DNA of 64,000 bases from Marinobacter halotolerans (GTDB lineage Bacteria; Pseudomonadota; Gammaproteobacteria; Pseudomonadales; Oleiphilaceae). Made by a program: the position numbers and the translations under genes. The notes beneath the pieces were generated by a model. It saw only the letters and a program-made list of their open reading frames with translations. It searched no databases and had not been told where the DNA came from. The stretch covers positions 124,001 through 188,000 of the forward strand of contig NZ_VMHP01000001.1 of NCBI RefSeq assembly GCF_008795985.1. Direction: 5' to 3'. This document shows positions 1-64,000 of this stretch, piece by piece (position 1 is the first letter of the stretch; each line of letters opens with the position of its first letter).

Positions 1-431
1 GCTTCGTCACGGGACATCACCGAACGGGATACCGGAAGATCCTGCTTTGCCAGTTCTTCCATGCGTTTCTCGATCCGGCTCAGGTCTTCGTTGGTAAACG
101 GACGATCGTATTTGAAATCGTAATAGAAGCCGTTATCAATCACCGGGCCGATGGTTACCTGGGCACCGGGGAACAGCTCCTGAACGGCCATGGCCATCAG
201 GTGAGCGGTCGAGTGGCGGATGACATCCACACCCTCTTCATCACGCTCGGTAATAATGGCGAGATCCGCGTCTTCTTCAATGGGAAAACTGGTATCCACG
301 AGTGTTCCATTCACCCGGCCTGCAATTGCGGCTTTCGCAAGACCTGCGCCGATGTCGGCGGCAACGTCATGAACGGTTACGGATTCGGAAAAACTGCGAT
401 GGCTGCCATCAGGCAGAGTAACGACTGGCAT
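1..431 (-). CDS. thrS: Threonine-tRNA ligase, N-terminal part (runs off the left edge)
   Basis: Charges tRNA-Thr with threonine in the cytoplasm. Only the first about 143 residues are in the window. The start [10 protein letters not shown] is typical of bacterial ThrRS and opens the ubiquitin-like TGS domain (about residues 1-62). The next domain begins with RHSTAHL, giving His73 and His77, which match the H-x3-H of the ThrRS editing domain that hydrolyses mischarged Ser-tRNA. The ATG follows an AGGAG-like site a few bases upstream. The 168-bp gap to the upstream TRAP permease gene contains that operon's terminator, so thrS probably has its own promoter there. Nothing suggests a defect. The catalytic and anticodon-binding domains lie outside the window. 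Confidence 0.95.
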
Positions 432-532
432 AATTGTCTCCTGTTTGACTCAGAGGTGATCCCTACCAAAGACCACGTGTGGTCGGCTCTCCGTGATACA
501 GACCACGGGCCGATTTGCGGAGGAGTCTACCA

Positions 533-562
533 GAAAAAAGCCCGGCGGGTTAACGCCGGGCC
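533..562 (-). terminator. Rho-independent terminator after the TRAP permease gene
   Basis: Read on the minus strand, an 8-bp GC stem (GCCCGGCG / CGCCGGGC) with a six-base loop is followed by six T. It sits about 40 bp past the permease stop codon and upstream of thrS, so it ends the TRAP operon transcript. Confidence 0.85.
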
Positions 563-599
563 GGGTTTCGGGGAAGGTTTCGAGAACGGTTTGATGAAT

Positions 600-3206
600 T
601 CAGGTCACGCTGGCCTCTTCCGGCGTTCGTCGCCGGAGCTGTCCGAAAGCAACAAGCCCAAGCAACAGCAGCGCCGGTATGAACATCAGTTCTTTCGGTG
701 GACGCTCGTTTTCCACTCGAACCGCATCAATGGTCCAGCCAAAGCTTATACCCGCATTCTCCGCCGGGCTCCCGAAGCCCACAAAGTCGACCACCATTTT
801 GCCATCACTTTCTGAAAGCTCCAGCCCGGCTTCTGCCAGCCGGGCTTCCGGGGTTTCCGCCGCTGGTAACGGCAATTTCAGATAGGTGGAGACCTCATCG
901 CCTGCGAGGGACATACCGGACGCCTTGATGACGATCGGGGCACCCGGCGGCACCGTCTCCACGTGCTCTTCAATTGCGGTACCTGGCAGGTCCTGCGTGG
1001 CCGGGTACACCATGTCCCACCAGTAACCCGGGCGGAAAAGCGTAAAGGTAATCAGCAACAGGAGCGCCGATTCCCATTTATAGCTCTTGGTGAACCAGTA
1101 GCCCTGGGTAGCCGCGGAGAACACCAGCATGGCGGTGACCGCGCTCACAACGGTGACCAGCAGATCGAACCACCCGGTCAGATCAATCAGCAATAACTGA
1201 GTATTGAAGATAAACATGAACGGGAGAATCGCCGTGCGGATGTCGTACGTGAAGCCCTGGACACCGGTCTTTATCGGGTCTGCTCCTGATATGGCGGCGG
1301 CGGCATAAGCCGCCAGCCCCACGGGCGGCGTATCATCCGCCAGTATCCCGAAGTAGAAGACAAACAGGTGCACCGCAATCAACGGAACCAGCAGCCCGTT
1401 CTGGGCCCCCAGGGTGACGATGACCGGCGCCATCAGAGTGGACACCACAATATAGTTTGCCGTGGTAGGCAGCCCCATGCCCAGAATCAGACTGATGAGT
1501 GCCGTGAATATAAGCATCAACAGCAGGTTGCCGCCGGAAATAAATTCAACAAACTGGGTCATAACCAGCCCGATACCGGTCAGAGTAACCGTGCCTACGA
1601 CAATACCGGCCGTAGCCGTTGCTACACCAATACCGACCATGTTCCGTGCGCCGGTGACCAGTGAATGCACCAGGTCATTAAAGCCCTGTACAGTGCGCTG
1701 CAGCAGATTGCCATGCCGGCGAAAAGCGGCTTTCAGCGGCCTCTGGGTCACCACAATAAAAATCATGAATATGGTTGCCCAGAAAGCGGACAGTTGCGGC
1801 GAAAAGCGCTCGACCGTCAGACACCAGACCAGCACCACCACCGGCAGCAGGAAATAGAGCCCGGTTTTTACCGTCGGCCCTACTTCCGGCAACTTATCCA
1901 TAGAAGAATCAGGGTCGTCTTCCTCAAGATCCGGAAAGCGGGTGGCATAGCCGACCAGCCCTATATAGGCCAGCAGAAGCAGCGGCCCCAGCACCCATAT
2001 GGCGGCTTCACCAAAGAGATCCTTGGTCCAGCCAATACCATAGTAGACCGCAAGAGTGAGGACGCTCAGCCCCAGCAGAATCACCACCCAGTTGAGCATA
2101 CGCTGGGCAAGAGTGGGACGATTGAGCCGTTCAATGCCCTTCATCTTCAGCTTGCAGGCTTCCAGGTGCACGATGTAAATGAGCGCCACGTAGGAAATCA
2201 TGGCAGGCAGAATGGCGTGTTTGATCACCTCCAGGTAGGAGATGCCGACATACTCCACCATCAGGAAAGCCGCGGCGCCCATGATGGGCGGCGTCAGCTG
2301 CCCGTTGGTGGAAGCTGCCACTTCAACCGCACCGGCTTTTGTTGCCGGAAAGCCCACCCGTTTCATGAGCGGAATGGTAAAGGTGCCGGTTGTCACCACA
2401 TTGGCAATGGACGAACCGGAGATAACCCCGCTCAGGCCGCTGGATACCACGGCGGCCTTGGCCGGGCCCCCTCGCATGTGGCCAAGCATGGCGTAAGCCA
2501 CCTGGATGAAGTAGTTGCCCGCACCGGCACGTTCCAGAAGCGCCCCGAACAGGACAAACAGAAACACAAAACTGGTGGACACACCCAGGGCCACACCGAA
2601 AACCCCTTCGGTACCCAGCCACATGTGGGACGCCAGCTTGTTCAGACTGGCCCCACCGTGGGAAATCACGTCCGGCATGTAAGGGCCGGCCACTGCATAG
2701 ATAATAAAAATACCCGCCACAATGGTCAGTGGCAAACCCAGCGCTCGCCGGGTGGCTTCCAGCAAAAGCACCAGACCACAGAGCGCCACCACAATATCCT
2801 GGGTAATGGGCGCACCCGGCCGCTCGGCCAGCTCTTCGTAGAAAAAGAAAAGATACGAGGCGGTAAAAGCCGCCGCAAGCGCCAGCACCCAGTCGTATAT
2901 GGGAACATGGTTAACATGCCTGCCCCGAATCATGGGATAGGCTGAAAACGCCAGAAAAGCGGCAAACGCAAGATGGATGGATCGGGTTTCCGTGGAATTG
3001 AAAATCCCTATCTCAAGGATGTAGGGGAGCGGTGATGCAATCCACAGCTGGAACAAAGACCAGCACAAAGGCACGATGAACAGTACAACCGCAGCTGGCC
3101 CCGTAGCAGCCCTCCCCCCGGTCTCTGTCTGAAGAACTTGTTTGATCTTGTCGCGGTCCACATCGCGGCCCACGCCAGCCCCTTCATTGGGTTCGCTACT
3201 GGTCAT
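600..3206 (-). CDS. TRAP transporter permease, fused DctQ-DctM (4TM/12TM)
   Basis: Membrane component of a tripartite ATP-independent periplasmic transporter of the TAXI type, which takes up organic solutes using an ion gradient. The 868-residue protein is almost entirely hydrophobic helices. The N-terminal about 170 residues correspond to the small DctQ-like unit and the rest to the large DctM-like unit. The stretches GLSGVISGSSIANVVTTG and GLPTTANYIV are characteristic of the large subunit. A hydrophilic C-terminal segment (about residues 745-845), followed by a last TM helix, resembles a periplasmic domain seen in some fused TAXI permeases. The gene lies 81 bp downstream of its binding-protein gene on the same strand. 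The substrate cannot be told from sequence; TAXI systems are often linked to dicarboxylates or glutamate. Confidence 0.93.
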   Translation of the reverse strand: MTSSEPNEGAGVGRDVDRDKIKQVLQTETGGRAATGPAAVVLFIVPLCWSLFQLWIASPLPYILEIGIFNSTETRSIHLAFAAFLAFSAYPMIRGRHVNHVPIYDWVLALAAAFTASYLFFFYEELAERPGAPITQDIVVALCGLVLLLEATRRALGLPLTIVAGIFIIYAVAGPYMPDVISHGGASLNKLASHMWLGTEGVFGVALGVSTSFVFLFVLFGALLERAGAGNYFIQVAYAMLGHMRGGPAKAAVVSSGLSGVISGSSIANVVTTGTFTIPLMKRVGFPATKAGAVEVAASTNGQLTPPIMGAAAFLMVEYVGISYLEVIKHAILPAMISYVALIYIVHLEACKLKMKGIERLNRPTLAQRMLNWVVILLGLSVLTLAVYYGIGWTKDLFGEAAIWVLGPLLLLAYIGLVGYATRFPDLEEDDPDSSMDKLPEVGPTVKTGLYFLLPVVVLVWCLTVERFSPQLSAFWATIFMIFIVVTQRPLKAAFRRHGNLLQRTVQGFNDLVHSLVTGARNMVGIGVATATAGIVVGTVTLTGIGLVMTQFVEFISGGNLLLMLIFTALISLILGMGLPTTANYIVVSTLMAPVIVTLGAQNGLLVPLIAVHLFVFYFGILADDTPPVGLAAYAAAAISGADPIKTGVQGFTYDIRTAILPFMFIFNTQLLLIDLTGWFDLLVTVVSAVTAMLVFSAATQGYWFTKSYKWESALLLLITFTLFRPGYWWDMVYPATQDLPGTAIEEHVETVPPGAPIVIKASGMSLAGDEVSTYLKLPLPAAETPEARLAEAGLELSESDGKMVVDFVGFGSPAENAGISFGWTIDAVRVENERPPKELMFIPALLLLGLVAFGQLRRRTPEEASVT

Positions 3207-3287
3207 AGCTTATTCCTGGGAAGTAACGGAGGGAAAACAGCGGGATGGGCCTCTGGCCCACCCCGCATTTCATCGGATCTTGAACTG

Positions 3288-4271
3288 TCAGTCGACCAGA
3301 CCCACTTCTTTATAGTACTTCTTCGCCCCAGGATGGAGCGGTGCGCTGAGCGCGTTGCTGACCATTTCCTCTTTTTCCAGGTTGGCAAAGGCAGGATGCA
3401 GGCGCTTGAAGCTGTCGAAGTTTTCAAACACAGCCTTGACTACCTGATACACAACCTCTTCGGAAACGTCGGTCGAAGACACCAGGGTTGCCGCCACACC
3501 GAAGGTGGTTACATCCTCATCGCTTCCACGATACATGCCGCCCGGAATGGTGGCTTCACGATAGTACGGGTTCTCGTTAATCAACCTTTCCGTGGCCGCA
3601 TTGTCGACGTTCACCAGCACACTGTCGCAGGAGGTGGTGGCTTCTTTGATTGCACCGGACGGGTGACCGACCGTGTAGAAGAACGCGTCGATGTTGCCAT
3701 CACACAGCGCCTGGGACTGCTCCGCCGCTTTCAGCTCGGCAGGCAAGGCAAACTTGTCCATGGTCCAGCCCATTTCCTCCATCAGAACCTCGGCTGTGGC
3801 GCGCTGTCCAGAACCCGGGTTGCCCACGGAAACGCGCTTGCCAGCCAGATCCTCGAACGTCTTGATGCCGGACCCTTTGCTTGCAACCACGGTGAAAGGC
3901 TCGGGATGCAGCGAGAATACCGCTCGCAAATCCTTGTTAGCGCCATCTTCCTTGAACTGACTGGTGCCGTTGTAGGCATGGAACTGCCAGTCGGACTGGG
4001 CGACAGCCAGGTCAAGCTCACCCTGGCGAATGGCGTTCAGGTTGTATACGGAACCGCCGGTACTCTCGACCGAACAACGAATTCCATGCTCCTTGCGGTC
4101 CATATTGACCAGTCGGCAGATTGCACCACCGGCGGGATAGTACACGCCCGTCACGCCACCCGTTCCGATGGTGACAAACTGCTGTTCCTGAGCATTTACC
4201 GAGGCAGTCGTTGCCCCGAAACTGACGGCGGCGGCTACCGCAATGGCGGAAAATTTCTGTTTAAGTGCCAT
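3288..4271 (-). CDS. TAXI family TRAP transporter solute-binding protein
   Basis: Periplasmic receptor that hands its ligand to the TRAP permease encoded just downstream. It has 327 residues, starting with a Sec signal peptide (KQK, then a hydrophobic run ending in VNA, cleavage near residue 27). The mature start [20 protein letters not shown] is the family hallmark of TAXI proteins (TRAP-associated extracytoplasmic immunogenic). Further family features are the [23 protein letters not shown] region and the [18 protein letters not shown] segment. Length fits the family (about 320 aa). It is the first gene of a two-gene operon. The ligand is unknown. Confidence 0.93.
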
Positions 4272-4407
4272 GACTCTTCCCTTTTCCTGGTTGTTTTATT
4301 CTCTACTGAAAAGAATACCTCTGAGGTATCAACATCCATGTTAAAACATAGCCCACTTCCGGGCAGAAATAAAGCCTGCAAGGAACCGGCAACCACCTGA
4401 TATAAAA

Positions 4408-4436
4408 AAGAAAAGCCCGCAAAGCGGGCTTTTCTT
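4408..4436. terminator. Bidirectional terminator after the RND permease gene
   Basis: A 13-bp perfect stem (AAGAAAAGCCCGC / GCGGGCTTTTCTT) with a three-base loop gives A/T-rich flanks in both directions. It lies 18 bp past the RND permease stop codon and separates that operon from the TRAP operon. Confidence 0.88.
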
Positions 4437-4453
4437 ACTCAGACTTTAGTCGG

Positions 4454-6838
4454 CTATTTTGCGGCGCGAGCCTTCGCGACCATACGGTCCGGACGCAGCA
4501 GGAACCGCGCCAGTGCCGGCAACAGCCAGATTGATCCAACCATGTTCCAGATGAACATGAAGAACAACAGCAGCCCCATGTCCGCCTGGAATTTGATCGG
4601 TGAGAATATCCAGGTCACGACACCAATGCCCAGCGTGATACCGGTAAAGATTACGGCTTTGCCAGTCGATCTCAGGGTCTCGAAATACGCGTCCTGAAGC
4701 GTTCTGCCCTCAAGCAGGTATTTCTCGAGCTTGCTGTAGATATAGATGCCATAGTCGACACCAATACCGACGCCCAGGGCGATGACCGGCAGAGTGGCAA
4801 CTTTGATACCGATACCCGAGACCGCCATGATCGCCTCGGCCAGAATCGACGTCAGCCCAAGCGGAATCAGGATACACAACACGGCCCGTACTGACCTGAA
4901 GGTCGCCAGGCACAGCAGAGCCACCACGCCATAGACGAAGGCAAGCATCACGTTCTTGGCGCTGGAAATGACCTCGTTGGTGGCTGCTTCCACACCCGCG
5001 TTACCGGCGGCAAGCAAGAAGGTGAATTCGTCAGTGTTGTTGTTGCTGGCGAACTCCTCCACACGCTCGGTAACCGTCTCAAGTGTCTCCGCCTTGTGGT
5101 CCTCCAGGAATACCAGTACCGGCGTCAGATCGCAGTTCACGTTGATCAGCCCGGCAGGCGCCTGCCGGATTGAGGCGTTGATGATGGTCTGGTTGCGGGA
5201 AATCTCATACCACTTCCAGTTACCTTCGTTAAGCGCCTTGGTAACAATCTTGGACACGTCAGCCAGCGACGCCGAAGACTGCACACCCGGAGTGTTCTCA
5301 AGCTCCCACTGCAGCGAATCCATCGCCCGCAGAACATTGTACTGGGTGCACTGCTCTTCCTCGGTCTTGACCATCACCACCAGAACATCCGCACTGGTAG
5401 AGTAGTTGTCGATGATGAACGCATTGTCCTTATTGTACCTGGAATCCTTGCGCAGCTCGGGTGCGCCCTGATCCAGGTCGCCAACCTTCAGGTCCTGCTT
5501 ATAGTACAAACCGAGGCCAAGACCGATGACCGCAATCAGCAGCGAAATCGGTGCGACACCGGGATGCGCGAAGTAGGACATGACGCGCCATTTGCGATCA
5601 TTCTTCTCGTCATGATTCTGGACGTGCCGGATACCGCCTTTGGATATACCGACATAAGACATGATGAGGACATGCAACACGAGGTTGGTCAGGATAACAA
5701 ACGCAACACCGATACCTGCAGCTACAGCCAGATCACGGATCACGTCAATTTCAATGAAAATCAGCGTCAGGAAACCAAAGGCGTCCGATACCAGCGCCAG
5801 CATGCCGGGAATGTACAGCGCACGAAACGCGAGTCGTGCGGCTGTGACCTTATCAAACCCTTTCGACGCCTCCACAGCCATGGCGTTAACAATCTGAACC
5901 CCGTGACTGATGCCGATGGCAAATACCAGGAAGGGAACAAGCACAGAATACGGATCAAGCCCGTAGCCCAACAAACGCAGCGTTCCCAGCTGAAGAAAGA
6001 CGGCTACGATAGACGTGAACACTGGCACCAGGGTTCCGGTCACGGAACGGGAGTAACCAAACAGCAGCAACGTGGTCAGCAGAATGGTGATGCCCGCAAA
6101 GTAGGCAATCGAACCAATGCCCTCGATAAGGTCACCGACCTTCTTGGCAAAACCGACAATATGGATATCGATATTGGGGTTCTGGGCCTCGTACTTCTGG
6201 CGGATTTTCTCTTCAAGCTGACGGGAGAACTCGCCATAGTTCAACGCTTCGCCGGTTTCCGGGTTCTTCTCGTAAAGCGGCGCGTAGACGATGGTGGACT
6301 TGAAGTTGTCAGCCACCAGGCGACCAACCTCGTTGGATCTCAGCACGTTCTGGCGAAGCTGCTCAAGGCTTTCACGGGAACCGTCGTAGTTATCCGGAAT
6401 AACCGTGCCACCCTGGAAGCCCTGCTCGGTTACCTCGACCCAGCGAACATTCGACGTCCAAAGGGATTTGAGGCCAGAGCGGTCAACGCCATTGAGATAG
6501 AACACCTCATCGGTGATCTGCTTGAGCGTCTCCATGTATTCCTGGGTGAAAATGTCACCTTCCTCGACTTCCACCGCTATACGGACGAAGTTGCCAAGGT
6601 TGGCGAGACTTTCTCGGTGCTCAAGCATGTTTACGATGTACGGATGCTCAAGCGGAATCATTCGCTCAAAACTGGCATCCGGCTGAATCTTTACGGCGTT
6701 ATAGCCCAGAAACAGTGTCAGGATGAGAAAAGCAATCAGGATAATCGCCCGATTGTTGAAAATCAGCCGTTCCAGAAACGGTTCGGCCTTCGGCGTCGTG
6801 ATGTAATGTTCGCCCTTATCATGCTTCGGGTTGGACAT
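4454..6838 (-). CDS. RND/MMPL family transporter permease
   Basis: Inner-membrane permease of the RND superfamily (MMPL/HpnN-like branch), 794 residues. It shows the usual duplicated layout: one TM helix near residues 30-50, a large periplasmic domain, a block of five or six TM helices (about 230-420), a second periplasmic domain, and a final TM block (about 620-780). The segment GVGIGVDYGIYIYSKLE in the second TM block is a typical RND helix with an acidic residue. Such proteins export lipids or other hydrophobic compounds. Downstream of the YCF48-like gene by 46 bp and ending the operon DUF1329 - YCF48-like - RND, it is probably the engine of an envelope export system. The cargo is unknown. 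Confidence 0.88.
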   Translation of the reverse strand: MSNPKHDKGEHYITTPKAEPFLERLIFNNRAIILIAFLILTLFLGYNAVKIQPDASFERMIPLEHPYIVNMLEHRESLANLGNFVRIAVEVEEGDIFTQEYMETLKQITDEVFYLNGVDRSGLKSLWTSNVRWVEVTEQGFQGGTVIPDNYDGSRESLEQLRQNVLRSNEVGRLVADNFKSTIVYAPLYEKNPETGEALNYGEFSRQLEEKIRQKYEAQNPNIDIHIVGFAKKVGDLIEGIGSIAYFAGITILLTTLLLFGYSRSVTGTLVPVFTSIVAVFLQLGTLRLLGYGLDPYSVLVPFLVFAIGISHGVQIVNAMAVEASKGFDKVTAARLAFRALYIPGMLALVSDAFGFLTLIFIEIDVIRDLAVAAGIGVAFVILTNLVLHVLIMSYVGISKGGIRHVQNHDEKNDRKWRVMSYFAHPGVAPISLLIAVIGLGLGLYYKQDLKVGDLDQGAPELRKDSRYNKDNAFIIDNYSTSADVLVVMVKTEEEQCTQYNVLRAMDSLQWELENTPGVQSSASLADVSKIVTKALNEGNWKWYEISRNQTIINASIRQAPAGLINVNCDLTPVLVFLEDHKAETLETVTERVEEFASNNNTDEFTFLLAAGNAGVEAATNEVISSAKNVMLAFVYGVVALLCLATFRSVRAVLCILIPLGLTSILAEAIMAVSGIGIKVATLPVIALGVGIGVDYGIYIYSKLEKYLLEGRTLQDAYFETLRSTGKAVIFTGITLGIGVVTWIFSPIKFQADMGLLLFFMFIWNMVGSIWLLPALARFLLRPDRMVAKARAAK

Positions 6839-6884
6839 TCAAAAGCCCCTCTAAAATTCGTTCTGTTGGTGCCGCATCAGGGCG

Positions 6885-8033
6885 TTATTGTAGATCCTGG
6901 CCGCGAGCGTCGGTGTGTTTCACTCCGCCCTCGCCAAAAAGAAGAACATCAGTGCCCGGAAGAGGCACAACGTCCATTACGCCTTCTCTGTCGTCCCTGA
7001 AGTAGGGGCGGAAACTTTCGCCGCCATTGGTGCTCATCAACACCGCGCCGGAGTTGCCGACCAGCGTGATCCGGCCATCTTCAGAAACTGCACCATCATT
7101 AAGGGTCGCACCGCCTTCATTCGGCACCACTTTCCAGGTTTTGCCCAGGTCCGTAGACATAAAGGTATTACCGCGGAGCCCGAATGTAAGAATCTCGTTC
7201 ACGTTACCGGTGCCGATGGCGCCAAACAGTGAACCCTCATAGGGACTTTCGCGAGTTTCCCAGGTATCCCCGCCGTCAACCGACACAAAGATCTGCCCGG
7301 CTTCACCCACGATCACCAGAGCACCACCGGTGATGCTGGTAATGCTGTTCAGGTGGAAGTTTCGCGGATTCTCAAGTTGCGGCGACATATCTTCCCAGGT
7401 CTCACCGCCGTCTGTTGTGCGCAGAAACATGCCGTAGGCACCCACAACAAAACCGTAATCCTCGTTTTTGAACCAGACATCCAGCAGCGGGTTTACCGGG
7501 CCAACATCCTGGTCCGCCTGAAGGTTCTCAAGGGCAAACTCCAGATCACCCAGCGCCCATTCGAGATCGGGCACGTCTTCCTCAGGTGCCTCGGCAATCC
7601 GCTGCTCCATGGCAGCGATCTGCTCCTCAAGGGTGGCGATGGCCAATTCTGCCGCCCTGACCCCAGTCAGCTGGAGTGTCCAGGTTTCAGCTGCATCATC
7701 GGAATGCAACACAACACCGCTGTGACCTACCGCCCAACCGTGAGTCTCGGTGGCAAAATCGACACCGGTCAGAGTCACTGAAACAGGCACCTCGGCCTGA
7801 CTCCAGGAATCACCGCCATTATCAGAATAGATGATATGGCCGCGCTCTCCGGCTGCGACGATTCTGTCACCAGCACGATCCGCGTCGGTGAGCAGGCGCT
7901 CCGGCGCAAGATCCGTGGGCCTGGCCGGAGTTTCGATAACGTCTGCGATTGCTAACACTGAAGGGGCGGCTATCGCCATGGAAAAGCCAAAGCAGGCCGC
8001 TCCAAGAGTGTTGCACATCAACCTTTTAGCCAT
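6885..8033 (-). CDS. YCF48-like beta-propeller protein (secreted)
   Basis: Secreted 382-residue protein with repeated propeller blades. A signal peptide is visible (MAKRLM, hydrophobic run, cut near VLA at about residue 29). Repeats of the type GxxGxIxxSxDGGxTW appear several times (for example IIYSDNGGDSW, LRTTDGGETW, IFVSVDGGDTW, VLMSTNGGESF), the pattern of YCF48/Hcf136 and BNR propellers. A helical, acidic, coiled-coil-like insert at about residues 125-175 interrupts the propeller. In photosynthetic organisms the family assists photosystem II assembly, but no photosynthesis is implied here. The position between a DUF1329 gene and an RND permease gene suggests a periplasmic accessory of export. 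That role is inferred from neighbourhood only. Confidence 0.85.
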   Translation of the reverse strand: MAKRLMCNTLGAACFGFSMAIAAPSVLAIADVIETPARPTDLAPERLLTDADRAGDRIVAAGERGHIIYSDNGGDSWSQAEVPVSVTLTGVDFATETHGWAVGHSGVVLHSDDAAETWTLQLTGVRAAELAIATLEEQIAAMEQRIAEAPEEDVPDLEWALGDLEFALENLQADQDVGPVNPLLDVWFKNEDYGFVVGAYGMFLRTTDGGETWEDMSPQLENPRNFHLNSITSITGGALVIVGEAGQIFVSVDGGDTWETRESPYEGSLFGAIGTGNVNEILTFGLRGNTFMSTDLGKTWKVVPNEGGATLNDGAVSEDGRITLVGNSGAVLMSTNGGESFRPYFRDDREGVMDVVPLPGTDVLLFGEGGVKHTDARGQDLQ

Positions 8034-8104
8034 TCAGATTGCCTATATGTTGTGTTGAACTGGATTATTCCCGGGCCGCCATTGTACTGGTTCCAAGCGT
8101 GAAT

Positions 8105-8132
8105 GTACCGGTGGCCTCTCGACCACCGGTAC
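8105..8132. repeat. Perfect 10-bp inverted repeat between DUF1329 and YCF48-like genes
   Basis: GTACCGGTGG and CCACCGGTAC flank an eight-base loop in the gap between the two genes. There is no T-run on the minus strand, so it may cause attenuation or stabilise the mRNA rather than terminate fully. Confidence 0.55.
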
Positions 8133-8186
8133 CTATGCTCGCCTCAGTCCACGGCGATTGAAGCCTTTCAATTCACTGCATCGCCG

Positions 8187-9581
8187 TTAACGGACACTCC
8201 TGCGACGAAGTGACGCCGGTGAGTAGTAACGAAGGTTGGGAACGTCATTGGTGAATTCCCGGGTTGACGGCTGCTCAGTGTCAAGCCCGAGTACATGGTA
8301 ACGTCGGGCCTGCAGGTCGTGATACACATCCAGTGTAGTCCACACACCCGGAAGCTCGTAATAATTCTTCGCGAACCCCATGGTGACGCGCCACAGCTCG
8401 CCACGACCGTCATACTGATCAACCAGCAGGGTGTTCCAGCTGTCGGCATCCACGTAGAAGCGACGCTTTGCATAGATGTGACGCTCGCCCTCTTTCAGGT
8501 TGGCCTCGACAACATGAACGCGATGGAGCTCCCAGCGCGTCAGGTCCGGGTTGACATGGGAGATACCGAGAATTTCGGAATAGGGCGTGCCCGCTTCACT
8601 GAGACGATAATTGTTGTAAGGCACATAGATTTCGCGCATGCCTTTGTAATCCCAGTTATACCGGTCAAGAGCACCGTTAAAGATATCGGTGTCGTCTGCC
8701 GTTCTCAGGTTGTCGGCCGCTGCAATCGGTGAATCATAGCCCAGATTGGGCGCACGGCGGACGCGGCGCTGACCAGCGTTGTAGCCCCAGCCGTTACGAG
8801 GATTGATGACCTGGTTCAGGGTTTCGTGAATCAGGATGGCACCACCGGCCAGGCGGGGTGGAGACTGGGTGAACGACAGGTAGTAGAAGATCACGTTATC
8901 CAGCGTGTCTTCATTGCCTTCCGGGTTGTAGTAATTGAAGAAGGCTTCCTGCTGGGAGGTTACCAGGCCGTAGTCACCGTCCGTCTGAACAGCCACTTCG
9001 CTCGAACGGCGAGTAATCGATACACCGCGCCAGCGAGTCAGGTGGTTCCACATAACCTGCCAGGCCTTCTGTTCGTTGTTGCCGTGCAGAATCGGGAAAG
9101 GATAGCCACCGAAGGCACCGTCAATGCCGGCACCCTGTCCAACAACTTCGGCACTGACCGCGTTATCCTGAGTATTTTCAGCCACCCAGTCCGGCACGGC
9201 GTGGGTACGACGGCTGCGATACACCGGCACATTGAAGGTGGTGGGATAGGTTTCAAACATGGCCCGCAGGCCGTCTGTCAGGTATTGATCGAATTGCTCG
9301 GCGTTGCTGGCACCGATCGTAAACAACACCTCATCTTCCGGGAACGGGTTGATGTGGTGCTGGCCGCTGCCTTCGTAGGCCGCAGGCGCGTCTTCTGCTC
9401 TCAGACCCCCGGTCCAGGGCGGAATCGTGCCAGCGGCGTTGCCGGCCTTTTCCGAGCCAAAAGGTGTAAGAGACTGACCAAGTTTGGCGGCCTCACTCGG
9501 AGACACGCCGGCCATCACGGGTGATGCAAGAACCGATGCGGCAAGCAAACCACCCAGAAAAACATTCTTTTTGTCGTTCAT
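8187..9581 (-). CDS. DUF1329 domain protein (periplasmic/outer-membrane associated)
   Basis: First gene of the DUF1329 - YCF48-like - RND operon, 464 residues. A signal peptide is clear (MNDKKNVFLGG, hydrophobic run, cut after VMA near residue 24). The mature N terminus VSPSEAAKLGQSLTPFGSEKAGNAAG and the later segment ELWRVTMGFAKNYYELPGVW are typical of DUF1329, a LolB/LppX-like fold family recorded beside DUF1302 and RND genes in pseudomonads and relatives. No catalytic motif is evident. A role in carrying a hydrophobic molecule to or from the outer membrane fits the fold and neighbours but is inference. The usual DUF1302 partner is not in this window. Confidence 0.88.
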   Translation of the reverse strand: MNDKKNVFLGGLLAASVLASPVMAGVSPSEAAKLGQSLTPFGSEKAGNAAGTIPPWTGGLRAEDAPAAYEGSGQHHINPFPEDEVLFTIGASNAEQFDQYLTDGLRAMFETYPTTFNVPVYRSRRTHAVPDWVAENTQDNAVSAEVVGQGAGIDGAFGGYPFPILHGNNEQKAWQVMWNHLTRWRGVSITRRSSEVAVQTDGDYGLVTSQQEAFFNYYNPEGNEDTLDNVIFYYLSFTQSPPRLAGGAILIHETLNQVINPRNGWGYNAGQRRVRRAPNLGYDSPIAAADNLRTADDTDIFNGALDRYNWDYKGMREIYVPYNNYRLSEAGTPYSEILGISHVNPDLTRWELHRVHVVEANLKEGERHIYAKRRFYVDADSWNTLLVDQYDGRGELWRVTMGFAKNYYELPGVWTTLDVYHDLQARRYHVLGLDTEQPSTREFTNDVPNLRYYSPASLRRRSVR

Positions 9582-9603
9582 TGGTAAACCTTAACGCTGT
9601 CTG

Positions 9604-9623
9604 AAAGCCTTCATGAAGGCTTT
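9604..9623. promoter_or_regulatory. 20-bp perfect palindrome upstream of the DUF1329 operon
   Basis: AAAGCCTTCATGAAGGCTTT lies 22 bp upstream of the DUF1329 start codon. Its perfect symmetry suggests an operator or a short RNA hairpin in the leader. The binding protein is unknown. Confidence 0.4.
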
Positions 9624-9728
9624 TCTTATTGTGAGATCTTGTTTTAAAACCACGCACGATTGTCTGCTGCCAGATTAGACTATTGGCCAGTGTTGTCTAT
9701 CGTTCAAAAGTGCGATTTTGTATCGTCG

Positions 9729-9757
9729 TGTGACAGGGCGCTTCACGCCCTGTCACA
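9729..9757. terminator. Hairpin after pepN (terminator-like)
   Basis: A perfect 12-bp stem (TGTGACAGGGCG / CGCCCTGTCACA) with a five-base loop lies just past the pepN stop codon. A T-run is missing on the minus strand, so termination may be partial or this may be a 3'-end stabiliser. Confidence 0.6.
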
Positions 9758-9763
9758 TTCCTG

Positions 9764-12406
9764 TTAGCCCGCCAGGCTCTTGTGCACTACCTCGTACACG
9801 TCCCGGGACAGCCCGTCCTTATCACGAACCGTTTCCAGCGCAGCCTTCATTTGATCACCGTGCACCGGCGCAAACTTACGCCAGCGGGTCAGGGGTGACA
9901 CCAGCCGAGCGGCAATCTGCGGGTTGCTGTCATCAAGCCGACGAACCTGCTCTGCCAGGAAACGGTAGCCCGATCCGTCCTCGGCATGGAAAGCCGGCAG
10001 GTTCTGCCCCGCGAAGGCACCGATAACCGACCGGATCTTGTTGGGGTTTTTCCAGTCGAAAGCCGGATGCTGCATCAGCTCCTTGATCTGGGCCAGGCTT
10101 CCCGTGCGAGCACTGGCGGCCTGAACAGAGAACCACTGCTCGACAACCTGCGGATCCTGCCTGAAACGCTCATAGAAGTCCGCAAGCGTGGCTTCCCGAT
10201 CGGCTTCAAAACCGGAACCGACCAGCGCGCGCAGCGCTCCCAGACGGTCGGTCATGTTGTCCGCGTCGGCGTATTGGGCCAGCGCCAGCGAGCGGGCCTC
10301 ATCGTCATCCAGGTGAAGCAGCCAGGCCAACGCGGTGTTGCGCAGACTGCGACGGGCAACCGATTCCGGCGTCACTTCATACACGCCGCTGAGCGTATTG
10401 CGGTGGTAGCAGGCCAGCAGATCGTCCCGAAGCTCTTTGGCCAGGCTGGCCAACACCCGCTCACGAGCCTGGTGAATCGCCTGCACTTCCGGCTTGTCAG
10501 ACAGTTCAATCAAATAGGCTTCCGTTGGCAACTGAAGCATCTTGGCCACCAGGGCCTGGTCCAGCTTGTCGTCGGCCAGCAGACCGCGATAGGCATCGAT
10601 CAGTCCGGGGTCAACCTGTGCCGAATCCCCTTTGCCGATCAGTGAACTGATCACATCAATCGCCAGTTTCTGGCCGGCATCCCAGCGGTTGAAGCCATCA
10701 TTATCGTGACTCATCAGGAACATCAGCTGCTCCCGGGTCCAGGGGTACTGGGCACGCACCGGGGCGGAGAAATGCCGCAACAGTGAGGGAACGGGCCTTT
10801 CCGCAATGCCGTGGAACTCGAACGTATGTTGGGCCTCGGTCAGCTCCAGCACCCGCTCGGTCGGCGCATCGGCGTCGTCGGCAGACAGTTTCAGCGGCAG
10901 CGGTTCGCCATCAGCACCCAGCAGGCCCAGGGCAAAGGGAATGTGCTGCGGCTTCTTGTTGGTCTGGCCGGGCGTGTCCGGAATGGTCTGTTTAATAGAC
11001 AGCCGGTAAACACCCCTGCCCTGATCAAACTCATCGGAGATCGTCAGCTCGGGCGTTCCGGCCTGCTCGTACCAGAGCCGGAACTGGGTCAGATCACGAC
11101 CGCTGGCGTCTTCCATTGCCCGCACGAAATCATCGGTGGTCACCGCCTGGCCGTCGTGGCGCTCAAAGTAGAGGTCGCTGCCTTTGCGGAACATCTCATC
11201 GCCCAACAGGGTCCTGATCATGCCCACTACTTCACAGCCCTTTTCATAAATCGTCAGGGTGTAGAAGTTGGTGATTTCCATGTAGGACTCGGGCCGCACC
11301 GGGTGAGCCATGGGCCCCGCGTCTTCTGCAAACTGCGCGGTGCGCAGCATGGAGGCGTCTTCAATACGCTTGACCGTGGGCGACCCCATATCCGAGGAAA
11401 ACTGGGAGTCCCGGAATACGGTGAAACCTTCCTTCAGACTCAGCTGAAACCAGTCGCGGCAGGTAACGCGGTTGCCGGACCAGTTATGGAAATACTCGTG
11501 GGCCACAATGGATTCAATGCGCTGGAACGCCATATCGGTTGCGGTTTCCTGGCTGGCCAGCACACAGGACGAGTTGAAAATGTTCAGGCCCTTGTTCTCC
11601 ATCGCACCCATATTGAAGTCGTCCACCGCCACAATCATGAAAATATCCAGATCGTACTCGCGGCCATAGACCTCTTCATCCCAGCGCATGGCGCGCTTGA
11701 GGGAATCCAGCGCGTGGTCGCACTTTTCGGCGTTGCGGGGCTCGATGTACATTCTCAGATCGATATCCCGGCCGGACATTGTGCGGAACGAATCCCGCTT
11801 TTCCACCAGATCTCCGGCAACCAGCGCAAACAGATAGCTGGGCTTGGGGAACGGATCTTCCCAGGTCACAAAATGGCGGCCGTCCGCCAGTTCGCCTTTC
11901 TCAACATCGTTACCGTTGGACAGCAGCACCGGATAGGCGGTTTTGTCGGCCTCGATACGGGTACGGAACCGCGCCATCACATCCGGACGGTCCGGGAAAT
12001 AGGTAATACAGCGGAAACCCTGGGCCTCGCACTGGGTGCAGAACATACCGGACGACTTGTAAAGCCCCTCCAGCCGGGTGTTGTTCTGGGGCTCAAGCCA
12101 GGTCACCACCGCCAGTTCGAATTGCTCGGGAACGCCCGGCACCACCAGCTTCTCACCACGGTTGTCATAGTCCTTTTCGGACAGGGTCTCGCCGTTCAGC
12201 TGCAGAGACTCCAGCGTCAGGCTGTCGCCATCCAGCTCCAGATTGCTTTCGGCGTCGTCGCTGTCGGGGTTGCGCCGGATGGATAACAGACTGTGAACCC
12301 GGGCACCGTCCTCAAACAGTTCAAAACGCAGATCCACGTGATCCACGACAAACGCCGGCACTTTGTAGTCTTTCAGATAGATGGTTTGTGGCTGACTGGT
12401 ACGCAT
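9764..12406 (-). CDS. pepN: Aminopeptidase N (M1 family zinc metallopeptidase)
   Basis: Cytoplasmic exopeptidase that removes N-terminal residues from peptides. The 880-residue length matches E. coli-type PepN. The substrate-recognition motif GAMEN is at residues 267-271. The zinc site HEYFH is at 303-307, with the third ligand Glu326 in LSLKEGFTVF. The DUF3458 Ig-like and C-terminal helical domains (about 440-880) are complete. The neighbouring DUF2797, DUF1315, rhomboid and nadK genes follow an order that I recall as similar in Pseudomonas. The gap to the upstream DUF2797 gene is 29 bp, so co-transcription is likely. Confidence 0.97.
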   Translation of the reverse strand: MRTSQPQTIYLKDYKVPAFVVDHVDLRFELFEDGARVHSLLSIRRNPDSDDAESNLELDGDSLTLESLQLNGETLSEKDYDNRGEKLVVPGVPEQFELAVVTWLEPQNNTRLEGLYKSSGMFCTQCEAQGFRCITYFPDRPDVMARFRTRIEADKTAYPVLLSNGNDVEKGELADGRHFVTWEDPFPKPSYLFALVAGDLVEKRDSFRTMSGRDIDLRMYIEPRNAEKCDHALDSLKRAMRWDEEVYGREYDLDIFMIVAVDDFNMGAMENKGLNIFNSSCVLASQETATDMAFQRIESIVAHEYFHNWSGNRVTCRDWFQLSLKEGFTVFRDSQFSSDMGSPTVKRIEDASMLRTAQFAEDAGPMAHPVRPESYMEITNFYTLTIYEKGCEVVGMIRTLLGDEMFRKGSDLYFERHDGQAVTTDDFVRAMEDASGRDLTQFRLWYEQAGTPELTISDEFDQGRGVYRLSIKQTIPDTPGQTNKKPQHIPFALGLLGADGEPLPLKLSADDADAPTERVLELTEAQHTFEFHGIAERPVPSLLRHFSAPVRAQYPWTREQLMFLMSHDNDGFNRWDAGQKLAIDVISSLIGKGDSAQVDPGLIDAYRGLLADDKLDQALVAKMLQLPTEAYLIELSDKPEVQAIHQARERVLASLAKELRDDLLACYHRNTLSGVYEVTPESVARRSLRNTALAWLLHLDDDEARSLALAQYADADNMTDRLGALRALVGSGFEADREATLADFYERFRQDPQVVEQWFSVQAASARTGSLAQIKELMQHPAFDWKNPNKIRSVIGAFAGQNLPAFHAEDGSGYRFLAEQVRRLDDSNPQIAARLVSPLTRWRKFAPVHGDQMKAALETVRDKDGLSRDVYEVVHKSLAG

Positions 12407-12435
12407 GGTTTGTCTCCAGAATGGGTTACCGGCAC

Positions 12436-13305
12436 CTACTTGGCGGCCTGATCGGGCTTATGGCCCAGATCGGGAAATGCCTGGAAGCGGATTTCATAGC
12501 CGGTGTATTTTCGAATGTTGATCACGCCCGTGTCGAGGATCAGATACTGCCCCTTGATACCCTGAAGCACGCCCTCGGCACTGGATGCCTTGTCTAGATT
12601 GTGGGTTTTCACCTTCTCCGGCCAGACCTCTACCGGGTAGCTGAGCGCCAGGCCCGCTTCGCCAACCGGGCGAAGCGCATCTTCACCGTACTGGTCCTGC
12701 AGGGCTTTCAGGTCATCTTCTATCAGCCCCAGAAGACGATCCCGCTCCTGGGCCAGGTCCATGTCCGGGACTTCACCCTTGAGCATGGTGCGCCAGTTGG
12801 TGCGATCCGCCACATGCTTTTTGCAGGCCACTTCCACGAAACCGGCAAGCTGCCGGGTGGCCACGCGAATCATCGGGATGGCGTCCACCGCGCCCTGATC
12901 AATCCACCGGGTTGGTACCTGGCTGCCACGGGTAATGCCTACCTTCAGTCCGGATGAGTTCGCCAGATAGACCACATGCTCCACCATGCAATGGGTTTCG
13001 CCCCACTCCGGCTCGCGGCAGGTGCCCTGATAATAGTGGCATTTCTCAGGGCTCATAATACAGGTATCACAGGCCGCCAGCTTTCTGAAACAGGGGTAAC
13101 AGAAACCCTGGCTGAAGCTCTTGTTGGTTTTGCGGTCGCAGTTTATACAACGAATCACGCCGTCGAAGTCCAGCCTCAGCGGGTACCCTATCAGATCATT
13201 CAGCGGAATCCGGGTGTCACCCACAAGCAGGCTGTAGCTCACCGGGCTGTCAGCCTCGGCGGGCATTTTCCGGAGTCGCCCGGTGATGTCCACCACTGCG
13301 CTCAA
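12436..13305 (-). CDS. DUF2797 domain protein with Cys clusters
   Basis: Conserved protein of unknown function, 289 residues, matching DUF2797. The central part has many cysteines: CINC (about 53-56), FCYPCF, CDTC and the later CHYYQGTC and HC. The spacing looks like zinc-ribbon sites, so metal binding is likely. The C-terminal half holds a segment with GLKVGITRGSQVPTRWIDQG, recalling a GIY-YIG-like fold (a tentative reading). Its start overlaps the stop of the DUF1315 gene by four bases (ATGA), which implies translational coupling. A Fur box lies about 60 bp upstream of the DUF1315 start, so iron control of this pair is possible but not shown. Confidence 0.85.
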   Translation of the reverse strand: MSAVVDITGRLRKMPAEADSPVSYSLLVGDTRIPLNDLIGYPLRLDFDGVIRCINCDRKTNKSFSQGFCYPCFRKLAACDTCIMSPEKCHYYQGTCREPEWGETHCMVEHVVYLANSSGLKVGITRGSQVPTRWIDQGAVDAIPMIRVATRQLAGFVEVACKKHVADRTNWRTMLKGEVPDMDLAQERDRLLGLIEDDLKALQDQYGEDALRPVGEAGLALSYPVEVWPEKVKTHNLDKASSAEGVLQGIKGQYLILDTGVINIRKYTGYEIRFQAFPDLGHKPDQAAK

Positions 13306-13592
13306 GACTTCACCTCGAAGAAATTATCCGAATCACCGGTGGCGCCGTTGGTAGTTCTGGACACGCTGGGGTCGCAGGCCGTTCCGGCCTTCTTGCCACG
13401 ATCCAGGTAACCGACCCGCTCCTCTTTCGGCACCTGGTGGTGCTCCTCGTAATAGATGATCGCTTCCATACAGATGGTGCGCTGCTCTTTGGTCAGCGCC
13501 CGGCCGTCCGGCCACTTGCCCAGCTCCAGAGACTGCTTGAGGTTCCGGTAAACCGTCGGGTCAAGCCGCTTGATCAGCTCTTCATAGGTCAT
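13302..13592 (-). CDS. DUF1315 family protein (YeaC-like)
   Basis: Small soluble protein of 96 residues matching DUF1315 (E. coli YeaC-like). The sequence PTVYRNLKQSLELGKWPDGR and KEQRTICMEAIIYYE are family-typical. The C-terminal third is polar and probably disordered. Its stop overlaps the start of the DUF2797 gene, so the two are made together. Function is unknown. Its promoter region (13593-13672) includes a Fur box that also overlaps a plus-strand promoter for a predicted small RNA. Confidence 0.85.
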   Translation of the reverse strand: MTYEELIKRLDPTVYRNLKQSLELGKWPDGRALTKEQRTICMEAIIYYEEHHQVPKEERVGYLDRGKKAGTACDPSVSRTTNGATGDSDNFFEVKS

Positions 13593-13636
13593 TCCGATCT
13601 CCCGTGGATGATTTGGGATAAAGTTACTGCAAACTG

Positions 13637-13666
13637 TTGACAGATATAAATGATAATGATTATCAT
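13637..13666 (+). promoter_or_regulatory. Sigma70-type promoter for a predicted small RNA
   Basis: A consensus -35 TTGACA (13637-13642) is followed at 17-18 bp by TTATCA / TATCAT (13660-13666) as the -10. Transcription would start near 13672. The -10 is inside the Fur box, the usual layout for Fur repression. Confidence 0.7.
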
Positions 13667-13667
13667 T
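13649..13667. promoter_or_regulatory. Fur box (ferric uptake regulator operator)
   Basis: AATGATAATGATTATCATT is a 9-1-9 perfect palindrome and contains the complete 7-1-7 Fur motif TGATAAT-N-ATTATCA. It overlaps the -10 of the plus-strand promoter and lies about 57 bp upstream of the DUF1315 start on the minus strand, so it could control either direction. Confidence 0.88.
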
Positions 13668-13671
13668 GTTT

Positions 13672-13761
13672 CACCAAATGACAGAGGTTGTGCTCATTTG
13701 GTCTCTCTCATCAGAGCTTACACGCTCTCTTCATGCCCCACCTTGATGTGGGGCTTTTTTT
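13672..13761 (+). ncRNA. Predicted Fur-controlled small RNA (RyhB/PrrF-like logic)
   Basis: About 90 nt between a Fur-controlled promoter and a strong terminator, with no ORF of note. The 5' part forms a 9-bp perfect hairpin (ACCAAATGA 13673-13681 with TCATTTGGT 13694-13702). A pyrimidine-rich single-stranded stretch (TCTCTCTCATC) follows, then a short AGAGC/GCTCT stem and the terminator. Size and design match iron-responsive regulatory RNAs such as RyhB and PrrF, which under iron starvation pair with mRNAs of iron-using proteins. I see no clear sequence identity to those RNAs. The CU-rich segment could pair with Shine-Dalgarno regions (inference). The 3' end lies antisense to the last codons of the rhomboid gene. 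Confidence 0.68.
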
Positions 13762-14606
13762 GACACCGGCAAAATCACCGCAAGCGCCAGGCCCGACAGG
13801 AATCCGCCAAGGTGTGCCTCGTTGGCCATTCTGCCCAGACCCAGCATTTCCGTGAAAGGCGTAAAACCCACGACCATCCAGGCGACGGCAAACGTCACCA
13901 GTGCCGGTGGAAACTGGAACCTGGGGCGCCGACGCTGGCTCAACCAGCAGTAGCCGAGGATACCGTAAACCACCCCGGACAATCCGCCGAAAAGAGGGCC
14001 GGATACCAGGTACTGGAGTCCATTGGACAACACGCTGACCACCGCAAACAGAAGCAGCAATCGCTGACGACCGTCAAACCACTCGATCTGGCTACCCAGA
14101 AACCAGAGCATCACCGCGTTGAACACGATATGAGCCCAGCTGAAGTGCAGGAAATCCGGTGTCAGCAGCCGCCAGATCTCCCCGTTCGACAGGGTCACGC
14201 TCAATGCCTGAATGCGCTCTGCCATGCTCCCCCAGTTATACACCGTGGGGTCGATGATCATCAGATAGGTCGCCAGCCGGTTCTGGCCCAGTTCAGTAAA
14301 GAAAGAAACAACCACGCCGATGACAATCATCGCCAGCACCAGCGGCGCGTGTCGCGGGGAGGGCTGCCAACGACCGCCGACAAAGACCGGTGAACTGACC
14401 ACCTCATTGACCCGTTCCCGTAGCTCCGGCTCGCTCAGGAACCGCTCCAGCGCGTGCAGAACCGGGTCTGCATGATCCGGGTTCTCCAGCCACAGCACCT
14501 GGGAGTCGCCTTCTTCCGTTATCCGGTGTTCGACGCCCTGCTCTTTCAGCCACTGGCTGAATCCCGCCAGGTCCGCTTCGGCCTCAATCTGTTTAACCCG
14601 GTACAA
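13731..14606 (-). CDS. Rhomboid family intramembrane serine protease (GlpG-type)
   Basis: Inner-membrane protease that cleaves transmembrane substrates. The 291-residue protein has an N-terminal cytoplasmic domain (about 1-75) like the GlpG NRho domain and a six-helix rhomboid core. The catalytic pair is Ser210 in GGLSGVVYG and His265 in ANEAHLGG. The helix with H154, H159 and N163 (HFSWAHIVFNAVMLW) supplies the oxyanion-site residues. It is the distal gene after the metallophosphatase gene, only 3 bp away. Its last codons (VSKKAPHQGGA) overlap on the other strand with the terminator of the predicted Fur-linked small RNA. Confidence 0.93.
   Translation of the reverse strand: MYRVKQIEAEADLAGFSQWLKEQGVEHRITEEGDSQVLWLENPDHADPVLHALERFLSEPELRERVNEVVSSPVFVGGRWQPSPRHAPLVLAMIVIGVVVSFFTELGQNRLATYLMIIDPTVYNWGSMAERIQALSVTLSNGEIWRLLTPDFLHFSWAHIVFNAVMLWFLGSQIEWFDGRQRLLLLFAVVSVLSNGLQYLVSGPLFGGLSGVVYGILGYCWLSQRRRPRFQFPPALVTFAVAWMVVGFTPFTEMLGLGRMANEAHLGGFLSGLALAVILPVSKKAPHQGGA
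13735..13761 (+). terminator. Rho-independent terminator of the predicted small RNA
   Basis: A 7-bp perfect stem (GCCCCAC / GTGGGGC, loop CTTGAT) is followed by seven T on the plus strand. The minus strand has no T-run after the stem. It therefore serves plus-strand transcription although it lies within the 3' end of the minus-strand rhomboid gene. Confidence 0.85.
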
Positions 14607-14609
14607 TCA

Positions 14610-15623
14610 TCACCTCGCTATGCTGTCTTCACTGGTGGGATAATCCGCCTCTTCCGGGCGCTCCACGTCTACCCACACGAACTTGTCTTTAGACAGATGC
14701 CGCTCTCCGTCCAGCCGATAGGCCACCAGCTTGCCGTACTTGACGGCGCTGAAATCGATACAGGCCACATTGGGCTTGAGCGGCTCGGGCTCTCCTTCCA
14801 TCCAGTAATGCCCCACAAACACGGGTGGCGCAGATGCCGGATAGGTCACCAGTTGACTGCGCTCATGGTCGGTCAGTTCCCGGCGGGCGACATCTTCAGG
14901 CAAAGGGTCCGGCTGGAACACCACATCAGCATAGGTTTTCGGGTTATCGGCCCAGAACTTGGTGCGGAAGAATTCACGCGTGTAGCCGTCGCGCCCGGTG
15001 ATTTTAACGCCAGGAGGCAGACGCAGGTCGGTGCCCCGCAGCAGGGTATCCATGACCTGGCCGGCAAAGGACTCAATCGCCGCAGACGCATGAAGAAAAT
15101 CATCATCAATGCAGGCGCCACCCTGATGGGCCTTAAACTTCTCGATCAGATTGTTATCCCAGCAGGCGTGAACCGCGCGGAAATCCGGCTCGTCGATGAA
15201 CAGAGGAATGGTGTAGAACCATTCCAGAAATTCGTTCCACTCATGGGGATGGTGTTCAAACTGCTGCAGGGTTTCCCGGATCAGCCGGTCGTGGCGAGCG
15301 TTGTGCTCCCGTAGCCACTTCTTGCCACTACCCGGCCGTGCGCGGGTGCAATACCCCAGGGCGTTGTACTCATGGTTACCCATCACGATCCGCGCCGAAC
15401 CATGCTCCACCATGTCCCGCACCAGGTGTAGGGACTCACGTATGCGCGGGCCTCGGTCGATAATATCGCCGATAAAAATGGCCTGCCGTGAATCGTGCTG
15501 ATACACACCGTTGCGCTTGCGGTATCCCATCTGATCCAGCAACCGCTTCAGGGTGTGGGCACACCCATGAATATCACCAATGATGTCGTAGCCGCGACTC
15601 GCGCTTCGTTTCTGAAATGCCAT
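14610..15623 (-). CDS. Calcineurin-like metallophosphatase
   Basis: Predicted serine/threonine-type or diadenosine polyphosphate-type phosphoesterase, 337 residues from the ATG at 15623. The metallophosphatase signatures appear in order near the N terminus: GDIHG (D-x-H), GDIIDRGP (GD-x2-DRG) and GNHE. I chose the ATG at 15623 because the longer frame starts at a TTG inside nadK. The gene lies 2 bp after the nadK stop and 3 bp before the rhomboid gene, so nadK, the phosphatase and the rhomboid gene are likely one operon. Substrate unknown; the family also includes bis(5'-nucleosyl)-tetraphosphatases (PrpE/ApaH-like). Confidence 0.88.
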   Translation of the reverse strand: MAFQKRSASRGYDIIGDIHGCAHTLKRLLDQMGYRKRNGVYQHDSRQAIFIGDIIDRGPRIRESLHLVRDMVEHGSARIVMGNHEYNALGYCTRARPGSGKKWLREHNARHDRLIRETLQQFEHHPHEWNEFLEWFYTIPLFIDEPDFRAVHACWDNNLIEKFKAHQGGACIDDDFLHASAAIESFAGQVMDTLLRGTDLRLPPGVKITGRDGYTREFFRTKFWADNPKTYADVVFQPDPLPEDVARRELTDHERSQLVTYPASAPPVFVGHYWMEGEPEPLKPNVACIDFSAVKYGKLVAYRLDGERHLSKDKFVWVDVERPEEADYPTSEDSIAR

Positions 15624-15625
15624 GT

Positions 15626-16510
15626 TTAACTCGCTGCGATTTCGCTGGCCCAACCTAGCTTGTCCCGACAGGTGGCGTAAAAATTGTGGTCCGTCGGATG
15701 GATCAGGCGGATTTTAAACGGTTTCTTGGTGATGCGGATGATGTCACCGGGGGCGCAGGCAATGTTCATCTGGCCGTCAAAACTGATCTGGGGATAGGTT
15801 TCGTTAGTCTCCCCGATCACCAGTTTGATCTCGCTTTTGCCGTCAACCACGATGGGGCGGCTGCTCAGGGTATGAGGGAACATGGGCACCAACACCACCG
15901 CATCCAACTTCGGATGCATGATGGGCCCGCCCGCTGAGAGCGAATAGGCGGTAGATCCGGTAGGCGTTGATACGATCAGCCCGTCCGAGCGCTGGCTGTA
16001 GACAAAGTGCCCGTCGATATAGAGGTCGAAGCCGATCATCCGCGTGGACTTGCCCGGATGCAGCACGACATCATTCAGCGCCGTGCCGAAACCCAGGGGC
16101 TGGCCGTTTCGCTCCACATGGCCGTCCAGCAGGAACCGGGTTTCTTCGATGTACTCCCCCTGCAAGACCTTTTCCAGACGCTCTTCCAGATCGGACGGGG
16201 AGATATCGGTCAGAAACCCGAGCCGCCCACGGTTCACGCCCAACAGCGGGATCTTGGATTTGGCCAGTTCCCGTGCTGCACCAAGAAGGCTGCCATCACC
16301 GCCAACCACTATCACCAGGTCACAGATTTCGCCCAGCAGCTTTTTGCTGGCAACCTGAAGGCCATGGCCCGGCAGCATGGTGGAGGTGTCTTCCTCAATG
16401 ATCACATGGTAGTTGTTGCGGATCAGGTACTGCTTGAGCTGCCGCAGCGACTCGACAACCTGCACGCTGCCCATGCGGCCAATGACGCCGATGTTCCTGA
16501 ATTGGTCCAT
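15626..16510 (-). CDS. nadK: NAD(+) kinase
   Basis: Phosphorylates NAD to NADP in the cytoplasm. The usual start MDQFRNIGVIGR is at 16510 and gives 294 residues, the family norm. A longer in-frame extension to 16657 has no homology-like sequence and was rejected. Diagnostic motifs are GGDGS (about residues 70-74), the following GVNRGRLGFLTDI, NDVVLHPGKSTRMI, and SDGLIVSTPTGSTAYSLSAGGP, which bind ATP and NAD. It is first in a tight set with the metallophosphatase and rhomboid genes. Confidence 0.97.
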   Translation of the reverse strand: MDQFRNIGVIGRMGSVQVVESLRQLKQYLIRNNYHVIIEEDTSTMLPGHGLQVASKKLLGEICDLVIVVGGDGSLLGAARELAKSKIPLLGVNRGRLGFLTDISPSDLEERLEKVLQGEYIEETRFLLDGHVERNGQPLGFGTALNDVVLHPGKSTRMIGFDLYIDGHFVYSQRSDGLIVSTPTGSTAYSLSAGGPIMHPKLDAVVLVPMFPHTLSSRPIVVDGKSEIKLVIGETNETYPQISFDGQMNIACAPGDIIRITKKPFKIRLIHPTDHNFYATCRDKLGWASEIAAS

Positions 16511-16613
16511 GAAACTTCCTGTGGGTGTCTGTATGGGGTCGATCGAAGGCCCCATACTAACGAAATACGGCGGGATTCTGAAAAAGTTCGTGTTAATTGG
16601 CGTGATCGTCGAT

Positions 16614-17858
16614 TCAGGAATGGGCCTCAACCAGCTGGTGGTGCTCGCAGCGGTCATCGACGCCGGGGCGAAATTCCGAAGGCTGGCTCACCCGCATCAC
16701 CGGTTCATTGCACTGCACCCCTTTGCCGCTCTTGTGGTGGCAGACCGGGTTCTCGTAATGCTCCAGCCATTCCCGATAGGCAGGCTCGTTCAGGCCGCAT
16801 CGCGCCGCAGCGTAGGAGACGGGATTGCGGAAATAGGTCTCGATATCGCTGTATGGCAGGGTCACGTGGCCCACGCCCGGGTGATAGGCCACCAGAAAAA
16901 CCGACTGATTCTTCAGGTGGTCCATCAACGAATCTTCCGCCGGCGCCTGGTGCTGAAGGTCATAATTCTCCTGCTCCAGAGCAACGATTTTCTCGTCCCG
17001 CAGCTCCAGTTCCCGCTGCCGGCGATCGAGCTGCTCTTTCAGCAGCACCACCTCGGCGTTCGCCGCAGCCCCTTCCCGGTTCTTGCTGGCGGCTTCATTG
17101 GCGATCTGCTCCTGCATATCCAGGTACTGCTCATTGCGCTCGGCAAGACGCTTCTTGAGCTGTTCATTACTCAGTTTCTGGCGTTCATAGCGCTGTTGCA
17201 GGTCCGCCAGCTCATTACGAAGGGCCTGAATTTCATGGCGGTTTTCCCGCTGGAGCTCGGACAAAGCATCCCGATGGACGCTCTGGAGGGTCTTGATCCG
17301 CAGGCGCTGTTCGCGGATCAGCTGGGCCAGGCGGGCGCGGTCGCCGGAGGAATCCTGCTCGCGGGATTCGTCACCCAGCACCGGAATGTTTTCCTCCGCC
17401 GGCGGTTCGGCCTTGCGGAACTTAAGGCTGTTGGCCTCTACGGCCCGACGGATGGATTGGAAGTGGTTGCTGCCCGGCGTCATATCCGGGTCCCAAAGGT
17501 CATCGGCACTGACAGACGCAGGGCACTGACTGCGGCATACAAGCCGGATTGGCCCGCCACCCAGGTCCGGGCCCTTGGCGCCCTTACGGGCCAGTTGCTC
17601 CACAGGCAGATTCCAGCTGGCGTCCGCCCGGCCTTCCTCATCAAAATAGATGCGGAAGAACACCAGTGAGCGCACTTCGAGCCTCGGGCTTAAAAGCACG
17701 AACACCGCCTTTACATCGGTATCCGCCAGATCCGAAAGTCCGACATAGCCGTCCAGAAACGCACCGAACTCCGAGGCGCGCATCTGCCTCGATACTTCAC
17801 TGCCGTCCATAAAGAAGACTGCCGAATGTTCGTCACCCACCTTTTCGGCAGACGCCAT
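16614..17858 (-). CDS. Conserved coiled-coil protein of unknown function
   Basis: A 414-residue soluble protein that I cannot assign to a named family. The N-terminal about 150 residues look globular (VFVLLSPRLEVRSLVFFRIYFDEEG). The middle (about 195-320) is a long charged coiled coil rich in E, Q, R and L. The C-terminal about 90 residues form a compact domain with a CHHKSGKGVQCNEPV and CEHHQ pair, which might bind a metal. The gene sits alone between nadK and fadH, and I recall a similar protein near nadK in Pseudomonas. No catalytic motif is seen. Confidence 0.8.
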   Translation of the reverse strand: MASAEKVGDEHSAVFFMDGSEVSRQMRASEFGAFLDGYVGLSDLADTDVKAVFVLLSPRLEVRSLVFFRIYFDEEGRADASWNLPVEQLARKGAKGPDLGGGPIRLVCRSQCPASVSADDLWDPDMTPGSNHFQSIRRAVEANSLKFRKAEPPAEENIPVLGDESREQDSSGDRARLAQLIREQRLRIKTLQSVHRDALSELQRENRHEIQALRNELADLQQRYERQKLSNEQLKKRLAERNEQYLDMQEQIANEAASKNREGAAANAEVVLLKEQLDRRQRELELRDEKIVALEQENYDLQHQAPAEDSLMDHLKNQSVFLVAYHPGVGHVTLPYSDIETYFRNPVSYAAARCGLNEPAYREWLEHYENPVCHHKSGKGVQCNEPVMRVSQPSEFRPGVDDRCEHHQLVEAHS

Positions 17859-17909
17859 TGCACACTCCTGATATCCGGAATTTCAAATTTCAATATGCGG
17901 ATAACAGTC

Positions 17910-17930
17910 TAGCCGGTCAACGACCGGCTA
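17910..17930. repeat. Hairpin downstream of fadH
   Basis: TAGCCGGTC / GACCGGCTA is a perfect 9-bp stem with a three-base loop, 70 bp past the fadH stop. There is no T-run, so it is a possible weak terminator or 3'-end structure. Confidence 0.5.
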
Positions 17931-18000
17931 ACACGGTGTGTATGTAACAAAATCTGCAACAATTTGTGATCGCCGCGATTTTCGTCAACCCTCTGCCGTA

Positions 18001-20085
<2,085 letters not shown>

Positions 20086-20142
20086 CTAATGAGTTCTGAT
20101 TATTGGTGAATGACCGTTAAGTTATCCGCACCGATGCCCGCC

Positions 20143-20196
20143 GACAATATCCTGAGATGACAATATATTGTCTTAAGGTAACTTGTCTGACAGTAT
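20143..20196. promoter_or_regulatory. Repeated GACAATAT motifs between fadH and the AraC regulator
   Basis: GACAATAT occurs at 20143-20150 and 20159-20166, with a variant GACAGTAT at 20189-20196. The middle copy is part of a 14-bp perfect palindrome GACAATATATTGTC (20159-20172). The copies are spaced 16 and 30 bp apart. They lie in the only shared promoter region of fadH and the regulator and are candidate binding sites for the AraC-type protein. Confidence 0.5.
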
Positions 20197-20209
20197 CTGG
20201 AGGATGAGA

Positions 20210-21262
20210 ATGCCCTCCCGACGCACCAACTCCCTCGGCGAACTGAGCGTACTTTACGCCTCGGTACTGGCGCGCGCTGTGGCCGCAGAAGGCCAGGATC
20301 CCGCCCCTTTGATGGAACGGTTCGGGCTAAGCCCACAGTCCCTGGCGACACCCGATGCCAGAATCAGCATCCCCCGCTTCATGCGTCTGGGCGAGGCCGC
20401 CATCCGGCTAACGGGCAATCCTGCCCTGGGCCTGACCATGGGCCAGCTTTCCCGCCCTGTTGATGCAGGTATGGCAGGCCTTGCGGCGCAGTGTGCACCA
20501 ACTGCCGGCGAAGGGCTGAACACCCTCATCAAGTTCGGTGTGCTGACCAGCCACAACAGCCGTGGCACACCCTGGATGTCCGGCAAGGGCCTGACCGCCA
20601 ACTTCTATTCGATCCGCCCCTACAATGTCTTCAACTACTTTGTGGTGGATTCGGTGCTGGCCGCCTGGACCGAGTTTCTCCGCATCGTTTCGGGGCAACA
20701 GCAGGTGCTGGAAAGCGTCAGTATTGAATACCCATCCCGGGGACTGGACGAGGAATTCGAAGCCTGGTTCGGGTGCCCCGTGGAGTTTGGCGCCAAGGGA
20801 AATGCCATTCAGCTGTCAGCATCAGCACGCGATGCAGCCGCGCTGCAGTCCCAGCCGGGAATGTTTGATCTTCTGGCGAGGCAATGTGAGCGTCAGCTTC
20901 TGAAAACCCGCTCTCACTGGACCATGGGAGACCGCGTAAAAGACCGTTTGACTCCCCTGCTCCAGGGAAACACGCCGGATCTGGCAACCGTCGCGGACCA
21001 GTTGGGCCTTGCACCCTGGACACTGCAGCGCCAGCTGCGGGCGGAAGGTACGGGGTTTAGGGAACTACTCGACGAGACCCGACAGGAGCTGGCGAGTGAA
21101 TACATTCGGGAGACACGGACATCGATATCGGAAATCGCATGGTTGCTGGGCTTTGCCAACCCCGCGGCGTTTCACAAAGCGTGGAAGCGCTGGTTCAAAA
21201 CGAGCCCCGCAGAACATCGAAAACGATACGTCCGCGAGCAGAAAGAAAAGGGCATTCTGTGA
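20210..21262 (+). CDS. AraC family transcriptional regulator
   Basis: DNA-binding regulator, 350 residues. The N-terminal about 220 residues match the arabinose-binding-like ligand domain found in OruR/ArgR-type AraC regulators. The C-terminal about 100 residues hold two helix-turn-helix units, ending in the family signature SISEIAWLLGFANPAAFHKAWKRW and FKTSPAEHRK. I chose the ATG at 20210 because the GGAGG at 20199-20203 is spaced six bases from it. The ATG at 20204 abuts the GGAGG and an upstream TTG lacks one. Divergent from fadH, it probably controls fadH or related fatty-acid genes (inference). Confidence 0.92.
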   Translation: MPSRRTNSLGELSVLYASVLARAVAAEGQDPAPLMERFGLSPQSLATPDARISIPRFMRLGEAAIRLTGNPALGLTMGQLSRPVDAGMAGLAAQCAPTAGEGLNTLIKFGVLTSHNSRGTPWMSGKGLTANFYSIRPYNVFNYFVVDSVLAAWTEFLRIVSGQQQVLESVSIEYPSRGLDEEFEAWFGCPVEFGAKGNAIQLSASARDAAALQSQPGMFDLLARQCERQLLKTRSHWTMGDRVKDRLTPLLQGNTPDLATVADQLGLAPWTLQRQLRAEGTGFRELLDETRQELASEYIRETRTSISEIAWLLGFANPAAFHKAWKRWFKTSPAEHRKRYVREQKEKGIL

Positions 21263-21302
21263 CAGGTGACTCTAAACCGTAGAGGCAGGGACAGTACCGA
21301 AG

Positions 21303-21389
21303 TCAAAGCTCTGTCGCATCATCCTGCTCGATGTCATCGTCATATTCTTCCAACTGACTGGCAATAAGATCTTCCTGATAATCAGACAT
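21303..21389 (-). CDS. Possible very small acidic protein (28 aa)
   Basis: A short frame starting MSDYQEDLIASQLEEYDD with a GGAG-type ribosome site about 8 bases upstream (CAGGAGTTTGGT before the ATG). The peptide is strongly acidic with no Lys or Arg. It lies alone between the AraC regulator gene and tRNA-Asp. Codon pattern and ribosome site support translation, but a chance frame this short cannot be excluded. No family is recognised. Confidence 0.4.
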   Translation of the reverse strand: MSDYQEDLIASQLEEYDDDIEQDDATEL

Positions 21390-21484
21390 ACCAAACTCCT
21401 GCTCCTGATATTCAGAACAGTATTCACGGCAAATGTGTCAATGAGATGACGAAATAAAGGACAGATATCGCAAGAGAAGAAAAA

Positions 21485-21561
21485 TGGCGGAGCGGACGGG
21501 ACTCGAACCCGCGACCCCCGGCGTGACAGGCCGGTATTCTAACCAGCTGAACTACCGCTCC
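21485..21561 (-). tRNA. tRNA-Asp (GTC anticodon)
   Basis: A 77-nt cloverleaf on the minus strand starting GGAGCGGTAGTTCAG, with anticodon loop CTGTCAC, T-loop GGTTCGAGTCC and an encoded CCA end. The sequence is close to the E. coli tRNA-Asp pattern. Confidence 0.97.
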
Positions 21562-21628
21562 GCATCGATCGCGGCAGAGGAACTGCCACAATCACAACCG
21601 GACGGGGTAGCCCGGCGATGCTGAAAAG

Positions 21629-21704
21629 TGGTGGGCGGTACTGGGATCGAACCAGTGACCCTCGCCTTGTAAGGGCGATGCTCTCCCAGCTGAGCTAACC
21701 GCCC
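21629..21704 (-). tRNA. tRNA-Val (TAC anticodon)
   Basis: A 76-nt cloverleaf on the minus strand with D-arm TTAGCTCAGCTGGGAGAG, anticodon loop CTTACAA, T-loop GGTTCGATCC and an encoded CCA. It lies 67 bp upstream of tRNA-Asp in transcription order, so the two are likely co-transcribed. Confidence 0.97.
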
Positions 21705-21802
21705 ACTTTCGCAGCACACCTGTTGTGACAACGAAACGGGTCGCCATCTCAATCAAGTGAGGTGGGCATTTTAAGCATTTGTCCCGCAGTGTCAAATGCT
21801 TT

Positions 21803-21991
21803 TCAGGAATTAATCGATCTTACATTTGTGGCCTTCTGGCCAGCCTTCACAGCCTTGTCCCTGAGGGACAATTCGCTGACCTTTTTTCGCCTGCTATCAG
21901 GTAGCGCTCGGTCTGCAAGCGAGCAGTTAAAGCTGTCCAGCCGCTTTATAACAGCGGCCATCCTCCGCTGGGCTTCCTGTTTCAGTGACAT
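21803..21991 (-). CDS. Small basic protein of unknown function (62 aa)
   Basis: A frame starting MSLKQEAQRRMAAVIKRLDS, rich in Lys and Arg, with no membrane segment. A GGAAACGGGG stretch precedes the ATG as a weak ribosome site. It lies between the tRNA pair and the lipoprotein gene on the same strand. The opposite strand has a similar-length frame, so coding is uncertain. No family recognised. Confidence 0.4.
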   Translation of the reverse strand: MSLKQEAQRRMAAVIKRLDSFNCSLADRALPDSRRKKVSELSLRDKAVKAGQKATNVRSINS

Positions 21992-22036
21992 ACCCCGTTT
22001 CCTGTTCTGACCTTCTTACCGACAGTCTAGTCAGGA

Positions 22037-22927
22037 TCAGAAAATCCACCAACCGTCGCTGGCGTCCTCACGCTCCCGCTCGCGCTCGAGCGCCGCGTAT
22101 TCCCTTTCAAGTTCGTTCAGCTTCTTGTCGGTTTCAAGTGGAACGGTGGGGCCGCCCCCGAAAGGCCAGAACCAGGAGGGCTCGCTGTGTTTCCCCTCGG
22201 CTTTTAGCTGTTCGATTTCCGCCGCCCGCTCTTCTTCAAGCTCGCCGCGCCGACGCTCGTAATCCACATCCTCGGTCACCCTGACAATAGATGCCGCGCC
22301 ATGATTGGGCGACAGAAGATCGCTGTTCAGAAATCGCGTAGAAACGATTTCGTCCGCCTGCATGGCGTACTCACGGGTGACCAGCTGCAAATCGCCGGAG
22401 CGCAGCGGGTGATCTTCCGGCAGGCCGGGATAGTTGGCCTCAGGCTTTTCCACCTCACTGTATCGCAGATAATAGATCTGTCCGGGCTCAACGGCCAGCA
22501 TGGTATCTGCAATCATGCTGAGGCTGAACGAACCCATTCCCTCCAGCCCCAACAGCGGCCGGCGCATCTGAATATGGCGCTGCCCGGGGCTGACCTCGAA
22601 CCAGGTAAAACTGTCATTGCGGAAGTTGAAGTAGTGGGTGTCGTCTATGTAGACGCTGGGGGATTCGATCTCGTAGGAAGCCCAGTCCGAATGCGGCCGG
22701 TAGAAATAGACCAGCGCGTTATCCCGGCTCCACTTGTCGTTGCTGATATGAACAAAATCGTGGCCGGTCACCGGGTGCACAAACCCGCCCACGCTTTTGC
22801 CGATGGATTGGTACACCGTGCAGCCGGACATCACCAGCATCAGAGACAGCAGCGCCGCCCGGGACAGTCGGCGCCAGAGGACGTTACTGCTCAGACAGAA
22901 TCGGGGCAGAGAAACTCGGGTCATCAT
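22037..22927 (-). CDS. Lipoprotein, DUF2846-like
   Basis: A 296-residue envelope lipoprotein. The signal peptide is long, and a lipobox LVMSGC is at about residues 31-36, with Cys36 as the lipidated residue. The mature part contains a DUF2846-like domain: NALVYFYRPHSDWASYEIESPSVYIDD followed by LRYSEVE. A charged, coiled-coil-like C-terminal tail (about 225-290, rich in E, R and L) follows. Aspartate does not occupy position +2 after Cys (Thr is there), so outer-membrane sorting by Lol is expected. Function unknown. An alternative start at the second Met changes little. Confidence 0.82.
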   Translation of the reverse strand: MMTRVSLPRFCLSSNVLWRRLSRAALLSLMLVMSGCTVYQSIGKSVGGFVHPVTGHDFVHISNDKWSRDNALVYFYRPHSDWASYEIESPSVYIDDTHYFNFRNDSFTWFEVSPGQRHIQMRRPLLGLEGMGSFSLSMIADTMLAVEPGQIYYLRYSEVEKPEANYPGLPEDHPLRSGDLQLVTREYAMQADEIVSTRFLNSDLLSPNHGAASIVRVTEDVDYERRRGELEEERAAEIEQLKAEGKHSEPSWFWPFGGGPTVPLETDKKLNELEREYAALEREREREDASDGWWIF

Positions 22928-23048
22928 TGTTGTTCACTCTTCATCCTTTGGTGAGTGAACCGATACTAACAACAACCCGATTCCAGAACTGAGAGCTAAC
23001 GCAAGAGATCGCTACAAACTGTTACAGTCCGGGCGTCTCACACGCGCG

Positions 23049-23963
23049 TTACTGAGCCGGCAGGCGGGCCCGGAGCTGGCTGACTTCTTCCGACAAACGC
23101 ACAAGCCTTGAGGTGAGCTGGGCCCGGGACGCATCAATTGACGACACCGTCTGCTTCAGGTTCGCCAGATCCGACTTAAGAGACGCCACACTGTCGCCGG
23201 AGAGCTTCTGGGTCGCAACCTCGAGCGACGAAATCCGACTCTCAAGACCGCTAATCGTCAACGCCTGCTCGCGCTGGAAGCGTGTCAGCCGGCTATCCAC
23301 CGATTCCTCGATGCCGGACAGGGCTGACTGCAGCTCTTTCAGCGCTGCCTGCTGGCTCTCAAGCTGCTGGTTCTGGGCGGTTGCCTGCTGCTGTATGGAA
23401 GTTTCTATAGCATCCACCTCGGAACTGAGTGTTTCCTCCAGCGTATTTACATCCGCCACCAGCGCTTCCCGGTGCCCGGCTGCCGCTTTCAGGGCTTCGT
23501 TCAAGCTGTCCAGCCTCGCCTCGTGTTCGTTCAGGCGAGCCTTGTTGCGGTCGTTTGCCACGCCCCAGAGTTTGCGAATCTCGCTATCGGCCTCATCCAG
23601 GCGGGCGCTCTGGTTACTCAGGCGCTGCTCGATGGACTGGCCGGCCTCCTGGAGGTCCTCACCGGTCTCGGACAATTCACCTTCGAAACGCGCCAGTGCC
23701 AGCTTGCTCTGCCGAACCCAGTAGTCCGCTTCTTCAAGCTGGGATTCCAGCTGCTGTATACGCTGGCTATGCTGATACCAGGCGAAGGCCCCAACGCCGG
23801 CAACTGCCAGTATCACCAGCAGAGAGAGCACCGCCGATGGCCCGGACCGACCCCCGTTTCCGGACTTCGCCGCTTTTTTGGCTGGCTTTTGCGGTTCCTT
23901 TTTTTCCGTGTTGTTACTGCGTGATGCCCGCAGCTCGTCTTCATCGGGTCGGATAGGCTCCAT
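23049..23963 (-). CDS. Membrane-anchored coiled-coil protein
   Basis: A 304-residue protein with a basic cytoplasmic N terminus (about 1-42, Lys-rich), a single TM helix (about 43-63, [20 protein letters not shown]) and a long coiled coil for nearly all the rest. The layout resembles HemX-like or other bitopic coiled-coil proteins, but no catalytic or binding motif is visible and I make no function call. It is divergent from purE with a 174-bp gap that holds both promoters. The bitopic layout would put the coiled coil in the periplasm. Confidence 0.78.
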
Positions 23964-24054
23964 TACAGCTCCGTTCTATGGACGTTGGTAAGCGTAAGGC
24001 CTGATAATACCCGTATCACCCGACGCTTCAAATCAATACAGCCCCTGAACCGGG

Positions 24055-24079
24055 GCAAACCGCCCCACTGGCGGTTTGC
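24055..24079. promoter_or_regulatory. 10-bp inverted repeat in the purE leader/promoter region
   Basis: GCAAACCGCC and GGCGGTTTGC flank CCACT, 59 bp upstream of the purE start. It could be an operator or an RNA hairpin. It does not match the E. coli PurR box. Confidence 0.4.
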
Positions 24080-24137
24080 ATGGCTTGAGGGCGACACATA
24101 CAATGGTCGGCTTTTCAACAAACCAGGACTGTTGCAT

Positions 24138-24629
24138 ATGCAGCCGCTTGTAGGACTCATCATGGGCTCGAAGTCAGACTGGCCCACCATGGAACACGCC
24201 GCCAGCATGCTGGAAAAACTGGGCGTGCCCTATGAGACAAAAGTTGTCTCTGCCCACCGGACGCCAGATCTGCTGTTCGACTACGCTAAAACCGCCTCTG
24301 AGCGGGGGCTGAAAGTCATTATTGCGGGCGCTGGCGGGGCGGCGCATCTTCCGGGCATGGTTGCCTCCCAGACGTCCCTGCCGGTTCTGGGTGTCCCCGT
24401 TCAGTCCAAAGCCCTGAATGGTCTCGATTCGCTGCTGTCGATCGTTCAGATGCCTGGCGGCATTGCGGTAGGCACACTGGCCATCGGCAAAGCAGGCGCT
24501 ACCAACGCTGGTCTTCTGGCGGCACAAATCATCGGCACCTCTGATGAGAACGTTCGCGAAGCTGTTGACGAGTTCCGAGCAACACAGACAAAAACGATTC
24601 TTGACGGCCCTGATCCTCGGGATCAGTGA
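24138..24629 (+). CDS. purE: 5-(carboxyamino)imidazole ribonucleotide mutase
   Basis: Class I PurE moves the carboxyl group of N5-CAIR to make CAIR in purine synthesis. The start [15 protein letters not shown] at 24138 gives 163 residues, the normal length. A longer upstream frame has no PurE-like sequence. The motifs [24 protein letters not shown] and LPVLGVPV form the octamer's active site. purK follows 179 bp later on the same strand, separated by a large palindrome, so the pair may or may not share one transcript. Confidence 0.97.
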
Positions 24630-24649
24630 AGCTAACTCCCAGGTCTGCT

Positions 24650-24763
24650 GAGCGGGTAGGGGCAGGCTTTCCAAAACTGTGCGGAGCCATGGATGGCGGA
24701 GCCCAAGCGTCACATGGATGTGCCGCAAGGAGCGTGTTTTGGAAAGCCTGCCCCTGCCTGCTC
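24650..24763. repeat. Large intergenic palindromic element between purE and purK
   Basis: Arms 24650-24677 and 24736-24763 (28 bp each) are inverted copies with two mismatches; the inner 20 bp are perfect. The 58-bp centre has smaller imperfect repeats (GAGCCATGGATGGCGGAGC, CACATGGATGTG). The unit looks like a discrete insertion of a repeat family such as a REP-like or MITE-like element. As RNA it would form a stem of about 28 bp. No ORF is inside. Confidence 0.7.
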
Positions 24764-24808
24764 AAAACGCCGAAGTTTGTAGTTGCCAAAATTAGTAGGA
24801 GATAACAG

Positions 24809-25927
24809 ATGAGAATTGGTGTTTTAGGGGCTGGTCAGCTTGGACGTATGTTGGCGTTAGCTGGGTACCCGCTGGCCAAGACATTTGTTTTCTATGACAT
24901 GTCTGGCAGCCCCAGTGCCGGACTGGGCGAAGTAATGATTGACCGGGACAACCAGTACCTGGCGGACTTTATTTCCCGGGTTGACCGCGTCACCTACGAA
25001 TTCGAGCATCTGCCGGTCGAAGTTGCCGAGAAGATTGCGGCGGAAAAACCCGTCCATCCCTCCCCCCGCGCATTGCAGGTTTGCCAAAACCGTGAGGCCG
25101 AAAAGACACTTTTCGGTGATCTTGGTATTTCCACACCAGAATGGAAAATTGCGGATAGTGCCGAATCACTTCAGGCTGCCGCAGAAGCCCTCGGTTGCCC
25201 GGTCGTAGCCAAGACCAACACCGAAGGTTATGACGGCAAGGGCCAGGCGGTATTGCGCTCGCCCGAAGAAGCTGAAGAGGCCTGGACCTCCATCAATCAC
25301 CCGCGGCTGATCGTGGAAAAGTTTGTGGAGTTCCGTCGGGAAGTGTCCATTATTGCCGTTCGGTCCGAATCCGGGGATCTGGCGTTTTACCCGATGGCGG
25401 AAAACACTCACCATCAGGGCATTCTGCGGTATTCCATAGCCCCCGCCCCCGGGCTGGAACACCATATTCAGGAAGACGCCGAGCGTTATATCAAGGCTCT
25501 GCTGAACGAATTGAACTATGTCGGCGTATTAACTCTTGAACTGTTCGAGACCGCCGAAGGCCTGGTCGCCAACGAAATGGCGCCGCGGGTGCACAACTCC
25601 GGACACTGGACCATCGAAGGCGCAATGACCAGCCAGTTCGAGAACCATATCCGGGCGGTCAGCGGTCATCCGCTGGGAAATGTCGCCGCCCGCGGTGTCA
25701 GCTGCATGATCAACATCATCGGTGAGCACGGCGACATTGAACGTATTCTGGAGCTGCCCTACGCCCACGTTCATCTGTACAACAAGGGTGAGAGGCCGGG
25801 GCGAAAGCTTGGGCATATCAACATTCTGGCGGACAGCTATGAAGAGCTGGTCTGGCGGGTCAAGAACTGCGCCCAGTTCCTGCCCGGCAGCCCCGAGTTT
25901 GAAAGTTCTTTAACCTCAAAGGGTTGA
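24809..25927 (+). CDS. purK: 5-(carboxyamino)imidazole ribonucleotide synthase
   Basis: ATP-grasp enzyme that carboxylates AIR to N5-CAIR, the substrate for PurE. It has 372 residues. The N terminus MRIGVLGAGQLGRMLALAG is the PurK hallmark. Later motifs are KTNTEGYDGKGQ (ATP-binding loop), EKFVEFRREVSIIAVR, and NEMAPRVHNSGHWTIEGA with the metal-binding Asn and His. A GGAG-type ribosome site (AGTAGGAGATAACAG) precedes the start. Complete and ordinary. Confidence 0.97.
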   Translation: MRIGVLGAGQLGRMLALAGYPLAKTFVFYDMSGSPSAGLGEVMIDRDNQYLADFISRVDRVTYEFEHLPVEVAEKIAAEKPVHPSPRALQVCQNREAEKTLFGDLGISTPEWKIADSAESLQAAAEALGCPVVAKTNTEGYDGKGQAVLRSPEEAEEAWTSINHPRLIVEKFVEFRREVSIIAVRSESGDLAFYPMAENTHHQGILRYSIAPAPGLEHHIQEDAERYIKALLNELNYVGVLTLELFETAEGLVANEMAPRVHNSGHWTIEGAMTSQFENHIRAVSGHPLGNVAARGVSCMINIIGEHGDIERILELPYAHVHLYNKGERPGRKLGHINILADSYEELVWRVKNCAQFLPGSPEFESSLTSKG

Positions 25928-26000
25928 TATAACGATTGTCAGCCTTATATTAGAAGGTTGTCATTCACTAAAAACACAGAGAGACAGGGAGAACGACCTC

Positions 26001-26579
26001 ATGGCATTTGAACTTCCCGCACTTCCGTACGAAAAGAACGCACTTGAACCGCACATCTCTGAAGAAACGCTTGAGTACCATTACGGCAAGCATCACAACA
26101 CCTACGTGACCAAGCTGAACGGCCTGATCGAAGGTACTGACAACGCCAACAAGTCGCTCGAAGACATTATCAAGAGCGCCAGCGGCCCGCTGTTCAACAA
26201 CGCCGCACAAGTCTGGAACCATACCTTTTACTGGCACTGCCTGAGCCCGAACGGCGGAGGTGAGCCCACAGGTGCTGCGAAAGACGCTATCGAGAAAGCC
26301 TTCGGTTCTTTCGAAGACTTTAAAAAAGAGTTCAATGAAAAAGCCGCTGGCAACTTCGGTTCAGGCTGGACCTGGCTGGTGAAGAAAGCCGATGGCAGCG
26401 TTGCCATTGTTAACACCAGCAATGCCGAAACGCCGCTGACAGGCGCGGATAAGCCAGTGCTGACCGTCGATGTGTGGGAGCATGCGTACTACATCGATTA
26501 CCGGAACAGCCGTCCGAACTACCTAGAGGCGTTCTGGAAACTGGTCAACTGGGATTTCGTCAACGAAAACATGGCCTGA
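26001..26579 (+). CDS. sodB: Superoxide dismutase [Fe]
   Basis: Cytoplasmic enzyme that converts superoxide to hydrogen peroxide and oxygen. The 192-residue length fits Fe-SOD. Metal ligands lie in HYGKHHNTYV (first His), NNAAQVWNHTFYW (second His) and DVWEHAYYIDY (Asp and third His). The Gln in AAQVWNH is the Fe-type residue, as opposed to the Gln position used in Mn-SODs. A strong bidirectional terminator follows. sodB is a classic target of Fur-linked small RNAs in other bacteria, which is relevant to the predicted small RNA at 13.7 kb. Confidence 0.96.
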   Translation: MAFELPALPYEKNALEPHISEETLEYHYGKHHNTYVTKLNGLIEGTDNANKSLEDIIKSASGPLFNNAAQVWNHTFYWHCLSPNGGGEPTGAAKDAIEKAFGSFEDFKKEFNEKAAGNFGSGWTWLVKKADGSVAIVNTSNAETPLTGADKPVLTVDVWEHAYYIDYRNSRPNYLEAFWKLVNWDFVNENMA

Positions 26580-26614
26580 TCACGGATCAAGCCGACGTTT
26601 CTGTAAGTTGTCTC

Positions 26615-26645
26615 AAAAACGCCCGCTTATTTGCGGGCGTTTTTG
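26615..26645. terminator. Terminator after sodB
   Basis: AAAAACGCCCGC and GCGGGCGTTTTTG form a strong stem with a short T/A-rich loop, and five T end it on the plus strand. The A-run on the other side makes it work in both directions. Confidence 0.92.
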
Positions 26646-26862
26646 TATCTGCGGTATAACTGACCTTACAAAATGACACACTGACATCCTGAAATATCTG
26701 GAAAAATTGCCGATACTGTTGTTAATCGACAGTGCAGAACAGTGCAGGGATGGAAATCTCATCCATACTGAATAATAAGAAGTCTTCTCTTACGGACCCG
26801 CAACCTCCCGTTTATCCGGAAGGTGGTCCAGACAGCGCTGGAAAGGATCAAAACGGGCCTTC

Positions 26863-28929
26863 ATGCAGAATTCTTTTGAGCTAGAACATCGCCTGGGCTA
26901 CCGCATACTTCGGTGGGTACTTGCTGTTGCCCTGCTCAGTGGTGTGCTGGTAAGCGCGGTGCAGGTCATTCTGGACGCCAGCCGGGTGTCCGGGGCCCTG
27001 GACGCACAGGCCCGGCAGACGATGGCGCTGGTGGAGGATGCCTCCACCCAGGCGGTGTTCAGCATCGACAGCGATCTTGCGCAACAGGTAGTGGACGGAC
27101 TGTTTGCCCAGGAATCCATCCACCTTGCCCGAATTACCCATCCGGATGGCGAGCCCCTGGGTATGCGCGAACGCCCGCTCCGTAAAATGCCCCTGCGACC
27201 GCTGACCGATGCCATTTTCGACGCTGATCGCACCTACCGCACCGAACTGACCCGTGAAGCCGACCCCGGCAGTGTTTACGGCTTTCTCGACATTCACTAT
27301 GACACCGGCCCCATCGCCGACACCTGGCTGGATCGAGCCATTGTCACCTTTGCCTCGGGTATTGCCACCGCGGTTATCCTAGGGATGGTGCTGTTCGTAG
27401 TCTTTCACTTGTTACTGACACGCCCTCTGCTGCGCATTGTTGAATCGGTAAAGCAGGTTGACCCCGACCGTCCCGATGACAACCTGATTGAACTACCCCC
27501 GGGGCACAAGGACGACGAGCTGGGGCTCTGGGTCAATGCCACAAACAATCTGCTGGTGGCCATCGGCGACAGCCAGACCCGCCACCGCGAGGCGGAAGAT
27601 CGGGTCAACCGGCTGGCTCGCTATGACCAGCTTACCGGACTGCCCAGCCGCGACACTTTTATGGGTCTGTTGCAGGCCGATATCGAAGAAGCCCAGAAAG
27701 AGAACACCGTCCTGTCACTGATCTGCTGTGGCATTGATGATTTCAAATCCATCAACGAACAGTGTGGCTTCCGCACTGGCGACCTGATACTGCAAACCGT
27801 AGCCGACCGCTTGACCCAGACCCTGACAGGCAACCGCTTCACCTTCGCAAGACTGGGCAGCGATCAGTTTGTGGTGGTCGAGAAGGGGCTACGCGATGGC
27901 TTCCAGGCGGCCGACACCGGCGACCGCATCCTGGGTTGCCTCAGCCAACCCATGGTCTTCGAAGACCAGACGGTATCAATGACGGTCACCCTGGGCATCG
28001 CCCTCTTTCCGGGAGACGCCAATAAAGCCGATCGCCTGCTACAGAGCGCCGAGCAGACCATGGCGCTTGCAAAAGAAAATGGCCATAACTACTTCCAGTT
28101 CTTCGTTGCCAGCGTTGACCAGGAGATCCGTGAGCGCAAACAGCTTGAAAAAGACCTGTCGGGCGCACTTGCCCAGAATCAGTTCCATCTGGTGTACCAG
28201 CCCCAGGTGAATCTTGCGACCCACCGCATTATCGGTGCCGAAGCACTGATTCGCTGGGAGCACCCGGAGCGGGGGTTGGTACCGCCGGATGACTTTATTC
28301 CGGTTGCGGAGATGAACGGGCGGATCGTGGAAATTGGTGAATGGGTACTGGACCAGGCCTGCGCTCAGGCCTCGCGCTGGGCTACCAACGGCATGCCGCT
28401 GCGGATCGCCATCAACCTGTCTGCCGTACAGCTGCGACAGGAAAGCATTGTCGAAGACATACTGGATACCCTTCGCCGTCACAATATTCCGGCCGGCCGC
28501 CTGGAACTGGAAGTTACCGAAACCAGTTTCATGACCAATCTCGAAGAGGCCGTGGACAAGCTCAAACGCCTGCACGCTGCGGGCATCAGCATTGCGGTTG
28601 ACGATTTTGGCACGGGTTACTCATCGCTCACCTATCTCAAACGGATGCCGGTACAACACCTTAAGATCGACAAGCAGTTCATCCGGGACCTGCTGGTCAA
28701 CGAGGAAGACACCCGTATTGCCAATACTATTATCGACCTCGGCAAGAGCCTGAATCTGACGGTTGTGGCCGAAGGCGTGGAAACGGCAGAACAGGAGTAT
28801 TATCTGGCACAACGCGGCTGCCAGCTAGCCCAGGGCTATTTTTTCAGCAAGCCGCTCAAACCCGCGGAATTTGAACGGTTTGTTGAGAATTTCCACCGTT
28901 CCATTACGGAAAAATCAGAGGGGCACTGA
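26863..28929 (+). CDS. Membrane GGDEF/EAL protein (probable c-di-GMP phosphodiesterase)
   Basis: A 688-residue inner-membrane protein. Two TM helices (about 17-37 and 160-185) bracket a periplasmic sensor region, and a HAMP-like linker follows. The GGDEF domain (about 250-405) has a changed active site, GSDQF at about 331-335 in place of GGDEF, so cyclase activity is doubtful. The EAL domain (about 420-675) looks active: EALIRWEHP at about 460, TEVTET-like ELEVTET, and DDFGTGYSSLTYLKRMP with KIDKQFI. Expected role: hydrolysis of c-di-GMP, with the GGDEF part perhaps binding GTP. It stands alone between sodB and lemA. Confidence 0.9.
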   Translation: MQNSFELEHRLGYRILRWVLAVALLSGVLVSAVQVILDASRVSGALDAQARQTMALVEDASTQAVFSIDSDLAQQVVDGLFAQESIHLARITHPDGEPLGMRERPLRKMPLRPLTDAIFDADRTYRTELTREADPGSVYGFLDIHYDTGPIADTWLDRAIVTFASGIATAVILGMVLFVVFHLLLTRPLLRIVESVKQVDPDRPDDNLIELPPGHKDDELGLWVNATNNLLVAIGDSQTRHREAEDRVNRLARYDQLTGLPSRDTFMGLLQADIEEAQKENTVLSLICCGIDDFKSINEQCGFRTGDLILQTVADRLTQTLTGNRFTFARLGSDQFVVVEKGLRDGFQAADTGDRILGCLSQPMVFEDQTVSMTVTLGIALFPGDANKADRLLQSAEQTMALAKENGHNYFQFFVASVDQEIRERKQLEKDLSGALAQNQFHLVYQPQVNLATHRIIGAEALIRWEHPERGLVPPDDFIPVAEMNGRIVEIGEWVLDQACAQASRWATNGMPLRIAINLSAVQLRQESIVEDILDTLRRHNIPAGRLELEVTETSFMTNLEEAVDKLKRLHAAGISIAVDDFGTGYSSLTYLKRMPVQHLKIDKQFIRDLLVNEEDTRIANTIIDLGKSLNLTVVAEGVETAEQEYYLAQRGCQLAQGYFFSKPLKPAEFERFVENFHRSITEKSEGH

Positions 28930-28977
28930 CCGCTCTGGCTGACACCATCACCTGCTATGTCCCTGAAAGGAGCTGCT

Positions 28978-29565
28978 ATGGGAACCACCGTTATTGGCCT
29001 GATCGTCATCGCCGTTGTTGTCTTTTACCTGGTGTATATCTACAACAAGCTGGTCTCCCTTCGAAACCAGTTCAAGAACGGTTTTGCTCAGATCGACGTG
29101 CAACTGCAACGCCGCCACGACCTGATACCCAACCTGGTTGAATCCGCCAAAGCCTACCTTAGCCACGAACGAAACACCCTGACCGAGGTCATGCAGGCCC
29201 GGAACAACGCGGTGGATGCGCAGAAAGACGCGGCCCGCGACCCAGCCGACGGCGGCAAGATCCAGAAACTGGGCGGTGCCGAGAACATGCTGACCAAAGC
29301 TCTGGCCAACTTTTACGCCGTGGCCGAAAACTATCCGGACCTGAAAGCCAACGAAACCATCCAGCAGTTGATGGAAGAGCTCTCCAGCACGGAAAACCGC
29401 GTCTCCTTCGCCCGCCAGGCGTTCAATGACACCGTCATGGTGTACAACACCTTCCGCGAGCAGTTCCCCAACAACATTATCTCCGGAATGTTTGCATTCA
29501 AACCAACTGCACAGCTGGAGCTTGAATCACCCGAGGCCCGTCAGGCACCAAAAGTGTCGTTTTAA
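28978..29565 (+). CDS. lemA: LemA family protein
   Basis: A 195-residue membrane protein with one N-terminal TM helix (about 3-24) facing a helical-bundle domain. The hallmark FKNGFAQIDVQLQRRHDLIPNLVE and the later AENYPDLKANETIQQLMEELSSTENRVSFARQAFND are family signatures. I chose ATG 28978 because AAAGGAG lies five bases before it; an ATG 21 bases upstream lacks this. The M48 protease gene starts 12 bp downstream. LemA and M48 pairs recur in many bacteria and probably act together at the membrane. The role is not settled. Confidence 0.93.
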   Translation: MGTTVIGLIVIAVVVFYLVYIYNKLVSLRNQFKNGFAQIDVQLQRRHDLIPNLVESAKAYLSHERNTLTEVMQARNNAVDAQKDAARDPADGGKIQKLGGAENMLTKALANFYAVAENYPDLKANETIQQLMEELSSTENRVSFARQAFNDTVMVYNTFREQFPNNIISGMFAFKPTAQLELESPEARQAPKVSF

Positions 29566-29577
29566 AGGCAGGCTAAC

Positions 29578-31533
29578 ATGGCTCATCCCGGCTTCTTTCA
29601 GCGCCAGGCCAATGCCCGGCGAAACACCAGCCTGCTTGTTGTTCTGTTCCTTATTGCCGTGACCCTGATCACCCTGGCGGTGTGCGTGGTTGGCTATTTC
29701 GTCACCCGCAGCGAAACCAGCCATCTGGCCTTTCAGGACTGGGTTCAAAGCACCCATGGGCTCTACACCGCCGTGGCAGTGATTGCGGTTATCGGCATTG
29801 GTTCGCTGGTTCGCTGGGTCGACCTGGCCGGTGGCGGCCATCGGGTGGCGAAAATGGTTGGCGCCCGAGCAGTTGATCCGGCAACCCGGGATTCCGACGA
29901 ACGCCGGCTGCGCAACATTGTGGAAGAAATGGCCATCGCCAGCGGCATTTCCGTGCCGGACGTGTATGTGATGGACCAGGAAACTGGCATCAATGCCTTT
30001 GTGGCCGGCTACACCCCCGGCGAGGCCGTGATGGTGGTAACCCATGGCACCCTCACCCAACTGAGCCGGGATGAGCTTCAGGGCGTCGTGGCACACGAAT
30101 TCAGCCACATTCTCAACGGCGACATGCGGCTTAACGTTCGGCTGATCGCCATTCTGGCGGGCATTCTGATGATCGGCCAGATCGGCACCTTCCTGACACA
30201 GATGGCCTTTGCCGGTTCATCGCGCTATTCCTCCCGAGATCGCCGGGGCCAGGCGGCCTTCGGACTGATTGGCGTTGCCCTGCTGGTTATCGGTTACATC
30301 GGGGTATTTTTTGGCAGGTTGATCCAGTCGGCCGTCTCGCGCCAGCGTGAAATGCTGGCGGATGCATCATCGGTGCAGTTCACCCGCAATCCCGACGGCA
30401 TTGCCGGCGCCCTATTCAAGATTGGCATCAAGAGCGGCTACCTGGACACCACCACCCACGCCAGCGACATGAACCACATGTGTTTCAGTGAAAGCGCCCG
30501 CATGAAGCTATCGTCTCTGCTGGCTTCACATCCGCCCATTCCCGAACGGATCGAGGCGATTGCGCCCGGTATGATGGCGCGCCTGCGCAGCCGCCACCGT
30601 GACAGCCAGCCAGCTTCTTCTCTCAAAGGTACCAGTGCCACGAAACGGGCCACGCCCGAGGGCACCGCAGGTTTTGCGGGGGGCTCGTCTGGATCCACCT
30701 CCCCGTTGAACCACACAAAGGAGCCTGTGTCGCACAGTGTCGGCACTATCAACCGGGCCGGTGAGGACTATGCCCACGCCCTGCTGGGCAGACTGCCATC
30801 CACCTTCCGCAACCTGCTGTACACCCGCGCGGGGGCCATTCAGCTTTGCTATGCACTGCTTATTCATGAACTGTCGGACGAAGATCAGCAGGCGTATCTT
30901 GGGCAACTGGAAACCGAATCGCTGTTCACGCCCAACCCGACGCTGCTGGACAAACTGCTACCGTCACTGTCTGAAATCGGCCAGGGAGTGCGCCTTCCGG
31001 CCCTTGAACTGGCCATGCCGGCACTGCGCAAGCTCGATCCCGACGAGCGCGAGCACCTGTTGAATGCCTGTGAAACGCTGATCAGGGCCGACCGTAAGGT
31101 CAGCCTGTTCGAACTGACGATGATTGGTTTTCTGCGAAAGCACCTTGCGGAAGACGCTGCCAGGGTGCCGGTGGTGCGACACCGCAATTACCGCGCCGTG
31201 GAGCACCATCTGAATGTACTTTTCAGCCTGCTGGCAAGGCTGGGAGCGGACAGGCCGGACCAGCAGCAGGCCCTGCTGGAAGAGACCATGGCTGGATTTG
31301 CGAACAGCAGACAGAAGGGTGGGTCCGGCGAATTGGCGCAACAGATTTCACATCGGCGTCTGCGTGAAGCACTGACGGAACTGAACGCCCTCTCCCCGCT
31401 GCTGAAACCGGCCATCATCGACGCCGCGTGCCACTGTATTCTGGCCGATGGCACTATCAGGCCGACAGAGTACGAACTGATCCGGCTTATCGCCGATCAG
31501 CTCGACTGTCCCATGCCGCCGCTGACAACCTGA
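29578..31533 (+). CDS. M48 family membrane metalloprotease with C-terminal extension
   Basis: A 651-residue inner-membrane zinc protease related to HtpX. TM helices are near residues 20-45, 60-80 and 190-255. The zinc motif HEFSH is at residues 173-177, with a later Glu ligand in SRQREMLADASSVQF. The protease core ends near residue 340. The C-terminal about 280 residues are helical, with acidic loops such as CETLIRADRKVSLFEL and CHCILADGTIRPTEYEL that look like TerB-type calcium or metal-binding helices. That extension is absent from plain HtpX. Its lemA partner precedes it by 12 bp. Probably involved in envelope protein quality control. Confidence 0.9.
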   Translation: MAHPGFFQRQANARRNTSLLVVLFLIAVTLITLAVCVVGYFVTRSETSHLAFQDWVQSTHGLYTAVAVIAVIGIGSLVRWVDLAGGGHRVAKMVGARAVDPATRDSDERRLRNIVEEMAIASGISVPDVYVMDQETGINAFVAGYTPGEAVMVVTHGTLTQLSRDELQGVVAHEFSHILNGDMRLNVRLIAILAGILMIGQIGTFLTQMAFAGSSRYSSRDRRGQAAFGLIGVALLVIGYIGVFFGRLIQSAVSRQREMLADASSVQFTRNPDGIAGALFKIGIKSGYLDTTTHASDMNHMCFSESARMKLSSLLASHPPIPERIEAIAPGMMARLRSRHRDSQPASSLKGTSATKRATPEGTAGFAGGSSGSTSPLNHTKEPVSHSVGTINRAGEDYAHALLGRLPSTFRNLLYTRAGAIQLCYALLIHELSDEDQQAYLGQLETESLFTPNPTLLDKLLPSLSEIGQGVRLPALELAMPALRKLDPDEREHLLNACETLIRADRKVSLFELTMIGFLRKHLAEDAARVPVVRHRNYRAVEHHLNVLFSLLARLGADRPDQQQALLEETMAGFANSRQKGGSGELAQQISHRRLREALTELNALSPLLKPAIIDAACHCILADGTIRPTEYELIRLIADQLDCPMPPLTT

Positions 31534-31554
31534 ACGCCTCTAATAACCTGGCGG

Positions 31555-33513
31555 TCACTTCGCCTCGATGTTGGGCCTGAACAGTGAGTTCTTGCTCGGA
31601 GGCTCGTCCCGATCCGGCAGTCCCAGTGTTTCCCGCACATCCAGATTCACTTTCCACAAGTCATTGAACTTGTCGTCCGTGGCGGCAATGGACTGTTCCT
31701 TGTTAAGCAGGATCTTGGGCCGCAGGAAAACCAGCAGATTACGCTTCACCCGGCGCTCGGACTCGGACGAAAACAGCCGGCCCAGAAAGGGAATGTCGCC
31801 CAGCAGCGGCACCTTGCTCTTGCTGACCTGAAGGTCATCGGTTGTCAGACCCCCAAGCACGATGGTTTCGCCGTCATCGGCCAGAACAGTCGTCTTGATC
31901 TCGCGCTTGTTGGTGATGATATCCGAGGCCGATTCGATGCTATCAGCGATGTTCTCCGTACTCTGGGCAACGACCAGACGAACCAGCCCATCAGCGCTAA
32001 TGGTCGGCGTGACTTTCAAGGTCAGACCGATGTCCCGGCGCTCAATGGTGGTGAAGGGATTGGTAGTGCCATCACCGGTAACCGTCGACTCGCCGGTCTT
32101 GAAGGGAACGTTCTGACCCACAACGATTTCCGCTTCCTCATTGTCGAGGGTGATAATGCTGGGTGTGGACAACAGATTGGCGGCGGCGGACGTAGACAGC
32201 GCCTGCAACAGCACACCCCAGGACACGCCGTTCTCGTTACGCTGGCCGGCGCCTACGGTAATGCCACCCACCGCTGGCGCCAGCACTGTCTCTGACAGGA
32301 TCGCGCCCAGCACGTCCCCCAGGCTGCGGCCGACGTTGCCGAAGTTGGTGCCGGCGACCGGCGTGGAGCTGCCGGATTCATCACCCACAGCAACCTGAAC
32401 GCCAAGGTCCTGCCCCAACTCATCGCTGATTTCCACAATGGCGGCTTCAATCATCACCTGCGCACGGCGGATATCCAGCGCGGAGATGATCTTGTCCGCT
32501 TCTTCAATAATCGAAGGCTCGCCGCGAACCACCAGAGCATTGAGCCCGGCATCTGCGAAGACGGCAAATCCGTTGCCAGCAGCTCCGCCAGACGCTGAAC
32601 CGCCCCCGGCCCCACCGCCGGATGCCTCTGCAACCACCTCACCCATAACACCTTTTAGAAGCTCGGTCAGGTTTTCGGCATCCGCGTGCTTAAGGCGGAA
32701 CACCTTTGTGGTACCACCGGTCGCTGAAGGCTGGTCAAGCTTGGTGATCAGGTTCCGCATCTTCTGTCGGAAGGTTTCGTCACCACGCAGAATCAGCCGG
32801 TTGCTACGCTCGTCGGCGGTGACACTGTAATCCCGACCTGCGCCCCGGTTGCCACCCTCGCCCAGTTCGTCAGGCGCAAGCTCCCGGATCAGCTCAACCA
32901 TATCGCCAACCCAGGCCTCCTGAAGCTGGATAACTTCCACCTGATAGTCAGGCGGGCTATCCAGCTCCCGGACGATGTCTGCAATTCTTCTGATGTTTGA
33001 CGCATGGTCGCTGATAATCAGTGCGTTGGCCCCGGCTACACCGGCCAGATGACCGTATTTCGCTACCAACGGACGCAAAATCGGCACCATCTCCAGGGCA
33101 TTACCGTTTTCCACGGGAATAACCCGCGTAATAAGCTGTTCCGAGGGAACTTCTTCAAACCGCTCGAGGGATTCGGCGGACTGCTTGGCATCCACCTGCT
33201 GAACCACTTTAATCACTTCCTCTCCCGGGATGGCGGTAAAACCATGCACCTGAAGCACCGCCAGAAACAGATCGTAAATCTCGGCCCTGTTCATGGGCGC
33301 GCTGGAGAGCACCGTGACTTTGCCCTTTACCCGTGGGTCCACCACAAAGCTGTAACCGGTAATATCCGCCACCTGGGACACAAACGCCCGTATATCGGCG
33401 TCTTTCAGGTTCAGTCTCCAGGTTTCCTCCTGCTGGGCATGAGCAAGCGACATCAACGGCAGCAGCAATGCCATCATCAGGGTCTGGAATAGTCTGGATT
33501 TGTGGTTAAGCAT
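31555..33513 (-). CDS. gspD: Type II secretion system secretin GspD
   Basis: Outer-membrane secretin channel of the type II secretion system, 652 residues. The signal peptide ends near AHA (residue 26). The N0 domain starts at about 35 (DIRAFVSQVADITGYSFVVDPRVKGKVTVLSS), N1-N3 domains follow, and a Gly-rich loop (GGGAGGGSASGGAAG) is near residue 300. The secretin domain spans about 390-600, with VPLLGDIPFLGRLF near its end. It ends 21 bp from the convergent M48 gene. It is the last gene of the gspN-gspC-gspD set; the remaining gsp genes are not in the window. Confidence 0.96.
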   Translation of the reverse strand: MLNHKSRLFQTLMMALLLPLMSLAHAQQEETWRLNLKDADIRAFVSQVADITGYSFVVDPRVKGKVTVLSSAPMNRAEIYDLFLAVLQVHGFTAIPGEEVIKVVQQVDAKQSAESLERFEEVPSEQLITRVIPVENGNALEMVPILRPLVAKYGHLAGVAGANALIISDHASNIRRIADIVRELDSPPDYQVEVIQLQEAWVGDMVELIRELAPDELGEGGNRGAGRDYSVTADERSNRLILRGDETFRQKMRNLITKLDQPSATGGTTKVFRLKHADAENLTELLKGVMGEVVAEASGGGAGGGSASGGAAGNGFAVFADAGLNALVVRGEPSIIEEADKIISALDIRRAQVMIEAAIVEISDELGQDLGVQVAVGDESGSSTPVAGTNFGNVGRSLGDVLGAILSETVLAPAVGGITVGAGQRNENGVSWGVLLQALSTSAAANLLSTPSIITLDNEEAEIVVGQNVPFKTGESTVTGDGTTNPFTTIERRDIGLTLKVTPTISADGLVRLVVAQSTENIADSIESASDIITNKREIKTTVLADDGETIVLGGLTTDDLQVSKSKVPLLGDIPFLGRLFSSESERRVKRNLLVFLRPKILLNKEQSIAATDDKFNDLWKVNLDVRETLGLPDRDEPPSKNSLFRPNIEAK

Positions 33514-33544
33514 CTGGCGTCATTGTCCTGTTTTGTTAATGCAT

Positions 33545-34378
33545 TCAGCGCCACTGTTCTGGAATGGCATAGCTGACGGTAAGAATGGCACCGTCACGCT
33601 CAATGTCGATATCTATCTGTGCTTCCGAGCGCCAGCTTTCCAGCAAGGCTTTATCCTGCTCAAAATCACCAAGGCTCTGACCGTTAATGGCAGTAATTAC
33701 ATCGCCGGCCTGCAGCCCCACCGCGTTCAGCATGGCATTGGAGCCATCATAGACATAGCCGGAGCCGTCACCCGCGGGCTGAAGGCCGTAGGCGGCGAGC
33801 GCACTCAGCCCCTGTTCGGCAAGAATGTTCTGCGCCGTTTCAACCAGGCCATCCGAACCATCGCCGGGCGCCTCAACATCCTCAATCAGGTCGGTTGGCA
33901 GTGTATCGTCAAAACTCAGGCTCTCGTATTGGCCATTGCGACGGATCAATATGCGATTGGGTTCCACCTCGGCCAACTCGGCGTTGCCCGGCAGCGTATC
34001 GCCCACGCGGTAATGCTCGGTGACGCCATTGCTTCCGGCAACTATAGCACCAGAGTCTTCCGGGCGCTGTGCGACCATCACGCCCTGGAGCGATAGATTC
34101 AGACGGGTTTCCGGCGCGGAGCGTTTAACCGCCTCGGCCACCTGCACCTGACCGGCCGGCCGGCCGAACATTTCATGGGCGGCCATGGGTTTCAGCTTTG
34201 CCGATGCCCCGTCCAGCTCCGGTTTACCGGGAGCCAGAGCAATGGGCCGCTCTTTCCAGGCAATCATCCAGGTTGCCTGGGCCAGTGTATAGGCGCCATA
34301 AATAACCAGGAGTATCAGTAACAGATTCGCCAGCAGCCGGGCGATACGCCTTTGAGCGGCCAATGAAAGAGCTTTCAT
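33545..34378 (-). CDS. gspC: Type II secretion system inner-membrane protein GspC
   Basis: Links the secretin to the inner-membrane platform. At 277 residues it has a single N-terminal TM helix (about 16-37), an HR domain at about 85-155 (NLSLQGVMVAQ, GAIVAGSNGVTEHYRVGDTL, ILIRRNGQYESLSFD) that contacts GspD, and a C-terminal PDZ-like domain (about 190-270, YGLQPAGDGSGYVYDGSNAMLNAVGLQAGD). Its start overlaps the gspN stop by four bases and gspD follows 31 bp after, so they form one operon. Confidence 0.93.
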   Translation of the reverse strand: MKALSLAAQRRIARLLANLLLILLVIYGAYTLAQATWMIAWKERPIALAPGKPELDGASAKLKPMAAHEMFGRPAGQVQVAEAVKRSAPETRLNLSLQGVMVAQRPEDSGAIVAGSNGVTEHYRVGDTLPGNAELAEVEPNRILIRRNGQYESLSFDDTLPTDLIEDVEAPGDGSDGLVETAQNILAEQGLSALAAYGLQPAGDGSGYVYDGSNAMLNAVGLQAGDVITAINGQSLGDFEQDKALLESWRSEAQIDIDIERDGAILTVSYAIPEQWR

Positions 34379-35172
34379 CGCAAAGCGCCCCCCGGAATCA
34401 GCGGCTGTCTGACCCTGAGAACAACATCTCCCGGCTCCGCAGATTCCGACCAGGGTTGCCCGGCCAGATCCACCATCCGCTTGTAGACCCGCAGATCCAG
34501 CATCCCGTTCCAGCGGATGCCGGCTTCGGCGGCGGGACCTTCCCCGCCCTCTTCAGAAACCGTCAACGCAACGCCATCGGCAGTGCTGGTCAGTGTTGCC
34601 AGCATGGCAGGAAACTCGGCAGTACCCTGCCCGTTACCCATGGGCCAGGTCACCATACCTCCGGCCCAGCGACCAAGCCCGTTTGCCCGGGTCAACGCCC
34701 CATCACTCCAGGCCAGGTCGAGATCTTCAACGACGACATCGCCCTCAATCACGGCGCCCCCGGCGCGGCGAATCAACGGTTCGAACTCTGATACGTCTAC
34801 TCTGCCGGCGGCACTGGCCTGGCCGTCGCCCTGCCATCCGACTTTGACATTGCCACGTAGCGAGGAGCCGGCAGTGGCTAAGGTGAAATCCAGGGGCAAT
34901 GTCAGCGAGGACAGGGAAGGCGAACCGATCGACCAGTCCAGCCGGGCAGGAAAACCTGCGACCACCAGCCCGGCAGCCCCTTCCCAAAGTTGGCCGTTAA
35001 TCTGGCGGATCTGCACTTCCGGTGGCAACGACACCTGCCCACTCGCCTGCTGCCAGAGCCAGCCTGCGGGAACCAGGGTTACAAGAGCGCCCAGATAGAT
35101 CAGCACACCGGCCAACGTAAGCAAAAACAGCTTGCCGGGTCTGAGAAACGATTTTGGGGGCGATTCGGTCAT
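34375..35172 (-). CDS. gspN: Type II secretion system protein GspN
   Basis: A 265-residue protein with one N-terminal TM helix (about 15-37) and a periplasmic beta-rich domain (about 45-265). The segment GQVSLPPEVQIRQINGQLWEGAAGLVV is typical of GspN. It is the first gene of gspN-C-D and overlaps gspC by four bases. GspN is an accessory found in only some type II systems, and its exact job is not known. The remaining T2SS genes are presumably elsewhere on the chromosome. Confidence 0.88.
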   Translation of the reverse strand: MTESPPKSFLRPGKLFLLTLAGVLIYLGALVTLVPAGWLWQQASGQVSLPPEVQIRQINGQLWEGAAGLVVAGFPARLDWSIGSPSLSSLTLPLDFTLATAGSSLRGNVKVGWQGDGQASAAGRVDVSEFEPLIRRAGGAVIEGDVVVEDLDLAWSDGALTRANGLGRWAGGMVTWPMGNGQGTAEFPAMLATLTSTADGVALTVSEEGGEGPAAEAGIRWNGMLDLRVYKRMVDLAGQPWSESAEPGDVVLRVRQPLIPGGALR

Positions 35173-35244
35173 TCAAGTCACTAAGATCATGCGTCGGTTG
35201 CCGAGTCTAGCAAAGCCATTTGCCAAGTTCATGACAAAAAAACA

Positions 35245-35280
35245 AAAACCCCGCGCCGGTGTGAACCGACGCGGGGTTTT
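35245..35280. terminator. Terminator after groEL
   Basis: AAAACCCCGCG and CGCGGGGTTTT arms, with an inner CGGT/ACCG stem, give a strong hairpin about 40 bp past the groEL stop. T-runs exist on both sides. Confidence 0.9.
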
Positions 35281-35316
35281 AAAGGGCTTTTAGGGCCTTC
35301 AGGAGCCTGGGGGCAT

Positions 35317-36999
<1,683 letters not shown>

Positions 37000-37034
37000 T
37001 CAAAAAACTGATCGGATTGTTGCGTCAGCGAGCC

Positions 37035-37322
37035 TTACTCGAGAACGCCGAAAATGTCGCTCTCGCTCATGATAAGCAGGTCTTCACCGTCGATCTTTAC
37101 GGTGTTACCGGCATACTGACCAAAGACCACTTTATCGCCTGCCTTGACCGCCAATGCGCGAGTTTCGCCGTTATCGAGAATACGACCGTTGCCTACAGCG
37201 ATGACTTCACCCTGTGACGGCTTTTCTTTGGCGTTGCCCGGCAGCACGATGCCGCCTGCAGTTTTCTCTTCTTCTTCCTTACGACGCACGACGACACGGT
37301 CGTGTAACGGACGGATTTTCAT
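37035..37322 (-). CDS. groS: Co-chaperonin GroES
   Basis: The 10-kDa lid of the GroEL chamber, 95 residues. It starts [18 protein letters not shown], with the mobile loop [18 protein letters not shown] at about 20-37 and the roof region after it. It is first in the groES-groEL operon. A heat-shock promoter lies about 114-141 bp upstream. Confidence 0.99.
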
Positions 37323-37435
37323 TGCTCGGTATCTCCATTATCAAGTTAGGTTTGGCAATGATGGTTGCGTAAAAACTGGGACCTTAACCATCTGTTTTAA
37401 GGCGATTATTGGCCCACAGCGATCTTGTGAAACCT

Positions 37436-37462
37436 ATGTGGGGTTCGCAGATGGGTTTTCAA
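37436..37462 (-). promoter_or_regulatory. Sigma32 (heat-shock) promoter of groESL
   Basis: On the minus strand TTGAAA (37457-37462) is followed by a 13-bp spacer and CCCCACAT (37436-37443). This is close to the RpoH consensus (CTTGAAA, 13-15 bp, CCCCATNT). It is placed upstream of groES. Confidence 0.82.
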
Positions 37463-37481
37463 CACCCGCGATAAAAAATTT

Positions 37482-38024
37482 TTACGGTTTCGGGTCGTTT
37501 CTGTCGTCCCGGTCTAGGCGCTGGCGGTCGCGCTCTGTTTCATCGCGGTACTCGCCTTCGATGATGTCGTCCCGGTCAGACCGAAACGGATCCTGGCCGG
37601 GCCCGAAAGGTCCCTGACCCGGGCCGAAGGGGCCGGAACCGGCGCGAAAGGAAAAACTGCCCGACTGCCCCGCCACGACCATGCGTTTTAGCGCCTGACC
37701 TGCCAGCCAGTGACGGGAACCGGGAATCAGGCACAGGAAACCAATGGTATCCGTGACAAACCCCGGCGTGAGCAGCAGCGCGCCGCCAACAGCCAGAATC
37801 AGGCCCTCGGCCACTTCCTGGGCCGGAAGCTCGCCGCTGTTCAGCCGCTGGTTAGCCTTCAGAAGGGTTGAAAGGCCCTGTTGGCGCAAAAGCGCCGCAC
37901 CGATAACGGCGGTCAACAGAACAAGGCCCACGGTGTTCAGGGCCCCGATCATGGTGCCCACCTTGATCAGAATCGTCATTTCCACAATGGGCATGACGAT
38001 GAATAAGAAAAGAAAAACGCCCAA
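37482..38024 (-). CDS. fxsA: FxsA family membrane protein
   Basis: A 180-residue inner-membrane protein. Hydrophobic segments include VFLFLFIVMPIVEMTILI (about 3-20) and TVGLVLLTAVIGAALL (about 31-46), with a third at about 70-100 (LILAVGGALLLTPGFVTDTIG). A tail carries the near-tandem repeat GPFGPGQGPFGPGQDPF. The start codon appears to be TTG at 38024, since GGAGG lies five bases before it and no ATG precedes the first helix. In E. coli FxsA overproduction spares the cell from phage T7 exclusion by F; its normal role is unclear. It lies beside groESL, as in E. coli and many relatives. Confidence 0.9.
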   Translation of the reverse strand: MGVFLFLFIVMPIVEMTILIKVGTMIGALNTVGLVLLTAVIGAALLRQQGLSTLLKANQRLNSGELPAQEVAEGLILAVGGALLLTPGFVTDTIGFLCLIPGSRHWLAGQALKRMVVAGQSGSFSFRAGSGPFGPGQGPFGPGQDPFRSDRDDIIEGEYRDETERDRQRLDRDDRNDPKP

Positions 38025-38086
38025 CGGAGCCTCCGGATTCAGGTTGTTCTGGACCGCAAGCGGCGAGCAAAACCTCTCGTGCTCTC

Positions 38087-38095
38087 TGGTATAAT
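38087..38095 (+). promoter_or_regulatory. Extended -10 promoter of the SDR gene
   Basis: TGGTATAAT gives a perfect TATAAT with the TG extension, 36 bp before the SDR start. The -35 region is weak, as is common for extended -10 promoters. Confidence 0.6.
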
Positions 38096-38131
38096 CGCCG
38101 CTTTCACTTCCAACTAACCTTAGGGCAAAAC

Positions 38132-38893
38132 ATGAAACTTCAAGATTCCGTGATTGCGATTACCGGCGGCGGCCAGGGGCTGGGTCGTGCAATGGCCGAA
38201 TTCCTCGCCGCCAAAGGCGCGCGGCTGGCGCTGATTGACCTGATGCCGGAGAAACTGAACGAGGCCGCCGAAGCCTGCAAGAAAGCCGGTGGTGACGCAA
38301 AAACCTATGTCTGCAACGTGGCAAAGGAAGCAGACGTTGAATCCACGTTTGAAGCCATTGTTAAAGACTTCGGCCAGCTCAACGGGCTGATCAACAACGC
38401 CGGCATCCTGCGTGACGGGCTGATGGTCAAGGTGAAAGACGGTCAGGTGGAGAAGCGCATGGAGCTGGCCCAGTGGCAGTCCGTCATCGATGTGAACCTG
38501 ACCGGAGTGTTCCTCTGTGGGCGCGAAGCTTCTACCCAGATGATCAAGAACGGCGACCAGGGCGTGATCATCAACATCGCGTCCATTTCCCGTGCCGGAA
38601 ACATGGGCCAGAGCAACTATTCCGCGGCGAAAGCCGGTGTCTCTGCGTTAGTGCCTGTCTGGGCGAAAGAGCTGGCGCGTTACGGCATTCGCTGCATGGG
38701 CATCGCACCGGGCTTTATCGAAACCGAGATGACCGCATCCATGAAACCAGAAGCCCTGGAGAAGATGACGGCGGGCATTCCTCTCAAGCGGATGGGCAAG
38801 CCAGAGGAAATCGCCTCCGCCGCCGCGTTCATCTTCGAAAACGACTACATGTCCGGCCGCATGATCGAAGTCGACGGCGCCCTTCGGCTCTAA
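38132..38893 (+). CDS. SDR family oxidoreductase (FabG-like)
   Basis: NAD(P)-dependent short-chain dehydrogenase of 253 residues. The cofactor motif ITGGGQGLG is at about 10-18, NNAGI at about 89-93, the catalytic Ser in ISRAG (about 152-156), and the Tyr-Lys pair in YSAAKAG (about 165-171). The end PEEIASAAAFIFENDYMSGRMIEVDGALRL is typical of the classical SDR C terminus. It looks like a 3-oxoacyl-ACP reductase-type enzyme, but no fatty-acid genes are nearby, so the substrate is uncertain. It is divergent from fxsA. Confidence 0.9.
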   Translation: MKLQDSVIAITGGGQGLGRAMAEFLAAKGARLALIDLMPEKLNEAAEACKKAGGDAKTYVCNVAKEADVESTFEAIVKDFGQLNGLINNAGILRDGLMVKVKDGQVEKRMELAQWQSVIDVNLTGVFLCGREASTQMIKNGDQGVIINIASISRAGNMGQSNYSAAKAGVSALVPVWAKELARYGIRCMGIAPGFIETEMTASMKPEALEKMTAGIPLKRMGKPEEIASAAAFIFENDYMSGRMIEVDGALRL

Positions 38894-38927
38894 TTGTTGC
38901 CTGCCTGGCCCTCAGACCCTGGGGGCT

Positions 38928-39021
38928 GACGCGGGGGTGGGAGGATATTTTCTTTGGAAAAAGTACTCGCTTCGCTCAGACAACTTTGTTCCTGCAGAAA
39001 ACACCCTCCCACCCCCACGTC
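38928..39021. repeat. Second intergenic palindromic element downstream of the SDR gene
   Basis: Arms 38928-38952 and 38997-39021 (25 bp) are inverted copies with three mismatches. The core GGGGGTGGGAGG / CCTCCCACCCCC is perfect. The 44-bp centre includes GCTTCGC and is not coding. It is similar in build to, but different in sequence from, the element between purE and purK. The three mismatches would be G-U pairs in a minus-strand transcript, so RNA pairing may be conserved. Confidence 0.6.
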
Positions 39022-39057
39022 GATCTCAGGCCTTCTCCCAGCTTTGCATCAACACCC

Positions 39058-39089
39058 GTAGGTCGGATTAGGCAAAGCCGTAATCCGAC
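39058..39089 (+). repeat. REP palindrome, forward copy (upstream of RAYT)
   Basis: GTAGGTCGGATTAGGC...GCCGTAATCCGAC hairpin repeat, 48 bp before the RAYT start. It is the left partner of the inverted pair around the transposase gene. Confidence 0.9.
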
Positions 39090-39136
39090 AAATATTCGAG
39101 CCAAAAAACCAAACCACCCATACAAGGACGTATGAG

Positions 39137-39649
39137 ATGAACTACCGCAGAAGCCGCCTGGCCGGCGGCACCTACTTTTTCACTGTAGTCACTTCCAATC
39201 GAGCTCCCATCTTCAATAAACCTGCCGCAGTTCAATGCCTCAGAACCACCTTCCGCCATGTAATCCATCGCCACCCTTTCACCATAGACGCCATAGTCAT
39301 AATGCCCGACCACATACATTGCATCTGGACTTTGCCAACGGGTGACTCCAACTACTCAACCCGCTGGCGACTTATCAAAACTGACGTGACAAAGAGCTTC
39401 AGGGCCGCCCCCGCAGCTCAGAACCCGAAATCCCTCTGGCAAAAGCGTTACTGGGAGCACACCATCCGTGACCAGAGAGATTTCAACCTGCACGTTGACT
39501 ACATACACTTCAATCCGGTGAAACATGGGTATGTCACCAGAGCTGCGGATTGGCCCTATTCGAGTTTTCACAGTTTTGTGAGGGATGGGGTTTTGCCGGT
39601 GGATTGGGGAATTGATGAGTCGATTTTGGAAGGAGTTGGGAACGAGTAG
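39137..39649 (+). CDS. rayT: REP-associated tyrosine transposase (RAYT, IS200-like)
   Basis: A 170-residue Y1 HUH transposase of the REP-associated type. The histidine pair is HIH at residues 59-61 in IMPDHIHCIW. The nucleophile is Tyr122 in HVDYIHFNPVKHGYV. The N terminus NYRRSRLAGGTYFFTVVT is characteristic. It is intact and full-length. It lies between a forward REP (39058) and a reverse REP (39666), so it is likely the enzyme that spread the REPs in this genome. No IS200 ends are seen. RAYTs are normally single-copy, vertically kept genes. Confidence 0.93.
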   Translation: MNYRRSRLAGGTYFFTVVTSNRAPIFNKPAAVQCLRTTFRHVIHRHPFTIDAIVIMPDHIHCIWTLPTGDSNYSTRWRLIKTDVTKSFRAAPAAQNPKSLWQKRYWEHTIRDQRDFNLHVDYIHFNPVKHGYVTRAADWPYSSFHSFVRDGVLPVDWGIDESILEGVGNE

Positions 39650-39665
39650 ACGTCAGGGCGTGTTT

Positions 39666-39697
39666 GTCGGATTACGGCTTCGCCTAATCCGACCTAC
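39666..39697 (-). repeat. REP palindrome, reverse copy (downstream of RAYT)
   Basis: GTCGGATTACGGC...GCCTAATCCGACCTAC, inverted relative to the copy at 39058, 16 bp past the RAYT stop. With 39718 it forms a divergent pair. Confidence 0.9.
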
Positions 39698-39717
39698 GTG
39701 TAAAAGACAGACTCCCT

Positions 39718-39753
39718 GTAGGTCGGATTACGCCCAACGGGCCGTAATCCGAC
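39718..39753 (+). repeat. REP palindrome, forward copy
   Basis: GTAGGTCGGATTACGCCC...GGGCCGTAATCCGAC, 20 bp after the reverse copy. The two make a BIME-like cluster just before the stop of the alkyltransferase-like gene. Confidence 0.9.
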
Positions 39754-39761
39754 GCATAACC

Positions 39762-40073
39762 CTAAGGCCGCCACCCAAACCGCCTCATAGACACCCGGCC
39801 GCCGATCACCTCAACACCCTCCTCCCGCAAACTCTGCGCCTGCACCTCATGTTTTTCACTACCAATGGGAAAGGCTATCTGACCGTCGCTCCGGATCACC
39901 CGGTACCAGGGTATCGAATGGCCGGCCGGGAGTTTACCCAGAGCTCTGCCGATGTATCGGGCCTGCCGGCCAAGCCCGGCCATGTCGGCGACCTGGCCGT
40001 AGCTCGCCACGCAACCCGCAGGGATTGAGGCGACGACCTGCCAGATTTTCTGGTCTTTGGTGGGTTCGGTCAT
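39762..40073 (-). CDS. atl: Alkyltransferase-like protein (MGMT family, no active Cys)
   Basis: A 103-residue DNA-binding protein of the O6-alkylguanine DNA alkyltransferase family. The helix-turn-helix and lid regions are present (GCVASYGQVADMAGLGRQARYIGRAL, about 20-45). The active-site PCHRV of true MGMT reads PWYRV here (residues 55-59), with Trp56 in place of Cys. This is the Atl pattern: such proteins bind alkylated guanine and flag it for nucleotide excision repair rather than remove the group. Size fits Atl1-like proteins. It lies between REP copies at 39718 and 40100. Confidence 0.88.
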   Translation of the reverse strand: MTEPTKDQKIWQVVASIPAGCVASYGQVADMAGLGRQARYIGRALGKLPAGHSIPWYRVIRSDGQIAFPIGSEKHEVQAQSLREEGVEVIGGRVSMRRFGWRP

Positions 40074-40099
40074 GGTTTGTGCACCGAGTGAGTTGATTT

Positions 40100-40131
40100 G
40101 TCGGATTACGGCGTTGCCTAATCCGACCTAC
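40100..40131 (-). repeat. REP palindrome, reverse copy
   Basis: GTCGGATTACGGC...GCCTAATCCGACCTAC, 26 bp upstream of the alkyltransferase-like gene start, between it and the AmpG-like gene. Confidence 0.88.
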
Positions 40132-40206
40132 GATGGTCGATCATCAATCGCCCAGCGTAAACCTGTAAGGCATGATCGGCCTGGGGCCGGGCCAGCCACA
40201 GAATCA

Positions 40207-41550
40207 TCAGGCTACAGGACCAGACTCCGATGCCTCGGTAGTTTCCGAAGCCCGCGGCGCCAGCGCATCCAGGCGATCACCTTGTTTGATCATAAACATA
40301 GCCAGCAGGATGGCAGGAACACCCATCAGGCCCGCAATCAGGAAGAATTCGGCGTAGCCATACCCTGCCACCACTATGCCGGAAAAGCCGCCCAGGAATT
40401 TCCCCGGCAAGGTCATCAGCGAGCTGAACAAGGCATACTGAGTCGCGGTGAAAGATGCGCTGGTCATGCTGGACAGCCAGGCGATCAACGCCACGTTAGC
40501 CACGCCGCCACTCAGGTTATCTGCGCTGACCACCAACGCCAGCGTTGCCAGATTCGGCGGGTATTGCGCCAGCACCACGAATAGAAGGTTAGTCGCCGCG
40601 GTCATTACGGCACCCGCCAGCAGTATCTTTCGAACGCCGTAACGCACTACCAGAACACCGCCGGCCAGTGAGCCCGCAATGGTCATGAAGAAGCCAAAGA
40701 TCTTGGTGACATCGGCCACCTCGGTCTTGGAGAAGCCCATGAAGTCGAGGTAGAAAGGGTTTGCCATCACACCCATCGCAATGTCCGAAATGCGATACAC
40801 CGCCACCATCATCAGGATCACAATCGCCAATTCTTTGTAACGACGGAAAAAGTCCAGAAAGGGGCCGGCAACCGCGGCATAGAACCAGCCGATCAATCGC
40901 GCGAGCCGCGGATCCAGGTGGGCCCGCTTGCCAGCCTCGTGGCGGATCTTGTCGGCAATATCCTGGGCGGCGGCAAAGTGATTGACCGACGGTTCGCGAA
41001 CAATCAGGACCGTCAGCATACCCACGCCCACCAGCAGGGCCATGACTTCGTAGGACACCTGCCAGGACCAGAACTCCGCCAGATAAAGCGCGCCGGCCCC
41101 AGCTACCAGCAAAGCCAACCGATAACCAAATATGTAGGTGGCGGCCAATGCAGCCTGCAGACGCTCATCGGCGATCTCGATGCGGTAAGCGTCAATAGCG
41201 ACATCCTGGGTGGCAGACGAGAAAGCCACAAGCAATCCGCACCAGGCCATCATTTCAGGGGCGGAAATAGCATCGACCTGGGCCATCAGATACAGACCGG
41301 TGGCTATTCCGGCCTGGGCCAGAAGGATCCAGCTTCGGCGCTTGCCCAGCAGCCTGTCCAGGATGGGCAGTTTCAGTCGATCAACAACCGGCGCCCAGAA
41401 CACCTTGATGGAGTAGGTAATGCCAAGCCAGCTGAAAAACCCGATAGTGGCCGTTTCCACGCCAACATCCGCCAGCCTTGCGTTCAGGGTGGAGAACACC
41501 AGCAAAAAAGGCAGACCTGCCGAAAAGCCCAAAAACAGCAGCGCGATCAC
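40207..41550 (-). CDS. AmpG-like MFS permease
   Basis: A 447-residue inner-membrane transporter with about 12 TM helices. It resembles AmpG, which imports anhydromuropeptides during cell-wall recycling and feeds AmpC induction. Typical stretches: FLGFSAGLPFLLVFSTLNARL, FSWLGITYSIKVFWAPVVDRLKLP and SSATQDVAIDAYRIEI. The start is uncertain. A GTG at 41550 begins within the first helix, and homology-like residues (LRETLYTYTRWQ) continue upstream with no ATG in frame. A non-ATG start further up is possible. yajQ lies 78 bp upstream. Confidence 0.85.
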   Translation of the reverse strand: MIALLFLGFSAGLPFLLVFSTLNARLADVGVETATIGFFSWLGITYSIKVFWAPVVDRLKLPILDRLLGKRRSWILLAQAGIATGLYLMAQVDAISAPEMMAWCGLLVAFSSATQDVAIDAYRIEIADERLQAALAATYIFGYRLALLVAGAGALYLAEFWSWQVSYEVMALLVGVGMLTVLIVREPSVNHFAAAQDIADKIRHEAGKRAHLDPRLARLIGWFYAAVAGPFLDFFRRYKELAIVILMMVAVYRISDIAMGVMANPFYLDFMGFSKTEVADVTKIFGFFMTIAGSLAGGVLVVRYGVRKILLAGAVMTAATNLLFVVLAQYPPNLATLALVVSADNLSGGVANVALIAWLSSMTSASFTATQYALFSSLMTLPGKFLGGFSGIVVAGYGYAEFFLIAGLMGVPAILLAMFMIKQGDRLDALAPRASETTEASESGPVA

Positions 41551-41628
41551 CTGCCAGCGGGTATAGGTGTACAGGGTTTCCCGAAGCAGGGTCCCATTCA
41601 GGCCGTTGAAGATGATGCAGCTCCCGGG

Positions 41629-42111
41629 TCAGTCGCGAAAATTGTTGAATTGCAGCGGGATATCCAGCTCGGCCTCTTTCAGCAGGGCAATGGCGGTCTG
41701 CAGGTCATCCCGCTTCTTGCCTTTTACCCGCACTTTATCCCCTTCAATGCTGGCCTGAACCTTCAGTTTGCCGTCCTTGATCATCTTGACAATCTTCTTC
41801 GCCATATCGGTCTCGATACCCTGTTTCAGCAACAGGTGCTGTTTGACCAGCTTGCCGGATTTGCTCTCGCCGTCCTCGGCCAGTGCGCGGGCGTCGATAT
41901 TGCGTTTGGCGAAGGCCATCCGCAGCATGTCCATCAGCTGTTCCAGCTGGAATTCCTGTTCGGCACTGATGGTAATGCCCTTATCGTCCAGCTCGATGTC
42001 GGCTTCCACGTTCTTGAAGTCCCAGCGATTTCCCAGCTCACGCTTCGCCTGGTCCACCGCATTGGTTACTTCGTGCATATCAATTTCAGACACTATGTCA
42101 AAAGAAGGCAT
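41629..42111 (-). CDS. yajQ: YajQ family c-di-GMP-binding protein
   Basis: A 160-residue soluble protein of the YajQ/XC_3703 family, which bind c-di-GMP and in Xanthomonas act with a transcription regulator. The start [25 protein letters not shown] and the [22 protein letters not shown] region are diagnostic. The two-ferredoxin-like-fold layout is intact. It is divergent from a response regulator gene with a degenerate GGDEF domain, so the locus may form a c-di-GMP signalling unit (inference). Confidence 0.95.
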
Positions 42112-42162
42112 GATGGATTCTCACTTTTTACATTTATCCACGTCAGGGCAAACACAAAACGC

Positions 42163-42168
42163 TATAAT
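42163..42168 (+). promoter_or_regulatory. -10 element upstream of the response regulator gene
   Basis: A perfect TATAAT about 38 bp before the start codon. No good -35 is visible 17 bp upstream, so an activator may be needed. Confidence 0.45.
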
Positions 42169-42206
42169 GCTGCCCTTCTGATTATCCAAGGTCCAGAGAA
42201 TAACAT

Positions 42207-43178
42207 ATGCCAAATCTTGATCTTCCCATCCTCGTGGTAGACGACGCCAAATTCAGCAGCATGGTGGTCGGCCGCACCCTGCGTAATGCCGGTTACCGTG
42301 ATGTACGCATCGCCAACAATGCGCCGGCGGCTCTGGATTTTATCGAACAGCGCCCCGTCAGCGTGCTGATTGCCGACTGGCTGATGCCAGAGATGGACGG
42401 TCTGGAACTCACCGACCAGGTGCGCCAGCAGGATGAGCAGAACAACCATTACACCTATGTGATTCTGCTGACCGCAAGGGAAAGCGTGGCAGCCCTGTCG
42501 GAGGCCTTTGACCGGGGTGTGGACGACTTCATCTACAAGTCCGACATGACCAAACAGCTGATTCCGCGCATTTATGCCGCCGACCGCATGGCCGACCGCC
42601 AGAATACGCTGCTGAAAGCCAATTCCCTGCTGATTGAAAACAACCGCGAGCTGGAATCCACCAACATCATTGATCTGGAAACCGGCCTCTGCAACAACCG
42701 CTATGGCCGCGAAAAACTGGGCAAATGTCTGCGCCAGGCAGAATCCCGTGGCGGCGCCACAGCTTACGTACTGTGTGGCATCCGCAATTGGCAGGCGCTC
42801 AAACGCAAGCACTCCCCGGCTGTGATCAGCGAACTGGCAGTAGGCATTGCCCGCCGCCTGAGCCACCTGATCCGGCCCATGGACTCCCTGTGCCGTGTAG
42901 GCGACAACCAGTTCGCTATTATTGCCCATTTCCCCAACAGCGATTACTGCTCAACCACCGCCTTTCGCCGGGTGTTCGATGGCATTAACCACAAGGCTTT
43001 CAAAACCACCGAAGGTTATCTCTCAGTAGAGGCTGGCATGGTTCTTTGCCGGGCAGATGCCCAGAAGGGTACACCTTCGGTGCAGGAAATGGAGCGGGCG
43101 TCGGTTCAGGGGCTGGTGGATGCGTATGAGACCCGCCGTTTTACGGAGACGTTTCCCGAGATTACGCAGGGAGCGTGA
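42207..43178 (+). CDS. Response regulator with degenerate GGDEF domain
   Basis: A 323-residue two-domain protein. The receiver domain (about 6-125) has phospho-acceptor Asp57 in IADWLMPEMDGLEL and the acidic pair VVDDAK. A helical linker joins a GGDEF-like domain (about 155-300) in which the active motif is GDNQF (232-236), so it has lost the Gly-Gly and acidic residues needed for cyclase activity. It may act as a c-di-GMP or GTP sensor or just as a signalling partner. It is divergent from yajQ. A histidine kinase is not nearby. Confidence 0.85.
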   Translation: MPNLDLPILVVDDAKFSSMVVGRTLRNAGYRDVRIANNAPAALDFIEQRPVSVLIADWLMPEMDGLELTDQVRQQDEQNNHYTYVILLTARESVAALSEAFDRGVDDFIYKSDMTKQLIPRIYAADRMADRQNTLLKANSLLIENNRELESTNIIDLETGLCNNRYGREKLGKCLRQAESRGGATAYVLCGIRNWQALKRKHSPAVISELAVGIARRLSHLIRPMDSLCRVGDNQFAIIAHFPNSDYCSTTAFRRVFDGINHKAFKTTEGYLSVEAGMVLCRADAQKGTPSVQEMERASVQGLVDAYETRRFTETFPEITQGA

Positions 43179-43261
43179 GGAAGCTTTCTCTACACACTCG
43201 GTAACACTGCTACACAGATCACAAACAGACTTCCCTGAGCGAAAGGCCTATTCTGAAATTG

Positions 43262-43409
43262 TGGATTGAAGCAGTATCCCCCATGGTGGAGGAGCCGAGT
43301 AGTACCTCCGCCGCCATATGGGGATGTTTAGTCCGCCGGATAAACGAATTTTTCAGGCACTTTCGTTCTTTCCTTGTTTTTAAGCCAGCTCACTGAGCTG
43401 GCTTTTTTT
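43262..43409 (+). ncRNA. Structured RNA candidate downstream of the response regulator gene
   Basis: About 148 nt with two ordered hairpins before a terminator and no ORF. Hairpin A (43276-43325) pairs ATCCCC with GGGGAT, then ATGG with CCAT and GGAGG with CCTCC. Hairpin B (43326-43345) pairs GTTTA with TAAAC and TCC with GGA. A TATTCT box (43249-43254) could be its -10. Several GGA triplets are present, which in RsmY/CsrB-like RNAs bind CsrA, but most here fall in stems. It could also be the 3' UTR of the response regulator gene. No known family recognised. Confidence 0.5.
43382..43409 (+). terminator. Plus-strand terminator between the response regulator and argG
   Basis: A 10-bp perfect stem (AAGCCAGCTC / GAGCTGGCTT) with an ACT loop is followed by a seven-T run on the plus strand. 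There is no T-run on the minus strand, so it serves the RNA candidate or the response regulator transcript. Confidence 0.9.
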
Positions 43410-43433
43410 ATGCCTGTTTCAGGGTAATGCAGC

Positions 43434-44645
43434 TCAGAGCTTCCTGCCCTTGCTGGCCGCAATCCGAAGACGCAGAGCGTTCAGCTTGATAAAGCCTTCG
43501 GCGTCCTTCTGGTCATAAGCGCCCTCGTCTTCCTCGAAGGTGGCGATCTTTTCATCGAACAGGGAGTCATCAGACTTCCGGCCGACCACATCCACATTGC
43601 CCTTGTAGAGTTTCAGGCGAACCGTACCGTTGACATAGGTCTGGGTCTGGTCGATCAGCGCCTGCAGCGCTTCCCGCTCCGGTGACCACCAGTAGCCGTT
43701 GTAGATCACTTCCGCGTAGCGCGGCATGATGCTGTCTTTGAGGTGAGCCACTTCGCGGTCCAGGGTGATGGACTCGATAGCGCGGTGCCCCCGCAGCATG
43801 ATGGTGCCACCGGGTGTTTCATAGCAGCCCCGGGACTTCATGCCCACATAGCGGTTCTCAACGATATCCAGACGGCCAATGCCGTTGGCACCCGCTACCT
43901 TGTTCAGATGCTCCAGCACCTCATGGGGCCTCATCTCCTGGTCGTCAACCGCCACGATATCGCCCTTGCGATAGGTCAGCTCAACGTAGGTCGGCGTATC
44001 CGGTGCGTTTTCCGGTGACACACTCCAACGCCACATGTCCTCCTCGGCTTCTGCCCAGGGATCTTCCAGGTTGATGCCTTCGTAAGAGATGTGAAGCAGG
44101 TTAGCGTCCATGGAGTAAGGCGACTTGCCTTTCTTCTTTTCCACCGGGATATCGCGCTCATCGCAGTAGGCCAGCAGCTTCTCGCGGGAGTTCAGATCCC
44201 ATTCGCGCCAGGGCGCGATCACCTTAACGCCCGGCTTGAGCGCATAGGCACCAAGCTCGAAGCGGACCTGATCATTGCCCTTACCGGTTGCGCCGTGGGA
44301 AATGGCATCAGCGCCGGTTTCATTGGCAATTTCGATCAGGCGGCGGGAAATCAGCGGGCGGGCGATCGAGGTGCCCAGCAGGTACTCGCCTTCATAGATG
44401 GTGTTTGCGCGGAACATGGGGAATACATAGTCCCGAACGAACTCCTCGCGCAGATCTTCAATGTAGATTTCTTTTACACCCAGCTTTTTCGCTTTTTCGC
44501 GGGCGGGCTCAACTTCCTCGCCCTGGCCGATGTCGGCGGTGAAGGTAACGACTTCACAATCGTAGGTGTCTTGCAGCCAACGAACGATGACCGAGGTATC
44601 CAGGCCACCGGAATAGGCCAGCACCACTTTTTTAATATCAGACAT
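43434..44645 (-). CDS. argG: Argininosuccinate synthase
   Basis: Joins citrulline and aspartate with ATP in arginine synthesis. It has 403 residues. The P-loop [15 protein letters not shown] is at about 10-24, and the motifs [13 protein letters not shown] and [16 protein letters not shown] follow. The length and order match bacterial class I ArgG. It is single, not in an operon with argF or argH here. The 5' gap to the binding-protein gene is 74 bp. Confidence 0.97.
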
Positions 44646-44719
44646 GCCTGTGCTCCAGACTGAACAGAATGGATGTTACAAAAGAAGGAGGATATTGTAC
44701 GGGAGAGCTTACTGAATGG

Positions 44720-45526
44720 CTATTGGGCGGCGCGCGGCGCGGTACTCGCCGAGCCATCAAGTTGCCGGCGGCCGCCTTCACCGAAGAAAATTCTCTCCAG
44801 CTCGTTATTCTTTTTCATCGTGACAATAGCCTGGCGGAACTTCTCGGCAACCTCCGGACGGGAAGACTCCCGGGACATGTAAAGAGCACCGCGCTGGCCC
44901 GGCACATGATTTCTGTAGCGCAACACCCCCGGTGACAGATCCATTGCATGAAGAGCCTTCAGGATTGCGTGATCACTTGCCAGCACGGCTGAAAGTCGAC
45001 CAAGTGAGAGCATTTCCACCGCCTGGGTGATCAAAGCCACCGGCACTTTATTAACCCCGGTATCCTTGCGGAAGGCTTCGCCAAGATAGGTGCCGCGTAT
45101 ATAGCCAATCCGCTGCCCTTCCAGGGCTTCCAGTGTCAGGGGGTAGTTAGTATTGACTGGAGCTGCCAGCATAATGCTGATCTGAAGCACCTGCCCAACG
45201 TTGACGGCACGGGCATCAAGGACGGGGCTTTCAAACAACAGACTGAAATTTACGGCACCGGCTTCGAGTTCAACCAGGGCGCGCCTCAATGGACGCAAAC
45301 GGAAACTGACCGGCACATCCGCCAACTCCGACAGCCGGTGCACAATCTCGACCAGGCTGCCCCGCGGGACGCCTTTATCATCCTCGTAAGCCCAGGGCCA
45401 GACATCGGGAATGGCAAAGGTGACAACCTCATCGGAAGCCACCGCAACCGGCGCGAAGGCCAGACAGACAAACAGCGCCAGATAGCGAATCCGGCGCAGA
45501 ACGGAAAGGGTTTTGATTACCAACAA
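44720..45526 (-). CDS. Periplasmic solute-binding protein (SBP_bac_3-like)
   Basis: A 268-residue secreted protein with a signal peptide (MLVIKTLSVLRRIRYLALF and a cut near VAS, about residue 31). The mature part is a type 2 periplasmic binding fold: WPWAYEDDKGVPRGSLVEIVHRL and LEGQRIGYIRGTYLGEAF. Such proteins bind amino acids or serve as sensor domains. No ABC permease or ATPase gene is near. It starts only 6 bp after the fliS stop on the same strand, so it may be read from the flagellar transcript. The start is unsure: TTG at 45526, with no clear ribosome site. Confidence 0.78.
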   Translation of the reverse strand: MLVIKTLSVLRRIRYLALFVCLAFAPVAVASDEVVTFAIPDVWPWAYEDDKGVPRGSLVEIVHRLSELADVPVSFRLRPLRRALVELEAGAVNFSLLFESPVLDARAVNVGQVLQISIMLAAPVNTNYPLTLEALEGQRIGYIRGTYLGEAFRKDTGVNKVPVALITQAVEMLSLGRLSAVLASDHAILKALHAMDLSPGVLRYRNHVPGQRGALYMSRESSRPEVAEKFRQAIVTMKKNNELERIFFGEGGRRQLDGSASTAPRAAQ

Positions 45527-45532
45527 AACGCG

Positions 45533-45931
45533 TCAGACAGCCTGTTGCTGGGAGACCGCCTCTTCACGAATACCATCCCAACCATCTTTGATTGAGCGCA
45601 GCAGGTTAGCTACTTCGTCCAGCTTCTTCAGATCATTGTGACGGTTGGCTTCGAACAGTGTGCGTTCCATATAGTCGTAGAGCGACTCAAGACGCAGGGC
45701 AAGGTCACCGCCCTTTTCAAAGTCCAGAAAACTGCGGAGCCCACCAATGATTTCAATCGCTTTGGTAATCAAGCGGCCTTTAGCCTCAATGTCCTTTGCC
45801 TGCATCCGAGCTTTGGCCATATTGATGCGCTCAATGGCTCCGTTGTACAAAAGCTGGATAAGCTTGTGAGGGTCCGCATCGGTAATGCTGGTCTGGGTAT
45901 TGACGCGTTGGTATGCCTGTAAACCATTCAT
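45533..45931 (-). CDS. fliS: Flagellar export chaperone FliS
   Basis: Binds flagellin in the cytoplasm and stops early filament assembly. It has 132 residues from the ATG at 45931, which has GAAGAGG seven bases before it (the longer frame begins at a TTG two codons up). The motif AYQRVNTQTSITDADPHKLIQLLYNGAIERI is the family signature. It follows fliD by 36 bp and is the last clear flagellar gene of this set. Confidence 0.94.
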   Translation of the reverse strand: MNGLQAYQRVNTQTSITDADPHKLIQLLYNGAIERINMAKARMQAKDIEAKGRLITKAIEIIGGLRSFLDFEKGGDLALRLESLYDYMERTLFEANRHNDLKKLDEVANLLRSIKDGWDGIREEAVSQQQAV

Positions 45932-45967
45932 AATCAACCTCTTCGTTCACTATTCAGGCAACAATTA

Positions 45968-47956
45968 TTAATTGTCGCGATTATTCCGTGGTGCCAGTGC
46001 CGCCAATTGCTGGGTAACGTAGTCGCGGGTGCTGTTCAATTGGGAAATCAGCGAATCGGCTGCGCTAAACTGACTCACCAGCCGCTCGCGGTATGAAGTA
46101 ATTCGTTCCTCAAGCCGAACCCTGTTTTCCTGGATCTGCTCAAGATCGCGGTTCAGGCTTTCAGTGCGGGACTCAAGAGCGCCGTCTGCACCCACGAAGT
46201 TTGTCACGAGATTTACGGTCTGCTCAGCAACACCTTCAATGAACCTTATCGAACCGCGGCTGCCGGTATTGTCACCAGTGATGCGAACCTGCAGGCCCGA
46301 CGCACCGCCATTGCCGCTGCCCAGGAACAGAACCTGCCCATCGCCTTCTGCCGTGCGGCCGCCAATCGTGCCCGCCACATCGAGACCTGCCGTACTGGTC
46401 ACCGAACCCAGACCAAAAGTAGCGGCATTCTCAGCGGAAGTCAGCGAAACCTGCGACTCACTGCCATAAGTCTCAGACGTGAAGCTCAGATTACCATTCA
46501 CATCCAGCCCAACCTGCACGGACGTGCCAGCGGCGTTCAACGCATTATTGCTGTTCAGCTGGGACTGGATTTCGTCCACCAAATCCTGTGCCGAAGTGTA
46601 AGTTTGCTGGGTTAGCTGCAGACTCACCGACGTTTCGCCATCAACCCGCAACGTCAGTTCGTCGTTGGTGCCGTCAATGGTAACGCCGGCTGCCAACGAG
46701 CCACCTGCAAGCAAACTTCCGCGGGAAGCGGCCTGGGTAATATTGATATCGTAGTTACCCGGACGTGTATTAAGGCCGCTGCGGACAAACTCAACCTGGC
46801 TGTCTGTTGCGCGACCCTGCTCCGCAAACAATGCGGTTACGTCGTCCGGGTTGTTTTTTAGCTGTTCTTCAAACCTGACCCGATCAAACTCGAGCCCGCC
46901 GGTTTCAAAGTTGGTCGTAATACCCACGTCCGCCAGGCTTCGAACGTTGGCGTTTTCCAGGCCAGGAACCACACGGGTCAGAATCTGGCGCAGCTGGTTC
47001 TGAATACCACGCACGGTACTGTCACCATTCAGCAAACCGCCTACGCCGGCCTCCGCGTTGAAACCGGCCAGACTATCGATGGTTGACTGCAGGGAATTAA
47101 ACTTGTCGACGAACCCCTGAACCCGGTCGGAGACTGCTCCCAAATCCTGCTCAACCTTGATAGTGGAGGTGCCGGTAGCCGCAATATCGAAAGTCAGCCC
47201 ATCGATCACGTTCTCGAAGCTGTTGGTGGAGCGAGTGACTTCCACTCCATTGATTTTCATCACGGCATCCGTGGCGGCGATCGTCTGCTGAAGACCTGAG
47301 TCCGCATCCATACCGGTATTGAAGGCAAACCGTGATAGTCCCTGATTATCGGTATTCGTGCCCGCCGAATCACCGGATACTGAAATACTGACAGCGTTGG
47401 CAGTGCCCGTCTCGTCCGCAGACAGAACCAGCTGGAACCCGTTGCCGGTGTCGATTACACCCGCGGAAACACCGGCATCGGAGTCATTAATAGCATTCGC
47501 CAGACCCTGAAGAGTGTCGTTGCTTCCATCAATAGTCAGGTTGGTTGTTTTATCACCCACGTTCAGCGTAAGAACGCCACGGCCCACGCTGGTCGCATCG
47601 CGGTCAGCAAACACATCCCGGGATGCCAGAGCCTGCGCGCCAGCCAGGCTGGTTACTTCAACGCTGTACGTACCACGGTTTGCCTTGGTGCTGTCCACAG
47701 ATACGGCAATGTCTTCATTGGAGGAATTCGCAGAGAAGGCCTTCAGGTTATCCGGCGCACTCAGTTGCCGCATCGGCAAGCGCAATTCCGTCACCGCACT
47801 ACGGAGCTTTCCATACGCCGAAATCAGCGCCTGGGTCTGCTCAGTTTTTCGAGTGAGCCGGTTATCTGTGGGCGCACGCTCGGCCTGGACCAATTGATCC
47901 ACAAGATCCGAGTTGAGAACTCCGGAACCAATACCCAGCGATGAGATACTTGCCAT
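45968..47956 (-). CDS. fliD: Flagellar filament capping protein FliD
   Basis: Caps the growing filament and helps flagellin fold into it. It has 662 residues. The N terminus GIGSGVLNSDLVDQLVQAERAP and the C-terminal coiled coil with LNRDLEQIQENRVRLEERITSYRERL are the conserved ends, which interlock between subunits. The long middle (about 80-560) is the variable exposed part. A sigma28-type promoter lies 53-79 bp upstream. Downstream is fliS. Confidence 0.95.
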   Translation of the reverse strand: MASISSLGIGSGVLNSDLVDQLVQAERAPTDNRLTRKTEQTQALISAYGKLRSAVTELRLPMRQLSAPDNLKAFSANSSNEDIAVSVDSTKANRGTYSVEVTSLAGAQALASRDVFADRDATSVGRGVLTLNVGDKTTNLTIDGSNDTLQGLANAINDSDAGVSAGVIDTGNGFQLVLSADETGTANAVSISVSGDSAGTNTDNQGLSRFAFNTGMDADSGLQQTIAATDAVMKINGVEVTRSTNSFENVIDGLTFDIAATGTSTIKVEQDLGAVSDRVQGFVDKFNSLQSTIDSLAGFNAEAGVGGLLNGDSTVRGIQNQLRQILTRVVPGLENANVRSLADVGITTNFETGGLEFDRVRFEEQLKNNPDDVTALFAEQGRATDSQVEFVRSGLNTRPGNYDINITQAASRGSLLAGGSLAAGVTIDGTNDELTLRVDGETSVSLQLTQQTYTSAQDLVDEIQSQLNSNNALNAAGTSVQVGLDVNGNLSFTSETYGSESQVSLTSAENAATFGLGSVTSTAGLDVAGTIGGRTAEGDGQVLFLGSGNGGASGLQVRITGDNTGSRGSIRFIEGVAEQTVNLVTNFVGADGALESRTESLNRDLEQIQENRVRLEERITSYRERLVSQFSAADSLISQLNSTRDYVTQQLAALAPRNNRDN

Positions 47957-48008
47957 TGCGATGCCTCCTTCAGGGGGCGAAATTCGTTATCTATCCGTTC
48001 TATTTCAT

Positions 48009-48035
48009 TTATCGGCCGAAAGCGGCAAAACTTTG
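48009..48035 (-). promoter_or_regulatory. Sigma28 (FliA) promoter of fliD
   Basis: On the minus strand CAAA (48032-48035), a 15-bp spacer and a perfect GCCGATAA (48009-48016). This fits the FliA consensus TAAA-N15-GCCGATAA with one change in the -35. It lies 53 bp before the fliD start. Confidence 0.85.
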
Positions 48036-48093
48036 CCCTATTGCCCAACTGATTTGTAACCGCGTGTTAAACCAGTATAGCCATAAAGAAGAA

Positions 48094-48123
48094 CACCGCC
48101 GGACCCTTTCGGGTGCGGCGGTG
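48094..48123 (-). terminator. Terminator after flaG
   Basis: CACCGCCGCACCC / GGGTCCGGCGGTG (read on the minus strand) with a GAAA loop and a TTCTTCTTT tail. It lies between the flaG stop and the fliD promoter and so isolates fliC-flaG from fliD-fliS. Confidence 0.85.
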
Positions 48124-48162
48124 CTGTCTTCGTTGATCCATCAGGCTAAAAGCGGCAAAGCC

Positions 48163-48597
48163 TTACACCTTGATGTTAAATAAAGTCAGCGGTTCGTTCT
48201 GCTGCAAGTTCTCTGCCAACCTTACCGCCACCTCATCCGGGATTTGTCGAATCAATTCTTTGGTCGATTGATCGACCACCCTTACGACGGTTCCTCCAAG
48301 ATCGTCATTCACCTCGAACTGCAGATCCCTCTGAACGCTCTGAACGAAATCGTTCAGTTGGGAGACGGCTTCATCCAGTTGCTCGCGCTGAGCGTCGTTT
48401 CGAGTCTCAAGCTTCTCAGCTTTCGAGAGCTGATCTGCTGCAGCAACTTTTGATGTAACGGTATTCTGGTCCGAAGCAGCAACCTGGGCTGAGGCGTTCC
48501 TGCCCTCTGCCTGAGCTGACGAAATTGCCCGAACCGGAGCTTTATCGCTGGTGCGTACCAGCTTTAAATCCGCGCCATTCAGGTTAACGTCATTCAT
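48163..48597 (-). CDS. flaG: FlaG family flagellar protein
   Basis: A 144-residue protein with an N-terminal polar region and a C-terminal conserved part (about 75-140: LEFEVNDDLGGTVVRVVDQS-like run, ELIRQIPDEVAVRLAENLQ). FlaG influences filament length in several genera. It lies between fliC (72 bp) and fliD. It probably shares the fliC transcript, since no sigma28 site is seen before it, and a terminator follows. Confidence 0.9.
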   Translation of the reverse strand: MNDVNLNGADLKLVRTSDKAPVRAISSAQAEGRNASAQVAASDQNTVTSKVAAADQLSKAEKLETRNDAQREQLDEAVSQLNDFVQSVQRDLQFEVNDDLGGTVVRVVDQSTKELIRQIPDEVAVRLAENLQQNEPLTLFNIKV

Positions 48598-48669
48598 AGC
48601 TCACCTCGCTATCCTTATGCGGCAAAGGGCCGGAGCCCACTAAGACTCCGGCTCAGCCGCTTTCCCCAA

Positions 48670-50076
48670 TTACTGCAGGAGGGAAAGAACCTGCTGTGGG
48701 CGTGCATTCGCCTGGGCCAGTACCGAGATACCTGCCTGCTGCAGAACCTGTGCCTTGGACAGCTTGGCTGTTTCGGCCGCGAAGTCTGCATCCAGGATCC
48801 GGCTGTTGGCGGCGCTCAGATTTTCTGAGGTTGTTGCCAGGTTGGCAATGGTTGACTCGAAGCGGTTTTGAACTGCACCAAGCTCGCCTCTGATACTATT
48901 TATTTGGTTCAAAACACCATCGATCGTTTGGATAGCTTGGTTGGCGCCCGGCCGATCACTAATATCAACACCATCAAGACTCCTTCCAACCGACGATCCT
49001 GCGAGACCAAGCACACCTGCAGCAGAGGCCGTGCCACTAACGTTCAGCAATGACTCGTCCCCGCCTTCTACGCTCAAAACCAGACCAGCTTCAAACGTGT
49101 TGTTAGCCGCATCAGTAATGCTTCCGAACCGAGCCGCGTCATCAACAGCCACAGTAAACGAATTACCACTCGTGTCCTCAAGCAAAATTCCGGTGCCAGC
49201 TTCGTTTTCAACAGCGACTACTCCTGTCGCCAGCGACTTATCATTTATGGCGCTTATAGCAGCACCTAGCGCAAACCCGGTTACTCCGTCATTAAGAGCT
49301 ATCGCAGTGCCGTTAATGGTAATGGAACCTGCAGCTGCGGCAGCGTAAGCGCCCAAGTCTGCTGAGGTAGTATCAGCTTGTGTTGCTGTGACTTGCGCAT
49401 TGCCAGCGAAATCGGCTTTATTGATCTCCGCTGCAAGCTCTTCAACGGAGTCAAAATTCGTGCCTCCAACGAACGTTGCTCCATTTACGGTAAGAGACGT
49501 TGTAGCGATAGCCTCTTGGCGAACAGCATCACCGAAATTTGTCACATCGCTGGTTAACGTAGTTTGCCCCAGCGAAGTACCACGCACATCAATCCCGGAT
49601 ACTGAAATTGTCTGATTGGCATTTGCGCCTACCTGAAAGCTCAATGACGTGAGATCGCCATTCAAAATATTCAGGTTGTTAAATTGAGTGGTTTCGGCAA
49701 TTCTGTCAGCCTCTGAAATAAGCTCCTGAACTTCAGCATTGAGCGCCGACCGATCTGATGCTGAGTTTGTGTCGTTGGCAGATTGAACAGACAAATCTCG
49801 GATTCGCTGAGCGATATTCGTAATTTCGTCCAAGGCGCCTTCCGCAGTTTGCGCCAAGGAAATACCGTCATTAGCGTTGCGTTGAGCAACATCCAAACCA
49901 CGAATCTGAGACTGAAAACGAGTAGAAATCGCAAGGCCAGCCGCGTCGTCTTTGGCGGAGTTTATGCGAAGACCGGATGACAGGCGCTCAAGCGCCTGAT
50001 TGCTCAGATCCTGGGATTTCTGCAGCTGATTCTGAGCAGACAGTGACGCAACGTTAGTGTTGATACCGAGAGCCAT
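48670..50076 (-). CDS. fliC: Flagellin A (sigma28-controlled)
   Basis: Major filament protein candidate, 468 residues. The conserved N-terminal D0-D1 domain (about 1-145, [20 protein letters not shown]) and C-terminal D1-D0 (about 385-468, ending in [12 protein letters not shown]) frame a variable middle. It has no signal peptide because it leaves through the flagellar export channel. A sigma28-type promoter lies 88-114 bp upstream and an AAGGAG site sits before the ATG. Another flagellin gene is divergent from it. The middle domain has weaker codon bias than the ends. Confidence 0.96.
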
Positions 50077-50163
50077 ATTGCTTCTCCTTCGACTTATGTC
50101 GTTATTTCATGGAAAAGGTCAGGCGCCCGTTTTCTGTTTGGGAGCGCCGCCCTGTTAGTCCAA

Positions 50164-50190
50164 GTAACGGCCCCACATCCTGTTCCTTTA
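50164..50190 (-). promoter_or_regulatory. Sigma28 (FliA) promoter of fliC
   Basis: On the minus strand TAAA (50187-50190), a 15-bp spacer and GCCGTTAC (50164-50171; consensus GCCGATAA, six of eight match). It lies 88 bp before the fliC start. Confidence 0.8.
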
Positions 50191-50342
50191 GAAAAATATC
50201 TGTCGTTTTTGTAAAGGAATGTAAAACCGGCAATTCGGTGCCTTTCTGAACGACGGTTATTTGCCCGTCGCGTCCGCACTGACTCAAACCGTCGAACGCA
50301 TTTTCATTTTAAAACAACACCCTAAACCATAGTTTGGAAAGC

Positions 50343-50358
50343 TGGCACGCCCTTCGCT
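50343..50358 (+). promoter_or_regulatory. Sigma54 (RpoN) promoter of the second flagellin gene
   Basis: TGGCACG-N4-TCGCT matches the RpoN consensus TGGCACG-N4-TTGCW with one change. The key GG (50344-50345) and GC (50356-50357) are exactly 10 bp apart. It lies 103 bp before the start codon, leaving a leader of about 90 nt. Confidence 0.8.
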
Positions 50359-50460
50359 TCGCTCTCTGCAAAACGGCAAATTAACGAATTTCTGCCGGCA
50401 AAGGTTTCCATTGAATTTCGGATACCGGGCTTTCGGCGCCTCTGAGTAGGGAGAATAGAC

Positions 50461-51879
50461 ATGCCCCAGATCATCAACACCAACATTGCATCACTGAACG
50501 CCCAGCGGAATCTCAATGCCTCGCAAGGGGACGCTAACGTTGCGCTCGAGCGATTGTCTTCCGGCTTACGAATCAATTCCGCCAAAGATGACGCGGCCGG
50601 CTTGGCAATATCTGAGCGATTTACTGCACAAATCAACGGCCTCAATCAGGCAGTACGAAACGCAAATGACGGTATTTCCTTTTCGCAAGTTGCGGAGGGT
50701 GCGCTTGGGGAATCAACCAACGCCCTTCAACGCATCCGCGAGCTGGCCGTGCAGTCTGCCAACGACACTAATTCCGCTTCAGACCGAAAAGCACTGAATC
50801 AGGAAGTCTCGGCGCTCATCGCCGAAATCAATCGGATAGCCAGCACAACACAGTTCAACGGCCGAAACATTCTTGACGGAAGTCTGGCTGATTTCAGCTT
50901 CCAGGTGGGCGCGAACGCCAATCAGACGATTTTAGTCGACGGAGTTGATTCGCGCGGTGCGCAACTCGGCGCCTCAGTTGCGTCCGGTTCAACATTCAAC
51001 CAGGGCAATATCGCCAATTTTACAGCCGGTGGTTCGCTTACGATCAACGGTATCGAAGTTGACCTTTCCAACGCTACCTCCGGCCAAGATGTGATCAACC
51101 AGATAAACCTGGTCAGTCCTGATTCTGAAGTAACCGCCGAAAAAGCCGGCGAAACTGTTGTAGACACTGGCGCCTTCATTGCGCCAACAACAGCAAATAG
51201 TCCCGCGACAATCACCATTAATGGAACAGGCGTGGAAATAACCGACACCGACACCCTGACAACAGCAATCGCGAAAATAAATGAACGCGCTGGCCAAACA
51301 GGTATTACCGCATCGCCCGATTCAACGGACTCCAATATTGTTCTGACTGACTCCAACGGAGGAGCTATAGATGTTCAGGATGACGCCACCACCAATGTCT
51401 TGGGAGATGGCGCAATTCTCGGCAGCGGCACAACAACATACGAGCCGGGTATTGAGTTAATTACTGACATTGGCAACACGATAACCATCGCAGGTACAGG
51501 TGGAACCAACACCGATTTTACAGAGCTGGGTTTGACTGCAGGTCCTCAGGCTCAAATTGACTCAGTGGTTAATGATATGAACGTGCTTACCCGTGAGGAA
51601 TCGGCCAATACAATAACTACCGTCGATTACGCACTTGAGAAGATAAACAGCCTTCGCTCTGAACTTGGTGCGGTCCAGAACCGCTTTGAAACCACAATTG
51701 CTAACTTGAGCACTGCTTCAGAAAATCTCTCTGCAGCACGCTCGCGAATCCGTGACGCAGACTTTGCGAAAGAATCCGCTGAACTCGCCCGCACCCAGGT
51801 GCTCCAGCAGGCCGGGCTCTCGGTTCTTGCCCAGGCGAATGCCAGGCCTCAGCAGGTGCTGCAGCTACTGCAGGGTTAA
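50461..51879 (+). CDS. Flagellin B (sigma54-type promoter)
   Basis: Second flagellin, 472 residues, divergent from fliC. The N terminus [19 protein letters not shown] and the C terminus [12 protein letters not shown] are typical. It shares the [20 protein letters not shown] block with the other flagellin but differs at many residues in D0 and in the middle, so it is a true paralogue and not a recent copy. AGGGAG lies seven bases before the ATG. The sigma54-type promoter suggests expression earlier in, or independent of, the FliA step, as in Vibrio where one flagellin is sigma54-dependent. Its share in the filament is unknown. Confidence 0.95.
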
Positions 51880-51897
51880 TAAGGCAGACAGGGTGAT

Positions 51898-51929
51898 GTC
51901 GGATTACGCCTTTGGCGAATCCGACCTAC
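51898..51929 (-). repeat. REP palindrome, reverse copy
   Basis: GTCGGATTACGCC...GGCGAATCCGACCTAC, with one differing arm base. It lies between flagellin B and the TPR-methyltransferase gene and may mark the end of the flagellin transcript. Confidence 0.85.
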
Positions 51930-51974
51930 TTTTTGATCGCAGTGACTGCCGCGGCAGGTTTTAAGAGGTGTTCC

Positions 51975-53975
51975 ATGCAAGCCAAGCATCAGTTCCAGGT
52001 ATCCGAATCCGCAGAGGCTCCCGCTGCCCGACTGATTCTTCAGGCCCATCTGGCCTACGGAGAATCCAACAGCAACGGGCTAAGCCATATACAACGGCTG
52101 AAGTCCCGGCGTGAATGCCAGTCATACCTGACCCAGGCGCTGGCGCTTGAGCCAGATAACGCTGGTGCACTAGGATTGCTTGGCCGGGTCGAGATGGACA
52201 ACGGCCAGCTTGAGCGGGCCCATGCCCTGTTCACGGCCAGCCTCAATCATCAGCCGGGCCAGACACAGCAGTACTGCAACCTGGGCTACTGGGCGCTGAA
52301 AACCGAACGGCCGGCTCTGGCGGAGCAGTACTTCATTCAGGCTCTGGAAGTCGACCGGCAATCCGCCGCCGCTTTCTGCGGCATTGCCCACTCCCGACGC
52401 CTGCAGGGTCAGTTCGACGTTGCTTATCTGCATTATCGCAAACTGCTGGAAACCGGCCTGGAATGGCCGTCCGTCTACAGCGGCATGCTGGCCTGCGCCG
52501 GGCACCTTGAGGTGCACAAGGCCGACGAGACTCTGGCGCGGGATGCCATCGCTCTGCTGCGTCATGATGGCCTGCCCCACCAGGACATTGCACGGTTCGC
52601 CGGCGCCATCATTCGCCAGCAATATGACCTCGATAATCCCGACGCCCAGATTGCCCTGGACGCCGCCAGCGAGGACGAACTACTGATTCTGGCCCTGGGA
52701 AAAACCCTGATGCCGGATCCGGCAGTGGAAGAGCTGGCCACCCTGCTTCGCCGCGCTATCGTGGCGGAGGTTGCACAGACCGTCGAGCTTCGTGATGAAC
52801 TCCAGCCTCTGGCCCTGGCACTCGCGCTTTACGCGGACCGCACCGGCTATGCCCTGGATGCGGAGGACGATGAAGAAAGGCTGGTGTCGGCCATCAACAG
52901 CAGCATCACCGCGCAACTGGCCCTGGGAGAGGGGCAGGATGAAATGATCGGCTCGCTGATCATCAGTGCCATGTACGGTGCACTCTTTCAGCAGACATTC
53001 GCGGTTCAGCTCGGGCGTTGGAACATGGTTGACTGGCCCGTTGGCCTGCAACCGGTAATGGCCGCCAGCTACTACAATCGCGCCTCGGAAGAAGCCATCA
53101 AACAGAACTTCAGTGAAAAAGCCGAAGAACTGAGCCTGGATAAAGCCGACGTGCCGCAGGCCTGGCCCAGCTGGTCAACGCTTTCCTACCGCTCCCAGAG
53201 CAGCCTTAAGGATGCATTTACCCAGGAGCTTGGACTGTCCGCGGACCACTGCCCGGACACCCTGCGAATTATGGTATGCGGTGCCCAGTCCGGCCAAAGG
53301 GCTCTGGAGCTTGCCCATTATCTGAGCGATGTTGAAGTCATTGCAGTGGATGAATCCCTCGCCAATATCGCCAGCGCCGCCCGCATGGCAGAGGACCTGG
53401 ACGTTGCCAATATCGTATTCTGGCCCTGGTCCATCGCCCAGCAGTTTGTCGCAGATGGCCACCAGGTACACTGGATCGAGATCGGCCGCCTGCCCTCGCC
53501 GGCAATGACGGATCTGTCCCTCGCCGCGCTGGTCAATGAAGCCTCTGTCTCCGGTGCTGTTGTGCATATGCACACCGCCATCGCCGAACAGTCCTCCGCT
53601 GACAAACAGATTCGCCGGCTGATTGCTGAACACAAGCTGGCCCCGAATCGCCAGACGCTTCGCCAACTGCGCCGCATGGTTCTGACCAACCGCAATGAGA
53701 CCACCTGGCAGGAGCTGGTTGCCGACCCGGATTTCTACAGCCTGGGCGGCTGCCGCGACCGTTGGTTCCGCCCCCAGGATACCGGCCAATTGCAGGAACT
53801 GATGGCCATGGTCAGCAATGAAGTGGATTGGAAGCTGGTGAAAGCCCGGGACACCGATGGCCACAGTCTGGCCATCGGGCCGGTGCAGAAGCAAATACAG
53901 GCAGAGGCGCTGGGGAGCGAGGTGCAGAGTCTGATGGGGCAGGGGTTGTCGGTTTATTTTCAGAAGCGGAGATAG
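51975..53975 (+). CDS. TPR protein with methyltransferase-like domain
   Basis: A 666-residue soluble protein. The N-terminal about 200 residues are tetratricopeptide repeats (AGALGLLGRVEMDNGQLERA, LGYWALKTERPALAEQYFIQAL). Residues about 425-530 resemble a class I SAM-binding fold: LRIMVCGAQSGQRALELAHYL, then a strand ending in VIAVDES and a later NIVFW. The end (about 545-600) has the pattern IRRLIAEHKLAP...FYSLGGCRDRWF, as in TPR-linked methyltransferases of cyanobacteria and others. The usual GCGTG reads GAQSG here, so catalysis is unsure. ATG 51975 has AAGAGGTG before it. It lies next to the flagellins, so filament modification is possible (inference). Confidence 0.75.
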   Translation: MQAKHQFQVSESAEAPAARLILQAHLAYGESNSNGLSHIQRLKSRRECQSYLTQALALEPDNAGALGLLGRVEMDNGQLERAHALFTASLNHQPGQTQQYCNLGYWALKTERPALAEQYFIQALEVDRQSAAAFCGIAHSRRLQGQFDVAYLHYRKLLETGLEWPSVYSGMLACAGHLEVHKADETLARDAIALLRHDGLPHQDIARFAGAIIRQQYDLDNPDAQIALDAASEDELLILALGKTLMPDPAVEELATLLRRAIVAEVAQTVELRDELQPLALALALYADRTGYALDAEDDEERLVSAINSSITAQLALGEGQDEMIGSLIISAMYGALFQQTFAVQLGRWNMVDWPVGLQPVMAASYYNRASEEAIKQNFSEKAEELSLDKADVPQAWPSWSTLSYRSQSSLKDAFTQELGLSADHCPDTLRIMVCGAQSGQRALELAHYLSDVEVIAVDESLANIASAARMAEDLDVANIVFWPWSIAQQFVADGHQVHWIEIGRLPSPAMTDLSLAALVNEASVSGAVVHMHTAIAEQSSADKQIRRLIAEHKLAPNRQTLRQLRRMVLTNRNETTWQELVADPDFYSLGGCRDRWFRPQDTGQLQELMAMVSNEVDWKLVKARDTDGHSLAIGPVQKQIQAEALGSEVQSLMGQGLSVYFQKRR

Positions 53976-53983
53976 GGGATGTT

Positions 53984-54013
53984 GTCGGATTACGCTTTGC
54001 TAATCCGACCTAC
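53984..54013 (-). repeat. REP palindrome, reverse copy
   Basis: GTCGGATTACGC...GCTAATCCGACCTAC, 8 bp past the TPR-methyltransferase stop. It is paired divergently with 54034. Confidence 0.88.
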
Positions 54014-54033
54014 GGGTGCCATGAATGCTGCAT

Positions 54034-54069
54034 GTAGGTCGGATTAGGCCCAACGGGCCGTAATCCGAC
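54034..54069 (+). repeat. REP palindrome, forward copy
   Basis: GTAGGTCGGATTAGGCCC...GGGCCGTAATCCGAC, 15 bp before the sbcB stop codon. With 53984 it forms a BIME between two convergent genes. Confidence 0.9.
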
Positions 54070-54084
54070 AAACCCAACTCCCCG

Positions 54085-55530
54085 TCACACGTATGGAATC
54101 AAAGACTCCCCATACAAATGCAACTCCTCCAGAATATGCCGCTTCTCCGCCGTAAGCTCCGGATCAGCCGCCAATCGCTGCAACTCCTGGGCATAGGCCT
54201 CAAGTGAGCGCCACCCCTTCTTCGGATTCATCAGCCGCTGGCTGCGGAACTGTTCCCAGCGCTCCATTTCCTCACCCATCAGAGTATCGGGATAATTCCG
54301 GGCCCGGTAGCGGAACACCAGTTCAGCAAGGCGGTCGTCCTCAAACTGAACCTCTTGCTCGCCCAGCGTTTCCAGGGGTTGCTGTAGCAGCCAATTCAGT
54401 GTTTCCCGGTCCGATTTGCTGATAAAACCACCGGCGTACAGCTGCTCGTCCGGGTCAGTGAGGTCGCCCTCATGGGGCTGATCAAAGGCTTGAGCTATTC
54501 GGGCAGGAAGATCCGCTGCCTCCCGCAACAGTGAAAGGTTGCGGCGCAGGCGCTCGCCGTCCAACTCAAGTGACGTCAAACGTTGTTCCGGTATGGATTT
54601 GAGCATGGCAGACGGCGCCAGTACCGGGCACTTGTTCAGCTGTATGCCCTTGAGCGCAAATCGGCTTGTGCCTTCCCCCAGCTCTGCCTGGGAGGTAAAT
54701 ACCCGCTCCCGGATCTGCTCCGGTGTAGCCTGGATCAGTTCGGTTGGGTCTTCCCGCAGGTCGTAAACAATCACCAGGTTCTTATTGGTAGGGTGCTCGG
54801 CTACCGGCGCCACCATGGCGCAGCAGCCCCGTGTTGCAGGGTATTTCGCTGATACGTGGAATACCGGTTTCATAGTCGCGGTATCCAGCATCGCCCGGGC
54901 GGAATGCTTGTCCTTGTTCTGCAGCACGAAATCAAACAGCTTTGGCTGCTTTTCCTTGATCAGCCGCGCCATGGCGATGGTGGCTTCCACATCCGACATG
55001 GCATCGTGGGCGCTTTCATGGGCGATGCCGTTGGCCGCCGTCAGCTCTTCCAGACGAAAACTGGGGCTGCCGTCTTCTTTCGTGGGCCAGTTGATACCTT
55101 CAGGCCGAAGCGCGTAGGTCAGCCGCACCATGTCGATAATATCCCAGCGGGAATTGCCGTTCTGCCATTCCCGTGCGTAGGGGTCCCGCAAATTGCGGTA
55201 CAAGGTATGGCGGGTCACTTCATCGTCAAACCGCAGGCTGTTGTAACCCACGGCACATGTGCCGGGCTGACTGAAAGCTTCGTTGATCTGGGCAATAAAT
55301 TCCGCCTCCGGAAAGCCTTCCGCCAGCGCTTTCTGAGGGGTGATTCCGGTGATCAGGCAGGCCTCGGGAGATGGCAGGTAGTCGTCCGCAGGGCGGCAAT
55401 AGATAATGAGGGGGTCTTCAATAATGTTCAGGTCGGCATCGGTGCGAACGCCGGCAAACTGACAGGGCCGATCGTGGATGGGGTCGACCCCGAAGGTTTC
55501 GTAGTCGTGCCAGTAAAAAGAGCGGATCAC
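54085..55530 (-). CDS. sbcB: Exodeoxyribonuclease I
   Basis: Degrades single-stranded DNA 3' to 5' in repair and recombination. It has 481 residues, the E. coli ExoI length. The DEDDh exonuclease motifs are D9-x-E11 in HDYETFG, the Asp in GYNSLRFDDEV (about 108-118), and His/Asp in ESAHDAMSDVEATIAMARLI (about 180-200). The SH3-like and C-terminal helical domains follow. No neighbour with a related job is seen. The BIME lies after its stop. Confidence 0.95.
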   Translation of the reverse strand: MIRSFYWHDYETFGVDPIHDRPCQFAGVRTDADLNIIEDPLIIYCRPADDYLPSPEACLITGITPQKALAEGFPEAEFIAQINEAFSQPGTCAVGYNSLRFDDEVTRHTLYRNLRDPYAREWQNGNSRWDIIDMVRLTYALRPEGINWPTKEDGSPSFRLEELTAANGIAHESAHDAMSDVEATIAMARLIKEKQPKLFDFVLQNKDKHSARAMLDTATMKPVFHVSAKYPATRGCCAMVAPVAEHPTNKNLVIVYDLREDPTELIQATPEQIRERVFTSQAELGEGTSRFALKGIQLNKCPVLAPSAMLKSIPEQRLTSLELDGERLRRNLSLLREAADLPARIAQAFDQPHEGDLTDPDEQLYAGGFISKSDRETLNWLLQQPLETLGEQEVQFEDDRLAELVFRYRARNYPDTLMGEEMERWEQFRSQRLMNPKKGWRSLEAYAQELQRLAADPELTAEKRHILEELHLYGESLIPYV

Positions 55531-55576
55531 CGTTCAGGACTCCTGCGCAGAATCAATTGGATTGCTGCGCAGTCTA

Positions 55577-56452
55577 TCAGAACATGCCTGTACCGCGATC
55601 CACGTAATGGGTGCGCTCGCGGTCAACGCCGTTCTGCAAGGTCGTCATATCCAGGGTCATGCTGGTGGGCAGGTTCATGAACACGCCCTGCGGGCCCCGA
55701 ATCGAGCCGGTACCATTGAGCTGCTGCCAATCCACCGATTCCTGCTGGAACGCCATGAACAGGTCGTTGGTGAAACCCACTGTGCCATCGTCGTTATCAA
55801 CACCGATATCCATGGACCGGATGTTGGTAAGGGGAACGCACTGATCCGCACTGGCGCAGGAAGTGCCATCGGCGCCAGCGATGCCAATCTGGGAGGCACG
55901 ATGGTTGGTGGCAACACCCGCATCGTCAAACAGGGTGGCGTCTACGACAGTGCCATCGGCCTGTTCAAGCTTGATACCCAGGTTACCGCTGAAGCTGGCG
56001 AAATTACCGGAGAGCGTGCCCCGCGCTTCACCAAACCCCATACGGAAGCCAGACAGTTCACCGTCGCGCCTTGCCAGCTCGAAATACGGCTGCGCGCCCT
56101 GAAAACGCACGACGTCATCCACGTTGTAGGTCTGGCCATCAATCTGGGTGCGGTTTTCATCACGAACGTAATGGCCCAGCGCCAGATCAGACACGTCCAG
56201 ATCCGCGCCCGCATCATCACCACCGATAATGGCGTTATCAACATTGAGACGGGTTTTTACATCCATGCCCATGGTCACGCGCGTGAAATCATGGGTAACG
56301 CCATCTATGTTGTTTACGGTCATGAGCGCCTGCCCCTGAACCTGCCTCATCTCACCGTCGGTGATAGGCTTCAGCTCAGCCGTTGCCCAGGTGGAAAGCA
56401 TTCCCAGGCAGAGGGTCAAGGGGACAACATACCAATGTGCATCCTGTCTCAT
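55577..56452 (-). CDS. Secreted protein of unknown function (DUF6160-like start)
   Basis: A 291-residue exported protein. The signal peptide ends near TWATA (residue 25). The mature N terminus LKPITDGEMRQVQGQA matches a motif, L-x-P-x-x-D-x-E-(L/M)-x-x-V-x-GQA, that I associate with DUF6160-type surface proteins. The rest is beta-rich with many G and D residues and one Cys pair (CASADQC at about 200-206). There is no TM helix after the signal and no lipobox. Function unknown. It stands alone between sbcB and a signalling pair. Confidence 0.7.
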   Translation of the reverse strand: MRQDAHWYVVPLTLCLGMLSTWATAELKPITDGEMRQVQGQALMTVNNIDGVTHDFTRVTMGMDVKTRLNVDNAIIGGDDAGADLDVSDLALGHYVRDENRTQIDGQTYNVDDVVRFQGAQPYFELARRDGELSGFRMGFGEARGTLSGNFASFSGNLGIKLEQADGTVVDATLFDDAGVATNHRASQIGIAGADGTSCASADQCVPLTNIRSMDIGVDNDDGTVGFTNDLFMAFQQESVDWQQLNGTGSIRGPQGVFMNLPTSMTLDMTTLQNGVDRERTHYVDRGTGMF

Positions 56453-56599
56453 CGTATTGTGTCTCTGTTTGTAACATCTTGTTATTGCCGCATTGTCATA
56501 GTAACTCGAGCAGACCGGCCAATAGAGTGAGGCAGTTCACAGGCCATAGAATTCCGGTATCTCACTGCTATACTGAAGAAAATAATAAACGGAGCACCC

Positions 56600-57610
56600 A
56601 TGACCATCCGCGTTCTCATCTGCGATGACTCCTCCATGGCGCGCAAACAGATGGCTCGCGCCCTGCCAAAAAACTGGAAAGCTGACGTCACCTTTGCCTT
56701 TGATGGCCTCAATGGTCTGGAAAAACTCCGGGATACACAATCCGAACTGCTGTTCCTTGACCTGAACATGCCGGAAATGGACGGTTACGAGGTGCTCAAG
56801 GTCATCCGCGAACAGGATCTGCCCGTGCTGACCATCGTGGTTTCAGGAGACATTCAGCCGGAAGCCCGGGAACGCGTTAAGAAACTTGGCGCCATCGACT
56901 TCATCAAGAAACCAACTGACATGGACGAGGTTGCCCGCATACTGCGCGAATACGGCTTTCTGCAGCCCGAAGAGTTTGAAAAGGAAGGCACCCAGCCCGC
57001 AGGCGAAGCGGTCTCCGCCCAGATCAACCTGCCAGACTATCTTCAGGAAATCTCCAACGTTGCCATGGGGCGCTCCTCGGACCTGTTGGCACGGCTGTTA
57101 AAGGTCTTCGTCAAACAGCCCATTCCAAGGGTGGAAATGATCACCACCAGCGAGCTAAGCATGGCCATCTCAGCTGCGGATACCGACACCCCGTACTCTG
57201 CGGTGTGCCAGGGCTTTATCGGCGCCGGTATTGCCGGCGAGGCCATGCTGCTGTTCGCCGACGCCAACTTCGAGGAAATGGCCAAACTGCTTCTTTACGA
57301 CGAGAGCAACACCGGGAACCTTGAGGTAGAAGTGCTGATGGACATGTCCAGCATCCTGTTCGGCGCCTTCATCAACGGCATCAGCGACCAGCTGGACATC
57401 AAGCTTCGCCTGGGCCACCCCACCGTCCTTGGCCAGCACCGCAAGGTCGGGGATCTGCTGGAGTACCACCGCACCAGGCAGGAGAAATTACTGTGCATCG
57501 AGATCAGCTATGAGCTGGAAAATACCGATATCAGTTGCGACATGCTGATTCTGCTCACCGAAGACTCGGTGCCCTTCCTGGAACAACGACTGCACTACCT
57601 GGTGGACTGA
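56600..57610 (+). CDS. Receiver-CheC fusion protein
   Basis: A 336-residue protein. The receiver domain (about 1-120) has Asp54 in FLDLNMPEMDGYEVL, acidic residues in ICDDSS and Lys103/104. The CheC-like domain (about 143-330) dephosphorylates CheY in related proteins through two E-x2-N helices. The first, EISN (150-153), is intact. The second reads DMSS (248-251) in place of E-x2-N, so one active site is lost. It ends 2 bp before the diguanylate cyclase start, so the two are probably coupled. It may tune motility or c-di-GMP output (inference). Confidence 0.87.
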   Translation: MTIRVLICDDSSMARKQMARALPKNWKADVTFAFDGLNGLEKLRDTQSELLFLDLNMPEMDGYEVLKVIREQDLPVLTIVVSGDIQPEARERVKKLGAIDFIKKPTDMDEVARILREYGFLQPEEFEKEGTQPAGEAVSAQINLPDYLQEISNVAMGRSSDLLARLLKVFVKQPIPRVEMITTSELSMAISAADTDTPYSAVCQGFIGAGIAGEAMLLFADANFEEMAKLLLYDESNTGNLEVEVLMDMSSILFGAFINGISDQLDIKLRLGHPTVLGQHRKVGDLLEYHRTRQEKLLCIEISYELENTDISCDMLILLTEDSVPFLEQRLHYLVD

Positions 57611-57612
57611 TC

Positions 57613-58581
57613 ATGACCATTGACGAAACAGACGCAACGTCCTTCCACTGGCTGGTGGACATGCTGGAATCCGTGGAAGTGGGCCTGGTCATCATCGACC
57701 TGGACTTCCGCGTGCAGGCCTGGAACGGGTTCATGGAACACCACAGCGGTATCTCCGCCAGCAAGATCCGGGACCGGGTACTGTTCGATGTGTTCCCCGA
57801 CATCCCCCGGGCCTGGCTGACCCGCAAGGTGGATTCAGTGGCAATGCTCAACACCCGGGCGTTTACCTCCTGGGAGCAGCGGCCTTACCTGTTTAAATTC
57901 CGCAATACACGGCCAATCACCGACACTGAAGAATTCATGTTCCAGAACCTGACCATCAGCCCGCTTTCCGGCACCAATGGCCAGGTGGAAAAAGTCTGCC
58001 TGATGGTTTACGACGTCACCGACATCGCCACCAGCAAACGGGCCCTAGAGAAAGCCAACGAGCAGCTGGAAAAACTCAGTATGACCGACCGCCTGACCGG
58101 CCTGTTGAACCGCGGCACCTGGGAAAACCTGATTGATGCCGAATACGAGCGCAACCGACGCTACGGCCACCCCACCTGCCTGGTGATGTTCGACATAGAC
58201 CACTTCAAACCCGTGAACGATACCCACGGGCACCTGGCCGGCGATGAAGTCATCAAATACACCGCTGATGTGGTCAGAAAAAGCCTGAGGCAATCGGACA
58301 TACCCGGCCGCTACGGCGGCGAGGAATTCGGCATCATCCTCCCGGAGACCGACGCCGAAGGCGCAAAAACCATCTGCGAACGCATCCGCGAAACCATCGA
58401 GAAAAGTACGGTCAAAACCACTGTGGCGGATATCCAGTACACCGTCAGCATCGGCATCGCACCGCTGACCGATGGGCCTGAAAACTATATGCAGTGGTTA
58501 CAGCAAGCGGATCAGGCGTTGTACGCGGGCAAGGCAGGAGGCAGGAACCGGGTGGTGGTATTCGGGGAAGAGTATATGTAG
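57613..58581 (+). CDS. PAS-GGDEF diguanylate cyclase
   Basis: Soluble enzyme that makes c-di-GMP, 322 residues from ATG 57613. The PAS domain spans about 10-140, then the signalling helix leads to the GGDEF domain (about 155-318). The active motif GGEEF is at residues 235-239, and the inhibitory I-site RQSD at 226-229 has the right spacing of five residues before GGEEF. Both active and feedback sites are intact. It is likely co-translated with the receiver-CheC gene. The TAG stop lies in a REP, so the 3' end of the mRNA carries that hairpin. Confidence 0.93.
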   Translation: MTIDETDATSFHWLVDMLESVEVGLVIIDLDFRVQAWNGFMEHHSGISASKIRDRVLFDVFPDIPRAWLTRKVDSVAMLNTRAFTSWEQRPYLFKFRNTRPITDTEEFMFQNLTISPLSGTNGQVEKVCLMVYDVTDIATSKRALEKANEQLEKLSMTDRLTGLLNRGTWENLIDAEYERNRRYGHPTCLVMFDIDHFKPVNDTHGHLAGDEVIKYTADVVRKSLRQSDIPGRYGGEEFGIILPETDAEGAKTICERIRETIEKSTVKTTVADIQYTVSIGIAPLTDGPENYMQWLQQADQALYAGKAGGRNRVVVFGEEYM

Positions 58582-58613
58582 GTCGGATTAGGCCCAAAGG
58601 GCCGTAATCCGAC
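58578..58613 (+). repeat. REP palindrome, forward copy (contains a stop codon)
   Basis: GTAGGTCGGATTAGGCCC...GGGCCGTAATCCGAC. The TAG of GTAGGTC is the stop codon of the diguanylate cyclase gene (58579-58581). Confidence 0.9.
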
Positions 58614-58633
58614 ACCAGGTCAACGACGGGCGA

Positions 58634-59002
58634 TCAATCCTGCTGCCAACCCTGAACCGCTTCCTTGCCGTGCTTCTTGCGCCACTCGTTCAGCGTCTTA
58701 TGGTTGCCACCACGGGTCTGAACCACTTCACCGGTGTGCGGGTTCTTGTACGTCTTCATCGGACGCTTCGCGCGGCTTCCGCCAGCCGAGTTCGCCTTTG
58801 TACCGGCAATCGTAGGATCGATGGCAGACAGAATCTGCAGCACATCCTTCGGCGCCTTTTTGTATTCTTTCATCAAATCGCGAACTTTGTTTTCGAACTC
58901 CAGTTCACTTTTCAGCGCCTGATCCTGCTCCAACTGCGCCAGTTCTTCCGAGAGCTTTTCCATAAGCTGCTTTTTCTGATAATAGTCGTTGATCTTTGCC
59001 AT
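58634..59002 (-). CDS. mvaT: MvaT-like H-NS family nucleoid protein
   Basis: DNA-binding silencer of AT-rich DNA, like Pseudomonas MvaT/MvaU. It has 122 residues from ATG 59002 (a TTG three codons up was rejected). The N-terminal coiled coil (about 8-60, LEQDQALKSELEFENKVRDLM) oligomerises. The C-terminal domain holds YKNPHTGEVVQTRGGNHKTL, with the RGGN part that in MvaT grips the minor groove. The AT-rich 200 bp upstream is compatible with self-control. Its place next to a polysaccharide locus may be relevant, since such loci are common MvaT targets. Confidence 0.94.
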   Translation of the reverse strand: MAKINDYYQKKQLMEKLSEELAQLEQDQALKSELEFENKVRDLMKEYKKAPKDVLQILSAIDPTIAGTKANSAGGSRAKRPMKTYKNPHTGEVVQTRGGNHKTLNEWRKKHGKEAVQGWQQD

Positions 59003-59156
59003 GGATAACAAAACCCTTTATTTACGTTTTACATTTTATGAAATAAGTGCGTGATAAATCACTGCTTGATGAAAATGACCGGAAGTCGAAAACAATCATA
59101 ATGTAACGATGTATCTATAGCAAAAATTTCGACTTAATGCTGTTTAATCCATAAAA

Positions 59157-59184
59157 AAAGGCCGACTTTAAAAAGCCGGCCTTT
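59157..59184. terminator. Terminator after the UDP-sugar dehydrogenase gene
   Basis: AAAGGCCG-A-CTTT and AAAGCCGGCCTTT arms with a two-base loop, and T-runs on both strands. It lies 22 bp past the tviB stop, so it ends the minus-strand polysaccharide transcript. Confidence 0.85.
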
Positions 59185-59205
59185 CTTAAATCCAGGGCAG
59201 ATTAT

Positions 59206-60468
59206 TTACAATCGGAGATCCGCCTCGCCTAATGGCAGCACACCTTTCAGATCAAACAGAACGCCCTCGGGCTTCATAAACGAACGCAACTCTGCAGACG
59301 TCTTCGCGGCATATTCACGATGTGGAACCGCCAGCAATAGCGCATCATAAAAACCGGCCTTCGGATCCTGGTCAAGGGATATACCATATTCCTCTTCCGC
59401 TTCTTCGCTACTTGCCCAGCAATCGGTAATATCGACATGGCATCCGAACTCCTTCAGTTCTTTAACCACATCAATCACACGGGTATTACGAAGATCCGGA
59501 CAATTCTCTTTAAATGTGAACCCCATAATAAGCACTTTGGCATTGGCCACGGTATGGCCCGCTTTGATCATGGCTTTCACAAGTTCGGATGCAGCGTAAG
59601 GCCCCATGCCATCATTCACCCGGCGGCCCGCCAGAATAATTTCAGGATGGTAGCCGATGGCCTGGGCCTTGTGAGTAAGGTAATAAGGATCAACACCGAT
59701 ACAGTGACCACCCACCAGCCCGGGTTTAAACGGCAGGAAATTCCATTTGGTAGACGCCGCCGCGATGACTTCATGAGTATCGATCTTCAATCGCGAGAAA
59801 ATCATTGAAAGCTCGTTCATCAACGCAATGTTCAGATCGCGCTGGGTGTTCTCAATCACTTTGGCCGCTTCCGCCACTTTAATAGAACTGGCCTTGTGGG
59901 TGCCGGCGGTAATCACGCTGGCATAAAGTGCATCCACTTCATCCGCAATCTCCGGCGTCGAACCCGAAGTCACTTTTTTAATAGACGTCACCCGGTGCTC
60001 TTTATCACCCGGATTAATTCGCTCCGGGCTGTAGCCCGCATAAAAATCTTTATTGAACGTCAGGCCCGACACTTTTTCCAGAACAGGAATACACACCTCT
60101 TCTGTTGCCCCGGGGTAAACCGTGGACTCATAAATAACGATATCGCCAGACATGAGAACTTTGCCCACACTCTCACTGGCTTTCACCAACGGGGTAAGGT
60201 CCGGGGATTTGAATTCATCAATGGGTGTCGGCACGGTAATGATATAAATCTGGCAATCCCGTATGCCTTCCAGCGAATCCGTAAAAGAAAGCCCCTTTGA
60301 AACAGACAATTCCTCCCGGGAAACCTCACGGGTAAAATCAAAACCGTCCTTCAGTTCGGCAATTCGCTTCGCATTAATATCAAAGCCGACAATCTCGCGC
60401 TTTTCCCCGAATGCCGCGGCCAGGGGCAAACCGACATATCCGAGGCCGACTACGGCGATCTTTTTCAT
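59206..60468 (-). CDS. tviB: UDP-sugar 6-dehydrogenase (TviB/WbpA type)
   Basis: Oxidises C6 of a UDP-sugar (UDP-GlcNAc or a derivative) to the uronic acid for surface polysaccharide. It has 420 residues. The NAD motif [14 protein letters not shown] is at about 8-21. The catalytic Cys lies in [14 protein letters not shown] (about 259), with Lys and Asn in [14 protein letters not shown]. The sequence [12 protein letters not shown] is a TviB/WbpA marker. It is the last gene here of the polysaccharide set read leftward. Other glycan genes presumably lie beyond the right edge. Confidence 0.93.
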
Positions 60469-60503
60469 GATTCACACAATCCTTTACAGGCAAATAAACG
60501 GGT

Positions 60504-61925
60504 TCAGGCTATACCGGGAATCATTATCCCTGTAAGCCCGACAGAATGAAATTGGCTCTTGAGGGATTCTTTGGCATCAGAATCACCATGCACAATCCGA
60601 ATTTCCGACGGGGTTGGCTTTATACCGGTTACAAACCGGATCAGATCCGATTGCCCCGCATGGGCGGAATAGCCACCGACCTTGTGAACACGGGCGCGGA
60701 TGTCATATCGCTCGCCACCCAGCTCCACCCAGCCGCCACGGGGCCCGTAGTTCAGAATATCCCGGCCCGGCGTGCCTTTGGCCTGGTAGCCCACAAACAG
60801 CACATCGTTGCGCTTATCCCCCAGCATCGCTTTCAGGTAGTTCACCACCCGGCCGCCGGCACACATGCCGGAGCCGGCCAATACCACACAGGGGCGATGG
60901 GAACGCGTCAGGTAATCCACAGCGTTCAGGTGATCCTCATGGCTGTTGATCACCGTGAGTTGCTCAAACGATAAGGGGTGCCTGCCCCGCTTTACCAACT
61001 CCGTCGCCTCCGCATCCCAGAAGGGTTTCAGGTCGCGGTAGATTCTGGTGAAGGTGGCGGCCAGTGGGGAGTCCACAACAATCTCGAGATCCTGCCAGGG
61101 CAAATCCGGGGCAACGTCCTCGCTGCCGAATTCATGAATCAGACTCTCAATCTCATACAGCAATTCCTGAGTCCGCCCGATACTGAACGCCGGGATCAAG
61201 ACCGTACCGCCGTCCGCCAGCGCATTCTCCAGAATGGCCTTCAACCGGTAACGCCTGTCTTCCCGGCTTTCATGATCCTTGTCACCGTAGGTGCTTTCTA
61301 TAACCACCCGATCAGCCCTTTCTGGCGACACCGGCGCAGGCAACAAGGGCGAATGCGGCGCCCCGAGATCGCCGCTGAACACAACCCGCTCGAACTCCCC
61401 GGTGCTTTCCGCCTCGCACTCCACGTAAGCGGAACCCAGGATGTGCCCGGCCCGCTGTAGACGTACGGAAAGGGACGCATCCCCATGATCAAACACCCGA
61501 TGCCACTGGCCATAGGGTATCGGCACCAGGCGGGAGCGAATCAGCCCCAACACCCGCTCGATCAGTTCACGATCCCGTGTGAAGCCGATCTTCAGGGCAT
61601 CCTCAAGAATTTCCGGCAGCATAATAGCCGAGGGCTCCGAACAGATAATCGGCCCTTCAAACCCCGCCGCCAGAAGATAGGGAATCCGCCCCACATGGTC
61701 GATGTGCACATGGGTAACGACCAGGGCCTCGATATGGCCAATCGGGAAATCAATGGAAAGGTCGGATGCGCTTGCGCCCTGCCCGGCTTCTTCGCCCTGG
61801 AACAGGCCGCAATCGATAAGGATACCGGCATCGCCGGCCACCAGTTCATGGCAGGAACCGGTTACGCCTGACACCGCTCCGTGGTGTTTTATGTTGATCA
61901 CTGAGTACATCCTTGTGTTGTTCAC
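60504..61925 (-). CDS. Beta-CASP metallo-beta-lactamase hydrolase (RNA-type)
   Basis: A 473-residue metallo-hydrolase. The metal motif HVHIDH is at 72-77. The MBL fold is followed by a beta-CASP domain (about 235-340) and the C-terminal RMMBL domain with KVGGYSAHAGQSDLIRFV. The latter motif set is typical of RNA-processing enzymes such as archaeal CPSF-like nucleases and the bacterial YsdE/KsgA-neighbour group. The likely activity is RNA cleavage, though some members have other roles. It lies between a UDP-sugar dehydrogenase and a WbpM-like gene on the same strand, which is unexpected for an RNase. Confidence 0.88.
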   Translation of the reverse strand: MNNTRMYSVINIKHHGAVSGVTGSCHELVAGDAGILIDCGLFQGEEAGQGASASDLSIDFPIGHIEALVVTHVHIDHVGRIPYLLAAGFEGPIICSEPSAIMLPEILEDALKIGFTRDRELIERVLGLIRSRLVPIPYGQWHRVFDHGDASLSVRLQRAGHILGSAYVECEAESTGEFERVVFSGDLGAPHSPLLPAPVSPERADRVVIESTYGDKDHESREDRRYRLKAILENALADGGTVLIPAFSIGRTQELLYEIESLIHEFGSEDVAPDLPWQDLEIVVDSPLAATFTRIYRDLKPFWDAEATELVKRGRHPLSFEQLTVINSHEDHLNAVDYLTRSHRPCVVLAGSGMCAGGRVVNYLKAMLGDKRNDVLFVGYQAKGTPGRDILNYGPRGGWVELGGERYDIRARVHKVGGYSAHAGQSDLIRFVTGIKPTPSEIRIVHGDSDAKESLKSQFHSVGLTGIMIPGIA

Positions 61926-61957
61926 TCCGTCGCTACCTGAGAAAGCGCCAACTGCGC

Positions 61958-63937
61958 CTACACCGACAACCGCCGCACCTTCTCGTCCTGGCTTTCTTCC
62001 AGCACCGCTGCCGACTGCCCGTTGCGCCAGACCAGGTCTTCAAGGTCGCCGCTGGGGGCGTAGCCGGTGTTGGCCTTTTTCAGTACTTCGATAATGGTAT
62101 CGCAATCAAAAGATTCGCTGGCGCCTTGTAGCTGATTGAGTAGCTCCTCAACCCGATCCCATGGCAGCGAGGCCTCACGCGCCATCATAATGCGGGGGTG
62201 GGAGGTGCCCCGAGGGTCGTCGCCAATCAATAATTCTTCAAAAAGCTTCTCACCTGGACGCAAGCCAGTAAAAACCACTTCGATATCGCCATCGGAATCA
62301 TCCGCCGTTTTTTCAGCCAGCCCCATGAGATGAATCATCTTACGTGCCAAATCCGCGATTTTTACGGGCTCGCCCATGTCCAGCACAAACACCTCACCCC
62401 CAAGGCCAATACTGCCTGCCTGAAGCACTAACTGGCTTGCCTCCGGAATGGTCATAAAATACCGGATGATTTCAGGATGGGTCACAGTGACCGGGCCGCC
62501 TGCACGGATCTGGTCACGGAACAACGGCACCACAGAACCGGAAGACCCCAGTACATTCCCGAAGCGCACCATGGAAAAAACCGTCTTTTCCTGTCGCTGC
62601 GCCAAGGCCTGCAATACCAACTCGGCCATCCGCTTACTGGCACCCATCACGCTTGTGGGGCGCACCGCCTTGTCCGTGGAAATCAACACAAAGCGCTCGA
62701 CGCCAGCGGCAATGGCAGCCTCAGCTGCGTGCCAGGTGCCGAACACGTTATTCTGAACACCTTCTATCACATTGTGTTCTACCAGCGGCACGTGTTTGTA
62801 GGCGGCAGCGTGGTATACCGTGTCCACACCGAAGGCAACCATGGCAGCCTCGCAACGCTGACGATTGCAAACATTACCAAGTAATGGATGAAGCTTTACC
62901 CCAAGCCCTTCCGCCTGATTTATGGAACTCAGCTCCCGCTCAATGGCGTAGAGCGAAAACTCAGACTGATCAAACAAGACCAGGGTATGCGGGCGATGCC
63001 GAATAATCTGGCGGGACAGTTCAGAACCAATTGACCCTCCGGAACCGGTCACCATGACTGACTTCTGATATAGGCTTTCGGCAACCACTGCGGAGTCTGG
63101 CCGGACCGGATCCCGTCCCAGAAGATCCTCAAGCTCCAGATCACGGATATCGATAATTCGCGCCTGGCCAGCCACCAATTCCGACATGGACGGAACAGTT
63201 TGCACGGGGAGGGCAAGCGGCTCGAGGTTCTTCATCAGTTTCTTTCGGTCAACCTGCGAAGTCTCATCCAGCGCCAGCAGTATCCTTTGCACGTGGTGCT
63301 TCTGCATGTGCGAGGCAATTCGATCAATACTGACCACCGGCAGTCCATTGATCATTGACTTGTGACCTGCAGGATCCAGGGTCACAAAAACCACGGGCCG
63401 AAAATCCGCCCCCTGCTCCAGCGCTGAAGCCAACTGCATACCCGTTTCACCGGCTCCTACAATGGCTACCGCCTCTTTTGCTAGATGCTTGGGACGGTTC
63501 ACAATCATTCGCACGCCAAGGCGGCTGCCGCTAACAAACAGGAACGCTATGGCGCCATAAATTACAGGTACGGAACGAGGAAGAAACGCCTGGAACAGGT
63601 AGCCCAAAACAATAAAAGAAACACTGGAAGCAATGACACCATATATGATGGTAAGGAAGGCCCTATCCCCAAGAAACCGGATCACCGCACGATAGAGACC
63701 CAATCGAATAAATAGAAAGATAGTGAAAACGACGGTCACAACCGCAACCATCAGTTGCTTCTGCGAAGGCGCCCAGAGGTATTGCTCCAGGCGAAGCGCA
63801 TAAGCGGCCCAGATCGCAAAAAACAGGAAAAAAGCGTCCGAAAGCACGGACACCAGCCGCTTCTGATAACGGGGCAGGTCCAGGAACTTTCTAATAATGT
63901 AATTATTGCTCCCGCGTCGATCGTCGCTCAAGAACAA
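61958..63937 (-). CDS. Nucleotide-sugar 4,6-dehydratase/epimerase (WbpM/PglF type)
   Basis: A 659-residue inner-membrane enzyme that converts UDP-GlcNAc to a 4-keto-6-deoxy sugar, the first step to bacillosamine- or FucNAc-type residues. Four TM helices (about 30-135) precede a CoA-binding-like Rossmann part (about 150-260). The catalytic domain has GSGGSIGSELSRQI at about 297-310 and STDKAVRPTSVMGASKRMAEL at about 418-440. Met stands where classic SDRs have Tyr (SVMGASK), the mark of the large WbpM/FlaA1/PglF group. It lies upstream of the MBL gene by 32 bp. The product may feed lipopolysaccharide or capsule. Confidence 0.92.
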   Translation of the reverse strand: MFLSDDRRGSNNYIIRKFLDLPRYQKRLVSVLSDAFFLFFAIWAAYALRLEQYLWAPSQKQLMVAVVTVVFTIFLFIRLGLYRAVIRFLGDRAFLTIIYGVIASSVSFIVLGYLFQAFLPRSVPVIYGAIAFLFVSGSRLGVRMIVNRPKHLAKEAVAIVGAGETGMQLASALEQGADFRPVVFVTLDPAGHKSMINGLPVVSIDRIASHMQKHHVQRILLALDETSQVDRKKLMKNLEPLALPVQTVPSMSELVAGQARIIDIRDLELEDLLGRDPVRPDSAVVAESLYQKSVMVTGSGGSIGSELSRQIIRHRPHTLVLFDQSEFSLYAIERELSSINQAEGLGVKLHPLLGNVCNRQRCEAAMVAFGVDTVYHAAAYKHVPLVEHNVIEGVQNNVFGTWHAAEAAIAAGVERFVLISTDKAVRPTSVMGASKRMAELVLQALAQRQEKTVFSMVRFGNVLGSSGSVVPLFRDQIRAGGPVTVTHPEIIRYFMTIPEASQLVLQAGSIGLGGEVFVLDMGEPVKIADLARKMIHLMGLAEKTADDSDGDIEVVFTGLRPGEKLFEELLIGDDPRGTSHPRIMMAREASLPWDRVEELLNQLQGASESFDCDTIIEVLKKANTGYAPSGDLEDLVWRNGQSAAVLEESQDEKVRRLSV

Positions 63938-64000
63938 ACCTCCACGTTAATGTTGGAAATAGAGTCCGGACAACGGTCATCTCCCCCGCATTATTTGCCG

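Follow-up and report, generated by a model that had tools for sequence, protein, structure and literature searches.

A predicted small RNA gene behind a Fur-type palindrome in Marinobacter and its likeness to PrrF

Marinobacter is known for marine oil degradation. In the genome of Marinobacter halotolerans, a candidate RNA locus lies between a DUF1315 gene and a rhomboid gene, on the strand opposite to both, and raises the question of whether it is a small-RNA gene controlled by Fur and, if so, of which kind. The initial annotation of the window (the whole 64,000-nt stretch of DNA that was analysed) had proposed an iron-starvation RNA of the RyhB/PrrF design under Fur, and from anatomy and conservation this appears the best-supported reading. 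The locus would be a conserved small-RNA gene that Fur probably switches on at iron depletion. Among the titles listed when Marinobacter was combined with PrrF, RyhB, a Fur box, small RNAs or iron limitation, in a body of literature with subscription journals largely outside, none reports this RNA; in the accessible text of a paper mentioning both Marinobacter and PrrF, Marinobacter appears in a cited title. The Marinobacter RNA would belong to an already known functional kind, the Fur-repressed iron-sparing RNAs. If the reading is true, Marinobacter has a defined regulator for iron starvation whose targets can be tested; robust genetics have been described for Marinobacter subterrani (PMC4503921).

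Anatomy and conservation of the locus

A sigma-70-type promoter is found on the forward strand at 13637–13666, with TTGACA at 13637–13642, an 18-nt spacer and TATCAT at 13661–13666, corresponding to 11 of 12 consensus bases. It is the only promoter-like site in a 701-nt scan (13300–14000; shuffle mean 0.2) and is oriented towards the RNA. The −10 is covered by a perfect 9-1-9 palindrome of Fur type, AATGATAATGATTATCATT (13649–13667, no strand assigned), to which no other site in the 64 kb comes within three mismatches, nor any in 100 shuffles. When perfect 9-1-9 palindromes of any letters are counted, two occur in the window versus 0.45 expected, so that the Fur-type one is less rare by this count. 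The second, GCCAGCTCACTGAGCTGGC at 43384–43402, is GC-rich and not Fur-like.

The predicted small RNA of ~89 nt (13673–13761, forward strand) is based on anatomy and conservation, its start being placed 7 nt after the −10 and its end at the T-run. All of its predicted elements lie on the same strand. Hairpin 1 (13673–13702) carries the apex GAGGUUGU in this genome and GGUCGU in 35 of 37 copies. It runs into the core GGUCUCUCUCAUCAG (13700–13714), which conservation and the predicted fold mark as a mostly single-stranded, proposed pairing region, and the fold then places a small stem-loop 2 (AGAGC/GCUCU) at 13713–13728. The intrinsic terminator (13735–13761) consists of a 7-bp stem with six G-C pairs at 13735–13754 followed by seven T, and is one of three terminator-like sites in the 701-nt scan, where 0.6 were expected. 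The fold of 13672–13761 was calculated as −31.0 kcal/mol; 200 shuffles averaged −19.8 (z −3.86), and none was as good. The promoter, the palindrome over the −10 and the 7-bp GC stem with its seven T, as described in the initial annotation, are all present. These are the features expected at sequence level of Fur-repressed iron-sparing RNAs, i.e., a Fur box over the promoter of a terminated non-coding RNA.

With blastn, 36 of the 37 genus genomes searched, the own genome among them, yielded the RNA unit, the miss being a 62% complete genome; none of 21 genomes from other families did. A promoter-free covariance model confined to the RNA (R1), built from 37 copies in 36 genomes, was run at E 1e-5 on 163 family genomes and detected the RNA in 129. 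Of these, 120 belong to the genus (124 genomes in all; 36 of the 120 had served for training and 84 had not) and 9 to the family's other genera (39 genomes), a split that assigns 14 misses beyond those listed to other genera, following list order. The four genus genomes without a match include two incomplete ones (62% and 76%); the other two carry a completeness rating of 100%. One copy per genome was found, except for one genome of the 163 with two matches at E 1e-5. In that genome the two RNA copies stand in tandem, 233 nt apart, at locus L038 (G020:C4:50752-51098), comparable to PrrF1/F2 of P. aeruginosa; locus L017 is the same place and was dropped.

The exact core pattern was found in 93 stretches of the named collection; among the 80 of these that were listed, 73 belong to Marinobacter, one to Tamilnaduibacter, one to a bin labelled Halomonas and five to unrelated bins. 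In this collection, 89 of the 94 exact core matches are preceded by a Fur-like box, and the other five, in unrelated metagenome bins and devoid of such a box, were taken as chance. A complete copy, including Fur-like box and terminator, is present in the bin labelled Halomonas (L320, PAKW01000046.1), by mislabelling or transfer.

All 37 aligned copies agree in at least 13 positions with a 19-mer Fur consensus, and TTGAC is present in 36. The core GGUCUCUCUCAUCAG is identical in 33 of the 37, and CUCAUCAG occurs in every one. In the predicted folds of these copies, hairpin 1 appears in 37, the terminator in 36 and a mostly unpaired core in 37. Three pairs of the terminator change on both sides with the pairing kept (covariation); for hairpin 1, no pair has both sides changed and hence covariation gives no support for it. 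The initial annotation had stated that a lack of conservation of hairpin and terminator in relatives would refute it, and these counts, together with the blastn result and the 120 of 124 genus genomes detected by the covariance model, do not refute it.

Relation to PrrF

In the scan of the whole window, no RNA family was at or above its cut-off at the RNA locus. In a local Rfam scan, PrrF (RF00444) scored 32.7 bits (E 0.0004), missing the curated cut-off of 90 bits by far. The alignment runs end to end (model positions 1–150, some middle positions left out) and spans promoter, Fur box, 5′ hairpin, core and terminator. In the loci of 20 relatives, RF00444 matched at this place with 29–44.5 bits in 18 of 21 copies, three copies giving no match at E 1. 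Three of 14 control genomes gave a match at E 1, none over the cut-off, and 0 of 14 did so at E 0.01.

Because the RF00444 model includes the Fur box, promoter-free models were used. R1, applied at E 0.05 to 244 genomes of the order, gave 72 matches outside the family, 17 of which (in 12 genomes) coincide with RF00444 matches (49 outside the family), where a rough estimate of the expectation is ~0.001; the remaining 55, without RF00444 overlap, are probably chance. The second model, R2, was made of 33 PrrF-type cores plus terminators from other families, after four of 37 extracted PrrF-type sequences had been dropped (three shortened at the T-run and one duplicate). It detects 38 of 38 tested copies in 37 loci with 21.2–32.3 bits at modest E values of 0.00027–0.05 (own genome's copy, 21.5 bits, E 0.044), and its best match elsewhere, 32 loci without the RNA included, is 15.6 bits. 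When 381 whole genomes were scanned with R2 at E 0.001, by contrast, no match was obtained in any of the 18 family genomes listed. Outside the family, R2 matched in eight families of the order; training sequences had come from seven of these.

The alignment of the other families mostly reads CUCAUCA[AG]GCUA[AG]UCACGG. As a whole this core is absent from Marinobacter, in which the first half is kept and the second half is replaced by the GAGC stem-loop. The score below the cut-off, the reciprocal matches of promoter-free models and the replaced core half together point to a diverged relative of PrrF and not to a member of RF00444. The RNA thus looks like a diverged marine relative of Pseudomonas PrrF, the relatedness being weak but reciprocal. 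The initial annotation had seen no clear identity to RyhB or PrrF. In the case of PrrF this has to be revised, as identity is found in core, terminator and Fur box; in the case of RyhB it stands, since RF00057 matches no more than the 3′ part, at chance level (17.7 bits, E 0.5, against a cut-off of 55), and membership was rejected.

It could be argued that a Fur-repressed RNA arose here independently of PrrF and came to share the CUCAUCA core and the terminator by convergence, a CU-rich core being suitable for any ribosome-binding site. The scores far below the RF00444 cut-off, the missing GCUAAUCACGG half of PrrF and the finding that neither neighbour gene adjoins the PrrF-type loci of other families (L049–L071) would agree with such an origin. 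Nevertheless, the promoter-free models match each other's loci, and forms in family f38 combine the triple CU and CUCAUCA of Marinobacter with the GCUAAUCACGG of Pseudomonas, both of which argue for common descent and make an independent origin rather unlikely.

RF00444 at E 0.01 matched 44 genomes, nine of them above the Rfam cut-off. Such matches suggest that PrrF-type RNAs may not be confined to Pseudomonadaceae but occur in several further families of the order, for the most part under the Rfam cut-off, where they would escape annotation. They form a series for studying the joint change of small-RNA core and targets. Five PrrF-type model matches in a row, ~277–302 nt apart, were observed at G293:C3:1547625-1548838, and three each in G136:C8 and G399:C9.

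Neighbouring genes and coding potential

The DUF1315 gene (13302–13592, reverse strand; PF07023, 90.7 bits) and the rhomboid protease gene (13731–14606, reverse strand; PF01694, 102.6 bits; stop codon 13731–13733) adjoin the RNA on either side in all 36 loci compared, plus one locus of another genus, and always lie on the opposite strand. Pfam confirmed both assignments of the initial annotation as well as that of the Fe/Mn superoxide dismutase (see below). The 3′ end of the rhomboid ORF overlaps the 3′ part and terminator of the RNA on the other strand; its last codons lie opposite the terminator (13731–13761), and therefore a single DNA stretch serves both. The same overlap is present in relatives, for instance at locus L003. 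The rhomboid and DUF1315 genes have the same direction (13302–14606), and any transcript reading through both would cover the RNA in antisense over its full length.

A wider proposition is that Fur-controlled RNAs form one family across the order, with PrrF as its branch in Pseudomonadaceae and a Marinobacter branch that would have lost half of the core and gained a second contact through the apex GGUCGU, and that read-through from rhomboid to DUF1315 would act as a perfect antisense decoy tying RNA activity to the operon. We consider it speculative and distinctly unlikely.

The DUF1315 gene, read from the other strand, has its start codon 57 bp downstream of the palindrome, and the Fur box might serve this divergent gene, the RNA-like features being incidental. 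With the sole promoter-like site in 13300–14000 facing the RNA, and with RNA and terminator conserved beyond the box, this is very improbable. A short iron-regulated peptide gene is hardly credible and was rejected for want of a conserved frame: an ATG frame exists in 32 of 37 copies, but two different frames are used across species, five of the 37 lack the ATG, there is no space for a ribosome site before it, and the frame ends are unconserved. The earlier statement that the interval has no ORF did not hold literally, as a 22-codon ATG frame lies inside the RNA and a 55-aa TTG frame overlaps it; it holds in so far as the ATG frame is unconserved.

Proposed mechanism, candidate targets and known systems

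Taken together, it appears likely that the locus encodes a Fur-repressed, trans-acting base-pairing RNA, a diverged relative of PrrF, which represses sodB, sdhC and acnB in iron starvation. In the presence of iron, Fur-Fe(II) on the palindrome over the −10 would block transcription; in its absence, the ~89-nt RNA would be made and would end at the terminator. The single-stranded core GGUCUCUCUCAUCAG, perhaps with the apex of the 5′ hairpin, would then pair with the leaders of sodB, sdhC and acnB, and this pairing would hide ribosome sites and lower the expression of iron enzymes, whereby iron is spared. We infer transcription, Fur binding, repression and any use of Hfq from the sequence.

The three genes were picked beforehand as PrrF-regulated genes, and the leaders of 30 genomes were taken for each. 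Regulation by PrrF is described for sdhCDAB and acnB in the accessible part of PMC2851614, and for sodB in that of PMC13104616. The sodB gene, encoding an Fe/Mn superoxide dismutase (26001–26579, forward strand; PF02777 and PF00081), does lie in the same window, as had been pointed out in the initial annotation, and is a plausible target by leader complementarity. Its leader contains a proposed core-pairing site, AGAGAGAC (25978–25985, forward strand), and a possible, suggestive site for pairing with the hairpin apex, ACGACCUC, at the start codon (25993–26000, forward strand). Among the 30 sodB leaders, GAGAGA was found in 29, ACGACC in 28 and AGGGAGAACGACCTCATG in 27. The sdhC leaders contain AGAGAGTGTGAGAGCGCTGTGAATA in 30 and ACGACC in 29 of 30 genomes, and the acnB leaders CTGATGAGG in 29 of 30; further upstream the sequence of the leaders varies. 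ACGACC, the complement of the apex GGUCGU, sits at the start of sodB and early in the coding region of sdhC. Part of this conservation must be due to constraint on ribosome sites or coding.

The pairing was measured as the best contiguous helix, corrected for accessibility. By this measure, 8 (sodB), 6 (sdhC) and 7 (acnB) of 282 control leaders were as good; two of 284 had been dropped for containing the RNA gene, and the control gene starts are crude ORF guesses. With permuted RNAs in ten genomes, 0 of 100 were as good for each of sodB, sdhC and acnB. The separation is weaker against 80 controls with strong ribosome sites, 5, 4 and 5 of which were as good for sodB, sdhC and acnB, respectively. 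The core contact is better supported than the apex contact, which by itself is suggestive: the mean fraction of controls as good was 0.14 for sodB and 0.09 for sdhC, and no apex contact was seen with the acnB leader (control fraction 0.75). The own genome offers a weak helix for acnB, and its best one for sdhC is formed outside the core.

Raw duplex energy separates the targets poorly, as the means (sodB −34.4, sdhC −31.8, acnB −30.6) fall within the spread of the controls (mean −27.4, sd 7.4) and, for the core alone (−14.7, −14.9 and −18.1, respectively), the best controls (to −22.3) are stronger than all three. Among 48 genes of the window, sodB comes first in raw duplex energy, narrowly (−36.5 vs −35.6). 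Five perfect complements of the core, CTGATGAGAG, exist in the own genome, one being the RNA gene itself; the other four are within or antisense to ORFs and not at gene starts, and thus no new target emerges. A 14-mer target search with three mismatches was rejected as too noisy (324 matches vs 157 in the reversed control).

Among known systems, NrrF, HrrF and BrrF are alike in that they are controlled by Fur or induced at low iron and act on iron-related genes, according to PMC4144887 and PMC7377471. No such name is among the 22 Rfam matches up to E 10 in the local scan, though not all of them may be Rfam families; rseX, anti-hemB, ncS54 and other sub-threshold matches, many on the terminator half, were taken as chance. 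RyhB of enteric bacteria (RF00057) shares the design and the proposed role, that of a Fur-repressed RNA acting on iron-enzyme mRNAs (PMC4144887). PrrF itself is reported to be without sequence homology to RyhB in the available portion of PMC4211561, which also describes how it was discovered: intergenic regions were searched for a Fur site together with a terminator, and the initial annotation followed the same reasoning. From PrrF, the Marinobacter RNA differs in the GAGC stem-loop that stands in place of the GCUAAUCACGG half of the core and in its neighbour genes. With PrrF1/PrrF2 of Pseudomonas and ArrF of Azotobacter, it has in common the Fur box in the promoter, the 5′ hairpin, the CU-rich core with CUCAUCAG, the intrinsic terminator and the occurrence in one or tandem copies.
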